A DNA stretch of 64,000 bases, from contig NZ_JANFQF010000012.1 of the NCBI RefSeq assembly GCF_024438035.1, positions 124,001 through 188,000 of the forward strand, read 5' to 3'. This DNA is from Rhodococcus tibetensis (GTDB lineage: Bacteria > Actinomycetota > Actinomycetes > Mycobacteriales > Mycobacteriaceae). Of this stretch, positions 1-64,000 are shown one piece after another (positions within the stretch are counted from its first letter, which is position 1; the number at the start of each line of letters is the position of its first letter). The position numbers and the translations under genes are program-made. The notes below the pieces were generated by a model that was not told the origin of the DNA, searched no databases, and saw nothing but the letters and a program-made list of their open reading frames with translations.

Positions 1-70
1 GCCGAGCCGTACTGAGCTGCTGCGGGTGCGCCGTCAGCACCCACGGTGCGATGAAATTCGTGTGCAGCAC
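1..70 (-). CDS. possible N-terminus of a gene running off the left edge
   Basis: A minus-strand frame is open from a GTG at 70 to the window edge. It would give a protein starting VLHTNFIAPWVLTAHPQQLS. It would be divergent from the acetyltransferase gene at 97. There is no clear ribosome binding site and only 23 codons are visible, so this may be chance. Confidence 0.2.
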   Translation of the reverse strand, partial: MLHTNFIAPWVLTAHPQQLSTAR

Positions 71-96
71 AGGGTGCCGTGTGCCAGTGTCGGGGC

Positions 97-1305
97 ATGA
101 CGACCACCACCGACGGCATCACGATCAGATCCGCGACCGAGCAGGATTGGCCGAACCTCATCCTGCTCAACGAGATCTGCTTTCTCACACCACAGACGCC
201 CGAACTCACGGCCTTCTGGAAGGGAATGGTGGGGGCGGATCGCCCGGTCATCGCACTGGACGGTGATGCCGTAGTGGGCGCCACCATGGACATACCGATG
301 ACCGTCACCGTGCCGGGTGGTCGCAGCGTCGCGGCAGCCGGGATCACCGCGGTGACCGTCGCTCCCACGCACCGCAGGCGGGGAATTCTTCGCGCGCTCT
401 ACACCGAGCATCACGCGCGTATCCAGCAGTCCGGCGTGCCACTCTCGATTCTGACCGCCAGCGAGGGCGGAATCTACGGCCGGTTCGGGTACGGTCCGGC
501 GACCGTCGAATCCACGGTCGGCATCGATCGCCGGTTCGCCGCTCTGCACCCGGCCGTGCCCGATCCCGGTGGGGTCCGCATGGTCCGCCCCGCCGAGGTG
601 CGTCCCTCGATCGCCGACACCTACGACCGGTGGCAGCGACGTACACCCGGCGCCCAAGTGCGCCCGGACTGCGTGTGGGATCGGATCTTTGCCGATCCCG
701 AGAACGAGCGTGGCGGCGGTACGAGTCTGTTCGGGCTGCTCCACGACGACGGGTACGTGCTGTATCGCCGTGTCTCCGGTGAGCAAGGGGCAACCGCACG
801 CGTCCAGGAGATCCGCTCGATCACCGACGAGAGCCATGCCGCCCTCTGGCGCGCCCTGCTGGGTCTGGACCTGATCCGGCGGATCGAGGCCGCTGTCGTT
901 CCCGACGATCCACTGCCGTACCTACTGACCGACAGCAGACTGGTTCGAACGACGTCCCGTCACGACGAACTGTGGGTGCGGATCATGGACGTTCCCGCCG
1001 CTCTCGAAGCTCGGGTATACCGACGCGACCTCGACATCGTGGTCCACGTCGACGACGATTTCCTCGATGCCGGCGGCCGATTCGCATTGAGTGTGAAGAA
1101 CGGCCGCGCGGCGTGCACCCGCACCGAAGCGGACCCACAGGTGGTGCTCGACCTGGAGGTGCTGGGAAGCCTCTATCTCGGTGCCCACCGGGCGCGCTCG
1201 TTCGCCGCCGCGCACAGGCTTTGGGCGGTCGACTCGCAAACCCTCGACGCCGTGGACCTCGCCTTCGGTTCCGAAAATTCCGCCCAGATGGGCTGGGGGT
1301 TCTGA
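97..1305 (+). CDS. eis: Eis-family GNAT N-acetyltransferase
   Basis: Eis enzymes acetylate amines of aminoglycosides, lysines and polyamines from acetyl-CoA and are cytosolic hexamers in mycobacteria. The 402-residue length matches the family. An N-terminal GNAT fold carries the acetyl-CoA loop VAPTHRRRGILRALY, followed by SEGGIYGRFGYG, whose Tyr near residue 127 corresponds to the catalytic Tyr of Eis. The C-terminal part is the sterol-carrier-like domain. The chain ends in Phe (GWGF), as expected for Eis, where the terminal carboxylate acts as base. I chose the ATG at 97 because MTTTTDGITIRSA begins the fold; a GTG at 79 is in frame but adds an unlikely MCQCRG. It stands alone before the oxygenase gene. 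The natural substrate cannot be read from sequence. Confidence 0.85.
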   Translation: MTTTTDGITIRSATEQDWPNLILLNEICFLTPQTPELTAFWKGMVGADRPVIALDGDAVVGATMDIPMTVTVPGGRSVAAAGITAVTVAPTHRRRGILRALYTEHHARIQQSGVPLSILTASEGGIYGRFGYGPATVESTVGIDRRFAALHPAVPDPGGVRMVRPAEVRPSIADTYDRWQRRTPGAQVRPDCVWDRIFADPENERGGGTSLFGLLHDDGYVLYRRVSGEQGATARVQEIRSITDESHAALWRALLGLDLIRRIEAAVVPDDPLPYLLTDSRLVRTTSRHDELWVRIMDVPAALEARVYRRDLDIVVHVDDDFLDAGGRFALSVKNGRAACTRTEADPQVVLDLEVLGSLYLGAHRARSFAAAHRLWAVDSQTLDAVDLAFGSENSAQMGWGF

Positions 1306-1348
1306 CTCCCTCGCCCTTGCCCAGCCCCTGATTCGCCGGGCGAAGGTA

Positions 1349-1367
1349 CCTCCGGACGAGTCGGAGG
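1349..1367 (+). terminator. hairpin after the eis-like gene, no T tract
   Basis: CCTCCG and CGGAGG form a 6-bp stem with a 7-nt loop, 44 bp after the stop. There is no run of T, so it is at best a weak terminator or an incidental dyad ahead of the next gene. Confidence 0.25.
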
Positions 1368-1423
1368 CGTCGAACAGCACATTCGCCTCGAAAACATGGC
1401 GCCCCCGGGGATACCGTGGAAAT

Positions 1424-2416
1424 GTGCTTCCCGTCATCGACCTCGCCGACCTGAACACACCCGTCGGGCGTGAGCGGCTGCGGGAGGTCACCCACCACGT
1501 CGGGTTCTTCTACCTCGACGGTCACGGTGTCGACCGCGGCCTTCTCGATGGGGTGTTCACAGTTGCCCGCGAATTCTTCGCGCTGCCCGAAGAGTCGAAA
1601 ATGTCGATCGCCATGATCGACAGTCCACATTTTCGCGGCTATAACCGGCTGGGCGGGGAACTGACCAACGGCGAGATCGACTGGCGTGAGCAGATCGACA
1701 TCGGCCCGGAGCGGGACCCGGTTCCGAATGCGACCGACTACCTGCGGCTGCAGGGCCCGAACCAGTGGCCTCGAGCGCTACCCGCGCTGAGGTCCACGAT
1801 CGAGGAGTTCGACGCGGCACTGGCCGAGGTCGGGATGCGCCTGCTCCGACACTGGGCAGCTTCCCTCGACGCCGATCCGGGGATATTCGACGACGCGTTC
1901 GCCCGCGCCCCGGCCACGCTCATCAAGGTGGTGCGGTATCCGGCGCGGCCGAGCGACGATCACACCGGTGAGCAGGGTGTGGGCGCCCACAAGGACTCGG
2001 GAGTGCTCACCCTGCTACTCCTCGAGCCCGGCTCGACGGGGCTGCAGGTGGAGAGCGAGGACGGCAGCTGGATCGATGCTCCCGCCCGCGCTGGGTCCTT
2101 CCTGGTCAACATCGGCGAACTGCTCGAGGTCGCCACGGGCGGATTCCTGCGTGCTACCCGTCACCGGGTGCTCACACCTGCGGGCGCACCCGAGCGGCTG
2201 TCGGTGCCGTACTTCCTCAATCCCGCACTCGACGCGACCGTTCCGACTATCTCCCTGCCGCCGCACCTGGCGTCCCGCGCCCGGGGAGTCGATCGAGATC
2301 CCGACAACCCGCTGTACCGGACATACGGCGAAAATGCGTGGAAGAGCCGGACCCGCGCGCACCCGGACGTTTTCCGCCGCTGGTATCCGAAAGACGCGGG
2401 GTGCAAACTGGACTGA
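1424..2416 (+). CDS. isopenicillin N synthase-like 2-oxoglutarate/Fe(II) dioxygenase
   Basis: A 330-residue soluble oxidase of the 2OG-Fe(II) superfamily, which hydroxylates or oxidises small molecules. Visible iron ligands are His189 and Asp191 (GVGAHKDSG) and His247 (RHRVLTP). An R-x-S motif (ERLSVPY) near residue 257 would hold the 2-oxoglutarate carboxylate. The N-terminal DIOX_N-type domain is present (LPVIDLADL and GFFYLDGHGV). The start is a GTG at 1424, where the typical LPVIDL opening begins; the frame is open further upstream but reads as non-protein sequence. Its stop overlaps the start of the CYTH-CHAD gene by one base (TGATG), so the two are probably translated together. The substrate is unknown; plant-like gibberellin and ethylene-forming enzymes share this fold. 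Confidence 0.8.
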   Translation: MLPVIDLADLNTPVGRERLREVTHHVGFFYLDGHGVDRGLLDGVFTVAREFFALPEESKMSIAMIDSPHFRGYNRLGGELTNGEIDWREQIDIGPERDPVPNATDYLRLQGPNQWPRALPALRSTIEEFDAALAEVGMRLLRHWAASLDADPGIFDDAFARAPATLIKVVRYPARPSDDHTGEQGVGAHKDSGVLTLLLLEPGSTGLQVESEDGSWIDAPARAGSFLVNIGELLEVATGGFLRATRHRVLTPAGAPERLSVPYFLNPALDATVPTISLPPHLASRARGVDRDPDNPLYRTYGENAWKSRTRAHPDVFRRWYPKDAGCKLD

Positions 2417-3876
2417 TGGCGGCAGAACAGTCGGAACGCGAAGACAAATACGATGTGAGCCTCGACTTCGAGGTACCGGCTCTCGAAGAGCTGACTCCAA
2501 AGCAGGGCCGGGAAGACATCGACACCATCCGGCTCGACAGTGTCTATTTCGACACCGCCGACCATGACCTTCTCCGTCACCATTTGACGCTTCGTCGCCG
2601 CTCGGGGGACGACGACCTCGGATGGCATCTCAAGGTGCCCGCCGGCGATGCCCGCACCGAGGTCCGTCTTCCGCCGACCGGCGACGAATCCGTCCCGGAC
2701 GAGCTGGCGCACGCTGTGGTGGGGGTGGCACTCGGCAAACCACTGCTGCGAGTGGCCTCGCTCTCCACCGTCCGACGACGCCATCGTGTGGTCGACTCGG
2801 CAGGAAATTTGCTGGCGGAACTGGCGGACGACTCGGTACGGGCCACCGCAACCGCCGACAACGGTGGAGCCATTGCCAGTCAGTGGCGCGAAGTCGAGGT
2901 GGAACTCGGTGATCACGGCGACGAGCAGATGCTGCGCGCCATCGGTGAACGCCTCGTTCGGAGCGGGGCGCACACGTCGTCATACGCCTCGAAACTGGCG
3001 CGCGCGCTGGCAATCGAGCCGCAGCGCTCCGACGCCGACACCCGGAGCCCGGCGCGACGAGCACTCACGGACTATCTCGACACCCAGATCGACGAGATCG
3101 TTGCGGGTGATGTGTGGCTGCGCCGCGGACTCGACCCGATACACGCCACCCGCGTGGCCATTCGCCGGTTCCGCAGCACTCTCCGCGTGTTCAAAGATCT
3201 GGTCGACCCGGACGCGCGGTCGACGCTCGAGGCCGAACTTGTCTGGTACGCCGGGCTACTCGGCGAGGTGCGCGACCGTCAGGTGCAACGACACCGGCTC
3301 GGGGAATTGGTTGCCGGCCTGCCTGTCGAGTTGGTCATGGGTCCTGTCGCCGCACGAATCGAACAGGACCTGCTGGGGGAACAGCAGCGTGCCCTGACCG
3401 CCGTCATGTCGGCTCTCGACGACGCGCGCTACCGCGCTCTCCTGGCGACGCTGGCGCAATGGCGCACAGCCCCACCGTTGACCATCGAACCCGACGCCGG
3501 TCCGAAAGTGATCAAGAAGGCTGTCAAGCGGGCCGGGCGCAAGGCGCGGAAACGACTGACTACCGCCGTGGCCGATTCCGACGCGGCGGAGTTGCACCGC
3601 GCCCGGAAAGCGGGCAAGCGCGCCAGGTACGCGGCCGAGCTCGCCACACCGCTCCTCGGTGGGAAAGCGGCGAAGAAGGTATCGGAGTTCAAGCACCTCC
3701 AGAAAGTGCTCGGTGAGCATCAGGACAGCGGTGTCGCCGCCGACAACCTTCGCGCTCTCGGGGCGCGCGCCGGAGTTACGGAGGGGGAGAACGGCTTTAC
3801 CTTCGGACTCCTGTATGCACTCGAACTCGAGCATGCCCGGCAAGCCCGCGCGGAGGCTGCCCGTCTCGTGCGGTAA
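2416..3876 (+). CDS. CYTH and CHAD domain protein
   Basis: 486 residues. The N-terminal CYTH domain (about 1-200) belongs to the triphosphate tunnel metalloenzyme family, which acts on inorganic triphosphate or nucleoside triphosphates. The opening SEREDKYDV is a variant of the family's ExExK signature. The C-terminal CHAD domain (about 215-480) is alpha-helical and rich in conserved basic residues (HATRVAIRRFRSTLR, RKAGKRARYAAEL), as expected for a polyphosphate-binding module. CYTH-CHAD fusions are common in actinobacteria and are linked to polyphosphate metabolism. The ATG at 2416 overlaps the TGA of the oxygenase gene. A phosphate-related role is inference; no phosphate gene is adjacent. 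Confidence 0.85.
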   Translation: MAAEQSEREDKYDVSLDFEVPALEELTPKQGREDIDTIRLDSVYFDTADHDLLRHHLTLRRRSGDDDLGWHLKVPAGDARTEVRLPPTGDESVPDELAHAVVGVALGKPLLRVASLSTVRRRHRVVDSAGNLLAELADDSVRATATADNGGAIASQWREVEVELGDHGDEQMLRAIGERLVRSGAHTSSYASKLARALAIEPQRSDADTRSPARRALTDYLDTQIDEIVAGDVWLRRGLDPIHATRVAIRRFRSTLRVFKDLVDPDARSTLEAELVWYAGLLGEVRDRQVQRHRLGELVAGLPVELVMGPVAARIEQDLLGEQQRALTAVMSALDDARYRALLATLAQWRTAPPLTIEPDAGPKVIKKAVKRAGRKARKRLTTAVADSDAAELHRARKAGKRARYAAELATPLLGGKAAKKVSEFKHLQKVLGEHQDSGVAADNLRALGARAGVTEGENGFTFGLLYALELEHARQARAEAARLVR

Positions 3877-3919
3877 TCGAGTCGGCGAGTACAGTTGCTG
3901 CGGTGTTGTTCCTGACCTC

Positions 3920-3934
3920 TCGACGTTACGTCGA
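3920..3934. promoter_or_regulatory. 15-bp perfect palindrome upstream of the symporter
   Basis: TCGACGT-T-ACGTCGA lies in the 190-bp gap before the symporter gene, 133 bp upstream of its start. The arms are perfect over 7 bp. It could be a repressor site; no matching regulator is adjacent. Confidence 0.35.
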
Positions 3935-4066
3935 CCTCCGGCTGCAGGCGAGCGCCATCTGTCCGCGCACGCTCTGACGGACCCTCTTCACACCTCTCAG
4001 GAATCTTCCCCGCCGCATCCCGCCTTATCCGGCGTCGGCTGACGGCTTCATGCGAAAGGCACACCC

Positions 4067-5449
4067 ATGCCCAGCTCCGCGCTGTCCGCGCGCGCCGAGA
4101 ACACCTCTCGGCGCCTACCGAAGTGGGCGGGCTCGTTCGGCCCACAGATCGTCACCGGCCTCGTCGTCGGCGTCATCCTCGGGCTCGTCGCCCGATCCTT
4201 GCCCGCAGCCGCCGACGGAAACGAGAACTGGCTCGTCGGCACCGTCCACACCATCGGCACGAGCTACGTCAAACTCCTCACCGTCGCGGTGATCCCGCTG
4301 GTGTTCACTGCCATCGTCAGCTCCATCGCCAACCTACGGGAAGTGGCCAACGCCGCCCGGCTGGCTGTCCAGACCCTCCTGTGGTTTGCGATCACCGCGT
4401 TCATCGCGGTGGTCATCGGAATCGTCGTCGGACTTCTCACCCAACCCGGCGCACACACGACGGTGACCGGCGAAGGCAAGGAGCCGGCAACCACCGGATC
4501 GTGGTGGGCGTTCGTCACCGGCTTGGTGCCCAGCAACGTCCTCGGCCTGAGCGCGAAAACTACCGTTACCGAAGGTGCGGCCAGTACGTCGCTGAGCTTC
4601 AATGTGCTGCAACTACTGGTCGTGGCCGCTGCCATCGGTATCGCCGCACTGAAGGTCGGCGCCAAAGCGGAGCCGTTCCTGCAGGTCAACGCCGCCTTGC
4701 TGGCAATCGTGCAGAAGGTGCTGTGGTGGATCATCCGCCTCGCTCCGATCGGCACCGCCGCGCTGATCGCCAACGCGGTCGCCACGTACGGCTGGGATGC
4801 CATCGGCTCGCTGGGCTGGTTCACTGCTGCCGTGTACATCGGGCTGGCCCTGGTGTTCCTTGTCGTCTACCCCGTCCTGATCCGTGCCCACGGGCTGTCG
4901 GTGCGTGCCTTCTATTCCGGCGTGTGGCCCGCCACCCAGCTCGGGTTCGTCTCCCGGTCGTCGATCGGCACCCTCCCCCTCACCGAGCGCGTCGCCGAAC
5001 GTAATCTCGGCGTCCCCCGCGAGTACGCGTCGTTCGCGGTCCCACTCGGAGCGACCACCAAGATGGACGGGTGCGCCGCCGTCTACCCCGCCATCGCCGC
5101 GATCTTCGTCGCCCAGTTCTACGGTGTTCCGCTGTCCGTCACCGACTACCTGCTGATCGTCGTGGTGTCGGTGATCGGGTCGGCGGCCACCGCAGGCACC
5201 ACCGGTGCCACGGTCATGCTGACGCTGACCCTGTCGACGCTGGGTCTGCCCCTCGCCGGAGTGGGACTCCTGCTCGCCGTCGAACCGATCGTCGACATGG
5301 GCCGCACCGCGGTGAACGTCACCGGTCAGGCGCTCGTCCCGACGATCGTCGCCAAGCGTGAAGGCATCCTCGACGAGGTCCGATACAACGCCGAACGCAA
5401 CGGTGACCCGTTCGCCGACGAGGAAGACGCGGCCGAGGCCGCCGCATAA
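4067..5449 (+). CDS. dicarboxylate/amino acid:cation symporter (DAACS family)
   Basis: 460-residue polytopic membrane protein of the GltP/DctA family, which takes up C4-dicarboxylates or acidic amino acids with H+ or Na+. Many hydrophobic segments are visible. Family signatures are the serine-rich re-entrant hairpin (SRSSIGTLPLT), the segment TKMDGCAAVYPAIAAIF (usually NMDGT in the family; here KMDGC) and a second hairpin ATAGTTGATVM. The C-terminus is acidic. The N-terminus is MPSSALSARA at the ATG 4067, with only a weak AAAGG upstream. It is a single-gene unit closed by a hairpin terminator. The KMDGC deviation touches the substrate/cation site, so specificity is uncertain. Confidence 0.85.
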   Translation: MPSSALSARAENTSRRLPKWAGSFGPQIVTGLVVGVILGLVARSLPAAADGNENWLVGTVHTIGTSYVKLLTVAVIPLVFTAIVSSIANLREVANAARLAVQTLLWFAITAFIAVVIGIVVGLLTQPGAHTTVTGEGKEPATTGSWWAFVTGLVPSNVLGLSAKTTVTEGAASTSLSFNVLQLLVVAAAIGIAALKVGAKAEPFLQVNAALLAIVQKVLWWIIRLAPIGTAALIANAVATYGWDAIGSLGWFTAAVYIGLALVFLVVYPVLIRAHGLSVRAFYSGVWPATQLGFVSRSSIGTLPLTERVAERNLGVPREYASFAVPLGATTKMDGCAAVYPAIAAIFVAQFYGVPLSVTDYLLIVVVSVIGSAATAGTTGATVMLTLTLSTLGLPLAGVGLLLAVEPIVDMGRTAVNVTGQALVPTIVAKREGILDEVRYNAERNGDPFADEEDAAEAAA

Positions 5450-5450
5450 C

Positions 5451-5475
5451 GAAGGCTCGACGAGGGCCTTCTTTT
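5451..5475 (+). terminator. Rho-independent terminator after the symporter gene
   Basis: GAAGGC (5451-5456) pairs with GCCTTC (5466-5471) and is followed by TTTT. It starts directly after the symporter stop codon and ends 18 bp before the next start. Confidence 0.6.
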
Positions 5476-5493
5476 CATGGAAGGCTCTCGTCC

Positions 5494-5910
5494 ATGGCCG
5501 ATGTCAACACGTTGAAGTGGCGGATCATCACCCAATTCCAGAAGCGGGTCCTCAACCCGGTCACCACTCGGTTGCCGAGCCAGACGCTTCTGGAAACCGT
5601 CGGACGCAAGAGCGGTGAGCCGCGCGTCACGCCGATCGGTGGGCAGCGAACCGGCAACCAGTTCCGGCTCGTCTCCGAGCACGGCGAGCAGTCGAACTAC
5701 ATCCGCAACATCCGCGCGAACAACGCCGTGCGACTGCGACTGCACGGCATGTGGCACACGGGCACCGCGACCGTGCTGCCGGACGACGACGCCGTCGCCC
5801 GCCTGGCGCAGCTCCCGCGGCTCAACAGCGCTGCGGTCCGCGTGGTCGGCACCGACCTACTGACCGTGCGGGTCGATCTCGTAGACCGCGAAACGAGCAG
5901 CTTGCAGTAG
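5494..5910 (+). CDS. deazaflavin-type nitroreductase family protein (Ddn/DUF385-like)
   Basis: 138 residues, the usual size of the F420-dependent Ddn-like family with a split-barrel fold. The core ETVGRKSGEPRVTPIGG followed by SEHGEQSNYIRNIRAN resembles the family pattern of G-R-x-S-G and a later W/N-x-x-N segment. Members bind F420 or act as quinone or fatty-acid-binding proteins. The start is ATG 5494 with GGAAGG 10 nt upstream (5479-5484). It sits just after the symporter terminator and before the glutamate-synthase-like operon, with no obvious tie to either. The exact cofactor cannot be settled from sequence. Confidence 0.65.
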   Translation: MADVNTLKWRIITQFQKRVLNPVTTRLPSQTLLETVGRKSGEPRVTPIGGQRTGNQFRLVSEHGEQSNYIRNIRANNAVRLRLHGMWHTGTATVLPDDDAVARLAQLPRLNSAAVRVVGTDLLTVRVDLVDRETSSLQ

Positions 5911-5914
5911 AGAC

Positions 5915-5928
5915 TTAGCCTCGGCTAA
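5915..5928. promoter_or_regulatory. TTAGCC-TC-GGCTAA dyad ahead of the gltB-flavodoxin operon
   Basis: Perfect 6-bp arms separated by 2 bp, 4 bp after the previous stop and about 160 bp before the gltB-like start. The TTAG...CTAA ends recall DtxR/IdeR iron boxes, but the site is shorter than the 19-bp consensus. The loop is too small for a normal terminator. A role in iron-dependent control is a guess, made because flavodoxin genes are often iron regulated. Confidence 0.35.
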
Positions 5929-6091
5929 TCTGCGATTTCGCGTGGACTCGTCAGGGTCCGCACTACAGACAACGACGTCTGCCTCACCGGCGTATCGGTT
6001 CGGGGCCGGTTCTCCGCCGTGATCCTCTCGCCGACGCCACCCGTGTGCTGCACGGACCCTATTTCGGCGAGTATCGCGAGGAGACAGTCGG

Positions 6092-9000
6092 TTGAACACG
6101 AGTGCCACCGAGTCCGGCCTGTACGACAGGACGCTCGACAAGAGCAGCTGCGGCGTGGGCTTCATCACCCGCAAAGACGGCGTGCAGACCCCGGATGTTC
6201 TGGCTCTGGGCAATGAGGCTCTGTGTGCTGTTCCTCACCGCGGTGGCATGTCGGCCGAGGGCGTCGGTGACGGGGCCGGCATCTGTATCGACCTCTCGGT
6301 GCCCTTCTTCCGCGCCCTCACCGGACGGGGAGAGCTGGAGGCTTGTCGCTTCGGTGTCGGCAACTTCTTCCTCCCCACCGACGTCGCGTTCCACGCCGAC
6401 GCCGAGGCCGTCATCGAGCGGGCCCTCGCCGAGCAGGGTTTCGAGGTGCTGCTCGAACGTGACGTCCCAGTCGACGCCACCGTGCTGCGTCCCGCCGCGA
6501 TCAAGTACCAGCTGCCCATTCGCCAGTGGGTCTTCACCGCTCCCGAGGCGTGCACGGACGGGGTCGAGTTCGACCGCCGCATCCACGACGCTTTGCTCGC
6601 CATCGAGGCTGTCGCCTACACCCGACCGGACCTCGCCGGGATGTATCCGCTCTCGCTCAGCGCTCGCACGCAGGTGCTCAAGGGTCGCCTCAATTCCCAT
6701 GAGGTGATCCCGTACTTCTGTGACCTGGTCGATCCGGCTCACGCCGTCCACACCCTGTTCTTCCACACCCGGTTCTCGACCAACACCGACCCGCACCCGA
6801 CGATGGCGCAGCCGTTCCGGCTCATGGCGCACAACGGCGAGCTCAACACCGACAAGAAGAACCGGCTCTCCGAGACGGCCGTGGCCCGGGCCAGGAACCG
6901 GGAGATCGTTCGTCCGCACGGGCAGTCGGACAGCTGCCGTCTCGATCAGACGCTGCAGAGCCGTGTCGTCGAGGACGGCCTCGATCTCGTCACCGCCGTC
7001 GTGTCGATGATGCCTCCCGCATGGGAGAACGACACGAACCTCTCCCCCGAGGTCCGGGCGATGCTCGAGTACTTCTCCCTCTACGAGGAGAAGAACGACG
7101 GCCCGGCCGCGGTCATCTTCGGGAACGGGACCGTGGTCGGAGCGCGTCTCGACCGGCTGGGGTTGCGTCCGCTGCGCAGCGTGGAGACCGACGACTACCT
7201 GTGCGTCACCTCCGAGGCAGGGCAGATCGACTTCGACCCCGACACGGTGCGTCACCGCGGACGCATAGAAGCGGGCGGCATGCTGTACTTCGACCACCGC
7301 GAGGGTCGCGCGTACTCCTCCGAAGAGGCGCTCGAGCTGCTGGCCGGCCGGCACGACTACTGCGCCCTCGTCGCCGAAGCGCGCCACACCATCGACGCCC
7401 TGCCCGAGGTGGACGCCGAGCCCGGCCCACTGCGCTACAACGGCGACCTGGAACGCCATCAGCGGTACGTCGCGTACTCGCACAACCAGGAAAGCTTCAA
7501 GTTCATGATGGATCCGATGCTGGCGTCGGGTCAGGAGAAGATCTCCGCGATGGGCTACGGCAATGCCATCAACGCGCTTTCCGACCAGGAAGGTGGTGTG
7601 GCCAAGTACTTTTCGCAGCGTTTCGCGCAGGTCACCAACCCTTCGCTGGACAGCATCCGGGAGTCGGACGGCATGACTCTGCGGGTCGCGTTGGGCGCCA
7701 AGCTGCACAGCGGTGCAGAGTCTGCCCCGCAGATCGTGGTGCCGTCGCCGATCCTCACACACCTGGACATGCTGCGGATCCGCAAGCAGACCGAGACGCC
7801 GGTGCAGCGTTTCCCGATGCTGTACAGCCCTGTCCCTGCTGACGCCGCTGCCAACGCGGCCGCGCTCGAGGCTGCGGTGGACGGATTGTGCGACGAGGTG
7901 GAAGCGTTCGCCCGCGAACGCGGCGGCATCGCGATCCTCACCGACCGGCATGTCGCCACCGACCGCGCCGCCCTGCCGATGATCATCGCGATCTCCGCCG
8001 TCAATCAGCGGCTGATCGAGGCGGGTCTGCGTCTGCGGGTGTCGGTGGTGGCCGAGAGCGGGCAGATCTCCTCCTCGCACCACGTGGCCGCTGCACTCGG
8101 GTTCGGCGCCGCCGCGATCTACCCCCTCGCCGTCCGTCTGCGCGCCGAGGAGAAGTTCGCGGACAACGCGGACGAGGCGTTCAAGCGCTTCGCCAAGGCG
8201 GCCGAGAAGTCGTTGATGAAGACGATGGGCCGGGTCGGCCTGTGCACCGCCGAAAGCTACATCGGGGGCGAGTTCTTCGAACCCAACTACCTCGACACCG
8301 ACGACCCGGTTCTGCGCCGCTTCTTCGCGAACGTCAAGACACCCGTGGGTGGTGTGGGATTCGCCGTGATCGCCCAGGCCGTCGCGGACTGGCACGCAAA
8401 GGCTTTGACAGTCACCGGGGAGAAGGACGTCCCGCTGCTCGGCCTGTTCAAGGAGCGCGCGGAAGGCGCCGGTCACTCGTACGGCACGGCTGCCGTGCGC
8501 GGCTTCGTCGACCTCACCGAGGAGCCGATCGCGTTCGACACCGCCGGTACCCAGGACCACACGGAATCGCTGCGACTGCTGCCGTTGAACCGGCTCGGGG
8601 ACGCGTTCGGTCTCGACGACGACGCCTACCGCAACGCCGGCTTCCAGAAGCTGACGCCCGAGACGATCGACGGGTTCGACATCACCCCCGGCTACCGGGC
8701 GTTCGCGCGGACGATGGCGGAGGAGCGCACTCGTCGTCCCGCGGCGCTGCGCGACGTCCTGGACCTGCCTGCCGACGTCACGTTCCTCACCACCGCGCAC
8801 GAGTTCCGCCGGCAGATGGGCAGGTTCTCCCGTCAGGGCAACAACAGTTTCGCGGTTCGTGGCCTCGCATCCGAGCAAGTCGGGGACGACGAGTTCCGCC
8901 TGCGACTCACCGGCCCGCACGCCGGCGACCCCACCGTGCTCGCCGCGCTGGGTGAGTCGCTGATCCTGCGGTTCGGTGACGACCTCCGTGAACATCGGAT

Positions 9001-11584
9001 CGACGACGACGCCCTCGTCGTCCGGGCGTCCGGTGAGGCACTGCGATGCCTCGCCCTGCTGCGCACCGCGCCGCCCAGCGTTCCGATCGACACGGTCCAG
9101 AAGGCCAGTGAGATCACCCCGTTCCTCACGTCCGGCGCCATGAGCCACGGCGCGTTGAACTCCAATGCGCACGAGGCCGTCGCACACGGCACGAACATGG
9201 TCGGCGGGATGTCGAACAGCGGCGAGGGCGGCGAGCACATCTCCCGCTACGGCACCATCCGCGGTTCCCGGATCAAACAGTTCGCGTCCGGCCGCTTCGG
9301 TGTGTGGGCCGGCTACCTGGCCGACCCGATGCTCGAGGAACTCGAGATCAAGATCGCGCAGGGCGCCAAGCCCGGCGAGGGCGGGCAGCTGCCCGCACCC
9401 AAGGTGACCGTCGAGATCGCGGCCGCCCGCGGCGGCACACCCGGCGTCGAGCTCGTCTCGCCCCCACCGCATCACGACACCTACTCCATCGAGGACCTCG
9501 CGCAGCTGATCCACGACTGCAAGGCGGCACGGGTTCGCGTCATCGTCAAGCTCGTGTCCTCGGAGGGTATCGGGACCATCGCGGTGGGTGTCGCGAAGGC
9601 CGGCGCAGATGTCATCAACGTCGCCGGCAACACCGGCGGCACCGGCGCTGCTGCGGTCACCAGCCTCAAGTACGCCGGGCGTTCCGCCGAAATCGGTGTG
9701 GCCGAGGTTCATCAGGCACTGTGCGCCAACGGTTTGCGGCAGAAGGTGCTGCTCCGGTGTTCCGGCGCGCACCAGACGGCGAGTGACGTGGTGAAGTCGG
9801 CGCTCCTCGGGGCCGACAGCTTCGAGTTCGGCACCACCGCGCTGATGATGCTCAAGTGCGTCATGGCCAAGAACTGCAACATCAAGTGCCCCGCCGGCCT
9901 CACCACCAACCCGGAACTGTTCGACGGTGACCCGCGGGCCATGGCGCAGTACCTGCTCAACATCGCCCACGAGACTCGGGAGGTGCTCGCCGAGCTGGGC
10001 ATGACCTCATTGCGTGAGGCTCGCGGCCGGTCCGACCTGCTGCACCTGCTCGACCACCCGTCGAGTGTGGGCCAGCTCGACCTGCGGGCGATGCTCGCGG
10101 TAGTCGACGAGGTCACGATCGGTGATCCGGTGTATCTCGAGAAGGACTACACACTCGACGACGGCTGGCTGGTCCAGCTGCGGGCGGCCCTGGTCGAGCA
10201 GGGCCAGTCCACCGTCGAACTCGGTGACGGTGTGCGGCTGAGCAACCGTAACAAAAGCGTCGGCGCACAATTGGCCATCGACATCGAACGCATGCTCAAT
10301 CACGAACTGACCGAACAGGTTCTGCCGGCAGTGCTTCGTGACGAACGTGGTCGCGGTTACCTGCGCGAGGGCAGCGTCCGGATCTCCACCTCCGGGTCCG
10401 CGGGCCTGTCGTACGGCGCGTTCTGCAACGACGGTATGTCCCTCGTCCACACAGGCACCGCCAACGACGGTGTCGGCAAGGGTGCCAACGGCGGCAGCAT
10501 TGCCGTGTGCTCGCCCGGTGGCGGCTCAGACCTGCACGGCGGCAACGTGCTGATCGGCAATTTCGCCTTGTTCGGGGCCACCGGTGGACGCACGTTCGTC
10601 GAGGGTCAGGCCGGTGACCGCTTCGCTGTCCGCAATTCGGGAGCCACCGCAGTGGTCGAGGGCGTCGGCGATTTCGCCTGCGAGTACATGACCAACGGCG
10701 CGGTGCTCAACCTCGGCGGGTTCGGCAAGGGTGTCGGCAACGGAATGAGCGGCGGGTTCGTCTACCAATACGACCCCGAGGGCAAGCTGCCCGGCAAGGC
10801 CAGTGCCGATTCCATCCTGCTCGGTTCGATCACCGGCGACGACGAGCACGCGGCACTGCACCACCAGGCCGTGCACGTGCTGCTCGGCTGGCACCTCGCG
10901 GCCACGGGGTCCGCGAAGGCGGCATGGCTCCTCGAGAACTGGGAGACCGAGCAGCACCACTTCGTGTACGGCATGCCGCGTGCACTGCTGCAGTACCAGG
11001 ACAGCGACGAAATCCTGAAAGCCAAGCCTCGCAAGGACTTGGCCGACGAACTCGCCGCGGCACTGGTGGCGCACCAGGTACGCAAGTTCAAGCTGGACTA
11101 CCGCGACGGTCACGCAGTACTGGGCGGCGCAGTGCCCGGCTACGGCGAGGCCGACACCGAAGCCATGTTCGCGCTGCTGAACAACTACACGGTGCTGAAC
11201 GCGGCGCAGGAGATGGCGCTGTCCAAGCTGCCGGGTGCCGCGGATCCGTCCGATCCGGCGGTCGACAAGGCCGTCCGCAACCTGCTGCTCACCGAGGACT
11301 TCTTCCTCATGCAGCGACTGCAGCGGTACGCCCGCGAAGCCCTGAAGGGTTACAGCGACGAGGACCTGGCGGTGATGGTGGCGGCCAAGCGCCTCGCCGA
11401 CTACAAGGATGCGCTGCGCCGCCGCAACGTCCGGTCCATCGACGCCCCCGGTACCTACGGCTGGATTCTGCACCAGGATGCGAAGAACGTCGACAAGATC
11501 GGCCGGCTGCCCGGTTTCGAGGAACTGTTCGCGCAGCACGCTCTCCCCGATCTGATTCCCACGAGAGACGTGGTCCCCTCATGA
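6092..11584 (+). CDS. gltB: divergent glutamate synthase (GltB-like) large subunit
   Basis: 1830 residues; bacterial GltB is usually about 1500. It would make glutamate from glutamine and 2-oxoglutarate. Visible domains in order: type II glutamine amidotransferase with nucleophile-like Cys20 (KSSCGVGF) and HTRFSTNTDPHP; central domain (about 460-770, QVTNPSLDSIRE); an extra stretch about 895-1000; FMN synthase domain (about 1005-1390, GAMSHGALNSNAHEA, GEGGEHISRY); and a GXGXG beta-helix (about 1410-1600). The iron-sulfur motif reads CVMAKNCNIKC, i.e. C-x5-C-x3-C, one residue shorter than the usual C-x5-C-x4-C. About 190 residues follow the normal end. The start is TTG 6092 with GAGGAG 8 nt upstream. 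The stop overlaps the diflavin reductase start (ATGA). There is no gltD. Activity as a true GOGAT is likely but not proven. Confidence 0.8.
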   Translation: MNTSATESGLYDRTLDKSSCGVGFITRKDGVQTPDVLALGNEALCAVPHRGGMSAEGVGDGAGICIDLSVPFFRALTGRGELEACRFGVGNFFLPTDVAFHADAEAVIERALAEQGFEVLLERDVPVDATVLRPAAIKYQLPIRQWVFTAPEACTDGVEFDRRIHDALLAIEAVAYTRPDLAGMYPLSLSARTQVLKGRLNSHEVIPYFCDLVDPAHAVHTLFFHTRFSTNTDPHPTMAQPFRLMAHNGELNTDKKNRLSETAVARARNREIVRPHGQSDSCRLDQTLQSRVVEDGLDLVTAVVSMMPPAWENDTNLSPEVRAMLEYFSLYEEKNDGPAAVIFGNGTVVGARLDRLGLRPLRSVETDDYLCVTSEAGQIDFDPDTVRHRGRIEAGGMLYFDHREGRAYSSEEALELLAGRHDYCALVAEARHTIDALPEVDAEPGPLRYNGDLERHQRYVAYSHNQESFKFMMDPMLASGQEKISAMGYGNAINALSDQEGGVAKYFSQRFAQVTNPSLDSIRESDGMTLRVALGAKLHSGAESAPQIVVPSPILTHLDMLRIRKQTETPVQRFPMLYSPVPADAAANAAALEAAVDGLCDEVEAFARERGGIAILTDRHVATDRAALPMIIAISAVNQRLIEAGLRLRVSVVAESGQISSSHHVAAALGFGAAAIYPLAVRLRAEEKFADNADEAFKRFAKAAEKSLMKTMGRVGLCTAESYIGGEFFEPNYLDTDDPVLRRFFANVKTPVGGVGFAVIAQAVADWHAKALTVTGEKDVPLLGLFKERAEGAGHSYGTAAVRGFVDLTEEPIAFDTAGTQDHTESLRLLPLNRLGDAFGLDDDAYRNAGFQKLTPETIDGFDITPGYRAFARTMAEERTRRPAALRDVLDLPADVTFLTTAHEFRRQMGRFSRQGNNSFAVRGLASEQVGDDEFRLRLTGPHAGDPTVLAALGESLILRFGDDLREHRIDDDALVVRASGEALRCLALLRTAPPSVPIDTVQKASEITPFLTSGAMSHGALNSNAHEAVAHGTNMVGGMSNSGEGGEHISRYGTIRGSRIKQFASGRFGVWAGYLADPMLEELEIKIAQGAKPGEGGQLPAPKVTVEIAAARGGTPGVELVSPPPHHDTYSIEDLAQLIHDCKAARVRVIVKLVSSEGIGTIAVGVAKAGADVINVAGNTGGTGAAAVTSLKYAGRSAEIGVAEVHQALCANGLRQKVLLRCSGAHQTASDVVKSALLGADSFEFGTTALMMLKCVMAKNCNIKCPAGLTTNPELFDGDPRAMAQYLLNIAHETREVLAELGMTSLREARGRSDLLHLLDHPSSVGQLDLRAMLAVVDEVTIGDPVYLEKDYTLDDGWLVQLRAALVEQGQSTVELGDGVRLSNRNKSVGAQLAIDIERMLNHELTEQVLPAVLRDERGRGYLREGSVRISTSGSAGLSYGAFCNDGMSLVHTGTANDGVGKGANGGSIAVCSPGGGSDLHGGNVLIGNFALFGATGGRTFVEGQAGDRFAVRNSGATAVVEGVGDFACEYMTNGAVLNLGGFGKGVGNGMSGGFVYQYDPEGKLPGKASADSILLGSITGDDEHAALHHQAVHVLLGWHLAATGSAKAAWLLENWETEQHHFVYGMPRALLQYQDSDEILKAKPRKDLADELAAALVAHQVRKFKLDYRDGHAVLGGAVPGYGEADTEAMFALLNNYTVLNAAQEMALSKLPGAADPSDPAVDKAVRNLLLTEDFFLMQRLQRYAREALKGYSDEDLAVMVAAKRLADYKDALRRRNVRSIDAPGTYGWILHQDAKNVDKIGRLPGFEELFAQHALPDLIPTRDVVPS

Positions 11585-13350
11585 AGATGCCCTACATCCC
11601 CCAGGACGCCCCGTTCAGCGAGGACCAGCGTGTGTGGCTCACCGGCTTTCTGGCCGGAATGAGTTCCCGTCTCGCGGTCGGCAGCAATTCCGACGCGCCC
11701 GCTGCCGCCGCTGGGCAACTCCCCGCTGTCCACGTGCTGTACGGCAGCCAGACCGGCAACGCCGAGGGCGTCGCCGAAGATGCTGCCGCCGCGGCACGTT
11801 CGCACGGCTTCGCGCCGGTGGTCAGTGCGCTCGACGACGTCGAGGTCGACGCCCTGGTGTCGATGCAACGTGTGCTCGTCGTCACCTCCACCTACGGTGA
11901 GGGCGAAATGCCCGACAACGCGGAACTGTTCTGGCAGGCGCTGTCCGCGGAGACCGCGCCGCGATTGGAAACCACCGACTTCGCCGTGCTCGCACTCGGC
12001 GACACCGGCTACGACGGGTACTGCCAGGCCGGCAAGATGATCGACACCCGGCTCGAGCAGCTCGGCGCCCGCCGGGTTACTCCACGCGTCGACTGCGACG
12101 TCGACTACGAGGACACCGCCGCCGCATGGGTCGCCGACACCCTCCCCTTGTTCGCGGCCGTCGAAGGCATTCGCGGCGAGTCCCCCGTCGCCGCTGTCGC
12201 CGAGCCCGAAACGAAGCCGGCCCGCAAGCGGTCGCAGTGGAACCGCAAGAACCCCTACGTGTCCACACTGGCTGTCAACCGGAGGCTGTCGGGTGACGCC
12301 TCCGCGAAGGAGATCCGGCACTACGAGTTTGCACTGGCCGACAGTGGTCTCGAGTACGAGGCCGGTGACGCGCTCGGTGTGATGCCGATCAACGATCCCG
12401 CGCTCGTCGACGCTCTGGTGTCCCGGCTGGGCATCCCGGCGGACGCCGCCGTCACCGGCAAGGAACGTCCGTTCAGCGATCTGCTGATGCACTCTTGCGA
12501 AATCTCCACGCCGTCCCACGAATTCCTCGACGAGATCGAGAAGCGGGCCGGGAACGACGAGTTGACTCACGTCCTCCGGCACGGTGACAAGGAGGCACTC
12601 GATGCGTGGCTGTGGGGCAAGGACGTCCTCGATCTGCTACTCCTCGCTCCTGCGCTGTCGATGACCGCCGACGAGTTCGTGGGGGTGCTCAAGCCTCTGC
12701 AGCACCGGGCGTACTCCATTTCGTCGAGTCCACTCGCCGACCCCGGCAGTGTGCACCTCACCGTGGCCAGCGTCCGGCACACCTCCGCCGGTCGGGACCG
12801 CGGCGGTGTGTGCTCGACCTACCTGGCCGACCGTGTCGCCGAGGGCAGTACCGGCGGAATCTTCGTATCCAAGAACAAGTCGTTCCGCGTGCCTACCGAC
12901 GATCACGCGCCAATGATCATGGTGGGCCCCGGAACCGGTATCGCACCGTTCCGCGCGTTCCTGCAGGAACGCCAGGCGCGGGGCGCGTCGGGGCGCAACT
13001 GGTTGTTCTTCGGCGACCAGCACCGCGCGTCCGACTACATCTACGAGGACGAGATCGGTGCCATGAGCGACAGCGGTCTCCTCACCCGTCTCGACCTCGC
13101 CTTCTCCCGCGACCAGGCCGGGAAGATCTACGTCCAGAACCGGATGCTCGAGAACGGCAAGGAACTCTTCGCCTGGCTCGAGGACGGCGGCCACTTCTAC
13201 GTGTGCGGCGACGCAACCCGCATGGCGAAGGACGTCGATCGGGCACTGCACCAGGTGATCGCCACCCACGGTGGTCTCTCGGCCGAGGATGCGTCGGAGT
13301 ACGTCAACAAGCTCAAGAAAGACAAGCGCTACCTACGCGACGTGTACTGA
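11581..13350 (+). CDS. CysJ-like diflavin reductase (flavodoxin + FAD/NADPH domains)
   Basis: 589 residues. The N-terminal leader (APFSEDQRVWLTGFLAG) precedes a flavodoxin domain with FMN loop YGSQTGNAEGVAED, TSTYGEGEMPDN and LGDTGYDGYCQAG. It continues with an FAD domain (RAYSISSSP, GGVCSTYLAD) and an NADPH domain (MVGPGTGIAPFRAFLQER, FYVCGDATRMAKDV). The chain ends in KRYLRDVY, with the terminal aromatic residue typical of CysJ/P450-reductase enzymes. Such enzymes pass electrons from NADPH through FAD and FMN to a partner. No sulfite reductase hemoprotein is nearby. ATGA overlap with the gltB-like gene and the flavodoxin 37 bp downstream suggest it feeds the synthase. The electron acceptor is inference. 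Confidence 0.85.
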   Translation: MKMPYIPQDAPFSEDQRVWLTGFLAGMSSRLAVGSNSDAPAAAAGQLPAVHVLYGSQTGNAEGVAEDAAAAARSHGFAPVVSALDDVEVDALVSMQRVLVVTSTYGEGEMPDNAELFWQALSAETAPRLETTDFAVLALGDTGYDGYCQAGKMIDTRLEQLGARRVTPRVDCDVDYEDTAAAWVADTLPLFAAVEGIRGESPVAAVAEPETKPARKRSQWNRKNPYVSTLAVNRRLSGDASAKEIRHYEFALADSGLEYEAGDALGVMPINDPALVDALVSRLGIPADAAVTGKERPFSDLLMHSCEISTPSHEFLDEIEKRAGNDELTHVLRHGDKEALDAWLWGKDVLDLLLLAPALSMTADEFVGVLKPLQHRAYSISSSPLADPGSVHLTVASVRHTSAGRDRGGVCSTYLADRVAEGSTGGIFVSKNKSFRVPTDDHAPMIMVGPGTGIAPFRAFLQERQARGASGRNWLFFGDQHRASDYIYEDEIGAMSDSGLLTRLDLAFSRDQAGKIYVQNRMLENGKELFAWLEDGGHFYVCGDATRMAKDVDRALHQVIATHGGLSAEDASEYVNKLKKDKRYLRDVY

Positions 13351-13387
13351 GCACGCCCGCACCAACTTACGAGGAGAAGCAAGAAAC

Positions 13388-13837
13388 ATGGCAGTGGTGA
13401 TTCTGTACGGCAGCGAGGGCGGAACCGCCGAACTGGTAGCCGATCATCTCGCCGACGTGCTCGGCGCCTACGACGACACGTCCCTGTACGACATGATGGA
13501 GTTCGACGCGGGTGATCTCGACCCCGAGAATTTCCACGTCATCGTGTGCTCCACCTACGGTGAGGGCGAGCTGCCCACCGGCGCGGAACCCTTCTTCGAG
13601 GGTCTCGAGGAGGACGAGCCAAATCTGACGGGTCTGCGATTCGCGCTCTTCGGCCTCGGCGACAAGGTCTACGAAGACACCTACAACCGCGGCGGCGAGA
13701 TCATCGCGGAGAAGCTCGCCTCCCTCGGCGCGGTACAGGTTGGCGAACACGGCCGGCACGATGGGTCCAGCACCATCCGCCCCAAGGACCAGGCCGAGGA
13801 GTGGGCCAAGATCATCGGCGAGGAGTTCCTGGGATAG
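13388..13837 (+). CDS. flavodoxin (MioC/CysJ-like)
   Basis: 149-residue single-domain flavodoxin, cytosolic. FMN-binding loops visible: YGSEGGTAELVAD (phosphate loop), STYGEGELPTGAEPF and LFGLGDKVYEDTYNRGG. It is acidic, as expected for an electron carrier. The start is ATG 13388, preceded by GAGGAGAAG. It is the last gene of the gltB-diflavin reductase operon, so a natural reading is a shuttle from the reductase to the synthase, or an alternative acceptor. Similar short flavodoxins in other bacteria serve biotin synthase and other radical enzymes, so other partners are possible. Confidence 0.85.
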   Translation: MAVVILYGSEGGTAELVADHLADVLGAYDDTSLYDMMEFDAGDLDPENFHVIVCSTYGEGELPTGAEPFFEGLEEDEPNLTGLRFALFGLGDKVYEDTYNRGGEIIAEKLASLGAVQVGEHGRHDGSSTIRPKDQAEEWAKIIGEEFLG

Positions 13838-13842
13838 ACACC

Positions 13843-14706
13843 TCACGCCGGGAGCGGGGACTGAACGCTTCGCACCCACTCTCGACTCCCGGCGAGGTAG
13901 CGGTCCCGCGCCGCGGCGAAGAGGCGAACACTGTCGGATCCAGGCCAGTCCTCGGGCAGCATGCCGGCGGGCAGGCCCGGGTCGATGTACGGAATGATGC
14001 GCCATTCGTCGAGCAGCGGAACGAAGCGGACGAAGGCCTCGCGCGGCGAAACCTCCTCTGCCGCCGGGAGAGCAGCGCGGTGATGGTTCAGGAATTCTCG
14101 GTGACGGGCAGCGATGCCGCCCAGATCCCACCACCGCGCCGCCGCGTCCGCCATCGAACCGGGCACGGACATCGACGTGGACACGAAGGTGATCACATAG
14201 TCGGACAGGCCCAGTGCGTCGACGATGTCCCCCACCTCACCCGCGAGATACTCGGGGGCGATCCACAGACCCGCTGACACGGCGCCGCACCCGATCCACC
14301 CGAGCCGCCTGCGCAACTGGTGTCGCGCTGCCCGTTGCGATTCGGGGATGGTGAACGAGATCAGCCGCCAGGGGTCGGTGTCCGCCATCTGACGGAAGCC
14401 GAAGATCCGCGGATCGCCGCGTCTGAACATCGCCTCGGCCTGCTCCGTCACCTCGTACCCGCTCCGCCCGTCGCGGGTCAGCGGCCGCAGCACCCCCTTC
14501 TTCTTCAAGCGGGCCACGGCGATCCGCGTCGATTCGGACGGGATACCGACGGCTTGCATCAATTCCACGAAGTCGGCGATCGCAACCCACCCGCCGAGGT
14601 CGCGCACGTACGCGCCGAGGACGGTCCGGATCAGCGACGTCGCGCTGCCCGGCCGCGAATCGAAGTCGTCGAGGATCGCGCTCGCGGGTTCAGTCGGTGA
14701 GTTCAT
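13843..14706 (-). CDS. PaaX-family transcriptional regulator
   Basis: 287 residues. The N-terminal winged-helix part (SLIRTVLGAYVRDLGGWVAI, TRIAVARLKKKGVL) and the PaaX C-terminal domain (WRLISFTIPESQRAARHQLRRRLGWIG as a scan, then a DUF-like tail with LDEWRIIPYIDPGLP) are both present. PaaX repressors classically sense phenylacetyl-CoA-type aromatic CoA esters. Here ATG 14706 overlaps the end of kynU by 17 bp, so the regulator is the third gene of the kynA-kynU operon and probably controls it. Its ligand might be a tryptophan breakdown product; this is inference. It converges with the flavodoxin gene, whose stop lies 5 bp away. Confidence 0.8.
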   Translation of the reverse strand: MNSPTEPASAILDDFDSRPGSATSLIRTVLGAYVRDLGGWVAIADFVELMQAVGIPSESTRIAVARLKKKGVLRPLTRDGRSGYEVTEQAEAMFRRGDPRIFGFRQMADTDPWRLISFTIPESQRAARHQLRRRLGWIGCGAVSAGLWIAPEYLAGEVGDIVDALGLSDYVITFVSTSMSVPGSMADAAARWWDLGGIAARHREFLNHHRAALPAAEEVSPREAFVRFVPLLDEWRIIPYIDPGLPAGMLPEDWPGSDSVRLFAAARDRYLAGSREWVRSVQSPLPA

Positions 14707-15925
14707 CACGGATCGCGAGTATCCCGGCACACACCTCGGAGAAGCTCGTACTCAGCGGGCTCAGGCCGAGCCGCAGCCCCTGCGGGGCCCGGAAATCGGG
14801 GATGACACCCTTCTGCCACAACCTTTCGATGACAGCCTCGAATCGCTGGTGGTCGATGATCACGTGACCACCCCGCTCGGCGGGATCCTCCGGCGATCCG
14901 ATCTCTACGCCCAACGGAGTCAACAACTTCCGCACGAGTTCGAGCGCGTATTGCGTCAGCGCCACCGACTTGGCCCGAACGGCCTCCATGCCGACCTCGT
15001 CAATCAGCGCGAGAGTGTCCTGCATGGCGATCATGCCGAGGACAGACGGCGTTCCGCTGATCACCCGCCGGATGCCGGGCGCCGGTCGGTAGCCCTGCTC
15101 CATCGCGAACGGGTTGTCGCGGCCCATCCAGCCCCAGATCGGCTGCACGAAGTCCTGCTGATGTTCGGCGCGAACGTAGGCGAACGCCGGTGAGCCCGGA
15201 CCGCCGTTCAGATACTTGTACGTGCACCCGACCGCCAGATCGACACCCCACGTGTCGAGTTCGAGGGAAACCGAGCCGACGGAGTGACACAGGTCGAGCA
15301 GCAGGAGCGCACCGGCGTCGTGCGTCACGCGAGCGGCGCCGGCGGCGTCGACCAGGTAGCCCGAGCGGTACGCGACGTGGCTGAGCACGACGAGTGCGGT
15401 GTGTTCGGAGACCACGGACTTCAGGTCGCCGGTGGTGACGCCGCCGCGGGTATCGGACTCGATCCACCGCAACGTGAGCCCGAGTTCTCCGGCGACGGCC
15501 TCGAGCACGTACCGGTCCGTAGGGAAGTTGTCGCGGTCCACGACGATCTCGGTACGGTCCGGCCGCAACGCGAGCGCACCTCGCGCGAGTTTGTACAGCA
15601 GGACCGTCGTCGAGTCGCCGATAGTGGTCTGCCCGGCGGCCGCGCCGAGCGCCACCCTCGCGAGGGTGTCCCCGATCGTGATCGGAAGTTCGAACCACTC
15701 CTCGTCCCATCCGCGGATCAGCCGGCTACCCCACGCCTGGGTGACGAAGGAGTTGATCCGCTCGGCACTCGACTTGGTGGGCCGTCCGAGAGAGTTGCCG
15801 TCGAGGTACGCCACGACCGCGGGATCGTCGGCGCCGATGAACAGGTCACGGTAGGAACGCAGCGGATCCGAGGCGTCGAGTTCCTCGGCCCGGGTAGTCA
15901 GCACATCGGTCGACGCGGTCATCAT
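14690..15925 (-). CDS. kynU: kynureninase
   Basis: 411-residue PLP enzyme that cleaves kynurenine to anthranilate and alanine. Signature parts are YLDGNSLGRPTKSS near the N-terminus, DLCHSVGSV with the PLP-ring Asp, and the PLP lysine Lys237 in CTYKYLNGGPGSPAF. The family-typical W-G-W-x-G segment appears as PIWGWMGRDNPFAM. The ATG at 15925 overlaps the kynA stop (ATGA); an ATG at 15922 is equally in frame. The length matches bacterial KynU. It lies between kynA and the PaaX-type regulator on the same strand. Confidence 0.93.
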   Translation of the reverse strand: MMTASTDVLTTRAEELDASDPLRSYRDLFIGADDPAVVAYLDGNSLGRPTKSSAERINSFVTQAWGSRLIRGWDEEWFELPITIGDTLARVALGAAAGQTTIGDSTTVLLYKLARGALALRPDRTEIVVDRDNFPTDRYVLEAVAGELGLTLRWIESDTRGGVTTGDLKSVVSEHTALVVLSHVAYRSGYLVDAAGAARVTHDAGALLLLDLCHSVGSVSLELDTWGVDLAVGCTYKYLNGGPGSPAFAYVRAEHQQDFVQPIWGWMGRDNPFAMEQGYRPAPGIRRVISGTPSVLGMIAMQDTLALIDEVGMEAVRAKSVALTQYALELVRKLLTPLGVEIGSPEDPAERGGHVIIDHQRFEAVIERLWQKGVIPDFRAPQGLRLGLSPLSTSFSEVCAGILAIRDELTD

Positions 15926-16776
15926 CGTCCGATCTCGGTGCGTACGGCCAGCAGTTCGGGGAAGAACGTCAGCTCCAGTGCCTTCTGCAGAAATCCCACT
16001 CCGCTCGATCCTCCCGTGCCGGACTTCATGCCGATGGTGCGCAGAACCGTGCGCATGTGGCGAAAGCGCCACAGCTGGAAGTTCTCCTCGAGGTCGACGA
16101 ACTCCTCGAAGGCCTCGTAGACGGCCCAGTGCTCGTCGTGGTTCTCGTAGATGAACTTGATCAGGGGCATCAGGTCCTCGTTCAGCGTGTAGGCGGTGGT
16201 TATGTCGCGGTCCAGCGCGGAGGCCGGCACGTCATACCCGAGCCGCGACAGGCACTGCCAGAACGCGTCGTACAAACTCGGCTCGGTGAGGAGTCGCCCC
16301 AGCAGATCGTGGGCGGCGGGATCGGCTTCGAATACCTTCAACATGTCGGCGTTCTTGTTTCCGAGCACGAACTCGACGGCGCGGTACTGGTAGGACTGGA
16401 ACCCCGACGAGTTGCCGAGGAATTGGCGGAATTCCGAGTACTCGGTGGGGGTCAGCGTGGCCAGCACCGACCACTGTTCGGTCAGCGTCTTCTGGATGTG
16501 CTTGACGCGGGCCACGCACTTGAGCGCCCGGCCGATCTCGTCCGCGTCGAAAGCGGCTCGGGCCGCCAGTGTTTCGTGCAGAACGAGCTTCAACCAGAGT
16601 TCGGTGGTCTGGTGCTGGATGATGAACAGCAGTTCGTCGTGATGCTCCGGCCGGCTCACCGGTTTCTGCGCGCTCAGCAGGGTGTCGAGGTCGAGGTACG
16701 CGCCGTAACTCATTCGCTTGCTGAAGTCGGTGACGATGTCTCTCTCGATGGCTCTGGTGTTGGCCTGCACGCCCAT
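15922..16776 (-). CDS. kynA: tryptophan 2,3-dioxygenase
   Basis: 284 residues; heme enzyme that opens the indole ring of tryptophan to N-formylkynurenine, the first step of the kynurenine route. Active-site signatures: EHHDELLFIIQHQTTELWLK with His55 near the substrate, GNSSGFQSYQYR, and NFQLWRFRHMRTVLRTIG, which carries the proximal heme His. The start is ATG 16776 (MGVQANTRAI); an upstream GTG-type extension adds only MRTV. First gene of the kynA-kynU-regulator operon, divergent from the formamidase-like gene. The control region between them holds a 13-bp palindrome. Confidence 0.93.
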   Translation of the reverse strand: MGVQANTRAIERDIVTDFSKRMSYGAYLDLDTLLSAQKPVSRPEHHDELLFIIQHQTTELWLKLVLHETLAARAAFDADEIGRALKCVARVKHIQKTLTEQWSVLATLTPTEYSEFRQFLGNSSGFQSYQYRAVEFVLGNKNADMLKVFEADPAAHDLLGRLLTEPSLYDAFWQCLSRLGYDVPASALDRDITTAYTLNEDLMPLIKFIYENHDEHWAVYEAFEEFVDLEENFQLWRFRHMRTVLRTIGMKSGTGGSSGVGFLQKALELTFFPELLAVRTEIGR

Positions 16777-16849
16777 GACTGTCCTCACTACTGGTGTTCG
16801 AGTGCCGGGCTCTCGACCTTCATATTACATAATCGTGGCGACCGCTATA

Positions 16850-16862
16850 CAGATGTCATCTG
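16850..16862. promoter_or_regulatory. 13-bp palindrome between kynA and the divergent hydrolase gene
   Basis: CAGATG-T-CATCTG, perfect 6-bp arms, in the 105-bp divergent intergenic region, 19 bp before the hydrolase start. It is a good candidate operator for the PaaX-like regulator or another factor controlling both directions. A TATACA at 16845-16850 overlaps it and could be a -10 element for the plus-strand gene. Confidence 0.45.
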
Positions 16863-16881
16863 GAAAAAGTAGGGTAGATCC

Positions 16882-17976
16882 GTGAACCAACCCACGCGCC
16901 GAGTCGACGTCGTCTTCGCGCCGGGGGCCGTGGCGCACCGCGGAACCGCGGAGGAACTCGTGCACCGGGCAATGGCTGCACGCGGCCTGACCGGCGAGTT
17001 GACGTTCGCTCTGGACACCGCCGGGCTGGAGCGGGCCGTGCAGTCGGCGGCGGGGCGAGGCGAGCTCATCGTCGTGCCCGGTGCCGGGGCACCCTTCACT
17101 GCCCCAGCCTGCGGGGTGATCCGCGTCGACTTCGGCGAATGTGAGGCAGACCGCGCAGCGGGCGTCCGCGTCCACATTCGCGGCAGGGGTCTCGACGGAC
17201 TCCGCTACGCCGTGGACAGCTGGTATCACCATCGCTTCCATCCCGCACGGATCGTCCGCTACGGCGACCACCCCGATCAGCGAGTGGAACTGCGGATTCC
17301 GGGCGGCGACGGCCCCTTCCCCGTCGCCGTGCTCATCCACGGCGGATTCTGGCGGCCACGCTGGGAGTCCGACCTGATGGATGCGCTGGCAGTCGACCTG
17401 ACGGCCCGCGGGTACGTCACCTGGAATGTCGAGTACCGGCGGGGCGCGGAGAACCGCTGGGCCGCAATGGAGTCCGATGTCGCCGACGCCGTCCAGGCCG
17501 TCACGACCGTCCCGGAGGCGGACCCGGGTCGAGTCGTCGTCCTCGGTCACTCGGCTGGCGGTCAGCTCGCGCTCCGCGCCGCTGCCGACGCCGTTGGTGC
17601 CGCAGTGCGTCCAGCGCTGGCCGTCAGCCTCGCCGGTGTCCTGAATCTGCGGCTCGCGGACGATCGCCACCTCGGCGAAGGCGCCGTGGCGATCGCCGTC
17701 GGTAGTGACTGGGCCGGGGACCGCGTGACGTACGAGGAGTCGTCGCCGATCGATCGACTCCCTCTCGGCATCCCACAACTGGTGGCCTCCGCCCTGCAAG
17801 ACGAACCGGACATGCTGGAGATGAGCAGGGAGTACCACGCAGTCGCCGCAGCGACTACCGATGACGTCGTGCTGATCGAGGGGCCCGGCGATCACTTCGC
17901 CGTCATCGATCCGGCAAGCCGGATCTGGCACACCATCGCCGAGGTAATCGACGCACGGATGATCCCCGGCGCGTAG
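16882..17976 (+). CDS. alpha/beta hydrolase, probable kynurenine formamidase, with extra N-terminal domain
   Basis: 364 residues in two parts. The C-terminal part (about 140-355) is an esterase-type alpha/beta hydrolase: oxyanion motif HGGFWR, nucleophile elbow GHSAGG, and a late GDHF with the catalytic His. HGGxW plus GxSAGG is the pattern of eukaryote-type arylformamidases, which convert N-formylkynurenine to kynurenine. That is the missing step between KynA and KynU next door. The N-terminal part (about 1-115) resembles a degenerate type II dehydroquinase-like flavodoxin fold (ELIVVPGAGAPFTAP, then VRVHIRGRGLDGLRYAVDS). GTG start at 16882 with AGTAGGG upstream. The formamidase role is inferred from motif and neighbourhood; the N-terminal assignment is tentative. 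Confidence 0.7.
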   Translation: MNQPTRRVDVVFAPGAVAHRGTAEELVHRAMAARGLTGELTFALDTAGLERAVQSAAGRGELIVVPGAGAPFTAPACGVIRVDFGECEADRAAGVRVHIRGRGLDGLRYAVDSWYHHRFHPARIVRYGDHPDQRVELRIPGGDGPFPVAVLIHGGFWRPRWESDLMDALAVDLTARGYVTWNVEYRRGAENRWAAMESDVADAVQAVTTVPEADPGRVVVLGHSAGGQLALRAAADAVGAAVRPALAVSLAGVLNLRLADDRHLGEGAVAIAVGSDWAGDRVTYEESSPIDRLPLGIPQLVASALQDEPDMLEMSREYHAVAAATTDDVVLIEGPGDHFAVIDPASRIWHTIAEVIDARMIPGA

Positions 17977-18000
17977 AAGCCGGCACCCGCACAGTAAATC

Positions 18001-18095
18001 CCCGGCGCCGCACCCACACACGCGCCCCTTCTGCGCCCACGCACCCGTTTTCGGACCCTGGAACGGGTGCGTCTGACGAAAAGAAGTGCGCGAGT
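18001..18095. repeat. palindromic dispersed repeat, copy 1 (eroded)
   Basis: A stretch of about 74 bp nearly identical to 18643-18716. Its centre is an 11-bp inverted repeat, ACGCACCCGTT / AACGGGTGCGT, around a TTCGGACCCTGG-like loop. The outer arm match (CGCGCCCCTTCT against AGAAGTGCGCG) is imperfect here. Lies in the 277-bp gap before the Excalibur gene, right after the hydrolase gene. No gene is visible in this gap. Confidence 0.75.
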
Positions 18096-18253
18096 CACTC
18101 GGCACGGATGTCATTCACTCGACTGACAACGAACCTCCCTGACCTACACCGGGTTTCACGCTCCGCTATGCCGTGGCTAACATCCGACAGTGCGGTTCGC
18201 CTATTCGGCCCCGCGTCCTGTCGCAGCCCACCCCCTATGAACGAGGAAACACC

Positions 18254-18634
18254 ATGAAGGCACGACGTGCAGCTCTCACCATCTTCGGATCTGCGGCCAT
18301 TGCCCTGGCAGCGGCGCCGACCGCGCAGGCGTCCACTGTTTTCGACTTCCTGCCGCCGGAGATCGCCGCACTGATCCCGAGCGGTTCGGCCGACGCCGTG
18401 AACCCGCTTCTGCCGCTCGCACCCGCCGCCCCGGCACCCGCACCACAGGTGGCGCCGGCTCCACAAGCCGCCCCCGCGCCCCAGCTGGCTCCCGTACCGC
18501 CTGCTCCCGCGCCGCGGGCTGGGTACAAGAACTGCACCGAGGCCCGCAACGCCGGCGTGACGCCGATCTACCGCGGCCAGGACGGATACGCGCCGCACCT
18601 CGACCGGGACAACGACGGCATCGCCTGCGAGTAG
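18254..18634 (+). CDS. secreted Excalibur-domain protein
   Basis: 126 residues. Sec-type signal peptide (MKARRAALTIFGSAAIALAA, cleavage likely after AQA near 24). A proline/alanine-rich linker of about 40 residues with repeated APAPQ units follows. The C-terminal Excalibur motif has KNCTEARNAGVTPI and DRDNDGIACE, a short calcium-binding-like repeat with two cysteines. Such proteins are exported and cell-wall associated; function unknown. The start is ATG 18254 with ACGAGGAA upstream. The gene is bracketed by two copies of a palindromic repeat, so it may be a self-contained unit. Confidence 0.8.
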   Translation: MKARRAALTIFGSAAIALAAAPTAQASTVFDFLPPEIAALIPSGSADAVNPLLPLAPAAPAPAPQVAPAPQAAPAPQLAPVPPAPAPRAGYKNCTEARNAGVTPIYRGQDGYAPHLDRDNDGIACE

Positions 18635-18642
18635 TCGATTCC

Positions 18643-18740
18643 CCCGGCACCGCACCCACGCACGCACCCCTTCTGCGCCCACGCACCCGTTTTCGGGCCC
18701 TGGAACGGGTGCGTCTACCGAGAAGGGGTGCGTGGGTGTC
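18643..18740. repeat. palindromic dispersed repeat, copy 2
   Basis: Same 74-bp core as 18001-18074 with about four differences. Here the structure is fuller: inner arms ACGCACCCGTT / AACGGGTGCGT (as in copy 1) and outer arms GCACCCCTTCT / AGAAGGGGTGC, so the whole 90-odd bp can fold as a nested hairpin. Begins 8 bp after the Excalibur stop and may act as its terminator. Looks like a small non-coding repeat family member (REP/MITE-like). Confidence 0.75.
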
Positions 18741-18868
18741 TCACAACGCCTCGCAGCCTCACAACCCCTCGCACGACGGACCGGTGTCGCCATTCCTCGT
18801 GCGGGGCAGTGTGCTCCGCACTATGTTCGGCGGTGACGGTTGAGGTTCTCGGTGAGGGGCGGTCCGGC

Positions 18869-19348
18869 ATGAGCAGGACATATTTCGGAACTGTGGCGGT
18901 GGCGGTGGCCGCTGGTGTCGCGCTCACCTGCGGCGCGGGTGCGGCCTCCGCAGACACCCAGATCAAGGGCTGCACGATCGTGGCCGACCCGACGCCCGAG
19001 CATCACACGACCTGCCCCGGCGCCGATCTGAGTTCGGCGAACCTGGCGGGCCTGAACCTGAGTTTCGCCGACCTGTCGGGTGCGAACCTGACCTGGGCCA
19101 ACCTCGCCGGCACAAACTTCACCGCCGCGAACCTGTCGTACGCCGATTTGAGCGACGCGAACCTCACGAACGCGAACTTCACGGACTCGCAGCGCAACGC
19201 CATGATCCTGTACAGCACGGGCATCGACATCTTCGGCAGAATCGTCGGCGACCTCAACATCACGACTGAGCCGCAATGGTCTACCGACGCCCACGAGCGT
19301 GCCCTCGACTCCGTCGTCCCGGTTACATCGCCCGCCCCGTCCCCGTAG
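18869..19348 (+). CDS. secreted pentapeptide-repeat protein
   Basis: 159 residues. A signal peptide ([20 protein letters not shown], cleavage after ASA) is followed by a short Cys-containing lead ([21 protein letters not shown]). Then come about 14 tandem A(D/N)LSx pentapeptides (residues about 60-115), expected to form a right-handed quadrilateral beta-helix. A non-repeat C-terminal tail of about 45 residues follows. ATG 18869 has GAGGGG 10 nt upstream and starts a good signal peptide. Exported pentapeptide-repeat proteins of this kind have no known role; the DNA-gyrase-protecting members are cytosolic and longer. Confidence 0.75.
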
Positions 19349-19416
19349 TTCCCGCCTGATTCCTCACGACCGGGGTGTGCCCTGCACATCCCCGGGATTT
19401 CTTGCGCCCAAACCCC

Positions 19417-19463
19417 TTGACATTGGATATTCGCACTATCCACAATTAGATAGTAATGCTATC
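19417..19463 (+). promoter_or_regulatory. promoter with two operator-like palindromes before the DUF4188 gene
   Basis: TTGACA at 19417-19422 with CACAAT 18 bp downstream fits a sigma70-type promoter. Two inverted repeats lie on it: GGATA-N7-TATCC (19425-19441) and GATAG-N5-CTATC (19449-19463). Both share the ATCC/GATA half-site. The arrangement suggests repression by a dimer bound at two sites. The cognate regulator is not in this window. Confidence 0.55.
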
Positions 19464-19482
19464 CAATCATGGGAGGCATCCG

Positions 19483-19980
19483 ATGTCGACAATCGAGCCG
19501 GGCCGATCAACCCACCACTACGACGGTGAGCTGGTGATCTTCCTGATCGGGATGACCATCAACCGACCCTGGCGCCCGGATCTGTGGCTGCCTGCTTTCC
19601 TCGCCATGCCGAGGATGCTGCGTGAACTGTCACAGGACCCCGACTCGGGAATGCTGGGGTACCGCCTCACCATCGAGGGGCGCGGCCCGACGGTGATCCA
19701 GTACTGGAGTTCAGCCGAACAGCTGTACGCCTACGCGAGCAATTCCGACGCCCGACACCGCCCAGCCTGGGCGGCCTTCAATCGGCGCGCACGCCGGGCG
19801 CCGGGCGCAGTCGGGGTGTGGCACGAAACCTATTCGGTCGATCGCGCGGAGTCGATTTATGTCGGCGCGCCGGCGCTGGGGCTGGCACGATTCACCGCGC
19901 GCGTTCCCGTCGCACCGGCAGGCAATCGGGCCCGCGATCGACTGGCCCGAACAACACCATCCGACAGCACTGACGGTTGA
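19483..19980 (+). CDS. DUF4188 / monooxygenase-like family protein
   Basis: 165 residues. Family features are the N-terminal VIFLIGMTINRPWRPDLWLP, then MPRMLRELSQDPDSGMLGYR and VIQYWSSAEQLYAYA, the alpha+beta ferredoxin-like fold of ABM-related proteins. Characterised relatives act on small aromatic or aldoxime-type compounds; the substrate is unknown here. ATG 19483 is preceded by GGGAGG. Followed 10 bp later by the DoxX-like gene, so the two form an operon behind the double-palindrome promoter. An inducible detoxification unit is a reasonable guess. Confidence 0.7.
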   Translation: MSTIEPGRSTHHYDGELVIFLIGMTINRPWRPDLWLPAFLAMPRMLRELSQDPDSGMLGYRLTIEGRGPTVIQYWSSAEQLYAYASNSDARHRPAWAAFNRRARRAPGAVGVWHETYSVDRAESIYVGAPALGLARFTARVPVAPAGNRARDRLARTTPSDSTDG

Positions 19981-19990
19981 GGAAACAGCC

Positions 19991-20521
19991 ATGGAACCGT
20001 TGATCACTCTCGTTGTCGTCACTGCGGCAATACTTCTCGCCGGTGCTGCGGGGATCGATCGATTGCGGCCGTGGCCGGTTGCGCTGAGGGGCGGGCTCGC
20101 GGCCATGTTCGTACTGACGGGAGGCGCCCACTTCTTCGGACTGCGTGCGGAACTCATCGCGATGGTTCCACCCGCGCTGCCGAATCCGGCGCTGCTCGTG
20201 ACCCTCACCGGCCTGCTCGAATTGGCCGGTGCTACGGGCCTGCTGTTACGACGAACTGCAGGGTGGGCGGCTGGATGCCTAACCCTTCTGTTGATCCTGA
20301 TGTTCCCGGCGAACGTCTACGCCGCCGTCGAAGGACTTTCGGCGGGCCCATTCGAAGAACTAGTGCCCCGCACCCTGCTGCAGATCGTCTTCGTGAGCGC
20401 GACCGTTGCCGTTCTGATCTCGTCTCGGCGGAGCCGGTCTAGCGAAAGGTCCGCCGCAGCCCACTCGCCCTCAGGACCCGGCGCTGCACTCCCGCCCGCA
20501 CCGCTTCCTCGGTCCCGATGA
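19991..20521 (+). CDS. DoxX-like membrane protein
   Basis: 176 residues with four predicted membrane segments (LITLVVVTAAILLAGAAG; GLAAMFVLTGGAHFF; LLVTLTGLLELAGATGLLL; LTLLLILMFPANVYAAV). The pattern GGAHF, the LELAGATGLL segment and MFPANVYAA is that of DoxX-like small membrane proteins, some of which partner with thiol or sulfur redox systems. ATG 19991 with GAGGAAA upstream. The last 83 bp overlap the 3' end of recD on the opposite strand, so the proline-rich C-terminal tail may not be conserved. Confidence 0.7.
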   Translation: MEPLITLVVVTAAILLAGAAGIDRLRPWPVALRGGLAAMFVLTGGAHFFGLRAELIAMVPPALPNPALLVTLTGLLELAGATGLLLRRTAGWAAGCLTLLLILMFPANVYAAVEGLSAGPFEELVPRTLLQIVFVSATVAVLISSRRSRSSERSAAAHSPSGPGAALPPAPLPRSR

Positions 20522-22298
20522 TCCGCACGTGCCGACGGGCCCGCGTGATTGCCGTATACAGAAGTTCCCGGGTCAGTAGCGAAGACTCCTCTCCCGGCAG
20601 CACCACGGACACCGTGTCGTACTGACTGCCCTGACTGCGGTGAATTGTCATGGCGTACACCGTCTGCACCGCGGACAGGTGCGTGGGATGCAGCAGAAAC
20701 GGCTCGTTGCCACGCGCAAAGGCGGCGACGAGTTCGTCGTCGGCACGGCGCACGATCACACCGGTGTCACCGTTGTAAATGCGCGTCTCATGATCGTTCG
20801 CCGTGACCAGAAGCGGCTGGCCTGGGTACCAGCGGTCGGGATCCAGCCTCTGCCCTGAGGCCTCGCCGATCCACTCCATCGCCTGCCGTGCCCACCACTG
20901 CACACCGTACGGACCCTCCCGGTGCGCGCACAGCAAGCGATGAGCCTCCGAAAGCTGCAGTGCCGCTTGGGCATCGCCGACGGACGCCGCCTCGGTGACA
21001 CCCACCGCCGTGTCGACAACGTCCCTTCGCAGGGCCGCGAGGTCGTCGAGATCGTGGAACGACACCTCGGGGGCGCCGCTGCGCAGTAGCTCCATCACGC
21101 GGTCCTCGTCCGCGTCGCGCACCGCGACAGCAAGTTGGGCGATGCCGCCGCCGAAACGGCGACCGCGGCTCAGGCGCACCACTCCTGCGCGCAACCGATC
21201 CCGTTCCACCGTACTCAGCGCAGCCTCGAGAGGGTCGTCCGCCGCGTTCAGATCATCTCCCACCACGCGGGCGAGCAGCGGATTCTCCTTCCCCGACACG
21301 GGTCGAGCCACCAGGTCGGCCAGCACCGCGCCCGCATCGACCGACGTCAACTGGTCCGGATCGCCGACGAGCACGAGTTGCGTGTCGGGGCGAAGCGCCT
21401 CGAGAAGTCGGCACATCATCGTCAACGACACCATCGAGGTCTCGTCGACCACGATCACATCGTGCGGCACGTGGTTGTCGGCGTTGTAGCGGAACCGACT
21501 GCCGCGGCCCCGTTGCCACCCCAGCAAGCGGTGCAACGTCATCGCCGTCAGATCGGGCGGCAAACCCAGCTCGCCGGCCTGATCGCGCACCGACTCCTGC
21601 AACCGCGCCGCCGCCTTGCCGGTGGGTGCGGCGAGGGCGATGCGTCGTGGCCGGCCCGTCTGCATCGACAGCAGGGCCAGCACCCGGGCGACGGTGTGCG
21701 TCTTACCGGTACCCGGTCCACCCACGATCACCGAGGTCCAGTGGGTCGCGGCGACAGCGGCCGCTATGCGCTGACGATCCGGCGGGGGCGAGGAACCGGA
21801 CGGATCGCGGAACAGCGTGTCCAACCCACGGCGAAGTGACGCTTCGTCGACGACGGGGTAGCCCAGAGCGCGCTGGTCGAGGACGTGCCGGATCGTCTCT
21901 TCCTGCCGAAAATACCGGTCGAGATACAGCAACTGGCCTTCAGCGGTATCCACCAGCCGCAGCGGTCGCAACGGTCCGGCCGGTCCACCGACGACGAGCG
22001 GGCTGCGGCGCAGTGCCTCGAGGACGTCGGAGTCCTCCGGCCACGGTAGGTCGTCCAGGTCTACCTCGGACTCCTCGTCGACCGTCACCTCCCGCAAGCG
22101 AGTCAGATCGAGACACACCGAGCCGGCCCGCACCGCCCGGACCGCGAGGGCCGTGGCCAGGAACACGTCCGAAGAAGTCTCTCCGGCGAGTGCGGACAAC
22201 CGCAGCGCGACATGAACATCCGCAGCCGTGAGCACTCCCGCCTCGTTGAAGATTCGCAGCACGCCTTTACCGCGCTGGGCTACCCGGACATCGGTCAT
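20439..22298 (-). CDS. recD: exodeoxyribonuclease V subunit alpha (RecD)
   Basis: 619-residue superfamily 1B helicase of the RecBCD complex, which unwinds DNA 5' to 3' during double-strand break processing. Walker A is GGPGTGKT (193-200); also visible are VVDETSMVS (Walker B), LVLVGDPDQLTSVDAG, and the C-terminal helicase motifs MTIHRSQGSQYDTV and LYTAITRARRHVRIIG. ATG 22298 overlaps the recB stop (ATGA). Third gene of recC-recB-recD. Confidence 0.93.
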   Translation of the reverse strand: MTDVRVAQRGKGVLRIFNEAGVLTAADVHVALRLSALAGETSSDVFLATALAVRAVRAGSVCLDLTRLREVTVDEESEVDLDDLPWPEDSDVLEALRRSPLVVGGPAGPLRPLRLVDTAEGQLLYLDRYFRQEETIRHVLDQRALGYPVVDEASLRRGLDTLFRDPSGSSPPPDRQRIAAAVAATHWTSVIVGGPGTGKTHTVARVLALLSMQTGRPRRIALAAPTGKAAARLQESVRDQAGELGLPPDLTAMTLHRLLGWQRGRGSRFRYNADNHVPHDVIVVDETSMVSLTMMCRLLEALRPDTQLVLVGDPDQLTSVDAGAVLADLVARPVSGKENPLLARVVGDDLNAADDPLEAALSTVERDRLRAGVVRLSRGRRFGGGIAQLAVAVRDADEDRVMELLRSGAPEVSFHDLDDLAALRRDVVDTAVGVTEAASVGDAQAALQLSEAHRLLCAHREGPYGVQWWARQAMEWIGEASGQRLDPDRWYPGQPLLVTANDHETRIYNGDTGVIVRRADDELVAAFARGNEPFLLHPTHLSAVQTVYAMTIHRSQGSQYDTVSVVLPGEESSLLTRELLYTAITRARRHVRIIGTEEAVRAGVQRRVLRASGLRRTFR

Positions 22299-25200
22299 GG
22301 CGTGACCTCGATCCCGGACAGCAGGTCGGACAGTTCGGTCACCAGTGCAGCCGGGGGCGTCCAGTCGAAGACCCCGCAGCCCGGTGGCGTGTCAGGCCCG
22401 ACCATCCCTCGCACGAACAGATATTGCACACCACCGAGGTGGAGGCCTGGATCGTAGCCGGCTTGACGCCACCGCAGATAGCGATGCAGCGCGACGGAAT
22501 ACAGCAGAGCCTGCAGCGGATAGTGCGACCGGATCATCTCCATGGCCATCCGCTCCCGCGTGTAGTGGGCGGTGGTCAGCTCACCCTGGGCGAGTCGATT
22601 TGTCTTGTAGTCGACGACGACGTATTTGGGCCCGGGCAGCCGCAGCACCGCGTCGATACTGCCGGTGAGGTAACCGCGCAGGGGCGTGGGTTCCAGAGTG
22701 CTCACCGCATCCGCATACGACCGCAGCGGATCGTCGGCAGCGAGGTGGGTGCGGAGTAGTCGGCCGATGCCGTCGAGCATCACGGTGAGAGACGGTGCGT
22801 CTCCGCCGGCGAGGGGAAGTTCGAACTCGAGTTCCGCCAGCAGGTCGGCGGGCGCGATAGCAGCGAGCGGCTGTGCTGCCGCAGATCCGAGGGGTGTGTG
22901 CAGTACGGGCAGCAGGGCGCCAGCGAGCTGCGCCGGATCGATTTCCGACATGGTCGAGGCGATCACCTCGGTGCAGCAGCGCAGAAGTTCCGCTTCGAGG
23001 TCGGGGGCGGTGGTGTCGACGATTTCGAACACGGCATGGACGAGGGTTCCGAACGTCGTGCCGCCGGGTAGGTCGTTCATCGTCGACGCGATACCGGTGC
23101 TCTCGTCTGCCGGCTCGTGCAGTGGCGGTTCATCCGGTTCGTCCGCCTTCACGTCGACCTCCGCCTCACTGCCCACTGCCGGACTCTTGTGCGCGGACGC
23201 GGTCAACGCCGAGTACGAGGTTCGGCGCCAGCGAGAGTCGAGAACTCGCTGGAACCGGGCGGCCTCGAGGTTGCCGCCGGTCTCTCTGGGCGGTGACCAC
23301 TGCGCGGGCGGCACCGCTTCGGAGCCGACAGCCTCGACACGCACGGTGTCGGGGCAGCCGGCACCCCAGGCCGACAGCCGATCCGCGACGATTGGGTCTT
23401 CCGGGACGTTCGCTTTCTGCGGCACGTCACGCTGCCCCGGAGCGCGTCCGAGAATCATCCGGTGCAGCGGCGCACCCCCCGTCGAGAACGCGGGCGCCCA
23501 CCACAGCACGAGTCCGCACATCGCGCGGGTGAGCGCGACATACAGCAGGCGAAGCTCTTCACCCGCTTCTTCCGCATCGTGCCGGCCCTTGCGTTCCGCG
23601 TACCCCGGACTCCCGGCCCCACCGACATCGAGGATGCGACGCCCGTTCTCGTCGTGCAGCAGAAGCTTGTTCGGCTTCGGATTCTTCGCCGCATCCCACG
23701 CATAGGGCAGGTAGACGAGGTGGAACTCGAGACCCTTGCTGGCGTGGACCGTCGCGATCTGTACCGCCGCGGCATCACTGTCGAGACGTCGGCTGCGGTC
23801 GACACCGCCGGACGACGGATCCTTCATCCGTTCGGTGAGCCATCGGGTGATGGCGGTGAGACCGAGAGACTGCTCCACTGCGGCGCCGTTGAGCAACTGC
23901 GCCACATGACGGAGATCGGTGAGGCTGCGCTCTCCGGCGGAGACGGCGAGCAGGCGTGCCTCGAGCGAACCGATCGCGGCGAGTCGTTCGAAGAGGGCAG
24001 CAAAACCGGACAGCGCGAACACGGAGGCGAGTTCACGCAGCAGCCCCCCGACTTCGGCGACGATGTCGTCGCCGCGGGAATCGAGTTGCTCGGCCGTGTG
24101 TCCGAGCAGCGGCGTGAGAGCGGCGAGCCGCACCCGATCGGAACGGTGCGGTTGCTCGAGCGCCTGCAGAACCCACAACCAATGCTGTGCGGCGGGCGTG
24201 GTGAACACACTGGCACCGCCTGCGAGTACCGACGGCACACCGGCACGGTCGAGGGCTTCGTGTACCAGCGTGATCTGCGCGTTGGTGCGCACCAGGACGG
24301 CGATGTCTCCCGGCTGGACCCCGCGGGACACGCCACCGATGTCGAGCGTGACACCGCCGTCGAGGGTGCGGACGATGTCCGCCGCGAGGTCGGCGGCCAC
24401 CCGGTTGCGCAGCGGTCCGACCGCGGGGTATCCAGATTTGTTGATTGCACCCGCGCCGGTTCGAGGCAGATAACGCAGGCGCAAGGGTGCCGCACCGCCG
24501 AGCCGCGACTTCGGCCGGGCCCCGTCCACCCGATGCACGACGATGTCGGGATGGCCGAGGGCAGCTCCTCCGTGCAGGTACTCCAGGGCGTCGAGCAGTT
24601 CCTGGTCGCTGCGCCAGTTGGTGACCAGTTCCTCGTGACTGTCGGCCGACTGCACCGCGTCGAGGTAGCTGAGTACCTCGGCCCCACGGAACGCATAGAT
24701 CGCCTGCTTCGGGTCGCCCACGAGCACCAGCGTTCGCGTGCTCTCGCGGGGGGATCGACCGCCGTCGTGGAAGGTTCTGCCGAGGATGTCCCATTGCAGG
24801 GGGTCGGTGTCCTGGAATTCGTCGACGAGTACGACGTCGTACCGGTCCCGCACTCGCCGGCACGCGGCCTCGCCGTGTTCGGGATCGGTGAGCACGCGAT
24901 GGAGGAGGGCAGGCAGATCGTCGAAATCCCGCAGTCCGACAGCGCGTTTGCGGCGTTCCACCTCGGCGCGCACGGCGTCGGCGAACGCCACCCGTTCACC
25001 GGCCGGGGTGCCGCGCGCGTCCTCCGGTGCGAGCACGGCTTGGGGATCGAAGATGGCGGCCCGCGCAGCGGCAGTGGCCTCCGCCGGGGTGAACGGTGCG
25101 GACTCGGCGCGGCTGTAGGCGCTGAGGTAGAGGTCGTCGATTACCTCGGTGACGAGGTCGTCGGCGGCCTCGACGATCACCGCGTCGGGGTCCCGCTCAC

Positions 25201-25618
25201 CGGCGATGCCGAGACCGTCGAGCATGCGCTGGCAGAAGCTGTGGGTGGTGACGATGGTGGCCGCATCGAAGTCGGACAGAGCTTGGAGCAGTCGACGTCG
25301 CCGCAGTGCCACCTCTTCGGGGTCGGCATCGGCCAGATGCCGGATGACGTGATCCTCGCCGAGGAGAGCACGCCTGGGATCAGCCAACTCTGTTGCTGCA
25401 CTGCGAAAGCGCTCGCGGGTGCGTTCCCGCAACTCTTGGGTTGCCGCGCGACTGAAGGTGACCAACAGAAGTCGTGAGAGGTCGATTCCGCCCTCGGCGA
25501 CGAAGCGGGCAGCGAGTCCGACGATCGCGTAGGTTTTTCCCGTCCCTGCGCTGGCTTCCAGCACGATGGTGCCCACCGGCAGCGGTCCGAGCAGGTTGAA
25601 TCCTCGCGTGTCGTTCAT
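22295..25618 (-). CDS. recB: exodeoxyribonuclease V subunit beta (RecB)
   Basis: 1107 residues. UvrD-type helicase with Walker A EASAGTGKTYA (about 21-31), LLVTFSRAATQELRERTRER, Walker B region VDEFQDTDPLQW and LVGDPKQAIYAFRGAE. The C-terminal PD-(D/E)XK nuclease domain shows the catalytic VVVDYKTNRL, so the nuclease looks intact. ATG 25618 was chosen because it overlaps the recC stop (ATGA) and begins MNDTRGFNLLGPLP; the frame is open much further upstream within recC but that is shadow. Forms the RecBCD helicase-nuclease with its neighbours. Confidence 0.93.
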   Translation of the reverse strand: MNDTRGFNLLGPLPVGTIVLEASAGTGKTYAIVGLAARFVAEGGIDLSRLLLVTFSRAATQELRERTRERFRSAATELADPRRALLGEDHVIRHLADADPEEVALRRRRLLQALSDFDAATIVTTHSFCQRMLDGLGIAGERDPDAVIVEAADDLVTEVIDDLYLSAYSRAESAPFTPAEATAAARAAIFDPQAVLAPEDARGTPAGERVAFADAVRAEVERRKRAVGLRDFDDLPALLHRVLTDPEHGEAACRRVRDRYDVVLVDEFQDTDPLQWDILGRTFHDGGRSPRESTRTLVLVGDPKQAIYAFRGAEVLSYLDAVQSADSHEELVTNWRSDQELLDALEYLHGGAALGHPDIVVHRVDGARPKSRLGGAAPLRLRYLPRTGAGAINKSGYPAVGPLRNRVAADLAADIVRTLDGGVTLDIGGVSRGVQPGDIAVLVRTNAQITLVHEALDRAGVPSVLAGGASVFTTPAAQHWLWVLQALEQPHRSDRVRLAALTPLLGHTAEQLDSRGDDIVAEVGGLLRELASVFALSGFAALFERLAAIGSLEARLLAVSAGERSLTDLRHVAQLLNGAAVEQSLGLTAITRWLTERMKDPSSGGVDRSRRLDSDAAAVQIATVHASKGLEFHLVYLPYAWDAAKNPKPNKLLLHDENGRRILDVGGAGSPGYAERKGRHDAEEAGEELRLLYVALTRAMCGLVLWWAPAFSTGGAPLHRMILGRAPGQRDVPQKANVPEDPIVADRLSAWGAGCPDTVRVEAVGSEAVPPAQWSPPRETGGNLEAARFQRVLDSRWRRTSYSALTASAHKSPAVGSEAEVDVKADEPDEPPLHEPADESTGIASTMNDLPGGTTFGTLVHAVFEIVDTTAPDLEAELLRCCTEVIASTMSEIDPAQLAGALLPVLHTPLGSAAAQPLAAIAPADLLAELEFELPLAGGDAPSLTVMLDGIGRLLRTHLAADDPLRSYADAVSTLEPTPLRGYLTGSIDAVLRLPGPKYVVVDYKTNRLAQGELTTAHYTRERMAMEMIRSHYPLQALLYSVALHRYLRWRQAGYDPGLHLGGVQYLFVRGMVGPDTPPGCGVFDWTPPAALVTELSDLLSGIEVTP

Positions 25619-28600
25619 GGCTGCGCCAGCGTCTCCGCCGCCAGTAGCGGCGCCCACAATCTCCGGGCGTAGTCGTCGAATATCACCGAATCCCCGAGAA
25701 CGTTGATACTCGGCGACGGTCCGTGCACATAGACGATGTGACGGTCTTTCGCGTCCCCGAAGTCGCTGCTCCATTCCCGCCGCGCCGCCTCGATCGCATC
25801 CTCGACGCTGCTGCCGCCGTATCGCCGTTCCGCGTACGCCGCTGAGGCCCCGGTCGCGATGGGCAGCGGCGCGTGAAGACCGAGGTCGCGGAGTTCGACG
25901 AGACTGGAGAGTTGTTCGAGGGCCTCGGGCGGAGCGGTCAGCGTGGAACGCCAAGCGGGCCTGCTGTAGGAGCCACGCCCCGTGGTGACGGCAGACCATT
26001 CGCGGGTGCTGTCCGACGCCGCCACTGCGAGCAGTTGCGCCCACGCGGCGAGGCGATGCTTCGGACCGAGCCGCGAATACGTGGTGTTCGCGATCACCGA
26101 ACCGTGGACGCCGCCGACGGTCCCGGTGAGACGCCGGCCCGAACCGAGATCGACGTCCACATCGACCGTCTGCGCGCGGCCCACATGGACGGGTGCGCTG
26201 ACTGCGACGAGCGCCTCGACGCCGTGCTCGATGGCCCCGAGTACCGACTCCCCCAGCTTGAACGGCGGCAGCGTGCCGCGGCGCCACTCGGCGGCACGGA
26301 AGTCGGCCGGCTCGGTTCCGGCGAGCCGCGCGACGAGCATCCGTTGTCCGACGTCCCAACGCGCGAGCGGGTCGGGCGCGACCTCGAGTGCGTCGGCGAT
26401 GTCTTCATCCACCTCGGGGATGCGCAGACCCAGCCGTTGCCGGAGGAACGCCTGGGTGGGATGGACGAGGAACGCGATGAGATCTGCCAGGTCGACGTCC
26501 TCGGCCGGCGGTGCGGGGAGCGGGTCCGGGAGGAAGGCGGGATTCGACGGGGCGGGAGACCGAGCCGCCCGAGCCCCGGCGAGTGCCACACGGTCGAAGC
26601 TGAACGGATGTTCCGGCTGGAAGTTGCGGGCGTCGAAGGGCTGCAGGGGATGGCGGGTGAGCACCTGGCTCAGAGCACCGTCGCCGAGGGTGACAGCCAC
26701 GGCGTCGAGCAACTCGGACAACGGGATGGCCGGCGGTCGCGGCATACCGGTGACCGGGTCGGCGCCCGTGTAGAAGAGCAGGAGTTTCTCACCGGCGGAC
26801 ATCACCGCGTCGAGGAGGAGTTGCCGATCCTCGCTGCGCGGATCACGTTCGCCGAGTAGTGGATTGCGGGCGAGGGCGTTGTCACCGTCCACGCCGGCCA
26901 CGCGTGGGAACACCTCGTCGTCGAGTCCGAGGAGAACGACGACACGGTGTGGGACCGACCGCATCGGCACCATCGTGCACACCGTCAGTTCGCCGGTTCG
27001 GAAGTTGGCACGCGTGGGGCGTCCCGCCAGCCTGCCGGCCAGCATGGCGCGCACGTCCGACAACCGCAGGACCATGTCTCCCCCGTGTTCCATCGCGGCG
27101 CCCAGTTCACGCCGCGCTTGCGCAGACTGCCAGGCGTCGGCCGCGCTTACCTCGATGAGGAGGTCCAGGGCCCGGGCCAGTGCCCGCGACCACTCGGCGA
27201 CCGGCTGCGGTCCGCGAAGCCCACGGAGAGCGACGTCGAGGCGATCGACGAACTCGGCCAGCCTGCCGGTGAGGTCGATGTCGTTACTGTCGACGTCGTC
27301 GAGGGGCAGGGCCAGTGCGAGCCATTCCCCTTCCGATTCGTCGGCGGCGGCGCCCAGCAGAATCCGATCGAGCGCTGTGGTGAAGGTGTTCTGCGGGAAG
27401 TCTCCGAGGCCGAAAGCGGCTCGCTGACGTGGCCCGATCCCCCACCGCGCCCCGGTGGTGGTCGCCCATTCCCGGATACGTTCGAGATCGTCGTCGTCGA
27501 AACGGAACTTTCGCCGCACCGGGACCGCGGCGGCGAGATCGAGTACCTGGCTCGCGGTCACGCGGGAATCGGCCAGCTCGAGGAGCGTCGCGACCACCGC
27601 GAGAACCGGATTGGTCTGGTGCAGAGCACGATCCGCGAGGCGAACCCGGAGTCGGTGTCCGGGATGGCCGAGCACGTCCTGACCGAACGCGGCACGAATC
27701 AGCGGTGCGTAGGACTCGACGTCGGGGCACATGACCACCACGTCGCGCGGCTCGAGGGTGGGGTCGTTCTGAAACAGATGGAGGAGACACTCGCGCAGTA
27801 CCTCGACCTGGCGGGCCGACCCGTGGCAGGCGTGCACCTGCACGGATTCGTCGGGATCGATCTCGGCGCGCACCGGCGTCCGATCGTCCCGGATATCGGT
27901 TTGCAAGCGTCCCAACAGCGTCTCCGGCCCGGGAGGCGCGTCGTGGTGGACATCGTCGAGGTCGAGACGGACCAGGCGCGATTCCAGTTCGCGGACATCG
28001 CGGGCAAGGCTCGAGAGGAGAGGATGGCGGACGGTGAGCGCAGTGTGGTCATCGGCGCGGGCAGTCACCTCCTCCGTTTCCGTCAGGGTCGCCCACATGG
28101 CCGGACTCGGATGCGGCAGCCACAGGTGCACGTCGCGGTGGGCGGCCAGTGCAGAGAGCACGGCGATCTGATCGGTGGCGAGGCGGGTGGGCCCGAACAG
28201 CGAGAGGCGTTGCGGAAGGTCGACGAGATCGGACTCTTCCCGCAGTCGCGCACAGGCCGAGTCGAGCCGCTCGGCGGGGCTGGGGCCGCCGATACGTTCG
28301 CGCAGTCGACGCCACAGTTCGGCCTGCCACAGGAGATCCTCGTCGAGAGACCCACCGGCACCGTCGACATCATGCCCATCTGCCCAGCCGACGAGCATTG
28401 CGGGCCGCTGAGCGGCGTAACTCCGGAACAGTTCCACCACATGCGACGCCGTGGCGTAACGGCGACCCGGCCGGTGATCGTCTCGACCGTGCGCCGAAAG
28501 ACCGGAACCTAGGTGTTTCGAGAGGACGGCGCACCACGGTTCGTCGAGGCAGCCGTCGACGACCTCGAGCAGCGCCCACAGCAGTCGGGCGGGATTCCAT

Positions 28601-28875
28601 GGATCGTCCTCGGCGGACAGGCCGGTGGCCGCAGCGAGTGCGTCGTCGACCAGACGTGTCGGTGACGGGAATTCGATGTTCGCGGCGACACCGTCACCGT
28701 GGTGCGCTCGCGCGCCCAGCACGGCTGAGAGCCGCTGCGTCAGCCAGCGCTCCACACCCTTCGCGGGCACCGCGATCACCTCGCGGGCGAACGGATCGGC
28801 AAGCGGAGTGGCGAGGATATCGCCCAGCGCAGCGGCGAGGGTGGTCGAACGCTCGGCGCGATGCAGTACGAGCAC
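25615..28875 (-). CDS. recC: exodeoxyribonuclease V subunit gamma (RecC)
   Basis: 1086 residues, the usual RecC size; inactive helicase-like subunit that scans DNA for recombination hotspots and splits the strands. RecC signatures visible: GVERWLTQRLSAVLG near the N-terminus, LFGPTRLATDQIAVLSALA, VQVHACHGSARQVEVLRECLL, VVMCPDVESYAPLI, RSVPHRVVVLLGLDDEVFPR and DPRSEDRQLLLDAV. The start is GTG 28875, preceded by AAGGAGGAGG at ideal spacing; a GTG at 28899 is in frame but has no such site. First gene of recCBD, divergent from the gene at 29047. Confidence 0.92.
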   Translation of the reverse strand: MLVLHRAERSTTLAAALGDILATPLADPFAREVIAVPAKGVERWLTQRLSAVLGARAHHGDGVAANIEFPSPTRLVDDALAAATGLSAEDDPWNPARLLWALLEVVDGCLDEPWCAVLSKHLGSGLSAHGRDDHRPGRRYATASHVVELFRSYAAQRPAMLVGWADGHDVDGAGGSLDEDLLWQAELWRRLRERIGGPSPAERLDSACARLREESDLVDLPQRLSLFGPTRLATDQIAVLSALAAHRDVHLWLPHPSPAMWATLTETEEVTARADDHTALTVRHPLLSSLARDVRELESRLVRLDLDDVHHDAPPGPETLLGRLQTDIRDDRTPVRAEIDPDESVQVHACHGSARQVEVLRECLLHLFQNDPTLEPRDVVVMCPDVESYAPLIRAAFGQDVLGHPGHRLRVRLADRALHQTNPVLAVVATLLELADSRVTASQVLDLAAAVPVRRKFRFDDDDLERIREWATTTGARWGIGPRQRAAFGLGDFPQNTFTTALDRILLGAAADESEGEWLALALPLDDVDSNDIDLTGRLAEFVDRLDVALRGLRGPQPVAEWSRALARALDLLIEVSAADAWQSAQARRELGAAMEHGGDMVLRLSDVRAMLAGRLAGRPTRANFRTGELTVCTMVPMRSVPHRVVVLLGLDDEVFPRVAGVDGDNALARNPLLGERDPRSEDRQLLLDAVMSAGEKLLLFYTGADPVTGMPRPPAIPLSELLDAVAVTLGDGALSQVLTRHPLQPFDARNFQPEHPFSFDRVALAGARAARSPAPSNPAFLPDPLPAPPAEDVDLADLIAFLVHPTQAFLRQRLGLRIPEVDEDIADALEVAPDPLARWDVGQRMLVARLAGTEPADFRAAEWRRGTLPPFKLGESVLGAIEHGVEALVAVSAPVHVGRAQTVDVDVDLGSGRRLTGTVGGVHGSVIANTTYSRLGPKHRLAAWAQLLAVAASDSTREWSAVTTGRGSYSRPAWRSTLTAPPEALEQLSSLVELRDLGLHAPLPIATGASAAYAERRYGGSSVEDAIEAARREWSSDFGDAKDRHIVYVHGPSPSINVLGDSVIFDDYARRLWAPLLAAETLAQP

Positions 28876-29046
28876 GTAGCCTCCTCCTTCGCTCCCCACT
28901 CCGGTGTCGGGTCAGACTTACCACACAGCACCGACCCGCGTAGCGCACCTGAGTGCCGAACTACGTTCCTGCGCACGTACCGCTCGACTGTGGAAGCCTG
29001 GTTCGAGAGGGGCCCGACGGCGCCACGGCCCCGGAAAGGTTCGCGG

Positions 29047-29955
29047 ATGCAGACGTTCGTGCCCGACTCCGGCTTCGTCCGCAGTGCGAAGCTGCTCGAC
29101 GACCGACGCCTCGGGAAGCAGCGCGTCGAGACGTTCCAGATCCTGCGGGCCCTCGTCTGGCCGTCATACGGCTGGAAGAATCATCCCGCGACGGCGATGT
29201 GGCGGGGTTTCACTCCCGCCCTGGTTGCCTACGGTGTCGCCATGTGCGGCGAGTGGGCCGCGCGTGGCCACACCGAGGCTCTCGCTCCGCAGCTCCTCGA
29301 GTACAGCGGTGGTCGTATCGACACCTTCACCGACCTCCGCGACCACGGGCTGCTACCCCCTTGGATGGGCAGAGCCGACGTGCACGCCAGCCATCGACGG
29401 GTCCTCGCAGAGAAGGCCCCGGACGTGTATCCCTCGCAGTGGCGCGGCGACGGCGGGTACGTGTGGCCGACCCCGGTGTATCCGCGGTGGCCGCTACGAA
29501 GCGCCGACCCGACCGAGGTGCTGACGCCGGTGCAGGCCGAAACCCTCGTCGAGGGCGCGGACAACTGGGATGTGCTCAGGCTCCTGCACCGCGGCGAATC
29601 CGTGTCGACGGAAACCGCGACGCCGTCGACGATCGTGGCAGCCAGTCTCGTGCGTCCCGGCCTGACCGCTGTAATCCTGGACGCCGACCCCGTCCCGGAC
29701 GACGAGCAACCGGGTCCGGCTGCGGTGCAGGAGGTACTCAAAGCCCCCACCCCGTCCATCGCCCGTCAGCCGACACCGGAAGACCGGGAGGCGATGACGG
29801 CCGAAGCAGCAGATCCTCACCGACTCCGATTCTTCCGCCGCGGTCAACGGATTCCCGATCCCGATCGGTACGGATTGGTGATCACAGCTTCGGACACCAC
29901 GCCGACCGAACTACACCGAGTACCCACTTTGGCGGTCGCGGCGGAACCGATGTGA
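29047..29955 (+). CDS. MSMEG_6728-family protein, resembles pyrimidine-dimer glycosylase-type proteins
   Basis: 302 residues. The conserved N-terminal half reads MQTFVPDSGFVRSAKLLDDR, RRLGKQRVETFQILRAL, GWKNHPATAMWRG, and later HASHRRVLAEKAPDVYPSQW. The R-L-G-K-Q-R-x-E and H-P-A-x-x-M-W segments are the hallmark of a family distantly related to T4 endonuclease V-like proteins. The C-terminal third (about 190-302) is low-complexity and less conserved, ending in a degenerate RFFRRGQRIPDPDRYG unit. ATG 29047 starts the conserved domain. It diverges from recC. A DNA-repair role is inference from family and position; no catalytic proof is visible. Confidence 0.65.
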   Translation: MQTFVPDSGFVRSAKLLDDRRLGKQRVETFQILRALVWPSYGWKNHPATAMWRGFTPALVAYGVAMCGEWAARGHTEALAPQLLEYSGGRIDTFTDLRDHGLLPPWMGRADVHASHRRVLAEKAPDVYPSQWRGDGGYVWPTPVYPRWPLRSADPTEVLTPVQAETLVEGADNWDVLRLLHRGESVSTETATPSTIVAASLVRPGLTAVILDADPVPDDEQPGPAAVQEVLKAPTPSIARQPTPEDREAMTAEAADPHRLRFFRRGQRIPDPDRYGLVITASDTTPTELHRVPTLAVAAEPM

Positions 29956-29992
29956 CGCAGGCGCGGTCACACCGGTTCCTACGCGACTCCCG

Positions 29993-31090
29993 TCAACGGC
30001 CGGGGCGAGCCTGCGTGAGGTGTGGCACCCACCCATGGGAGGGCCACTTCTTCAGATTGACCTTCGCGGGAACGATCCGCTTGTTCGCGAACTGCGCCTC
30101 GAGGTCGGGATCGACGTCGCCGGTGAACTTCCACAACGACGCGTCACCCGGCCGCGCGACTCCCGACCACGACTTCGCCCGGTAGGCGGCGCGAACGATG
30201 TTGTCGGCGAACACGATCACGGGAATGTTCTCGGTATTGCGGACAGCGGCACCCGCCGCCCACGGTCCCCGGGCGCGGTCGTAGACCTCCTCCGGTGTCG
30301 CTCCGCGCTCGGCGGCGCGCGGTACCTCGAGAAGCACGCAGGGTGTCGGCAGGTTGGGCACGGGCTCGGCCGCGTATTGCAGCACCAGGTCGTCGACGGG
30401 TACGGCGCGGTGCTCGCCGGCACCACCGGCGAGGTTGGTGAGTATGGATCCCTCCAGCAGACCCAGCGCTCCGATCAGCCCATCGCTGATGGCTTCGGCG
30501 ACGTCACCGGTCGCGTTCAGGCGATGCGCCACGATGTAGTGCTCCACCTCGTGGCCGGAGTCGTAGATTTCCCGGATGCGGGCAATCGTGGCCGCCTCCA
30601 CTTCGGCAGTGTCCTTCTCGGAGTCTTTGAGCGTCTGCCTGTGCTCGTCCACGGCCAACGCCTCCCACACGTAGCCGTAGACCCGGGTACCTCGCCCCTT
30701 GCCGACGTAGAACACCGACCGGTTCCGCGGGTCGAGCAGCGCATAGACGTAGGCGCCCAGCTCGTCACCCACCCTTTGCGGGAACGGTTCCGGTGCACGA
30801 CGGGTCTGATAGACCTCCCGAAGGATCAGACGCAGCGCCGCCAGCTTCAACGCCACCGGCACACCGCCGTCGATTCCGTCGAAGAGCGCGGTGGCCGCAC
30901 CCTGCACCGACGAATAGGTGTGCCCGATGTTCCGCTGCAGCGACTTCGTGACGTCAGAGAATTGAGCAAAGCGAACGAGGGGGTCGGGGGATGCGTTGTC
31001 CAGGTCGTTGGACGCGAGAAAGGCCTGGACCTCGGCGGAGTCGAGCCAGCGAGAAGTGATGTCGATCGGGATCGTCCAGACGGTAGCCAT
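29993..31090 (-). CDS. GIY-YIG nuclease domain protein (LEM-3-like type)
   Basis: 365 residues. Central GIY-YIG domain: AYVYALLD (113-120) and FYVGKGRGTRVYGY (127-140), the YVY...YVG pattern of the LEM-3/COG3680 subgroup. It continues with EAATIARIREIYDSGHEVEHYIV and DVAEAISDGLIGALG. N-terminal helical domain (1-110) and a C-terminal region (about 260-365) with ENIPVIVFADNIVRAAYRA and ASLWKFTG. ATG 31090 chosen (MATVWTIPIDITSRW). Eukaryotic LEM-3 cuts DNA bridges, but bacterial members are uncharacterised. It converges with the 29047 gene 37 bp away. Confidence 0.65.
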   Translation of the reverse strand: MATVWTIPIDITSRWLDSAEVQAFLASNDLDNASPDPLVRFAQFSDVTKSLQRNIGHTYSSVQGAATALFDGIDGGVPVALKLAALRLILREVYQTRRAPEPFPQRVGDELGAYVYALLDPRNRSVFYVGKGRGTRVYGYVWEALAVDEHRQTLKDSEKDTAEVEAATIARIREIYDSGHEVEHYIVAHRLNATGDVAEAISDGLIGALGLLEGSILTNLAGGAGEHRAVPVDDLVLQYAAEPVPNLPTPCVLLEVPRAAERGATPEEVYDRARGPWAAGAAVRNTENIPVIVFADNIVRAAYRAKSWSGVARPGDASLWKFTGDVDPDLEAQFANKRIVPAKVNLKKWPSHGWVPHLTQARPGR

Positions 31091-31352
31091 GTCCCCACCG
31101 TAAGGGAAAACCGCGGTGAACAAGTGCGGCCACGCTCTGGTGCTCACGCCTCTACGCCAGGGCACGAGACCTAGGATGTCGACCCTCGGGTGAGCGGGCG
31201 CCGCGAGCGGTGGAACAGTGGCGCGATCCGCGGGCAGCAAGAGTGGCAAAACTCTGAGAAAACGGCGGCTTCGACCGCGAAGGGGCCGGCGAACCTCCAC
31301 ACTCGATAAGGAGACCGTCCGTATCGAGAGCCCACAGTGAAGGGGTAAGCGA

Positions 31353-31859
31353 GTGTCGCTTCGAAGAATGACGGTGGCCGCAATGGCGATCGCCACAGCG
31401 CTGACCATGTCCGCGTGCGGTTCGGACGATCCGGCTCCGCCGAGTGGGACCACCACCACGGCGTCGGCAACGACGACACCCGAAACGTCGGCACCACTCG
31501 AACTCCCCACAGCTGCCGAACTCAACCAGTTGATGGAGCGGGGCCTGAATCCCGCAACTCCCGTGGAGGAGAAGATCGCGATGGTGGAAGGCTCCGAGCA
31601 GGACCCGAACCTGTTTTCTCAGGTGGCCGCGGCGGCACAGCAGTCCGGAGCACAGGTACAGGTTCTGGACCCCGTGATCGACAACGGTGACGGGAGTGCG
31701 AGCGCTCAGCTGCAGCTCACTATCAACGGACAGGTTCAGCAGAACAACCTTCCCGCGACCTTCGTACCGGGAGAGAACGGGACGTGGCGACTGTCGAAGG
31801 CGACGGCGTGCTCGATCGTGGCCATCGCGCAGCTCACCTCACCGGCGTGCCCGGCCTGA
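31353..31859 (+). CDS. MTB12-like lipoprotein (low molecular weight antigen family)
   Basis: 168 residues. Lipoprotein signal with lipobox LTMSAC (Cys22), then a Thr/Ala/Ser-rich linker. The folded part (about 50-168) has NQLMERGLNPATPVEEKIAMVEG as a scan, and ends with WRLSKATACSIVAIA. The pattern matches the Mtb12/CFP-2 family of exported actinobacterial proteins of unknown function. GTG 31353 with AAGGGG upstream. It stands alone in a 260-bp divergent region shared with the GIY-YIG gene. Confidence 0.75.
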   Translation: MSLRRMTVAAMAIATALTMSACGSDDPAPPSGTTTTASATTTPETSAPLELPTAAELNQLMERGLNPATPVEEKIAMVEGSEQDPNLFSQVAAAAQQSGAQVQVLDPVIDNGDGSASAQLQLTINGQVQQNNLPATFVPGENGTWRLSKATACSIVAIAQLTSPACPA

Positions 31860-31892
31860 TCGACCGTGCCCGGACTGATCGACTGGGGTCGC

Positions 31893-32183
31893 TCAGACCG
31901 ATTCCAGGACCTCCCCGATCTCTTGAACGGCTCTGTTGTGCTGATCGGCGATCAGGATGTGCCCGGCTGCGATGGTCAATGCAACCGGCCATTCGATGAT
32001 CTCGACGGCCGCGAGGAGGCCGATCGCTGCGAAGAACGCCAGCTGTTCGGGACGTGGCACAGGTACCCGCCCGAGTATCGGTAGCTGAACAGCGAAGCTG
32101 GATGCCTCCCGCACCCGTGCGACGGCGTCCCGCTGCGCATTCCGGCTCGGTGTTTCTTCGGCCCTCGGTGCCTCTTCGGCCAT
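31893..32183 (-). CDS. small membrane protein, last gene of the P-type ATPase operon
   Basis: 96 residues: charged N-terminus (MAEEAPRAEETPSRNAQRD), then PILGRVPVPRPEQLAFF, one hydrophobic segment IGLLAAVEIIEWPVALTIAAG, and a short tail. Strong ribosome site AAGGGAGG before ATG 32183, 32 bp after the ATPase stop. The helix motif V-E-x-x-E-W-P-V is shared with the 240-residue protein upstream of the ATPase, so the two are probably related membrane modules flanking the pump. No known function. Confidence 0.75.
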   Translation of the reverse strand: MAEEAPRAEETPSRNAQRDAVARVREASSFAVQLPILGRVPVPRPEQLAFFAAIGLLAAVEIIEWPVALTIAAGHILIADQHNRAVQEIGEVLESV

Positions 32184-32215
32184 GGTTCGCCTCCCTTGTC
32201 CGTGCTGTTCACCTG

Positions 32216-35200
32216 TCAGTCACGTTGATCGAGGACTGTTACCGACGTGTTGATTTCTGCAGCCCGGACCGCCGTCGGTGTCGTCTCCTCCCCCGGCGAG
32301 TTCTGGACCGGAGCGGTGACACGAGTGCTCACTCCCCCGCTGCACGAGGTATACGCCGTGTTGGTCAGGGCGGGCATACTCGACATCGTCGACTGATCTC
32401 CCGCAAGCTTCGCCAGCACGCCCGGTGCAAATGCGGCTGCTGCGGTGGCGGCAGCGGCCGACCCCAGCGCCTGCGTCCACCCCACCGGACCGAGGGGTGT
32501 GCATCCGAGTAACTGGCTGACGCCGGGAGTGCTCACCAGCACCGTCAGAGCGGCGAGGGAACCACCGGCGGTGAGCACGACCAAGGGACTGCGCGAATCG
32601 ATGAGCGTCTGACCGAGCTGCGTTCCGACCAATGCCACCAGCCCCACTGTGGAGGCGCGACGCTGCCTGCCCGTCAGGCTCGCCATCGTCCATGCCGTCG
32701 TCGCACCTGCTGCGGTCGCGGCGCCGCGGATGGCCACGGTGCGCCACAACGCTGCATTGTCGGGTCCGCGGCCCTCGCCGCGCGCCTGCTCGTTGGGCGG
32801 ACTCACCGCGAGCGCCGCCGCCGGCAAGGCATCCGTCAGGACATTGACCAGGAGCAGTTGACGCGCGGTCAGCGGAGACCGTCCAGCGGCCGCACTACCG
32901 ATCAGCGCGAACGCCACCTCACCGGCATTGCCGCCGAGGAGCACAGACACCCCCGCCTGGACGCGACGCCAGAGTTGACGTCCTTCGTCCAGGGCGTCGA
33001 GCAACGCGTCGACGCGGCCGTCGAGGAGAACCACATCGGCCGCACTGCGCGCCGGGTCGCTGCCGCGGGAACTGACACCGATGCCCACACTGGCCGCGCG
33101 GATGGCGGCCGCATCGTTGGCCCCGTCCCCGACCATGGCGCACACGTGTCCGGCACGCTCGAGGGTCTGCACCACCTGCACCTTGTTCTCCGGGGTCATC
33201 CGCGCGAAGACGAGGCACTTCTCGACCGCGGCCTCCTGACCGCGATGCGACAAGGTGTCCCAGTCGGCCCCACTGATCACCTGATCAGGCGATACTGCCA
33301 ACCCCAATTCCTGCGCGATGGCGGTGGCTGTGACGGGATGGTCTCCGGTGAGCAGTCGCACCCCGACCTGCTGTCGTTCCAGTTCCGGCAGCAGCCCCGC
33401 AGCCTCCGGACGCGGTGTGTCAGCGATTCCCAGGAATCCGACCAGCTCGAGACCACTACTGCAGAGCTTTTCGAATACCGCACCGTCGTCGGCGGCGCGC
33501 CGGGACTGGAACGCGGTGACGGTGCGCCGCGCGACGGCGATCACCCGGAGCCCGTCGGCGGCCATCCCGAGGACCCGCGACTGAATCTCGTCGGCGTCGA
33601 TGCCGGGGCACGCGGCCAGGACCGTCTCCGGTGCACCCTTCAAGCACAGGTGTGTCCCGGACAGTGCCGCCGAATACGGACGCCCCGATCGAAACGGAAG
33701 GTAGGACCACTCCCCGTCGTCTCCGCGGTCGAGGCCCTCGGCAGCCTCCGCGATGGCGACGTCGGTGGCATGGTCCGCCGGACGCCCGTCGGGCGTCACA
33801 GCACTACGCGCCGCGCAGATCAGCACCTCGTCGTGCTCTTCGGCGGGCTCGGGCGCAACTCTGATGACGCGAAGACGGTTCTCGCTCAACGTCCCTGTCT
33901 TGTCGAAGCACACGATGTCGACGCGACCGAGCGCTTCCACCGAACGCGGGGCTCGCACAAGAGCATTCGACTTGGTCAACCGGCGAGCAGCCGCCTGCTG
34001 CGCGAGAGTGGCGACCAACGGCAGTCCCTCGGGAACCGCCGCGACTGCGACCGCGACACCGCTGGTGACCGCCTGACGCAATCCCATCCCGCGGAGGAAG
34101 CCGACGGCGGTGACCAGGGCACCACCCCCGACGCTGACCGGCAGCACACGGTCGGTGAGGCTGCGCAGTTGCGCTTGCAGGCCGACGTGCGACGCGCCCG
34201 TGGGACCGATCGCCCCGGCTCGTCCCGCCTCCGTCGCCTCCCCCACTGCCGTGACGACCGCCGTCGCCGTCCCGGTGAGAACTGTGCTTCCTCCGAACAC
34301 CATGCAGGCGCGCTCACTCAGCGGTGCACCGGGCGTCGCCGACGTCTCCTTGGTCACGGGCAGGGACTCCCCGGTCAGAGAGGACTCGTCGACCTCGACC
34401 CCGGACGCCTCGATCAATCGGCCGTCCGCGGGTACAACCTCGCCGGGACCGATCTCGATCACGTCCCCGATCCGCAACCGCGAGGCCTCCACGCGCTCGC
34501 TGACTCGCTTCTGCGGGGATCCGCTGACCCGATGCGCGGGCGGGTCACCCGCAGCGAGGAGTCGACCCAGCAGGCGTTCTGCATGCAGTCGTTGCACGGC
34601 CGACAAGGCCGCGTTACCGGTCAGCACGGACCCGACGAGTACGGCGTCGATCGGTGAACCCAGCAGAGCGCTCGCCGCCGAGCCGGTGGCGAGAATGGGC
34701 GTCAGCGGATCCGACAGTTCCGTGCGCATCGCGCGGCCGAAGTCCCAGGCGAGCCCGAGCGGCCAGGCCGCGAGACTGCCGGCCCATTCGAACGGTGCCA
34801 GCGCCCAGTCGACCGCACGGGGCCGGGCACCGATGTCGCCGTCACCTTCCTGAGCAGGGAGTAGACGACGCACCTCCTCGACGGGCATCTCATGCCAGGC
34901 GTGCACGGGGGCAGACGGCGGAACGGACGCCTTCAGCACGCGTCGTGCCAGCGAGTGTCCCGTCCACAGTCCGGCTGCCGCGCCGGCGGTGATCGGTCCC
35001 GGCCCCCGGCCGCGTACGCCGGGAAGCATCAGGAGTGCGCCGAGTGTCGATGCGGCCGTGGCGATCTCCACGCCGCGCCGGCTAGCGGTCCGGGCTTCGG
35101 GCAGCGCTCGGAGTATCCGCCATACACCGGCGAGATCGTCGACGAACACGTCCGCGGGCCACGGCGGGGCCGTATCGTCCGCCAGAACTCCGATACCCAC

Positions 35201-36739
35201 GTCAGCGGCAGCCAGCGCACGGGGTGCGCCCGCCGCCACCACCGCTACCGTCGCACCCTCGGCCTGCAGGCGAACAACCGCGTCACGAAGATCGGAATCG
35301 GGTGAACCCCGGAACTGGCCTGCGCCACTGCTCGGATGCAGATCGTCGAAGGCGGAACGGAGACTGCCTAGGGACTCTGTATCCACCGAGACCACCTCGA
35401 CTCCGGAGCTGCGGGCCTGGGTCAGCACCGCTGCCGCGAGCGGGTGATGAGCCGGGGTGACGAACACGGCGGCGTCTTCGTGCTCGGCTGCAGCGGCCAG
35501 ATCACCCGGCAGATGGGCCAGTAAGTGCCAACCCGGTCCGAGTTCGTCGTGTTCTACGGCCGATCGCGCGGCTTCCCATACCCTGGTGCGATCGGCGTCG
35601 CGCACTCCACGAATGCGACTGACGCGAAGCTCCACTGTCTGCAGAATCGACGGATCGATCACGACCGTGTCCACCCGGTCGAGGCTTCGGAGCGCGCCGG
35701 GGCGCAACGTCAGCACATCGTGGCGGTCCGCCAGACCACGTCCCAACGTGGCCGCGAAGGTTTCACGCGCAGTACGCGTCGCTTTCGGAGCCGCAACCAG
35801 CACGGCGTCCCCGGCGCCTGCCGCGCTGCGCGTCGCGACGCCGACGGCGGTCGCGCCGACCAGTTGCGCCAGGGCCGCGCGGTCGGCATGCCGTTCCACG
35901 GGACCGGACGTGCGGTCGGGTGGTTGCTGATGATGTGACGCGTGGTCCGCGGCGCCTTGCGCCAGCTCGGGCTCACGGCGGTGCCAGGCCTGGCGCGAAG
36001 ACCACGCTTCGGCGGTCAGCGCAGACCGCAGCCCCACGTCTACTGCCAGGGACGACGGCGCCTGGCGAATGACATCACTGAGCGCTTGAGCTGTGGCCAG
36101 GACGAGCTCGGCCGCATCCGACCCCAACCGTTCCTCGACGATCTTGCGCAGCCGCGGCTGGTAGTTCACGGCAGTGACCACCGTGGTCACTGCCGCACCG
36201 GGCAGCTGGGGAATGCGGAGGGCACGCCCCGCGGCGGCCGCAGCCAGGCCGGTGGTGACTGCCACCAGGGCAAGGCAGCTCTCGGCGAGCGTCACATCGT
36301 CGCCCGGCAGTTCCGACGGGTGATCCCGACCGTCTCCCGTCCGCGCGCGACTCTCGGCCGCGGACACGATGGCACTCAGTTCTGGGACCGACGGTCCGTC
36401 GTCGCCGTGGGACACGATCAGCCGGGACAACGTGCGGTTGAGCTGCACGCTCCGAACCCCGGTGGTGGCGCGGAGCGCCTCGAGCACTTCGGCGGCCACG
36501 TCGTCGCCGCCAGGACCGTCGAGCCCGCGGACCTCCATCCATACCCGGCCACGCCCTGCACTGGTGCGTCGTGCCGGTGTTCCGCCCAGGGCCTCGGCGG
36601 CGATCGACGTCGCGACCCTAGCGGTGGTGGTCATCAGATCAACCGCCACAGCGCCGCTGTGCGTCGCGACGCCCAGCCCGAAGCCGACGCTGCGCACAGG
36701 GACGGACGCGGCGACGGCGAGATATCGGCCCAGTCCCAC
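32216..36739 (-). CDS. giant CtpI-like P-type cation ATPase
   Basis: 1507 residues, about twice a normal P-type ATPase and close to mycobacterial CtpI/CtpH. The C-terminal half is a full pump: actuator TGES in DESSLTGESLPVTKE, transmembrane PEGLP, phosphorylated Asp946 in CFDKTGTLSENRL, LKGAPETVLAACPG (nucleotide domain), VRLLTGDHPVTA and MVGDGANDAAAI. The N-terminal half has a metal-associated-like domain (about 65-115) and a decayed second P-domain where DKTGT has become DPSIL (Asp362). Starts with GTG 36739, 5 bp after the upstream stop, with AAGTAGG inside that gene. The transported ion is unknown; PEGLP rather than CPC argues against copper. Confidence 0.85.
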   Translation of the reverse strand: MGLGRYLAVAASVPVRSVGFGLGVATHSGAVAVDLMTTTARVATSIAAEALGGTPARRTSAGRGRVWMEVRGLDGPGGDDVAAEVLEALRATTGVRSVQLNRTLSRLIVSHGDDGPSVPELSAIVSAAESRARTGDGRDHPSELPGDDVTLAESCLALVAVTTGLAAAAAGRALRIPQLPGAAVTTVVTAVNYQPRLRKIVEERLGSDAAELVLATAQALSDVIRQAPSSLAVDVGLRSALTAEAWSSRQAWHRREPELAQGAADHASHHQQPPDRTSGPVERHADRAALAQLVGATAVGVATRSAAGAGDAVLVAAPKATRTARETFAATLGRGLADRHDVLTLRPGALRSLDRVDTVVIDPSILQTVELRVSRIRGVRDADRTRVWEAARSAVEHDELGPGWHLLAHLPGDLAAAAEHEDAAVFVTPAHHPLAAAVLTQARSSGVEVVSVDTESLGSLRSAFDDLHPSSGAGQFRGSPDSDLRDAVVRLQAEGATVAVVAAGAPRALAAADVGIGVLADDTAPPWPADVFVDDLAGVWRILRALPEARTASRRGVEIATAASTLGALLMLPGVRGRGPGPITAGAAAGLWTGHSLARRVLKASVPPSAPVHAWHEMPVEEVRRLLPAQEGDGDIGARPRAVDWALAPFEWAGSLAAWPLGLAWDFGRAMRTELSDPLTPILATGSAASALLGSPIDAVLVGSVLTGNAALSAVQRLHAERLLGRLLAAGDPPAHRVSGSPQKRVSERVEASRLRIGDVIEIGPGEVVPADGRLIEASGVEVDESSLTGESLPVTKETSATPGAPLSERACMVFGGSTVLTGTATAVVTAVGEATEAGRAGAIGPTGASHVGLQAQLRSLTDRVLPVSVGGGALVTAVGFLRGMGLRQAVTSGVAVAVAAVPEGLPLVATLAQQAAARRLTKSNALVRAPRSVEALGRVDIVCFDKTGTLSENRLRVIRVAPEPAEEHDEVLICAARSAVTPDGRPADHATDVAIAEAAEGLDRGDDGEWSYLPFRSGRPYSAALSGTHLCLKGAPETVLAACPGIDADEIQSRVLGMAADGLRVIAVARRTVTAFQSRRAADDGAVFEKLCSSGLELVGFLGIADTPRPEAAGLLPELERQQVGVRLLTGDHPVTATAIAQELGLAVSPDQVISGADWDTLSHRGQEAAVEKCLVFARMTPENKVQVVQTLERAGHVCAMVGDGANDAAAIRAASVGIGVSSRGSDPARSAADVVLLDGRVDALLDALDEGRQLWRRVQAGVSVLLGGNAGEVAFALIGSAAAGRSPLTARQLLLVNVLTDALPAAALAVSPPNEQARGEGRGPDNAALWRTVAIRGAATAAGATTAWTMASLTGRQRRASTVGLVALVGTQLGQTLIDSRSPLVVLTAGGSLAALTVLVSTPGVSQLLGCTPLGPVGWTQALGSAAAATAAAAFAPGVLAKLAGDQSTMSSMPALTNTAYTSCSGGVSTRVTAPVQNSPGEETTPTAVRAAEINTSVTVLDQRD

Positions 36740-36744
36740 GTCGC

Positions 36745-37467
36745 CTACTTCGCGCGCGTCGATCGTGAAGTCGACCGTGTACGCGTCGCTTTCGAAGCCG
36801 ACGGCTCGGCCTTCGACGACTTCGCGGGCGGTGACGCCTTCGCCGGAGTCTTACGGGATATCGCGTTCGCCGCCGGGGCAGCTTTCTTGGCCGAGGCTTT
36901 CTTGGCGGCAGCCGGCGTGTTCACCGGCGCCTTCTTCGCCGAGCCCGGCGCCTTGGCCGGAGCCTTCTCGGCGGGCGCCCTCCCTGTCCCCTGCGCCGGC
37001 GCGGCGCCGGGAGACGGCGCAAGGACCGACGTCGCAGCAGTGCTGGAGACCGGCGCCATGTTCAGGGTAGGAGTAGCAGCGTTCGACGCGGGAGCAGCGT
37101 CCGACGCCGGCGTGTTCCGCGGCGGCGAGGATGTGACGGATCCCGAACTGCTGCGAACGCGCGCACGGGCGGCGTTGATCTGCCGCAGCGCCAGCGCCGT
37201 TCCGCCGACGGCGACCACCACCGGCCACTCGACGAGACCCACCGCACCGACAGCCGCGATCGTCGCCACCGCCGTCGACGTCGAATGACTGCCGCTGTCG
37301 AATCCGCTTCGTGCCCCACTCGCGGCGCCGCGCACAGCCCCGGTCGCGATGCCACGCAGACCGCCGACAACGCTACCGATCGCGGCGCCGCCCACCGCAC
37401 CGACAGCACTTGTCGTGGCGGTCGCAACGCCGGTCACGGCGCGAACAGTGCCGTCGACGATGTCCAT
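36745..37467 (-). CDS. Lys/Ala/Pro-rich tail protein with EWPV helix, first gene of the ATPase operon
   Basis: 240 residues. The N-terminal part is rich in Gly/Ala/Val/Thr (VTGVATATTSAVGAVGGAAI, SVVGGLRGIATGAVRGAASG), a glycine-zipper-like membrane region. A hydrophobic segment IAAVGAVGLVEWPVVVAVGG (about 82-101) follows. The C-terminal 110 residues are very basic and Ala/Pro-rich with AKK units (KAPAKAPGSAKKAPVNTPAA, KKASAKKAAPAANA), like histone H1-type tails. ATG 37467. It is translationally coupled to the P-type ATPase gene 5 bp downstream. A role in membrane placement or regulation of the pump is possible; nothing identifies it. Confidence 0.7.
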   Translation of the reverse strand: MDIVDGTVRAVTGVATATTSAVGAVGGAAIGSVVGGLRGIATGAVRGAASGARSGFDSGSHSTSTAVATIAAVGAVGLVEWPVVVAVGGTALALRQINAARARVRSSSGSVTSSPPRNTPASDAAPASNAATPTLNMAPVSSTAATSVLAPSPGAAPAQGTGRAPAEKAPAKAPGSAKKAPVNTPAAAKKASAKKAAPAANAISRKTPAKASPPAKSSKAEPSASKATRTRSTSRSTRAK

Positions 37468-37592
37468 GTCGAACTCCCCTCGGCTGTGGCCACACACCAC
37501 CGCGACGCGGCGGCATCCACACTGCGTACCCACCCCAGGGTATTCTCAATCCCGCACACCGGCGAGCAGATTGCCCAAAGCCTGGCGCACCC

Positions 37593-38387
37593 TCAGATGC
37601 TGTTCTGCCTCAAGTCGATTCGCTCGCCCTGCTCGGTGCGCCAGAAACTCCATCCGTCGTGCGTCTCCATGTCACCGCTGATGTGACTGGCAACCGCACT
37701 GGCCGCGGTGGTCGGATCGGGAAAGCGGCGGCCCTGCATCGGACCGCGCATGATTTCGAGGCTGTGCGTCTTTGAGTCGAAGCGCCCCACCAACCGGTAC
37801 CCTTCGAAGTCGGCGACCACCTCGAGTCGGGTATCGATCTCTTCGTCCGGCAGTGCGGCCGCTTTGGCCGGCTTCTTCCGGGCGTTCGACCGCGCCAGAG
37901 CGTCGGCGTGCAGCGTCTCCGCGGTTTTGGCCCGCTGCGCGTCGCTGTATCGGCTCGGGTCCTTCTCCCCCGACAGTCCGAGCAGATCCCAACGTCCGCG
38001 ACCGTGCGCGACACGACTCAGCGGAATCGCGTGGTGCCCGGTTCGCGTGCGACCGGGCGTGTCCATCATCCACAGGTCCACCTCGGCGCGGATGTCGTCG
38101 GCGACCTCGGCGGAGGGCACCACGAAGAACTCATGGGGCGAGCTCGCCAGGTCGACGAACACCCAGAACTGCGAGCCCGTGTCATCGTCGTCGAGCGACT
38201 CGTCCTGCTTACGTGCCTGCCAGTCGCCGCTGAGCTTGGACCGAACCCGCACGATGCGACTCTGACCGTCATCACCCCACACCTGAACGGGATTGCGCCG
38301 CGAATGGGTGAGCCGAACTGCCTTGCCGCCCCGCTCTGTGACGTCGGCAATGAAAGCCTGGATTCCCCGGCTGGCGGTGTCTTCCAC
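37593..38387 (-). CDS. conserved hypothetical protein, 264 residues
   Basis: I do not recognise this protein. The N-terminal 105 residues include GGKAVRLTHSRRNPVQVWGD and TGSQFWVFVDLASSPHEFFV, then VPSAEVADDI, a pattern seen in nuclease-fold proteins that read out as alternating strands, but no catalytic D-ExK set is convincing. The middle is charged (DPSRYSDAQRAKTAETLHAD, NARKKPAKAAALPDEEID). The C-terminal 65 residues (LVGRFDSKTHSLEIMRGPMQ, ETHDGWSFWRTEQGERIDL) look like a small separate domain. GTG start at 38387 is the furthest plausible one; no strong ribosome site is seen. Same strand as, and 126 bp upstream of, the ATPase operon. Confidence 0.6.
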   Translation of the reverse strand: MEDTASRGIQAFIADVTERGGKAVRLTHSRRNPVQVWGDDGQSRIVRVRSKLSGDWQARKQDESLDDDDTGSQFWVFVDLASSPHEFFVVPSAEVADDIRAEVDLWMMDTPGRTRTGHHAIPLSRVAHGRGRWDLLGLSGEKDPSRYSDAQRAKTAETLHADALARSNARKKPAKAAALPDEEIDTRLEVVADFEGYRLVGRFDSKTHSLEIMRGPMQGRRFPDPTTAASAVASHISGDMETHDGWSFWRTEQGERIDLRQNSI

Positions 38388-38512
38388 TTGTGTACGTGTC
38401 CATCCGTGATGCTGCGTCCCGTACGCAGGTGGAGAGAGGTGTGGCGACGGGTTTGCACAGCACGACTCGGCGTTCTTCCCTCACCATACGTGCAACTACC
38501 CGCCCAGCGGTA

Positions 38513-40246
38513 TCACCCGAGCGTGCGAGCCGCTTCCCGCGCCTCGACGAAAAACCACGACGACACCAGCGCGCCGGGATCGACGATGCCGCGTGACGCC
38601 TCGCCGACGTAACTGGCCCGGCCGCGGCTCGCCGTGATGCCCGCGGTAGCTTCGGCCCCCCGCGTCGCGGCGTCGGCTGCGTCGGCGAGCCCGTCGAGTA
38701 AGCCCCCGCCGGTGTCGACGGCCGATTCGAGCGCGACGACGGCGGGCTCGATGGCGTCGATCATCGTCTTGTCGCCACGCTGCGCGCCGCCGAGTTCACG
38801 GATGGTGTCGAGACCTTGCCGCGCCGCTGTCGTGACGGCCTCGAGGTCGAGTCCGCCCCCGCTGTCGGTGGCGGCGCGGTAGAACTGGCGGAACCAGATG
38901 CCGAACAGCGCTCCGGACGTGCCGCCCGCGTGAGAAAGATAGGCGTCGGACAACGACTCGAAGATGGTCGCCGGTGAGTAGGTGCCACGGATCTTGTCGA
39001 CGTCCACGTGGTCGAGGGCGGCAACCATGTTGGTGCCGAAGTCGCCGTCACCGGCACGGCGATCGAGGTCGGTGAGGTTCGGCTCTTCGGCCAACACCCT
39101 TTCCACGAAGGTGCCGATCCATCGGCCGACAGCCGCCCGGCCCAGCGAGTCGGGGGTATCGGCGACATCGGCTGCACCTTCGCGGGAGGCCACCGCCGAA
39201 CGGAACCCGGTGTCGGAAACGGCGGCGATACCGGCGAATTCACCTGTCGGCGCGTTGGGCCAGCCCGGCGCGGCGGTCGGTGCGTCCCACAACTCCAGGA
39301 GTTCGTCGTCACAGCGCACCAGCGTGATCGAGGCGCCCTCCATGTCGAGGGCGGTGACGAAGCTGCCGACCAGCGAACGGCGGAGCACCACATCTTTCTC
39401 GGCGAGGTAGTCCACGAGCTCCCCGAACAGCAGGTGCAGTTCCAGCGCAGGCGTGCCTCCGAGACCGTTCACTATCGCGATCACCGGGTCCCCGCTCTTC
39501 AGATCGAGCGCGGCGATCACGGGGTCGGCGAGACGGCGCACCAGCTTCGCCGCGGGCATGGAATCGGTGCGTTCGGTGCCCCGCTCACCGTGAATGCCGA
39601 TACCTATCTCGATCTGCCCGTCCGGGAGGTCGAAGGATGGGGCATCCGCACCGGGGACGGTGCACGGGCGCAACGCGACGGCCATACTGCGGGAGTTCCG
39701 CGCTGTCCGTCGCCCGAGCTCGGCAACGGTGCCGAGATCGTCGCCGCGTTCCGCCGAAGCGCCACAGATCTTCTCGACGGCAATGGTGGCGGCCGTGCCC
39801 CGTCGCCCGGGACCACCGGCGCGGTCGGATGCGACATCGTCGTCGACGAGGACGTGTTCCACGGCGATACCGTCCTCTTCGGCCATGTCGCCGGCGATCC
39901 GGAAGTTGAGCACGTCACCGGTGTAGTTCTTCACGATGTGCACCACCCCACCGCCTGCCTCGACGGCTTTGGTGGCAGCCCGCACCTGGAGCGCATTGGG
40001 TGAACTGAACACCAGGCCCGGGCAGGCACCGGTCAGCATGCCGCGGCCGACGAACCCGGCGTGAAGCGGTTCGTGTCCCGACCCGCCACCCGACAGGAGT
40101 GCCACCTGACCGGTCGGCAACGGTTGCCGCCGGGTGAGGTATCCCGGTTCCGGATGCCACTCGAGGTCGTCGGTGGCGGCGACGGTCCCGCGGAGCGCGT
40201 CGACGACGAAGGACTTGGGCGAGTTCAGAAAATGTGCATGCGCCAT
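38513..40246 (-). CDS. dhaK: fused dihydroxyacetone kinase (DhaK-DhaL)
   Basis: 577 residues joining both halves of an ATP-dependent dihydroxyacetone kinase, cytosolic, glycerol/triose metabolism. DhaK part (about 1-330): LLSGGGSGHEPLHAGFVGRG and His219 in GIGIHGERGTER, the residue that covalently binds the substrate. DhaL part (about 365-577): RAGDGDFGTNM, the Mg-ATP site, and SHAGGTSGALFGIWFR. A short linker joins them, as in eukaryote- or Citrobacter-type single-chain enzymes. ATG 40246. No glycerol genes are adjacent. The substrate could also be another triose or tetrulose, as several such kinases act on erythrulose. Confidence 0.9.
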   Translation of the reverse strand: MAHAHFLNSPKSFVVDALRGTVAATDDLEWHPEPGYLTRRQPLPTGQVALLSGGGSGHEPLHAGFVGRGMLTGACPGLVFSSPNALQVRAATKAVEAGGGVVHIVKNYTGDVLNFRIAGDMAEEDGIAVEHVLVDDDVASDRAGGPGRRGTAATIAVEKICGASAERGDDLGTVAELGRRTARNSRSMAVALRPCTVPGADAPSFDLPDGQIEIGIGIHGERGTERTDSMPAAKLVRRLADPVIAALDLKSGDPVIAIVNGLGGTPALELHLLFGELVDYLAEKDVVLRRSLVGSFVTALDMEGASITLVRCDDELLELWDAPTAAPGWPNAPTGEFAGIAAVSDTGFRSAVASREGAADVADTPDSLGRAAVGRWIGTFVERVLAEEPNLTDLDRRAGDGDFGTNMVAALDHVDVDKIRGTYSPATIFESLSDAYLSHAGGTSGALFGIWFRQFYRAATDSGGGLDLEAVTTAARQGLDTIRELGGAQRGDKTMIDAIEPAVVALESAVDTGGGLLDGLADAADAATRGAEATAGITASRGRASYVGEASRGIVDPGALVSSWFFVEAREAARTLG

Positions 40247-40724
40247 GCTCTCAGACTAAGCATCCACAGGAGGTTGCCGCGAAGCGATGGAGCGTTCTCG
40301 GCCTGTCACGGCGGCGGAGGCAACGGCGAGCGCTTCCTCGAGCTCCCGCCGGCCGCATTGCGATCCGAGCAGCATCGCGAGCCGCGTGAAGAAACCCTCT
40401 GACGAATGCCTGGCTCTCGGACGCACCGAGTGCCTGCGCGAGCGCACCGTCACCGTCGTCGAGCACTGCCAGATCGGTCGCGGGTTGAGCCTTTCCGAAC
40501 TGGACCGGAGCGCACAGCTTCAAGTCCCACCAACAGACATAGCGGTCACCCGCAGCCGTGAACAGGCTCGGTAATTCACCCGGAGATCGTCACGCCCGCA
40601 ACGCCGGTGGAGGTCAGTAATCACTATCGACAGACAGAACACGAGACACCCGACGCAGGCTGCCCCGGCACTGCACTGTGTCGCACTGTGGGCGGGCGCT
40701 AGCGCCGGTCTGCATACTGTGCAA
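40247..40724. other. 478-bp gap with a possible decayed minus-strand ORF
   Basis: No intact gene is convincing. On the minus strand, one frame (from 40523) reads protein-like up to FVRGFLHAA, and an overlapping frame carries on with RLAMLLGSQCGRRELEEALA down to 40256, as if one short gene had suffered a frameshift near 40390. I do not recognise the family. Confidence 0.3.
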
Positions 40725-41021
40725 ATGATCCTGGAGCATGCAGTGCTGCAAGTAGCCCACGCGAGGGCAACGGAATTCGAATCCACATTCGGGCAGGCAA
40801 AGTCGATCATCTCGTCGATGCCCGGATTTCTGCGACTGCGATTGTCACGCGGCCTCGAGCGACCCAACATCTACATACTGCTGGTCGAATGGGAAGAACT
40901 CGAGGACCACACCCACGGCTTCCGCCAATCGAGTGAATACCAGAAATGGAGGAACCTGCTGCACCACTTCTACGATCCCTTCCCACTCGTCGAGCACTTC
41001 ACTCCCGTCCACGACGCGTAA
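40725..41021 (+). CDS. antibiotic biosynthesis monooxygenase (ABM)-type protein
   Basis: 98 residues with the ABM dimeric alpha+beta barrel pattern: MILEHAVLQVAHARATEFES, SIISSMPGFLRLRLSRGLER, YILLVEWEELEDHTHGFRQS, EYQKWRNLLHHFYDPFPLVE. Members are small cofactor-less monooxygenases or heme/quinone-related enzymes. ATG 40725 chosen; GTG 40719 adds two residues. Upstream is the unassigned gap, downstream a 350-bp non-coding stretch. Confidence 0.7.
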   Translation: MILEHAVLQVAHARATEFESTFGQAKSIISSMPGFLRLRLSRGLERPNIYILLVEWEELEDHTHGFRQSSEYQKWRNLLHHFYDPFPLVEHFTPVHDA

Positions 41022-41370
41022 GGCCGCACACGGAAGGCGTAGTTACCGGGAAGCGGATACCAGCAAGGCGTAGTAGATCGACATCTGGTGACTGCGAGGA
41101 GAACGATCACTGCAAACGTCGGTAGCCACGACCCGCGCCTCGGCAGGGCGGGGTGTAGTACGGGACCACCACCAGTGCGCCGGCAAACATCGGGCTCTGA
41201 GACCGGCTTGCCGGCAAACGGTTCGCTTGGGTGCATTTCCAACCTCCCTACAGACGATCATGCATGCTCTCCCCTCACTCTCGGCGGGAACTTCTGAACC
41301 GGTCATCTGATGCAATACCGGTCTCAATGGCCCCATAGTCGCTGGTGGCGCGACTGTTAGTACTGCGGCG
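41022..41370. other. 349-bp stretch without a supported gene
   Basis: No frame reads as a convincing protein. Short minus-strand frames (41043-41336 and 40970-41242) contain scraps but no recognisable family. The motif GCCGGCAAAC appears twice, 35 bp apart (41181-41190 and 41211-41220). Confidence 0.4.
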
Positions 41371-41993
41371 TCACCACGGGTTGTTCACTCTGTCCTTGGC
41401 GATATCAATATTGGCCTGAATCTCTTTGAAACTTCCATGCTTTGTCCAATCGCCGCTGCCGAATTCGTAGACGGGTGCTGTTGCTCGGTTCGCGTCGTTT
41501 CGGGAACCTGTCGTCACGATGAAGTACGCCTCTTCGGGGCCGCCGATGGCGATCAGGTCATCGAAGGAACCGACGCCGAGATCCTTCGGTGTCAGCTCGG
41601 CGCTATCGAGCCAGATGGAAGGTTTCGCTTCTTGGGAGAATCCTGAGCGATGTCGTCGAGTGCGTAGAGGCTGTCGCCTCCGCAGTAGAACCGCCACCCG
41701 TTGACGTGGTGCAGCCATTCCTTATACTGCACATCGAATTTCATCCCGAGCCGGCTTTCGGCGGCGATAATGTCCGCGTCCGTTGCCGGGGGTCCGGGCG
41801 TGGTCAGCATCCAGGCGTCGTCGTGCCCCTTATCTTTCTGTCGTTCGTATTCCGCCTGCTGCTCGTGCTCCAGCGTTTCGATGGCGGTGCTCCACCAGTC
41901 CGTTTCGCCCGCTCCGGTCGACGGAGATTGCGAACACGCCCCGGCGACAACGAGTACCGTCAGGGGCGCGAAGGTGTTTCTCAGGTGCCGCAT
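41371..41993 (-). pseudogene. SMI1/KNR4 (SUKH)-type lipoprotein with frameshift
   Basis: Two overlapping frames make one protein. Frame 1 starts at ATG 41993: MRHLRNTFAPLTVLVVAGAC (lipobox VAGAC), then the SUKH core ATDADIIAAESRLGMKFDVQ and YKEWLHHVNGW, then DSLYALDDIAQDSP. Frame 2 continues with QEAKPSIWLDSAEL, EEAYFIVTTGSRND and ends at 41371. A single lost base in the C run near 41627-41633 would join them. SUKH proteins are common immunity proteins of polymorphic toxins; a lipoprotein version would sit outside the membrane. It lies 64 bp downstream of a broken toxin-like gene on the same strand. Sequencing error cannot be excluded. Confidence 0.65.
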
Positions 41994-42056
41994 ATGTGGC
42001 CTCCGGGCAAGAATCGACTTCATATAACGGGCCGTTCGATGATTAATCACGTTGCA

Positions 42057-43291
42057 TCAGGTCCCAAGATACGTGGGAGGCGTGCTGAGACCCGGTGACG
42101 GGAATCCGGGGGACGGTGAACACTGATTCGCAGCGTCATAGTCGCCTGGAACGAATGCCAAGACACGGTAGCCCTGAGAATACGACGTGCCCTGGCCACC
42201 GATGGCAGAGTTGAGTCCCGCGTCCATCGGAAGCCACGACACCGGGTCGGATTGCCGGGTGGCGGTCCTGTCCATTGGGTATCAGGAACGTGACCAGCAA
42301 CGAGCCCGCCTTCGTACTTTCCGGGGTTCGCGGATTTCTCGCGGCCGATAGCCGCCTTGGCGCTTCACCGAGCGCACCGCCGGTGGATGTCTTCTGTGCC
42401 GGACCACCCGGGCCATTTGTGTAAGCATTCGCGCCGGCGATATACGCCGCGCGCTGAGCCACGATGTCGGGCGTGACGGGCGCTCCTTGCTTTTGTAGCA
42501 GACGGCGACAAGCCCCTCGCAATCCTTGGACCTGTCCGTTTTGTCGGAGCAATCTCGACGTTGCCGCGTGAGGAATCGGTCCCGGTATGCTTGGTACCAC
42601 TCGTCTTTGAACTCGGACCAGACTTCTTGTTTGATCTGATCTTTCGTCCCGAACGCGCCGCGGTTGAGCGTGTTGACGCGGTCTATGACCTTCTGGACAA
42701 GTATCGGATCGGAGCCCTCGCCTTCGAGCGGGCCGCCGACTCGGTGACGACTTCGTGAATCTCTTCACGGCTCATGACAGTGCACCCGAGTGAACATCCC
42801 GTCTCATGGAGAGGGCGCGTGATCGGCTCAAGCCCGCCGCTGGGCGGCGGACCGCCGTCGGATGAGCCAGCGCCGGGGAGATGCTGTGGAGCCGGAACCG
42901 GCTGCCCCGGCAATACCGGCGGCACATGGCCCGGAACGGCCATGGGGCCGTTGAGGTTTGGTTAAACGGTGAGTGGTGAGTTCGCATCGGGATTGGTTTC
43001 GGTGACCAACCCCTCGCCCGAGTCGGCACCGGGATCGGCCGGATCAGCCGGATCGAACGGCTCGTCTTCCGGCTCCGGACCCGGGTCATAGCAGGTGTAC
43101 GGCACCGGAGGCGGCGGCACCGGTCCCGGATCACCGGGATGCGCGGACAGCCATAACGACTCCCACGCATCGTTGTCTATCCCCCTCGTGAACACGTGAT
43201 CGAGGGGCGGGCACGCCGGAAGTGATGCCCCACGACCCCCCGCACGGCTTGGGGAGCGGTAACAGACAACTTTCACCAAACGCGCGGCCAC
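42057..43291 (-). pseudogene. multiply frameshifted secreted toxin-like gene
   Basis: Reading the minus strand from 43291, protein-like sequence switches frame at least four times. Segment order: proline-rich (GDPGPVPPPPVPYTCYDPGP), an in-frame TAA at 42962-42964, then VPGHVPPVLPGQPVPAPQH and MSREEIHEVVTESAARS. After a shift near 42720 comes VQKVIDRVNTLNRGAFGTKD and EVWSEFKDEWYQAYRDRF; after one near 42490, TPDIVAQRAAYIAGANAY; after one near 42360, KYEGGLVAGHVPDTQWTG; after one near 42275, SWLPMDAGLNSAIGGQGTSY. The GHVPDTxW...SWLPMD...N-x-x-IGGQ end resembles the C-termini of large exported polymorphic-toxin-like proteins of nocardiae and mycobacteria. Dead as written. Confidence 0.6.
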
Positions 43292-43430
43292 TGTGACAGG
43301 TCACCGCGAACACGAGGCTGACATTGGCGCAAAGAACAGTGGCTAAGGTCGAGGTCGGAGAGGCTATTTCACGCGCATACTTCGGGGGCAGGCGCCGTCG
43401 CACGACGAAAGATCAGAAGGGTGTGGCTTT

Positions 43431-44180
43431 GTGACCACAGACCAAGAAGTTGCACAGCTCCTGTCGACGCGGAATCCGTTCCACGATCTCGAACCGATCA
43501 ACGTCGACCAGTTGAGCGACGACGAGGCCGGCACCATCCCCCGGTGGTGGAGCGATACGCAAACCTCGAGCAATCCCGTCGACGTCGCGATCCGGGCATG
43601 GGAGGACGCGGTCCCCGGGGGACTTCCGCGCACCACACCGATCATCCGCGACGCCGCACCAACTATCAGACTTTGCCGGGCGACCCGCTACGGAGAAGTC
43701 CGGACCGAGATCGTCTTGGCCTACATCTTCGGCGAATCGGACTCGTCGTATTATGCGGTTGGGTATGGGCTGGCGCCGTTGGCGCAGAAGGAACTTCCGT
43801 TATTCGCTGCCGGGGTCGAACCAGGACTCGAACGCTTCTATACGACCGTGCAGAACGGATTCTTCAACGAAGACTTCATCGGTCTGATGCCAGCACAGGA
43901 CATGCCGCGGATTTCGAACTTCGGGGAGGCAGCCGATTTCAAGTACGTCGCCCAATCGCGGGACCCGGTGACCAACGAACTACGAGATTTCGTGAAGATC
44001 CCGGAATCTGAACTACCCGACATCGACCACATCTCCGACAACGCAGTGACACTGGATATACGCGACGACACCGGGCGTGTGTGGGAAATGTGGCACGGAG
44101 GCCTCGAACGAGTCGACAGCACAATCTGGGATGCGATCGACAAGTGGGTGGCACGCCTGTTCGGCATCGACGACCACTGA
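43431..44180 (+). CDS. hypothetical acidic protein, possibly SUKH-like
   Basis: 249 residues, acidic, no signal or membrane segment. I do not recognise it with confidence. It carries FYTTVQNGFFNEDFIGLMPA and ISDNAVTLDIRDDTGRVWEM, which recall the N-G-x-x and strand pattern of SMI1/KNR4-type proteins. The start is GTG 43431 with AGAAGG 9 nt upstream. It lies between the broken toxin-like gene (divergent) and the IS element, fitting an orphan immunity gene; that is inference. Confidence 0.55.
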   Translation: MTTDQEVAQLLSTRNPFHDLEPINVDQLSDDEAGTIPRWWSDTQTSSNPVDVAIRAWEDAVPGGLPRTTPIIRDAAPTIRLCRATRYGEVRTEIVLAYIFGESDSSYYAVGYGLAPLAQKELPLFAAGVEPGLERFYTTVQNGFFNEDFIGLMPAQDMPRISNFGEAADFKYVAQSRDPVTNELRDFVKIPESELPDIDHISDNAVTLDIRDDTGRVWEMWHGGLERVDSTIWDAIDKWVARLFGIDDH

Positions 44181-44229
44181 CAGCTGTTCTCACCTCTATC
44201 TGACCGGCACATGCGATCGGTGCGGCCTA

Positions 44230-45941
44230 CTAAACCTAAATCCACCGATCGACTGATGTATTCGTGCTGAGTTTCGTTGTGCGGCAGCGAGGAGGTTACG
44301 GGCGTGGGTGATCGTCCGACCTGCGTGTCGGAGTGTTCCACTGGGGCTTTCGCGTCGAGGGCGGGCAGGTGTCGCGGGTGTTAGACGATGATCGGGTGAT
44401 TTCGGCCGAATGTTCTGTCGAACAGGGTGTTCCACGCTGTTTCCCACGGCCAGTCGGTCGGTAGGTGCAGCGTCAACCGTCGGGCCGAAGAGGCGATGTG
44501 CGCGGGGACCGACACAATGGTGCGGCGGAGGGTGCCGGTAGTCGCTTTCGTCAGCTTCGGGTCAGCCGTGAGGCTGCCGGCGGCACGGGTCAGGTTGAAT
44601 GCCATCACCGCGCAGACGAGCCAGGCGGCGTTCGCCGAAAACGAGTTCGACGGCAGATGGGCGAGTGCGGAGTTCTTCAGGTCCGCGTGCACCTGCTCGA
44701 TGACGGCGTGCTGACGGTGGGTCTTGTCGGCGGCGACGGTATCGACCTCGTCGGGGTCGGTGGTAGTGAAGAAGGCGTGGAACCGCCAGATGTCGAACAA
44801 CGTGCCCTGGTCCTGGTCTTTCTTCGGTCGCAGGTCGGGGATGCGGCGCACCACCAGCCGCCCGGGGATCTGGTGGGCTTTCTTCTGCGAGGTGAACGCG
44901 GTGAACGGTATCTCGGCGACCTCCGCCCGCGAGATCCAGGTGTCGGTGCCCTCGTCGTAGACGGCGTCGGTGTATTCGATCGGCGTCCACGCGGACTCGT
45001 CGGCGTCGATGGATGCGATCGCCCGCTTGATGGTGGAGGTCAGGCGCACGGTGACCGACACATCGGCGCCGGCACGAATCGCGGCACTGATGGTGGGATG
45101 GCCGTAGAAGGCGGAGTCGCCGCGGACCAGAACCTTCGGCGCGCCGTCCCCGCTGGTTCCTGCAGCCTGGGTGCGCAGCCGGTCTACGGTGGCCAGGGCG
45201 TCGGAGACCATCCGGGCGGCGCCGCGTGCGGAGCCGCAGGCTCCGCGGCGCAGGCGTTGGGTGAGGATCACCGGCGCCGCGGTCTCCGTGGTGACGGTGG
45301 TGAGCAGTGCGTTCAGCCCGCGGATCCCGGAGTAGCCGTAGCCGGAGCCTTGTTTGCCGTGGCCGTGGACCTCGATGATCGCAAAAGTCGATATCGACCA
45401 TGATTCGCCCGGTGTCGATTCCACCGACCAGGGGCGTTCGGTCGGCGAGAGCGCTCAGGAACCTCGAGGCGACGGCGTCGAGTTGCCGCACGTGTCCGAA
45501 GGTGAATTCGCGGAGGAACGATCCCAGCGTGGACGGTGCGTACGGGCGGTCGAAGACGGTTCCCATCGCGCCGTGCCGCAGGATCGCCAGGTCGGCGATG
45601 CTGTCGGCGCCGGCGACCATCCCGCCGATCAGGGACCCGATCTTGCGGCCGGCATGGGATCCTTTGTCGGTCGGCACGCTCAGGTGCTGATCGGCGAGGG
45701 TGAGCAGGCCGCTCGCCTGGGCCAATGCCATCACCGGGACCAGTCCCGCGGTCGCCATCAGATTCGGATCGTCGAACCTGGCCGCGGCGACGGGGCGCGT
45801 GTGAGATAGTTGCATCCGCGAGATGCCCTTCCGCGTGGCTGAATCTGACCCTAGAGAAGTCTTATTCTTCCACTACGACAGGGCATTTCGCCTCTATAAC
45901 ACTCTCAGCCGCTCATACCAATCGGTGCATCCAGGCTAAAC
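44230..45941 (-). mobile_element. IS1380-family insertion sequence (ends approximate)
   Basis: About 1.7 kb, the usual IS1380-family size. Candidate imperfect terminal inverted repeats share CACCGAT: left around 44230-44252 (TAAACCTAAATCCACCGATC), right around 45919-45941, whose reverse complement contains TTAGCCTGGATGCACCGATT; about 14 of 19 positions match. The target duplication could not be settled. The right end falls on the 3' end of the adjacent oxidoreductase gene. Confidence 0.6.
44381..45815 (-). pseudogene. IS1380-family transposase with +1 frameshift
   Basis: DDE transposase of about 475 residues if rejoined. Frame 1 from ATG 45815: MQLSHTRPVAAARFDDPNLM, AGLVPVMALAQASGLLTLAD, up to GGIDTGRIMVDIDF. 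Frame 2 continues AIIEVHGHGKQGSGYGYSGI, then KVLVRGDSAFYG, and VIEQVHADLKNSALAHLPS with the catalytic Glu region, to 44381. The break is at a run of four T on the coding strand (AAAA at 45383-45386); removing one T restores D-F-A-I-I-E-V-H. The frame change destroys the protein unless ribosomes slip. Confidence 0.85.
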
Positions 45942-46505
45942 TTCATCCCTAGGAGTCGCCGGTGACCCCGCGACGAGCACACGTTGGCTCAGTGCCACAA
46001 GGGTGCCGACGATGCCCTCGCGAACCGCGACATCAGTGATGATGCCACCGCTGTCGATCATGGTGGGTATCACCGGCAGGTGGACACACCCTTCCTCGAC
46101 GATCGCGGCACCGGTGTAGTTCAGTACCAATCGCAGCGACGCGTGGGCATTGGCCGCGTTCGTCGCGTTGGCGGAAACGTTGATCCACGCTGTGGGCTTG
46201 TCACCGATCTCGATACCGCCCACAGTCCAATCGAGCAGATTCTTGAACGAGCCGGGCAGTGCCCCCGCGTATTCCGGAGTGCAGATGAGCAACGCAGCCG
46301 CGCTGTCGATTTGCTTGCGTAGGTCGACCACCGCCTCCGGCAACGGATCGTGGTCGTCATCCGGGTTGAAGTGTGGCAGGTCTCCTATTCCCAGGTATGG
46401 CACGCCGCGGAAGCCAGCGGGAATCAGGGTTTCCGCCGTGCGCAGGAGCGCCGAGTTGCTTGATCTGCCGCGCAGGCTCCCCGAAACCAGCAAGATGTCC
46501 GACAT
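45936..46505 (-). CDS. NAD(P)H-dependent FMN reductase family protein
   Basis: 189 residues, flavodoxin-like fold. FMN phosphate loop SGSLRGRSSNSALLR (8-22), and ICTPEYAGALPGSFKNLLDW with the family motif PEYxxxxPGxxKNxLDW. Relatives reduce quinones, chromate, azo dyes or free flavin. ATG 46505, with GAAAGGAGTG upstream. The last codons and the TAG stop appear to come from the end of the neighbouring IS element, so the native C-terminus may have been replaced. Confidence 0.85.
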   Translation of the reverse strand: MSDILLVSGSLRGRSSNSALLRTAETLIPAGFRGVPYLGIGDLPHFNPDDDHDPLPEAVVDLRKQIDSAAALLICTPEYAGALPGSFKNLLDWTVGGIEIGDKPTAWINVSANATNAANAHASLRLVLNYTGAAIVEEGCVHLPVIPTMIDSGGIITDVAVREGIVGTLVALSQRVLVAGSPATPRDEV

Positions 46506-46551
46506 AGTTCACTCCTTTCAGATTGACTGCAGTGGGTGGCGCATCGAACTG

Positions 46552-46770
46552 TTACTCGACGTCGATTGTTGCCGACTCGTGCAGGTCCTTCGTCCGGACG
46601 AGGGCGTAGGCGATCAGCGAACCGACACCACAAACCAACGCACACACGATCATCACCGAGATGAAGGCATTTGAGAACACGCTCTGCGCGGCAGCCTCGA
46701 TCTGTTGACCGGCGACGCCCGGCACAACAGCACTCAGCTCGTTACCCGCACCGGCCGCATTGGCATGCCG
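46552..46770 (-). pseudogene. C-terminal remnant of an MFS drug transporter
   Basis: Only the tail of a 14-helix (DHA2/EmrB-like) transporter is recognisable: AGQQIEAAAQSVFSNAFISV, then the last membrane helix MIVCALVCGVGSLIAYALVR and a short polar end. The sequence before about 46770 in the same frame no longer reads as a transporter. It lies 47 bp upstream of the FMN reductase gene. Confidence 0.6.
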
Positions 46771-46958
46771 AGCAGAAGGGCCACCACGGATTGCGGACAG
46801 AGCACCGTCCGCGACGGAACCTGCCGCGCAACATCGACCCTTCTGGTTGTGCCGACCTCGGTTGCAGTTCAGGGTCGATAGCCGCCGCGCCGAGCCTTCA
46901 CCGCGCGGCAACAGTCCACACACCGGGGTTCCGTGCTCATGTGGAACTCCCACCAGGG

Positions 46959-47450
46959 CTAGGTACTGTGCGCTGTGCGCGACCGGGCATCAACCATCGA
47001 CAGCAGGTAGGCGCGTGCATCGGGTGGACACAGCGACTCGGGGACGCACGCCGCGCGACCCAAGCCACCACGAATGTAGAGATACACCAATCCATGGATG
47101 ACCTCAATCTTGGCAATCGAGCCGTGCCCGATGACTATCTGGGCATTGGGATCTTCCAGGAGCATCCCGAAGGAGTTGAAGCCGCTGGCCCACCGGGCTC
47201 CCGCCCGCACCGTCATCCGATTCACGCGCAAAATCAGAACGAATACAGCCAGGGGAAACCCCACAACAATGACCGCAAAGAGTATGGCCAGTTCATCTTC
47301 ACCGCTCCACACGGCCACCACCAGTGCCACCACCACGAACGCGAAGTAGACCATCACTATCGGACGCCGAAAAACACGCCACAGAGCAACCCAGGTAAAC
47401 CGACTCAAATCTCCGCGTTGGGCAGTCCATGTGTACTGCACGGCGGGCAC
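46959..47450 (-). CDS. YcxB-like membrane protein
   Basis: 163 residues from GTG 47450; the frame is open to 47735, but that part does not look like protein of this family. Opens with VPAVQYTWTAQRGDLSRFTW, has two adjacent membrane segments (PIVMVYFAFVVVALVVAVWS and LAILFAVIVVGFPLAVFVLI) and a C-terminal PH-like part (AKIEVIHGLVYLYIRGG). This layout is that of YcxB-like proteins of unknown function. The start is uncertain. Confidence 0.5.
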   Translation of the reverse strand: MPAVQYTWTAQRGDLSRFTWVALWRVFRRPIVMVYFAFVVVALVVAVWSGEDELAILFAVIVVGFPLAVFVLILRVNRMTVRAGARWASGFNSFGMLLEDPNAQIVIGHGSIAKIEVIHGLVYLYIRGGLGRAACVPESLCPPDARAYLLSMVDARSRTAHST

Positions 47451-47580
47451 AGAAGCATCATTGTCGGGGTGCAAGGGTATTGCCTCTCTGTTGTGTTTGA
47501 TCAGGGTCGCGTGCAGGACCCTGGCATACCGATATCCAGCGATGCCGCCAAAAACGACAAGGGTGCCCGGGTCAGCGACC

Positions 47581-47925
47581 CTATGGGCGACACGCAGGCG
47601 GGTGATCGAGTGCGGGTGGGAATCGGATGTGTCGGCGCGGTCCTGCGCTGCCCGTCGGCGCTGGCCTGCTGAGTAGATATGAACCGTTACTTCTGTGAGA
47701 ACACACGAAAGTGTGACCGCGCTGAACGGGTCCACGGTGTGGACACGTCGACTGCGAGAATTTCTCAGCCCGAGATGCCGCAGTCGACGAGTCAGGTGCC
47801 AAGGATTCGCGTCCTACGAGGAACGCGACCAGCACGATAGCTGCGACTGCAATGACCAACACTGCAATAAGCGCAATGACAAGAGGCCGGCGAGAGAAGT
47901 GCCGATCGGGCGGCTCGAATGACAT
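47581..47925 (-). CDS. short membrane-anchored protein or fragment
   Basis: 114 residues from ATG 47925. A basic lead and one strong membrane helix (RPLVIALIAVLVIAVAAIVLV) are followed by a Cys-containing extracytoplasmic part (FSQSTCPHRGPVQRGHTFVC) that ends in low-quality sequence, as if truncated. No family recognised. It lies upstream of the YcxB-like gene on the same strand. Confidence 0.35.
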   Translation of the reverse strand: MSFEPPDRHFSRRPLVIALIAVLVIAVAAIVLVAFLVGRESLAPDSSTAASRAEKFSQSTCPHRGPVQRGHTFVCSHRSNGSYLLSRPAPTGSAGPRRHIRFPPALDHPPACRP

Positions 47926-47985
47926 GCGAAGATCTTTCCACGCGAGACCGCGCATCGCGCTATCTCATCGAGCGCACGCAAAAAA

Positions 47986-48216
47986 TCACAGAATGCAACT
48001 CGGCCCGCACTTCCTCGACCTGATTACCTCGAAGGTCGGCGCATACCAAGACCGCGTCACAACCGGAACAGCCGAACCCTTGTCGGCTCCAACCCTCACC
48101 ACCAGTGGTACTCGTCCCGTCGGCGGCTGAATCGTCGGCGTTGCTTCGTCCCAATCGTGAATCGGTGCAAGGTCATCAACGTTGACAGAGCCGTTGCGCT
48201 CGAGTCTCGTCGACAT
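47986..48216 (-). CDS. small hypothetical ORF, 76 residues
   Basis: MSTRLERNGSVNVDDLAPIH then PPTGRVPLVVRVGADKGSAV; GGGAAAGAG lies upstream of ATG 48216. It reads as the start of a soluble protein that ends early. No family recognised. The rest of the stretch 47926-48416 holds nothing else supportable. Confidence 0.3.
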   Translation of the reverse strand: MSTRLERNGSVNVDDLAPIHDWDEATPTIQPPTGRVPLVVRVGADKGSAVPVVTRSWYAPTFEVIRSRKCGPSCIL

Positions 48217-48416
48217 ACGAGCATCTCTTTCCCACCCCGTTGAAACTCATAGGAGATCGGGACAGTCGACGTCGCGAACCCATGGGGGTCAATGGGAAGA
48301 CCCGTACCTCGCCGCGGGTCACACGCATCAGTTCGGTGAGGTACATGAAGTGCGAGTCGGCATCGAGGCGATCGGCACAGGAGAAACACCAGGTGCGACG
48401 AGAGCACAAGGTCGAA

Positions 48417-48881
48417 CTACTCATCGGCGAACGGTAGGTCCGCCAAGTATACGTGGACGGAAGAGTTGATGACCGGCCAATCGTGTCCTCCGGCTCGCCA
48501 CACTACGCCGGCATGCCGACTCGACGAGAACATCGCACGGCAGCGCCCCCTGCGAGTCATTTCGCCTGCGTCCGCGCCCTCGAGTTCGCCGCCCTCGAGC
48601 TCGGTGCGGAGCCGGTTCTGCGTGTCTTCCCGGAACTCGACCGAACCCCTCGGGTATCGGGCTGTGAAGGCATAGAGCATGGCGGGAAGGATCGTCGGCC
48701 CCAGCGCCGGGTAACACCCCACCGCAATGGGACCCGACGGCGCACGCACCGCTGGGCTTTCAGCGCCTGCGACAGGGTGCAACCGCTCGGCAGCACCACT
48801 GATGGTGCCCGTTTCGGCGACCGCCACGAAGGCCGCCAGTTGGCGCATCGTGTACGCGGGAACGTTGTCGGTCCGGGGCAT
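48417..48881 (-). pseudogene. LysR-family regulator with internal deletions
   Basis: The frame is open, 154 residues (normal about 300). Helix-turn-helix start MRQLAAFVAVAETGTISGAAERLH is present, but the recognition helix and linker (about 50 residues) are gone. It jumps to the effector domain GPIAVGCYPALGPTILPAML, FTARYPRGSVEFREDTQNRL and ELEGGELEG, then loses homology. It cannot bind DNA as a normal LysR. Confidence 0.7.
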
Positions 48882-48907
48882 GAACGAACGGTAACGTGCG
48901 CCGCCGG

Positions 48908-49585
48908 TCAGCGGACAGGTCTGAAGCCTGCGCCGAAGCTCTGCCGCGCATCGATGTCCGCGAGGATGGGACCGATCTTCCCGTAGATGAACGGCGCCTC
49001 CGGGACGGCGTCGAGCCCGGCGCTGATCCCGACGAGCTTGTCGCCCACAACGAGAGGCCCACCCGAATCACCCGGACCCATGAGCGCCCAGTTCTGCAGG
49101 TGAATTCCCGCGATCGCCGCGATGGCCCCGCACGTCTTGCCGGTGGTGGGCCCGTATTTGCAGGCGACATTCCAGGGCGAGGCGTCACCGACCGTATTGA
49201 CGACGACATCGCTGCCCTCGCCGTACCTACTCGGTGCGACGACCGCCGGATTCAGCTCGAGCACCGCGTAATCCACCGCATCGAAAGTGCCGGCGGGATT
49301 TGCCGACCAGATGTCGGTCTCCCACCCGATCGGCCCGCGATCCGCCTCCCCGATCTTGTAGATCGGGGTGCCTGCCTGCTGGTGGCAGTGCCCGATCGTC
49401 AGTGCGACGAGACGGCCTGCATCGTCATTCCCGACGGCCGCGATGGTGCAGAAACCCTCGACCTCGGGGTTCGTCGTATATACGGTGCCCGGTCCGACGT
49501 GGATGCCTGGCTCGGCTTGCGCTGCAGGCGCACTCACAAAGGCGAGAGCGAGCAGCCCGGTGAAGAGGAGAAACACTTTCTTCAT
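48908..49585 (-). CDS. secreted chymotrypsin-like (S1) serine protease
   Basis: 225 residues. Signal peptide MKKVFLLFTGLLALAFVSAP, cleavage likely after AQA-24. Catalytic triad His66 (ALTIGHCHQQ), Asp105 (FDAVDYAVLE) and Ser174 (MGPGDSGGPLV). Four cysteines fit two disulfides (Cys46/Cys67 and Cys142/Cys152). Resembles the streptogrisin-like proteases without a long propeptide; the short mature chain starts EPGIHVGPGTVY. ATG 49585 begins the signal peptide. It probably acts outside the cell. Confidence 0.85.
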   Translation of the reverse strand: MKKVFLLFTGLLALAFVSAPAAQAEPGIHVGPGTVYTTNPEVEGFCTIAAVGNDDAGRLVALTIGHCHQQAGTPIYKIGEADRGPIGWETDIWSANPAGTFDAVDYAVLELNPAVVAPSRYGEGSDVVVNTVGDASPWNVACKYGPTTGKTCGAIAAIAGIHLQNWALMGPGDSGGPLVVGDKLVGISAGLDAVPEAPFIYGKIGPILADIDARQSFGAGFRPVR

Positions 49586-49741
49586 GGTCACGTCCTGTCC
49601 ACCCGCCGACCCGTCGTGCCCGAAGCCTTTGCCGCCACAGCCTAACCGATTTCGCGCCGGACGGCTCGTCGATCGGTCGCGAGCACCCTTGCAAGGCAAG
49701 CCGTTCGAAGCGGTCACATAGTGCTGGGGGCATTCTTGCAC

Positions 49742-50341
49742 TCACATCGGGGAGCTCGTGGCCAGCAACACCCGCAGACTGTCTGTGACGACGCGTGCGG
49801 AGATCGTGGGATCGATCGCGCGTTGAATGCCCAGTCCCACGCCGAGACCGAGGATGCTGCTTGCCGCGTCCTCGGCCGGAATCGACAGCGTCATGCCGAG
49901 CGACTCGGTAAACGACGTCAAGAGGCTCACCGCGATGCCACGCGCTGCGCCGAGCGTGACGGTGAGAGCCTCGCGTAGCTCCGGATCGTGGCGGGAGAGC
50001 ACGATCAGCTCGAACTCGAGCATCGTCCATCCCACGTCACCGAGCGTGTCCTCCGCCCAGGACTGAAACGCTTCGAGCCGCTCCTCCATGGTGTCGCCGT
50101 GGCCGAGCGCGACCGCGATCTCGGCACCCTTCGTCGCGTGGATCAGACCGAGAACTTCGAGGCACAACTCCTTCTTGTTCTTGAAGTTGGAGTAGACCGC
50201 GCCTTTCGAGTAGCCAGCCGCGTCGGCGACCTTCTCGAGGGAAGTTCCCGCGTAGCCGTCGGCCAGAAAAAGGTCTCGCGCCGTCGACACGAGGTGTGCA
50301 CGCGTCTGCGCCTGACTCTCCGACCTGGTCAAACGACCCAT
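49742..50341 (-). CDS. TetR-family repressor
   Basis: 199 residues. N-terminal helix-turn-helix: ARDLFLADGYAGTSLEKVAD and AAGYSKGAVYSNFKNKKELC, the classic TetR pattern. The ligand-binding C-terminal domain is unassigned. ATG 50341 with GAAGGGG upstream. Divergent from the patatin remnant and monooxygenase, with a perfect 13-bp palindrome between them, so it probably represses that operon and itself. Confidence 0.88.
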   Translation of the reverse strand: MGRLTRSESQAQTRAHLVSTARDLFLADGYAGTSLEKVADAAGYSKGAVYSNFKNKKELCLEVLGLIHATKGAEIAVALGHGDTMEERLEAFQSWAEDTLGDVGWTMLEFELIVLSRHDPELREALTVTLGAARGIAVSLLTSFTESLGMTLSIPAEDAASSILGLGVGLGIQRAIDPTISARVVTDSLRVLLATSSPM

Positions 50342-50385
50342 GTGCACCCCTTCTTCAACGACCATCGAGATTATCCCACTTTCAT

Positions 50386-50398
50386 ATACCGTCGGTAT
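50386..50398. promoter_or_regulatory. TetR-type operator between the repressor and monooxygenase operon
   Basis: ATACCG-T-CGGTAT, perfect 6-bp arms, in the 80-bp divergent intergenic region. The ATACCGxCGGTAT pattern is typical of TetR-family operators. It lies 24 bp before the plus-strand start. Confidence 0.7.
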
Positions 50399-50421
50399 CT
50401 GAAATCTGCTAGATTCTGAGT

Positions 50422-50841
50422 ATGACTCCCAGTGACACACATCTGCGCCGCGGATTGGTGATCGGCTGCGGCGGCACACTCGGCGCAGCCTGGACGGTGG
50501 CCGCTCTCGTCGCCGTGAGCGACGTGCTGGGCTGGGCCTGGGCGGTCGCTCATCCCGCCACGTGGCTGGTGAGCATGGATTACGACACCGGTGAGCGCGT
50601 CGCGTTCGGCTCGATCCAAGCTCCGCATCGAACGCCGCCTGCTCAACTGGATGAGCGCCGGACTGGATGCCGAGATCGCGCAGTTGGAAGAAGCGGGCAC
50701 CCGGGTGATCCGACTCGATGCCACTGCCGAAGACCTGGTCGTATGGGCGCCAATTTCATGGATACCCGGCGTCGGCTCGCAACACTCGAGCACTCGCTCG
50801 TCAGCACCCGAACTCAACTCGCGAAGGAAGTGCGCGCATGA
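50422..50841 (+). pseudogene. patatin-like phospholipase with internal deletions and frameshifts
   Basis: Starts as a patatin with the oxyanion loop IGCGGTLGAAWTVAALVAV, then loses about 100 residues, including the GxSxG nucleophile, and resumes at HPATWLVSMDYDTGERVAFG. A second jump and frame change lead to LRIERRLLNWMSAGLDAEIA and AGTRVIRLDATAEDLV. One more frame change gives MGANFMDTRRRLATLEHSL to the stop. The intact family member would be about 280 residues. Its stop overlaps the monooxygenase start (ATGA), so it still leads that operon. Confidence 0.75.
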
Positions 50842-52325
50842 CGCATTACGACATCCTCATTATCGGCGCAGGCATATCCGGGATCGGAGCGGCGATCCGT
50901 CTGAAGCAGAGCGGCATCGATAATTTCGCGATTCTCGAGAAGGGTGACGCGCTTGGCGGCACCTGGCGTGACAACACCTACCCGGGCTGCGCGTGTGACG
51001 TACCGTCCGCTCTGTACTCCTACTCCTTTGCACCCAACCGCGAATGGTCTCGGCTGTTCGCCGGGCAAGAGGAGATTCGTCGCTACATCGAACGGACGGC
51101 CGACCGCCACGACATTCCCGGACACGTGCAGTTCGGCACGGAGGTAGAGCGAGCTCAGTGGAACGAGGACACACGGCGATGGACGGTCGCCACCACCGCC
51201 GGAACTGTGACGTCCGACGCGATCATCGCGGCAGCGGGACCGTGGAACGAGCCCCTGGTGCCCGACGTCCCCGGGCTCGACACCTTCAACGGTGAGGTCT
51301 TCCATTCCTCCCGCTGGAACCACGGCTTCGACCTCACCGGTCGACGCGTCGCCGTCGTCGGAACCGGGGCATCCGCGGTGCAGTTCGTACCCGCGATCGC
51401 GCCCCAGGTGGCGGAACTGCATCTCTATCAGCGCACTGCGCAGTGGGTTCTGCCCAAACCCGACGTCGCACTGCGCGGCGTCGAGCGCACGATCCTGCGA
51501 CGGGTTCCCGGCGCGATACGGGCGCTACGGCGGGTCGAGTACGCCATCATGGAGTCGCTGGGACTCGGATTCCGGCACCCCTGGATCCTGAAGGTAGTAC
51601 AGCAGATCGGCAAGGCGCAGTTGCTGATCCAGGTGCGCGATCACGAGCTCCGCAAGTCCCTGACACCCGACTACACGCTCGGCTGCAAGCGCCTGCTGAT
51701 GTCGAACACCTACTACCCGGCGCTGACCCGGCCGAACGTGGAGGTGCACGCCAACGCCGTCGCTTCGGTGCGCGGAAACGTGGTGGTGGGCACCGACGGC
51801 GAAAAACGGGAGGTGGACGCCATAGTTTTCGGCACCGGCTTCCACATCCTCGACATGCCGATCGGGGCGCGGGTCTTCGATGGCGAGGGCCGCAGCCTCG
51901 ACGACCACTGGAAGGGTAGCCCGCAGGCGTATCTGGGCACCACCGTCGCCGGCTTCCCCAACGCCTTCGTCCTGCTGGGACCCGCACTGGGTACCGGCCA
52001 CACCTCGGCGTTCATGATCCTCGAGGCGCAGCTCGATTACGTGATGCAGGCGCTCACGCATGCCCGCAGCAATGGCTGGAGTCGGTGGGAACCGCGCCGA
52101 GAGGTGCAGGACGCCTTCAATGCGCAGGTGCAGGAAGCTCTGGCCACCACCGTCTACAACGCCGGTGGGTGTCAGAGTTACTTCCTGGACGTCAACGGAC
52201 GCAACAGCTTCAACTGGCCCTGGTCGACCGACCGGATGCGCCGCCGCCTCGGCCGGTTCGACGAATCCGCATACACCGTTTCCACCCACCACCGCACCGG
52301 CCTCGTCACCTCGCCGCCCGAATGA
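50838..52325 (+). CDS. FAD-dependent Baeyer-Villiger-type monooxygenase
   Basis: 495 residues. FAD Rossmann motif IIGAGISGIGAAIRL (8-22), LGGTWRDNTYPGCACDVPS, the Baeyer-Villiger fingerprint F-x-G-x-x-x-H-x-x-x-W at 150-160 (FNGEVFHSSRW), and the NADPH motif VVGTGASAVQ (173-182). Such enzymes insert oxygen next to a ketone. ATG 50838 overlaps the patatin remnant stop. The acyl-CoA dehydrogenase and thiolase downstream, on the opposite strand, suggest a ketone or steroid side-chain type catabolic setting. Substrate unknown. Confidence 0.88.
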   Translation: MTHYDILIIGAGISGIGAAIRLKQSGIDNFAILEKGDALGGTWRDNTYPGCACDVPSALYSYSFAPNREWSRLFAGQEEIRRYIERTADRHDIPGHVQFGTEVERAQWNEDTRRWTVATTAGTVTSDAIIAAAGPWNEPLVPDVPGLDTFNGEVFHSSRWNHGFDLTGRRVAVVGTGASAVQFVPAIAPQVAELHLYQRTAQWVLPKPDVALRGVERTILRRVPGAIRALRRVEYAIMESLGLGFRHPWILKVVQQIGKAQLLIQVRDHELRKSLTPDYTLGCKRLLMSNTYYPALTRPNVEVHANAVASVRGNVVVGTDGEKREVDAIVFGTGFHILDMPIGARVFDGEGRSLDDHWKGSPQAYLGTTVAGFPNAFVLLGPALGTGHTSAFMILEAQLDYVMQALTHARSNGWSRWEPRREVQDAFNAQVQEALATTVYNAGGCQSYFLDVNGRNSFNWPWSTDRMRRRLGRFDESAYTVSTHHRTGLVTSPPE

Positions 52326-52328
52326 GAA

Positions 52329-53477
52329 CTACAGCGACTTCGCGATGATGCCCTTCATCACTTCGTTGGCGCCCGCGTAGATCTTCTGGACGCGGGCGTC
52401 CTCGTACATACGGGCGATGAGGTACTCGCGCATGTAGCCGTACCCACCGTGCAATTGGACGCAGCGGTCGATGACCTCACACTGTTTCTCGGTGAGCCAG
52501 TACTTGACCATGGCCGCCTCGGACGGGTCGAGTTCACCGCGCAGGTGCGCCTCGATGCAGTGGTCGAGGAACACCTGGCAGGTGCGGGCGATGGTGTGAC
52601 ATTCGGCGAGCTCGAACGCGGTGTTCTGGAACTCGAACAGGCTGTGCCCGAACGCCTGCCGCGATTTCGTGTAGGCCACGGTGTCTTCGACGGCACGCTT
52701 CATCGCGCCCGAGGCCTGCGCCCCGATGATCAACCGTTCCTGCACCAACTGGGCCATCAGCTGCCCGAAGCCCTGTCCCTCGGACACGCCGAGCAGATTT
52801 TCGGCGGGTATCCGCACATCGGTGAACGACAACTCCGATGTGTCGGCGCCGTGCTGGCCCACCTTGTCGAGGACGCGTCCGACTGCGAAGCCGGGGCAGT
52901 CCCGCAGATCGACGATCATCAGCGAAACACCTTTGGCGCCGGCCTTCGGATCGGTCTTGACGGCCAGGATGATCATGTCGGCGGACGCGCCGTTCGTGAT
53001 GAACGTCTTCGAACCGTTGATCACATAGTCGTCACCGTCACGGATGGCCGTGGTCTTGATCGCCTTCAGATCGGAACCGGCGCCCGGCTCCGTCATGCCG
53101 ATCGCACCGAGAATCTCCCCGGTGGCCATCCCCGGCAGCCACGCCTTCTTCTGCTCTTCCGACCCGTACTCGACGAGGTAATGCGCGACAATCCCGCTGT
53201 GCACCGCGATTCCGAACGCCAGGTCCCCGGCGTAGCCCTGGGCCTCGAAGACGGCGAGGTCGTGGGCGAATGTGCCGCCACCGCCGCCGTATTCTTCGGG
53301 CACGGAACAACACAGCAACCCGAGCTGCCCGGCGGTGTGCCACACGGATCGATCGATGCAGTGTTGTGCGTCCCACTTGTCGTTGTGCGCGACCACTTCG
53401 CGCTCGAAGAACCCGGTCGCGAGTTCGGACAGCGCCTTCACCTCGTCGTCATGCCACGACGCAATATGCTTCTTCAT
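52329..53477 (-). CDS. acyl-CoA dehydrogenase
   Basis: 382 residues, FAD enzyme oxidising acyl-CoA to enoyl-CoA. Family signatures: AIGMTEPGAGSDLKAIKTTA, VINGSKTFITNGASADMIIL, the second signature QLHGGYGYMREYLIARMYED, and the catalytic Glu in KIYAGANEVMKGIIA near the end. ATG 53477 with GAGGAG 5 nt upstream; GTG 53483 would add two residues. Downstream of the thiolase gene on the same strand with a 9-bp gap: one operon. It converges with the monooxygenase gene 4 bp away. Confidence 0.92.
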   Translation of the reverse strand: MKKHIASWHDDEVKALSELATGFFEREVVAHNDKWDAQHCIDRSVWHTAGQLGLLCCSVPEEYGGGGGTFAHDLAVFEAQGYAGDLAFGIAVHSGIVAHYLVEYGSEEQKKAWLPGMATGEILGAIGMTEPGAGSDLKAIKTTAIRDGDDYVINGSKTFITNGASADMIILAVKTDPKAGAKGVSLMIVDLRDCPGFAVGRVLDKVGQHGADTSELSFTDVRIPAENLLGVSEGQGFGQLMAQLVQERLIIGAQASGAMKRAVEDTVAYTKSRQAFGHSLFEFQNTAFELAECHTIARTCQVFLDHCIEAHLRGELDPSEAAMVKYWLTEKQCEVIDRCVQLHGGYGYMREYLIARMYEDARVQKIYAGANEVMKGIIAKSL

Positions 53478-53486
53478 GGCCACTCC

Positions 53487-54668
53487 TCAGACTCGACGGA
53501 ACAGTGCGGCGAGGGCCTGACCGCCGCCGATGCACATCGTGACGATGCCGAGTTCGAGGTCGCGGCGCACAAGATCCTTCGCGAGGCGCAGGCTCAGGAT
53601 GGCACCGGTCGCGCCCACGGGGTGACCCAACGCGATGGCGCCGCCGTACGGGTTGGTCTTCTCCGGGTCGAGCTTCGCGTCCCGGATCACCGCGACCGCC
53701 TGCGACGCGAACGCCTCGTTCAGCTCGATCACGTCGATATCACCCGGGGTGGTGCCGGTCTGCTCGAACAGCTTCTGCAACGCCAGCACCGGGGCGTACC
53801 CCATCAGAGCCGGGTCCATCGCGGCGGTCGCGACGGCCTCGAGGGTGACGAGCCCGGTCAGGCCCTTCTCCTGCGCGGCCGACTGAGTGGCCAGCACCAG
53901 GGCCGCGGCGCCGTCGTTGATGCCCGACGCGTTACCGGCGGTCACCGAACCGCCTTCCTCGAACGCCGGCCGCAGCTTCGCGAGGGTCTCGAGGGTGGTG
54001 TCCGGCTTGAGGTGCTCGTCGACCTCGATCGTCTTCGGGCGGCGCCCCCCGATTTCGACGGGGGTGATTTCCTCGGCGAACGCGGCCCGGGCGGCGTCGG
54101 TGGCGGCGCGGCGCTGGGATTCGACTGCGAACTCGTCCTGCTGCTGCCGGCTCACGTCGTACTTGCGGGCGACGGCCTCGGCGGTGCGGCCCATGTGCAC
54201 GCCACCGAACGGGTCGGTCAGGATCGCGACCGTGCCGTCGACGAGTGTGCGGTCACCGAGTTTGTAACCCGAACGGGCGCCGAAATCGTAGAACGGCATC
54301 CGGGACATGCTCTCGTCGCCGCCGGCCAACGCGAACCCGACCCCGCCCCAGCGCATCTGCTGCGCCGCCGACCAGACGGCCTGCAGGCCGCTGCCGCACA
54401 AGCGGTTGACCGTGTAGGCGGGAGTGCTCTCGGGCAGGCCTGCTGCGAGGGCCACGCGGCGGGCGTTGTAGGCGTCGGGGCCTACTTGGCCGATGCAGCC
54501 CATCACCACCTCGCCGATGTCGTCACCGGCGACCCCGGCACGCCCCAGAGCGGCCCGCGCAGCGGTCGCGCCCAGCTCGTGCGCGGGCACGCCGGCGAGC
54601 GTGCCACCGAAGCTGCCGATCGGCGTCCGCGCGCCGTCGATCACCACAATCGGTTCGGGAGTATTCAT
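53487..54668 (-). CDS. acetyl-CoA C-acyltransferase (thiolase)
   Basis: 393 residues. Active-site Cys91 in VNRLCGSGLQAVWSA; ALGHPVGATGAI carries the catalytic His; the C-terminal Cys lies in TMCIGGGQALAA. Biosynthetic/degradative type II thiolase, joining or splitting acetyl-CoA units. ATG 54668. First gene of the thiolase-acyl-CoA dehydrogenase operon, probably beta-oxidation of an acid made by the neighbouring monooxygenase; that link is inference. Confidence 0.92.
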   Translation of the reverse strand: MNTPEPIVVIDGARTPIGSFGGTLAGVPAHELGATAARAALGRAGVAGDDIGEVVMGCIGQVGPDAYNARRVALAAGLPESTPAYTVNRLCGSGLQAVWSAAQQMRWGGVGFALAGGDESMSRMPFYDFGARSGYKLGDRTLVDGTVAILTDPFGGVHMGRTAEAVARKYDVSRQQQDEFAVESQRRAATDAARAAFAEEITPVEIGGRRPKTIEVDEHLKPDTTLETLAKLRPAFEEGGSVTAGNASGINDGAAALVLATQSAAQEKGLTGLVTLEAVATAAMDPALMGYAPVLALQKLFEQTGTTPGDIDVIELNEAFASQAVAVIRDAKLDPEKTNPYGGAIALGHPVGATGAILSLRLAKDLVRRDLELGIVTMCIGGGQALAALFRRV

Positions 54669-54898
54669 CAGGTGCCCTTCCGTCTCACTCCCGGTCCGGG
54701 GAGATAGTAGGACATCAAAGTAGCGCGCCTCTCGAAACGGGCGTCAATTGACCTGCGTGACGCTCCCTCGTGACACCCTCGGCGAATCAATCTCGTCGCC
54801 GAACCGCAACTCAGCAGATCCAGCCCATACTCGGTCGACGTCTGCGCGCTCGGAGTTCGGTCCGAGTTCAGCGGCCTAGGGGTCCGGGCACGACGAAT

Positions 54899-55915
54899 GT
54901 GTCGACCGTGTTCAGTTCGAGCATTTCGTGGGATGGCATCAGCGAGCTCGCCGCATCGTGGCTGTGGGTGATCGCCCTCGGCGGGGTGTACCTGTGGGCC
55001 GCGCGGTACCGCACCCTGCACACCCGCAACCGAGAATCGACGCGCCTGCTGACCGTCGACTGCACCTCCCGCGGCCGTAACCGCACCCTCAGCTGGCACG
55101 GGGTACTGGGTATCTGGATCGCTGTCGGGTTGGTGTTTCTCTCGGCGACCGGGTTGACCTGGTCGAAGTACGCCGGTGAGAACGTCAGCGAACTGCGCAC
55201 CGCCCTGAGCTGGACCACCCCGAAACTCGACAAAAATCTCGGCACCCCAGCCGGTGGGACCGCCGCGGCGGCGGGTGGGCACGACGGGCACGGCGGACAC
55301 ACCGGTGCAGCCGCCAACCCGGGTGCGCTCGACCGCAACATCGGCGAACTGGACTCGGTCCTTGCGGCCGCGGCCGCTAACCAGGTCACCGGGAAGGTCG
55401 AGGCCACCATTCCGGCCGACGAGCACACCGCGTTCACCGTCACCGAGACCCGGCAGCCGTGGCAGTTCGCCACCGACGCGGTCGCGATCGATCCCGTCAG
55501 CGGTGCCGTGACCGACGCGAACCGATTCGCCGACTGGCCGCTGGCCGCAAAGCTCACCACCTGGGGCATCGCTCTGCACATGGGCATCCTGTTCGGCCTG
55601 CTCAACCAGCTGGTTCTACTCGCCGTGACCATCGCCCTGGTGACCGTGATCGGGCGCGGCTACCTGCTGTGGTGGCGGCGACGCCCCACCCACGGTCGGC
55701 GCCGGGTCGGCCGTGCGCCGATCCGCGGCACCTGGCGCCGGATTCACCCGACCACCACCGTCGCGGTGGTGATCCTCACAATGGCGGTCGGCTGGTACAT
55801 CCCGCTGCTCGGGCTGAGCGTGCTCGGGTTCCTACTCGTCGTCGCGGCCGTCGCCGCCGCCCGCCGGCTGCGCTCCCCGAAGAACCCGGGCCCGGCGAAC
55901 ACCCCGGCGGGGTAA
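54899..55915 (+). pseudogene. PepSY-associated membrane protein lacking its N-terminal half
   Basis: The C-terminal part is well preserved: ELAASWLWVIALGGVYLWAA, LSWHGVLGIWIAVGLVFLSA, a His/Gly-rich linker (GHDGHGGHTGAAA), the PepSY domain (about ATIPADEHTAFTVTETRQPW), IALHMGILFGLLNQLVLLAV and two further helices. Full-length relatives of about 480 residues start with a membrane helix and a first PepSY domain; here homology begins abruptly near 54920 with unrelated sequence before it. GTG 54899 is the nearest in-frame start, without a ribosome site. Such proteins often go with copper or iron-reduction genes; none are adjacent. Confidence 0.6.
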
Positions 55916-56399
55916 GCACCGACGGTCGACACAAGCCTGACCAGTTACCGCCGCGATCTCGATCTTCTATGTCCGGGACCCGACGCGAGCGGTCGCGCGA
56001 ACACCGCAATACCACCAAGTCTGCAAGCCCACCGCGGTGCACTACCTCCACGCCGCGCACCCACACGCTCGGCTCCGCGATCGAGAGTCCGTCGTCGGGT
56101 CGACGGGACACTGTCCCCATTTCGGGGGCCGCCGACCTGCCAGCATGTCCGTTCCGTCGTCGCGGCAGCTCCGGCCAGCTCAGCGGTCAGGTGCAGCACC
56201 CGTGGCCAGTCACGACCAGAGACGATGCGGACCTGAGGTAAAGAAGCCTTTACTATTGGTTCGGGCGCCGGGACCACTGGCGTAACTATTCGTGTCCCCA
56301 ACCTCGATGAGAGTCCATGAACCTCGCTTCGCGCATACCCCGAAGACCCCGCCCGCCTCGTGCCACCCGCCGACTCGGATCCCGTCCGGACGTGCACAG
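55916..56399. other. 484-bp gap before the CNNM genes
   Basis: No supported gene. Holds a 16-bp inverted repeat at 56238-56253 (GTAAAG-AAGC-CTTTAC), next to an A/T-rich TACTATTGG that could be part of a promoter for the gene at 56400. A minus-strand frame (55945-56397) is open but arginine-rich and unlike a protein. Confidence 0.45.
56238..56253. promoter_or_regulatory. 16-bp dyad upstream of the first CNNM gene
   Basis: GTAAAG-AAGC-CTTTAC in a short A/T-rich island within GC-rich DNA, about 150 bp before the start. Candidate operator or promoter element; the factor is unknown. Confidence 0.35.
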
Positions 56400-57776
56400 A
56401 TGGTGACCGTCGTTCTGAGCATCGCGTTCGGCATCCTGGTGGTCGTCGCCATCACCGCGCTGACCGGGTATTTCGTGGCCCAGGAATTTGCCTACATGTC
56501 GGTGGACCGCTCGCGGCTGAAAGCGCGGGCCGAGGCCGGTGACACCGGGGCCGCCCGGGCCCTGACGGTGACCCGCCGCACCTCGTTCATGCTGTCCGGC
56601 GCCCAACTCGGTATCACCGTCACCGGGCTGCTGGTCGGATATGTCGCCGAACCTCTCATCGGACGAGGACTCGGCGAACTCCTCGGCGGCGTCGGTGTCC
56701 CCACTGCTGTGGGAATCGGAATCGGCGCCATCCTCGCCGTACTCTTCTCCACCTTCGTCCAGATGGTCTTCGGTGAGCTGTTCCCGAAGAACCTGGCGAT
56801 CGCCCGACCCGAACCGGTCGCCCGCTGGCTGGCCCTGTCGACCACGATCTACCTGAGACTGTTCGGCTGGCTGATCTGGCTGTTCGACCAGTCCTCGAAC
56901 CTGCTGCTGCGGGCGCTGCGGATCGAACCGGTGCATGATGTCGAGCACTCGGCGACACCGCGGGACCTCGTGCACATCGTCGCGCAGTCGCGTCATACCG
57001 GAGAGTTGCCGCGAGAGCTGTCCACCCTGCTCGATCGCATTCTCGACTTCCCTACCGAGACGGCAGAACATGCCATGATCCCGCGCTCCCACGTCGACAC
57101 CGTGCGGGCCGACGAACCGGTGTCCGCGGTGCTTCATCGCATGGGGTCCGGGCACACCCGCTACCCGGTCGTGGGTGAGAGCTCGGACGACCTGTACGGG
57201 GTGATTCACCTGCACGACCTCCTGGGCACCTCGCCGACCGGAACGGCTGCCTCCCGGTGCCGGACCCCGGTGGTCGTGCCCACGTCGCTACCGTTGCCGC
57301 AGGTGCTCACCCAGCTGAGCGAGGCGAAGGAGGAGATGGCCCTGGTGATCGACGAGTACGGCGGATTCGCCGGGATCGTCACAATCGAGGATATCGCCGA
57401 GGAACTGGTCGGCGAGATCGCCGACGAACACGACCCGGACACCGCCCCGGCCGCGGCCGCGGCCGGATCGGAGGCCGACGGCTGGATCATGCCCGGTGAT
57501 CTGCACCTCGACGAGGTCGAACGCCTCTTGGGTCACCGCCTGCCCGCCGGTGATGCCGAAACCCTGGCCGGTGCCGTCATCGCCGAGTTCGGGGGGCTTC
57601 CGGCCGTCGGTGATCGGGTAACCATCGCGCTCGAGCGCGATCCGGGAGACCTGGTGAACGACACCGAACCGCCGGAGCGGCGACTGCTCGCCGAGGTCCG
57701 CGACATCGACAAGCATGTGCCGTCGTCGCTGTTCGTCACCTTCGCCAGCACGTCGGAGGAGTCTGCGCATGAGTAG
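56400..57776 (+). CDS. CNNM/CorC-type membrane protein (hemolysin family), copy 1
   Basis: 458 residues. DUF21/CNNM membrane domain (about 1-195) with SIAFGILVVVAITALTGYFV, GAQLGITVTGLLVGYVAEPL and QMVFGELFPKNLAIARPEPV. A CBS pair (about 215-345; MIPRSHVDTVRADEPVSAVL, IDEYGGFAGIVTIEDIAEEL) and a C-terminal CorC_HlyC domain (about 360-440) follow. Family members are linked to Mg2+/Na+ or Co2+ transport; the hemolysin name is historical. ATG 56400 chosen over the in-frame frame extension because it starts the first helix. It overlaps copy 2 by 8 bp. Confidence 0.85.
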   Translation: MVTVVLSIAFGILVVVAITALTGYFVAQEFAYMSVDRSRLKARAEAGDTGAARALTVTRRTSFMLSGAQLGITVTGLLVGYVAEPLIGRGLGELLGGVGVPTAVGIGIGAILAVLFSTFVQMVFGELFPKNLAIARPEPVARWLALSTTIYLRLFGWLIWLFDQSSNLLLRALRIEPVHDVEHSATPRDLVHIVAQSRHTGELPRELSTLLDRILDFPTETAEHAMIPRSHVDTVRADEPVSAVLHRMGSGHTRYPVVGESSDDLYGVIHLHDLLGTSPTGTAASRCRTPVVVPTSLPLPQVLTQLSEAKEEMALVIDEYGGFAGIVTIEDIAEELVGEIADEHDPDTAPAAAAAGSEADGWIMPGDLHLDEVERLLGHRLPAGDAETLAGAVIAEFGGLPAVGDRVTIALERDPGDLVNDTEPPERRLLAEVRDIDKHVPSSLFVTFASTSEESAHE

Positions 57777-58785
57777 TCCTTGGCTCATCCTGGTCGTCAC
57801 GGTTGCACTGATCGCGGCCAGTGCATTCTTCGTCGCGGTCGAATTCGCGCTCATCGCGGCTCGCCACCACCGGCTCGAGGATGCCGCACCGAACAGCAGG
57901 GCGGCCCGGGCCGCCCTGCGGAGTGCGTCGGAGCTGTCGGTGCTGCTGGCCGGTTCGCAGCTCGGTATCACGGTGTGCACCCTGGCGCTCGGTGCGATCA
58001 CCAAACCCGCCGTGCACCACTGGCTGACCCCGGCGTTCGAAGGCTGGGGCGCACCGTTGTGGCTGGCGGACGTCGCGGGGTTCGTTCTCGCCCTGATCAT
58101 CGTCACCTTCCTGCACCTCGTCGTCGGGGAGATGGCACCGAAGTCGTGGGCGATCGCGCACCCGGAGAGATCGGCGACATTGCTGGCGATCCCGATGCGC
58201 GGCTTCATGTGGGCCACCCGACCCGCCCTCAATGCGCTGAACCGGATGGCGAACTGGTGCCTGATCAAGGTCGGGGTGACCCCGGTGGATCAGGTCGGGT
58301 CGGGCCAGGACTCGGACGCACTGCGCCACCTCGTCGAGCACTCCGCGACCGCCGGCACCCTCGACGAGCGCTACCACGGACAGTTGACCAGCGCCTTGGA
58401 ACTCGAGGCGCTCACCGTCGGGGAGATGGTCCGGCCGAATCCGGCACCGAGCAGTGTTCCTCCGGAGGCGACACCGGACGAGATTCGCGCGGCCTGCCAG
58501 CGCAGCGGACACCTACGGCTGCTGGTCCGCGGCGACGCCGGGGTCCAGGGCGTCGTACACGTGCGCGACAGCCTGCACGCGCCGCCGACGTACACGGCGC
58601 GGACGTTGATGCGTGCGGTGCTCACCCTGCCCGCGGCGGCACCGGTGTACGAGGCGCTGCGGACCATGCGCGAGACCCGCAGCCATCTGGTGCTCGTCCT
58701 CGGCGACGACGGCGAGGTGACCGGGCTGATCACCCTCACCGACGTGCTACAGCGGCTGTTACCGGCCGCCGGAGCCACCGCCTGA
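57769..58785 (+). CDS. CNNM-type membrane protein, copy 2 (no CorC domain)
   Basis: 338 residues. DUF21 domain (WLILVVTVALIAASAFFVAV, GSQLGITVCTLALGAITKPA, LHLVVGEMAPKSWAIAHPER) and a CBS pair (MVRPNPAPSSVPPEATPDEI to GEVTGLITLTDVLQRL). It stops right after the CBS pair, so it lacks the C-terminal CorC_HlyC domain of copies 1 and 3. ATG 57769 overlaps the end of copy 1 by 8 bp, so the two are translationally coupled and may form a heterodimer, as CNNM proteins dimerise through the CBS pair. Confidence 0.85.
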   Translation: MSSPWLILVVTVALIAASAFFVAVEFALIAARHHRLEDAAPNSRAARAALRSASELSVLLAGSQLGITVCTLALGAITKPAVHHWLTPAFEGWGAPLWLADVAGFVLALIIVTFLHLVVGEMAPKSWAIAHPERSATLLAIPMRGFMWATRPALNALNRMANWCLIKVGVTPVDQVGSGQDSDALRHLVEHSATAGTLDERYHGQLTSALELEALTVGEMVRPNPAPSSVPPEATPDEIRAACQRSGHLRLLVRGDAGVQGVVHVRDSLHAPPTYTARTLMRAVLTLPAAAPVYEALRTMRETRSHLVLVLGDDGEVTGLITLTDVLQRLLPAAGATA

Positions 58786-58799
58786 CCGAACGCCCCGAC

Positions 58800-58845
58800 A
58801 CAGCGGGCCCCTGGCCGGGAACGATTTCCGGTCAGGGCTCGCTGT
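58800..58845. terminator. long hairpin after CNNM copy 2
   Basis: ACAGCGGGCCCCTGGCCGG pairs almost fully with CCGGTCAGGGCTCGCTGT over about 18 bp around a 9-nt loop. It begins 14 bp after the stop of copy 2 and overlaps the 3' end of the small minus-strand gene. No T run, but a plausible two-way terminator. Confidence 0.55.
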
Positions 58846-59119
58846 CGCGGTAGAGCCGCCAGAACCAGATCCCGCCGCCCAGCAGGCAGGCGAATCCCCC
58901 GCCGAAGGCCCCCACCAGGACCAGCATGGTGCCCACCGCCATCAACGCGACCACGCTTCCCAGCTGAATCAGCACACTCCGCGGCACATACGCGAATGTG
59001 GCCGAGAACCGCGGCCGGCGCAACCCGGGGCTCAGGGTGCCGCTCGCCGCGGCACGCGCACCCACCGGCCGTCCTCCGCTCAGGCACCGGTGCGTAACCG
59101 CGCGACCATGGATGCTCAT
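58832..59119 (-). CDS. small membrane protein
   Basis: 95 residues from ATG 59119. The first 45 residues are arginine-rich; then come two membrane segments (VLIQLGSVVALMAVGTMLVL and GGGFACLLGGGIWFW) and the tail RLYRDSEP. The hydrophobic half looks real, and the true start may be internal. Unknown function. It is opposite to the CNNM genes around it. Confidence 0.45.
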   Translation of the reverse strand: MSIHGRAVTHRCLSGGRPVGARAAASGTLSPGLRRPRFSATFAYVPRSVLIQLGSVVALMAVGTMLVLVGAFGGGFACLLGGGIWFWRLYRDSEP

Positions 59120-59237
59120 GTCCGTTTTGTCCGTTTTCGCCTACACTGAACCCCACCCCGCGATCGATGGACTTCTCCAGGAGAAAGGGCATGGGCCACC
59201 GTCACAGACCCCGGCCGCCCCGATTTGGGCGGCGGCG

Positions 59238-60566
59238 ATGAACGACACCGTGGTCGACGCCGGACTGGTGCTGGCCTTCGTGCTGGTCGGTGGCGTGTTC
59301 GCGGCCACCGAGATCGCCCTGGTGTCTCTGCGGGAGGGGCAGATCCGGCACCTGCAGCGGCGTGGGAGCCGCGGCGCCCGGACCGCCGCGCTGGCCCGCA
59401 ACCCAAACCGGTTCCTCTCCGCGGTGCAGGTCGGTGTCACCGTGGCCGGATTCCTCTCCGCCGCCTACGGCGCCGCCGCCATCGCACCCGCCCTCGTTCC
59501 CACCCTCGAATCGTGGGGCCTGCCGGCCGGGCCGGCCTCGGCGGTAGCCCTGATCGGGACGACCCTGGTGATCGCGTACCTGTCCCTGATCCTGGGCGAG
59601 TTGGTGCCCAAACGTCTTGCGCTGCAACGCGCGAGTGAAGTGTCCCTGCTCACCGCGCCGGCCCTGGACCGGTTCGCCACGATAATGCGCCCGGTGATCT
59701 GGCTGCTGTCAGTCTCCACCGACCTGCTGGTGCGCCTGCTCGGTGGGGACCCGAAGGCGAAGAACGAAGCGATCACCCACGAAGAACTCCGCGATCTCGT
59801 TCTCGGGCACACAGCGATCGCCGAATCCGAGCGCCGCATCCTCTCGGAGGTCTTCGATGCCGGTCAACGCTCCCTGATCGAGGTGATGCGTCCCCGCACC
59901 GACGTCGACTTCTTGCCCGCCGATACGCCCCTCCCCCGGGCCCGGGAGCAGGCACTGGGGTCCGGGCACAGCCGGTACCCGGTCACCGGCGCCTCGTTTG
60001 ACGACATCGTCGGATTCGTCCACGTGCGCGATCTCCTGCTCGCCGACGAACGACAGATCGCCACGGCGGCGCAGCTCAGCAGACCCATCCTGCAACTGCC
60101 CGCCTCCAAACCGGCCCTGGCCGCGCTGGCGGACATGCGCCACGAAAATCTCCAGATTGCAATCGTCGTCGACGAATACGGCGGCACCGCAGGAATCGTC
60201 ACCCTCGAGGACATCGTGGAGGAGATCATCGGCGAAATCGGGGACGAGTACCAACAACCCGCCCAGCACAGCGAGGCTACGCAGATTCGGGTGCCGGCGC
60301 ACCAACACGTGGACGGACTGTTGATCATCGAGGACTTCGAGAAGACCACCGGCATCACCCTCCCCGACGGCCCCTACGAAACGGTCGCCGGTTTCCTGCT
60401 GCACCGACTCCAACGCGTCCCGCAACTCGGTGACAGCATCACCTTCGACGGCACCAAACTCACCGTCAGTGCCCTCGACGGCCGCCGCATCTCCCGTGTC
60501 CGTGTCACCCACCCCCGCCCGACCCCACACGCACCGGGCGCTCGGACCGAACCGGAGCGGCCATGA
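59238..60566 (+). CDS. CNNM/CorC-type membrane protein, copy 3
   Basis: 442 residues with all three parts: DUF21 (VVDAGLVLAFVLVGGVFAAT, VQVGVTVAGFLSAAYGAAAI, LILGELVPKRLALQRASEVS), a CBS pair (MRPRTDVDFLPADTPLPRAR, VDEYGGTAGIVTLEDIVEEI) and CorC_HlyC (VDGLLIIEDFEKTTGITLPD, GDSITFDGTKLTVSAL). The usual acidic G-E-I-x-D-E-Y segment closes the CBS pair. ATG 59238 is chosen at the start of the first helix; the frame is open to 58998, but that part is not membrane-like. Separate from the copy 1-2 pair by the hairpin and the small minus-strand gene. Confidence 0.85.
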   Translation: MNDTVVDAGLVLAFVLVGGVFAATEIALVSLREGQIRHLQRRGSRGARTAALARNPNRFLSAVQVGVTVAGFLSAAYGAAAIAPALVPTLESWGLPAGPASAVALIGTTLVIAYLSLILGELVPKRLALQRASEVSLLTAPALDRFATIMRPVIWLLSVSTDLLVRLLGGDPKAKNEAITHEELRDLVLGHTAIAESERRILSEVFDAGQRSLIEVMRPRTDVDFLPADTPLPRAREQALGSGHSRYPVTGASFDDIVGFVHVRDLLLADERQIATAAQLSRPILQLPASKPALAALADMRHENLQIAIVVDEYGGTAGIVTLEDIVEEIIGEIGDEYQQPAQHSEATQIRVPAHQHVDGLLIIEDFEKTTGITLPDGPYETVAGFLLHRLQRVPQLGDSITFDGTKLTVSALDGRRISRVRVTHPRPTPHAPGARTEPERP

Positions 60567-60662
60567 ACCCGGCCCTCTTCGGTGACCGTCGCCGTCGCCG
60601 GTCAGTGCCGACACGACCGGCGGTGACGGGCCACCGCGGCCGGGTCGGGAGATACTCAGCCG

Positions 60663-61037
60663 GTGGCCAACGGGCGAGACGGCAGCATCTGGGTCGCGAT
60701 CTTCGCCGCGCACGCGGGACTGGTCCTGGGCCTGACCCTGCTGTTCCTGATCGTCGCCGACCTCGGGCATGGTTCCGCGGGGGTGAACCTGGGGGCGGGA
60801 CTCTTGCTTCTGCCCCTGCTGCCGTTGGGTCTGCCCTGGTCCGTGCCGATGATCACCGAACCATACCGCTTCGACCCCGCCGCCGAAACCCTCGCGCACG
60901 CCCTCTCTTTCGCACCTGCTGACCTCAACGTCGCACTGCACGGCCTGGTACTCCCGGCCTGGCGTCGTGGTGCGTACGCGGCGCCGGGCACGGTGATCCG
61001 CGGCTCGCGCCTGCGAGCACCTTCAGGTGACGGTTGA
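60663..61037 (+). CDS. small membrane protein
   Basis: 124 residues from GTG 60663. Two hydrophobic stretches (SIWVAIFAAHAGLVLGLTLL and NLGAGLLLLPLLPLGLPWSV), then a soluble tail (MITEPYRFDPAAETLAHALS). No family recognised. Follows CNNM copy 3 by 96 bp on the same strand. Confidence 0.5.
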   Translation: MANGRDGSIWVAIFAAHAGLVLGLTLLFLIVADLGHGSAGVNLGAGLLLLPLLPLGLPWSVPMITEPYRFDPAAETLAHALSFAPADLNVALHGLVLPAWRRGAYAAPGTVIRGSRLRAPSGDG

Positions 61038-61354
61038 GGTTCCCGCCGGTCGCGGACCCAACACGCCACCGCCACAGCCCACGGCAGCGGTCGTGCTCAC
61101 GGCGAGCCGCGGTGTGAACCCGACATCATCGGCAGCTCAAACATCCGGTGCATCACTGCCGCGGCGCATGCTCGCGGCGGCGGCGGGCTTACCCCGGAGA
61201 ACGAATGTTGAACATTCCTGACGTGTGAGTGACACATCCGGTTTCTGGGTACAGGTCCCTCACATGTTCACCGCGCTCCAGCAGTGCGGGCTGGGTGAGC
61301 GTCAGGTGGCGAGAACGCCGCCACCTTTCGTCACGTCACGATCAAGGAGTTCGC
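61038..61354. other. 317-bp leader region before the WhiB gene
   Basis: No gene is supported. It contains two dyads: the perfect 15-bp GAATGTT-G-AACATTC (61203-61217) and GTGT-GAGTG-ACAC (61223-61235). They lie 137 and 119 bp before the WhiB start and are likely its control region. Confidence 0.5.
61203..61235 (+). promoter_or_regulatory. two adjacent palindromes upstream of the WhiB gene
   Basis: GAATGTT-G-AACATTC is perfect over 7-bp arms. GTGTGAGTGACAC 5 bp later has the TGTG...CACA ends of Crp-family sites but too short a spacer. Both suggest specific transcription factors acting on the whiB-like gene. Confidence 0.45.
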
Positions 61355-61648
61355 ATGCCCCCATACACGGACCTTCCCAAGCCACTGTCGGACGTCTGGG
61401 AGTGGCAAGTGCATGGCTTGTGCCGTGGCGTCGACTCGTCGATGTTCTTCCACCCGGACGGACAGCGTGGACGTATCCGGAAGCAGCGTGAGCTGCGAGC
61501 CAAGCAGCTGTGCAACCGCTGCCCGGTCCTAGTCCAATGCCGAGAGCACGCGCTTACTGTCGAGGAGCCCTTCGGAGTGTGGGGAGGAATGTCCGAATCG
61601 GAGCGGCAAGCCGCGATCGAACACCGGCGCGGCGACATCGCCATATGA
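61355..61648 (+). CDS. WhiB-family iron-sulfur regulator, WhiB3-like
   Basis: 97 residues. Four cluster-binding cysteines: Cys23, Cys53, Cys56 and Cys62 (C-x29-C-x2-C-x5-C), followed by the turn motif FGVWGGMSESER. The flank VWEWQVHGLCRGVDSSMFFH and HPDGQRGRIRKQRELRAKQL match the WhiB3 branch, a redox sensor that controls lipid synthesis and stress responses in mycobacteria with SigA. ATG 61355 with AAGGAG 7 nt upstream. It converges with the unknown gene at 61702. Confidence 0.88.
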   Translation: MPPYTDLPKPLSDVWEWQVHGLCRGVDSSMFFHPDGQRGRIRKQRELRAKQLCNRCPVLVQCREHALTVEEPFGVWGGMSESERQAAIEHRRGDIAI

Positions 61649-61701
61649 TCGCGCTCGACCTCGGCACGTAGGTTGGAAGCTGGCCTCGTTTCTGTCGGCG
61701 C

Positions 61702-62919
61702 CTACCTGGTCTCCGGGCTCCCCGACCACGCCGTCAGTTCGGCAATGTCGCCGTATATCGCCGATTGGTACGTGAGCATCAGCTCTTCCACCCCGTCGAA
61801 CTGATCCCCGACGTGGTGGGTGTTCACGGCCGACAGTTCCCGGTCGCCTGACCGTGCGATGAGCTCGTCGATCCGACTGTCCAGGCTCATGGCCCGGTTG
61901 ACGGCCAGCACGGATCGCAGCTGCACCTCGGCCCGTGAGAGCAGATCACCGATCCGCGCCAACGCCGCAACGCGGTCGACCAGCTGATCCCACACCGGCG
62001 TCAGCGCAACCTGCCTGGCCTGGACCTGCCGGCGACCGCCGTCGGAGTGCGTGACGCGCAACGCGTCGTCGAGCTCGAGGCGGATGCCGCGCAACGCCAC
62101 GGTGTCGACCGCGATCTGTGTCAGTTCCTCCGCGAGGTCGAGTTGGTGCCGCTGCACAGCGAAGTGCTCGGAGCGCCACACCGGGGACCCGTCGATCCTG
62201 TCGTACAACATTCCGGCGAGATAGAGCAGTGTGTCGTAACCGTCGGCGAATGTGTCGTTGTCGAGGTCGACGCCGCGCCCGAGGGCATCGGCCACCCGCT
62301 TCCCGGCCGCGGCCATCAGTGTGTTCTCCGACGCCTGGCCGATCCGCTCCGCAGCTGTGCCGCGAGCGATCTTCGCGGCGCGCTCGAAGGCGCTTCCGGT
62401 CTGCGGCGCCGGCGTCCGCTGCAGAGCGCGGAACAGCGCCTCCCGTTGCTCGAGGTCGAGATGCACGCCCTCCCGCCGATCACGGCGCATCGCCCGCACG
62501 CCATTGCCGTAATGCGCTGTCGACATCACCACCGCCGACCGATATGCCTGCAGTTTTCTACCCAGCTCCGTGGTGCGGTACTTGAAGAGCAGCTGCGCCG
62601 GCCCGGGCCGCAGTGTGTCGCAACGCTGGGACACCTGGTGGTATTCGTCCGTGAGCAGACGCAGCTGTCCGAAGCCACCGATCGACGGCACCGTCCTGCC
62701 GGTGCGGCGGCGGTTCGCGAGCACCTGCCGGGTGGGCGCGTCGAGGTGTCCGGCGGCGATCAACACGGCAGCCCGATCGGACAACGGCGGGTGCGTTCCC
62801 GAGATCGAGGCTCGCTCACACCACCGCCGCACCTCGAAAGAGATGCGGGCCCGACGCTCCTCGTCGGTGTCGATTATCGGCGGCGTCTCGCCACACGGGT
62901 ATTGGTCGCTCTCCGACAT
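61702..62919 (-). CDS. conserved hypothetical protein, 405 residues
   Basis: Not recognised. A soluble, mostly helical protein rich in Arg, Asp and Leu; no signal, membrane segment or metal motif. Notable stretches: ISFEVRRWCERASISG, FGQLRLLTDEYHQVSQRCDT, QLLFKYRTTELGRKLQAYRS, and a long coiled-coil-like C-terminal half (DLAEELTQIAVDTVALRGIR, RIGDLLSRAEVQLRSVLAVN). ATG 62919. It faces the WhiB gene and diverges from the lipoprotein gene at 63030. Confidence 0.6.
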   Translation of the reverse strand: MSESDQYPCGETPPIIDTDEERRARISFEVRRWCERASISGTHPPLSDRAAVLIAAGHLDAPTRQVLANRRRTGRTVPSIGGFGQLRLLTDEYHQVSQRCDTLRPGPAQLLFKYRTTELGRKLQAYRSAVVMSTAHYGNGVRAMRRDRREGVHLDLEQREALFRALQRTPAPQTGSAFERAAKIARGTAAERIGQASENTLMAAAGKRVADALGRGVDLDNDTFADGYDTLLYLAGMLYDRIDGSPVWRSEHFAVQRHQLDLAEELTQIAVDTVALRGIRLELDDALRVTHSDGGRRQVQARQVALTPVWDQLVDRVAALARIGDLLSRAEVQLRSVLAVNRAMSLDSRIDELIARSGDRELSAVNTHHVGDQFDGVEELMLTYQSAIYGDIAELTAWSGSPETR

Positions 62920-63029
62920 CGGACCTCCTGGATACCGGGCTTGCGGGCAGATCGCTCATCACTACTGTTCCAGAAATTGGACGGCCGCGCCGCAGCCGTT
63001 TGGGACGGACGCGGTTCTAAGCTCGCCGC

Positions 63030-63671
63030 ATGAGCCTCTCGGTCCGCACGGTGCTGCTGCTCGCAACGGCGTTGCTGATGACGGGGTGCGCGGGCTCCGT
63101 CAGCGGGTCCGCCGATACCGCCGCCGCCCCGTCGACCACCTTCTCCCTCACTCCTCCGTCGTGGACGAACTCGGCGACGCCCTCTGCCTCGACGCGGAGT
63201 ACGACCCCGTCGAGTCCGAGCGTTCTTCCGACTGCGGCCACGAGCGCACCCGCCAGAACCCGGGAGGCCGATCCCCAGCAGTACGCGGGCACCACGGCGG
63301 GAAGCTTCTACTTCACGACGCCCAGTACCAAGTTCCACTGCGCGATCCTGACCGGCGGCGACCTCCCGACAGCAGGCTGTCACGGCCCGATGCCGGAATC
63401 GGCTCCGAAGGTTCCCGGTTCCGGCGCCCCCGACGTCCGGGTGCCGCCCAACGCCATCGAGGTGACCGGTTCCCGTTCGGGTCAGTTCGTCAGCGCCGGT
63501 GACCCGCGGTACTACCCGCTGGGCGGTTCACCGGCCACCACTTTGCCCTACGGCCGGTCGCTGCACGTGAACGATCTGTCCTGCCTTGTCGAGGAGTCGA
63601 CGGGTGTTACCTGCACGAGCGACGCCGGGCACGGATTCACCCTGTCCGACACCAAGTTCCGGGTGTGGTGA
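63030..63671 (+). CDS. lipoprotein with Ser/Thr-rich linker
   Basis: 213 residues. Lipobox LMTGC (Cys20) after MSLSVRTVLLLATALLMTGC, then about 55 residues of Ser/Thr/Pro/Ala linker. The folded domain (about 85-213) has four cysteines (SFYFTTPSTKFHCAILTGGD, AGCHGPMPESAP, DLSCLVEESTGVTCTSDAGH) and the end FTLSDTKFRVW. Matches a recurrent actinobacterial exported domain of unknown function. ATG 63030. Confidence 0.75.
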   Translation: MSLSVRTVLLLATALLMTGCAGSVSGSADTAAAPSTTFSLTPPSWTNSATPSASTRSTTPSSPSVLPTAATSAPARTREADPQQYAGTTAGSFYFTTPSTKFHCAILTGGDLPTAGCHGPMPESAPKVPGSGAPDVRVPPNAIEVTGSRSGQFVSAGDPRYYPLGGSPATTLPYGRSLHVNDLSCLVEESTGVTCTSDAGHGFTLSDTKFRVW

Positions 63672-63714
63672 CGAGGCACGGGCGCGTCCCCCGTCAGCGG
63701 GGAACAGAGGGGCG

Positions 63715-63891
63715 GTGCCGTCCACCCCGCGCGCACCCTCGTTCAGCGACCTCGGCGACAGCGACGGAAAGGTGCGGTCGGGGGGCAACGCCCGCGTCGA
63801 CGCGACCCGGAAGTCGTCGGGCCGCAAGAAGTGCGAGGCCTCCACGATCGCGGCCGGCGCCCGGCGCCAGGCCAAGAAGGATCGCCGCTAG
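63715..63891 (+). CDS. small basic protein
   Basis: 58 residues from GTG 63715: PSTPRAPSFSDLGDSDGKVR, then ATRKSSGRKKCEASTIAAGA and a Lys/Arg end. GAGGGG lies very close upstream, so the start is uncertain. Unknown function. Confidence 0.4.
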   Translation: MPSTPRAPSFSDLGDSDGKVRSGGNARVDATRKSSGRKKCEASTIAAGARRQAKKDRR

Positions 63892-63937
63892 CACTCCACC
63901 GATCAGACGCAATGCCGAAGCCCGCACTTCATCACAC

Positions 63938-64000
63938 TCAGATGTCACCGGGTCTGACGCATAGGCCCGTTCCGATGATCTGGTCCTTCTGAAGCCCGCG
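63938..64000 (-). CDS. possible C-terminus of a gene running off the right edge
   Basis: A minus-strand frame enters from the right edge as RGLQKDQIIGTGLCVRPGDI and stops at 63938. It is too short to identify and may be chance. Confidence 0.2.
   Translation of the reverse strand, partial: RGLQKDQIIGTGLCVRPGDI

Follow-up and report, generated by a model that had tools for sequence, protein, structure and literature searches.

In Rhodococcus tibetensis the gene for a GltB-like glutamate synthase large subunit is followed directly by a gene for a CysJ-like diflavin reductase, and this pair is the conserved unit among relatives. The operon may encode an iron-starvation isoenzyme of glutamate synthase, iron-repressed and iron-sparing, in which a flavin reductase replaces GltD with its two [4Fe-4S] clusters; this reading is given an even chance. 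The wider proposition, that such enzymes form a third, diflavin-dependent class of glutamate synthase in Actinomycetota and Proteobacteria, controlled by iron repressors in at least two lineages and sustaining glutamate formation when iron is too scarce for the three-cluster GltBD, is put forward tentatively, at slightly less than an even chance. We infer both the reaction of the GltB-like enzyme and its iron regulation from comparison of sequences, which suggests one new element, iron-repressor-like boxes upstream of many GltB-like homologs: in two lineages the upstream regions of homologs contain candidate operators for IdeR/DtxR or for RirA, iron repressors that are unrelated to each other.

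Operon layout and protein features

The window (the whole 64-kb stretch of R. tibetensis DNA that was analysed, GC content 66.7%) was re-read, and the GltB-like gene, the ATGA-overlapping CysJ-like reductase gene and the flavodoxin gene of the preliminary description were all confirmed (Table 1). The ATG of the reductase gene at 11581 overlaps the TGA of the GltB-like gene at 11582–11584, and the flavodoxin most likely starts at the ATG at 13388 rather than at the mechanically called GTG at 13271. That neither gltD nor a sulfite reductase hemoprotein lies nearby was borne out by profile scanning of 12 window ORFs (six neighbours within 4067–18114 and six further ones), among which none was recognised. 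Just upstream of the operon and in its orientation (4067–5910, + strand) lie genes for a symporter of the dicarboxylate/glutamate type and a quinone reductase of the F420 type, and convergent genes of tryptophan catabolism (PaaX-type regulator, kynureninase and tryptophan 2,3-dioxygenase) occupy 13843–16788 on the − strand.

Table 1. Features of the operon, in window coordinates
Feature	Position	Strand	Basis or remark
DtxR/IdeR-like operator candidate TTAGCCTCGGCTAATCTGC	5915..5933	.	13/19 to IdeR/DtxR consensus
Shine-Dalgarno GAGGAGA, then TTG start of the GltB-like gene	6078..6084	+	sequence
GltB-like glutamate synthase large subunit, 1830 aa	6092..11584	+	Pfam domains; PDB GltS matches
Class-II glutamine amidotransferase domain, residues 20–423	6149..7360	+	C20, HRG 49–51 and HNGE 247–250 conserved
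Glu_syn_central domain, residues 458–730	7463..8281	+	profile, structure match, alignment
Family-specific insertion, residues ~803–990, includes a small alpha/beta domain	8498..9061	+	canonical GltB without it
FMN/synthase domain, residues 994–1304	9071..10003	+	profile, alignment
Cluster-ligand motif C1256-VMAKN-C1262-NIK-C1266	9857..9889	+	C-x5-C-x3-C; canonical C-x5-C-x4-C
GXGXG beta-helix domain, residues 1410–1585	10319..10846	+	profile
Family-specific C-terminal extension, residues ~1634–1830, predicted helical	10991..11581	+	alignment; AF2
CysJ-like FAD/FMN/NADPH diflavin reductase, 589 aa	11581..13350	+	profile and PDB matches; gene adjacency
Free flavodoxin (cindoxin/MioC-like), 149 aa, lineage-specific	13388..13837	+	profile and structure matches

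Profile search assigned to the GltB-like protein the Pfam domains GATase_2, Glu_syn_central, Glu_synthase and GXGXG in the usual order, and in the sequence the catalytic cysteine is residue 20, behind a 19-residue propeptide. Compared with solved glutamate synthases the protein is longer by about 160 residues between its central and FMN domains and by about 195 at its C terminus; a 144-residue AF2 model of the insertion domain (mean pLDDT 78) gave weak matches only in the PDB, and helices of the C-terminal extension were predicted at pLDDT of about 80 inside an overall poor model. When eight family members were aligned with the two canonical GltB copies of the same genome, C20, H49-R50-G51, N248-G249-E250 and M487 were invariant, as were E1045, K1087, K1093, Q1099, R1113 and E1134; the roles of these residues other than M487, contacts to 2-oxoglutarate included, are taken as assumptions. 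As judged by this alignment, the family retains site residues in the glutaminase domain, the central domain and the FMN-synthase domain. M487 aligns with Azospirillum Met479, which is placed between cluster and FMN in a review (PMC8097209).

For comparisons between loci, relatives carrying the C-terminal extension were collected in a genome scan (234 stretches, of which the best 80 were used) and joined with 5 of 9 plasmid records to give a set of 85 loci. The motif C-VMAKN-C-N[IVL]K-C was present in 84 of these 85 (the best 80 of 234 plus 5 from plasmids; the protein of the remaining locus, L066, begins at residue 1261), and both canonical copies of the same genome have C-x5-C-x4-C in the alignment, differing from the C-x5-C-x3-C of the GltB-like protein. 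Near the FMN site the family has SGAHQT, against DGQLKT and DGGMRT in the two canonical copies.

The diflavin reductase contains Flavodoxin_1, FAD_binding_1 and NAD_binding_1 domains (Pfam) and aligns with almost the full length of the CysJ model; CysJ-like diflavin reductases are of a type without an iron-sulfur cluster. Among solved structures the window flavodoxin is closest to cindoxin. A second diflavin-wired, probably nitrogen-related enzyme is encoded elsewhere in the genome (L052:5688-9851, contig C7), where a nitrate-reductase-like molybdoenzyme is fused to a CysJ-like diflavin module with 46–48% identity to the window reductase.

Distribution and gene neighbourhood of the family

Nine plasmid records matched the GltB-like protein at 64.5–76.9% identity over 99–100% of its length, the remaining 31 matches listed (best 40 of 102) lay at 34.3–37.2%, and no further record exceeded 60%. 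Identity to the canonical GltB copies of the same genome was 38% and 37%, and in a FastTree phylogeny 78 family members were split from these two copies with full support, the rows nearest the window protein being those of Rhodococcus opacus, koreensis and jostii. The family spans Actinomycetota, Alphaproteobacteria and Betaproteobacteria; its 43 proteobacterial rows form one clade (support 99) amid actinobacterial rows, a placement that fits one inter-phylum transfer in a tree in which some deep rows are long branches. Searches at E ≤ 1e-200 detected the gene in 72 of 401 genomes from the taxonomic family to which the window belongs and in 2 of 296 genomes drawn from its phylum (own genome counted in both). 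Four annotated plasmid records name the first gene 'glutamate synthase-related protein' or gltB and the second 'sulfite reductase subunit alpha' or cysJ. Five genomes of one genus (G438, G543, G574, G585 and G620) have one stop codon inside each GltB-like match, and in G371 the gene appears as two ORFs with residues 499–816 unmatched; decay, frame errors or a match overrunning the true stop are possible causes.

The diflavin gene lies directly 3' of the GltB-like gene in all 85 loci (the best 80 of 234 plus 5 from plasmids), at distances from overlap to 69 nt and of zero or less in 41 of them; for two reductase genes no start codon could be assigned, and an overlap of 139 nt, the largest one, probably reflects a mis-set start. 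The reductase gene was also next in the 31 loci from the taxonomic-family and phylum surveys that extend that far. The three-gene order of the preliminary description is thus conserved as to its first two genes, and its third member is local: in the same 85 loci a flavodoxin gene is adjacent in five (four of the R. opacus/jostii group and one Rhodococcus MAG), and it is not next in 79 of the 84 loci that continue past the reductase, all proteobacterial ones included (in L104 the contig ends inside the reductase, so that the next gene is not visible). Since it is adjacent in so few of these best 80 plus 5 plasmid loci, a flavodoxin step is not general.

A HemS-like third gene was present in 18 of the 85 loci (again the best 80 of 234 plus 5 from plasmids), under nine genus labels and in both phyla; in several loci of mycobacteria and nocardiae it overlaps the reductase gene. 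Nine of nine aligned members matched Pfam HemS, and their profile matched Yersinia HemS over most of its length (E ~1e-30). Haem degradation is not claimed for this protein, because the haem-ligand histidine, at its presumed position in the alignment, does not look invariant. No HemS was found in the R. tibetensis genome. Downstream of the operon in Ketogulonicigenium vulgare come genes for an AraC regulator, a TonB siderophore receptor and hydroxamate uptake; no biosynthetic cluster recurred beside the operon across distant genera in the flanks compared.

Elsewhere the R. tibetensis genome encodes two complete ordinary gltBD pairs, each with its own large subunit, one short GltB-like protein, and four siroheme NIR/SIR-type proteins that are all on other contigs. 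Of the other genomes in the taxonomic family that have the GltB-like gene, 71 of 71 also encode GltD; because ordinary gltBD pairs or GltD coexist with it, the GltB-like/diflavin enzyme is an extra, accessory one. The preliminary description had named two observations that would count against its wiring, a separate gltBD pair serving the GltB-like protein and homologs with gltD but without the reductase/flavodoxin. Neither was seen in strong form: both pairs have their own GltB, and every homolog whose neighbourhood was visible had the reductase.

Candidate iron-repressor operators

Upstream regions were scored against the 19-bp IdeR/DtxR consensus. The window candidate is a perfect inverted repeat (TTAGCC-TC-GGCTAA) about 160 bp before the start codon, with TTAG-N6-CTAA spacing as in mycobacterial boxes, and is the only site of at least 13/19 in the 64 kb; a degenerate 14-bp pattern of it matched once in the genome, whereas its reversed control matched twice, so that chance alone would be expected to yield a site of this kind. 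Boxes of at least 14/19 were found in 14 of 37 actinobacterial family upstreams, mostly of Mycolicibacterium and Nocardia, against 0 of 28 canonical gltB upstreams (p 0.0001), and in 7 of 31 upstreams of a second family sample against the same 0 of 28 (p 0.01); at the threshold of at least 13/19 the counts were 24 of 37 against 5 of 28 (p 0.0002) in the first sample and 12 of 31 against 5 of 28 (p 0.09), no clear excess, in the second, all of these p-values overstating the significance because related genomes are not independent. On the tree a box of at least 14/19 requires six changes. The 13/19 of the window is the level reached by 5 of 28 canonical gltB upstreams, that of its own gltB1 included (L140; the others are L150, L155, L157 and L167); ordinary GOGAT may be iron-responsive too, or 13/19 sites may occur by chance. 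Flanking DNA of the family loci held 11 sites of at least 13/19 in 488,535 bp, and the scan found no box in the Rhodococcus phenolicus/coprophilus clade.

The M. wolinskyi genome contained six distinct sites of at least 16/19, against one for the backwards control. One precedes the GltB-like operon, three lie beside genes for a siderophore-interacting protein, a PPE protein and a DUF2470 protein, and the remaining two, at a lumazine synthase/oxidoreductase pair and a methyltransferase/YjbR pair, are not at obvious iron genes. The box between the lumazine synthase and oxidoreductase genes (L178) hints at iron-controlled flavin supply.

In Rhizobiaceae a different sequence was found. TGA-N9-TCA, the RirA palindrome, which is present in 5 of 10 RirA peaks according to PMC8822346, occurred in 28 of 36 Rhizobiaceae family upstreams (8 of 36 were without it), compared with 21 of 263 control upstreams taken from the other ORFs of these loci. 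The extended form TGACT-N7-TCA occurred in 26 of 36 against 0 of 263 control upstreams, a contrast that is partly built in because the motif was derived from the family sites themselves. Among half-site spacings 9 is prominent; a spacing of 6 is elevated as well (16 of 36), in part because both occur within some sites. One Agrobacterium genome gave five matches to the extended motif against one for the backwards control: the GltB-like operon, rirA (itself in the RirA regulon according to PMC5863699), a further Rrf2 regulator with a reductase-like neighbour, a copper-ATPase region and a site without a called ORF. At L170 (Agrobacterium) the same TTGACT-N7-TCA site is common to a second regulator gene of the Rrf2 family and a divergent gene for a thioredoxin-reductase-like protein. 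No group-wide ICE or Fur signal was found in the proteobacterial family members. These RirA-type sites are candidate operators of the Rhizobiaceae homologs, not of the window operon.

Proposed mechanism, alternatives and known systems

In the iron-starvation isoenzyme, electrons would pass from NADPH to FAD and FMN inside the diflavin reductase, which would dock on the GltB-like protein, perhaps via the insertion, the C-terminal extension or both; from the reductase they would reach the modified cluster of the GltB-like protein and then the synthase FMN, which would reduce 2-iminoglutarate to glutamate, with 2-oxoglutarate and glutamine-derived ammonia as inputs. The swap would drop the two [4Fe-4S] clusters that GltD carries in GltBD (PMC8097209), much as flavodoxin stands in for ferredoxin in low iron, and the iron saving would be partial because three cluster cysteines remain in the GltB-like protein. 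Two further proteins, the flavodoxin in the R. opacus group and the HemS-like protein in other lineages, would take part in this low-iron response as optional components. Ordinary glutamate synthase counts among the putative targets of the iron-sparing RNA IsrR and among the putative or demonstrated ones of RyhB, and having a substitute for low iron would make sense; the same source, which treats the ordinary enzyme as a putative enzyme to turn down under iron shortage, reports no significant effect of IsrR on gltB2 mRNA stability (PMC9410917).

The same wiring could serve another product, the enzyme reductively aminating a different oxo acid with glutamine-derived ammonia in iron starvation, for example for a siderophore precursor. 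Such a role would suit the family-specific changes around the FMN site and cluster, the inserted domain and the extension, the retention of ordinary GltD in each of the 71 other genomes carrying the gene, and the iron-type boxes upstream of homologs, but the residues taken as 2-oxoglutarate contacts do not differ between the family and the canonical rows and the flanks compared lack a recurrent biosynthetic cluster across distant genera; we consider it unlikely, though far from negligible. Less probable still is a function in iron release, in which the diflavin reductase would serve ferric siderophores or haem bound to HemS, with a role outside nitrogen assimilation for the GltB-like protein. 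The HemS-like neighbour with its Yersinia HemS match and the siderophore genes of Ketogulonicigenium point that way; against them stand the 67 of 85 loci (best 80 of 234 plus 5 from plasmids) with no HemS-like next gene (counting L104, whose contig ends first), the lack of a HemS in the window's genome, the apparently variable haem-ligand histidine (at its presumed position) and the retained amidotransferase and synthase residues.

The preliminary description had proposed a third wiring, NADPH to diflavin reductase to free flavodoxin to synthase. The diflavin reductase in GltD's place is upheld by adjacency in 85 of 85 loci (best 80 of 234 plus 5 from plasmids), and the flavodoxin as obligatory carrier is not: although it is next in the window, as in five of those loci, it is absent as next gene from 79 of 84, where one encoded elsewhere is possible, and the reductase already has a flavodoxin domain, so that an obligatory flavodoxin is very improbable. 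Scarcely to be expected, finally, is that the two neighbouring genes have a loose functional link, with canonical GltD or ferredoxin reducing the GltB-like protein. GltD is available in all 71 other genomes with the gene, but the pair is adjacent in all 85 loci (the same best 80 plus 5) across two phyla, about half of them overlapping or touching, and the loop of ferredoxin-GOGAT is absent from the protein.

Glutamate synthase is a central enzyme of nitrogen assimilation and a user of several iron-sulfur clusters. If the iron-starvation reading is true, the operon would represent a flavin-for-cluster swap in a core pathway, a different solution to low iron, and a direct link between iron and nitrogen control; the reading makes predictions that can be tested in harmless soil bacteria, and the present gene names, 'glutamate synthase-related protein' and 'sulfite reductase subunit alpha', could be corrected. 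No GOGAT with diflavin wiring was described in the literature matches listed, as far as their excerpts extend, which agrees with the preliminary description, whose author knew of none characterised; the word 'diflavin' occurs zero times in the GltS review PMC8097209.

With GltBD the GltB-like protein shares the four-domain architecture, the N-terminal catalytic cysteine, the FMN barrel, three cluster cysteines and the GXGXG domain. It differs in its partner, a CysJ-like reductase instead of a GltD with FAD and two [4Fe-4S] clusters, in a cluster loop one residue shorter and in the added insertion and C-terminal extension; against the NCBIfam GltB equivalog NF008730 it scored 1038.4, narrowly below the cut-off of 1047, and the canonical copies of the same genome scored 1696 and 1581. 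Ferredoxin-dependent glutamate synthase also works without GltD, and the Synechocystis enzyme (1LLW/1OFD) has the same core domains; the loop before the SAIKQ segment of 1LLW, which we take to be the ferredoxin loop, is absent from the window protein and eight family rows, and the GltB-like gene, unlike that of ferredoxin-GOGAT, has its own diflavin gene next to it. The window reductase shares with CysJ the N-terminal segment and the FMN, FAD and NADPH domains (best PDB matches 6EFV and 9C91), scoring below the cysJ equivalog cut-off (615 vs 668) and passing the one set for the more general 'sulfite reductase subunit alpha' model (488 vs 432); its partner, however, is GltB-like, and no CysI was recognised adjacent among the 12 window ORFs scanned. 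The molybdoenzyme of the same genome likewise joins a diflavin module to a probable nitrogen-assimilation enzyme, but there the module is fused to a molybdopterin enzyme, whereas in the window the diflavin reductase is encoded separately, with GltB.
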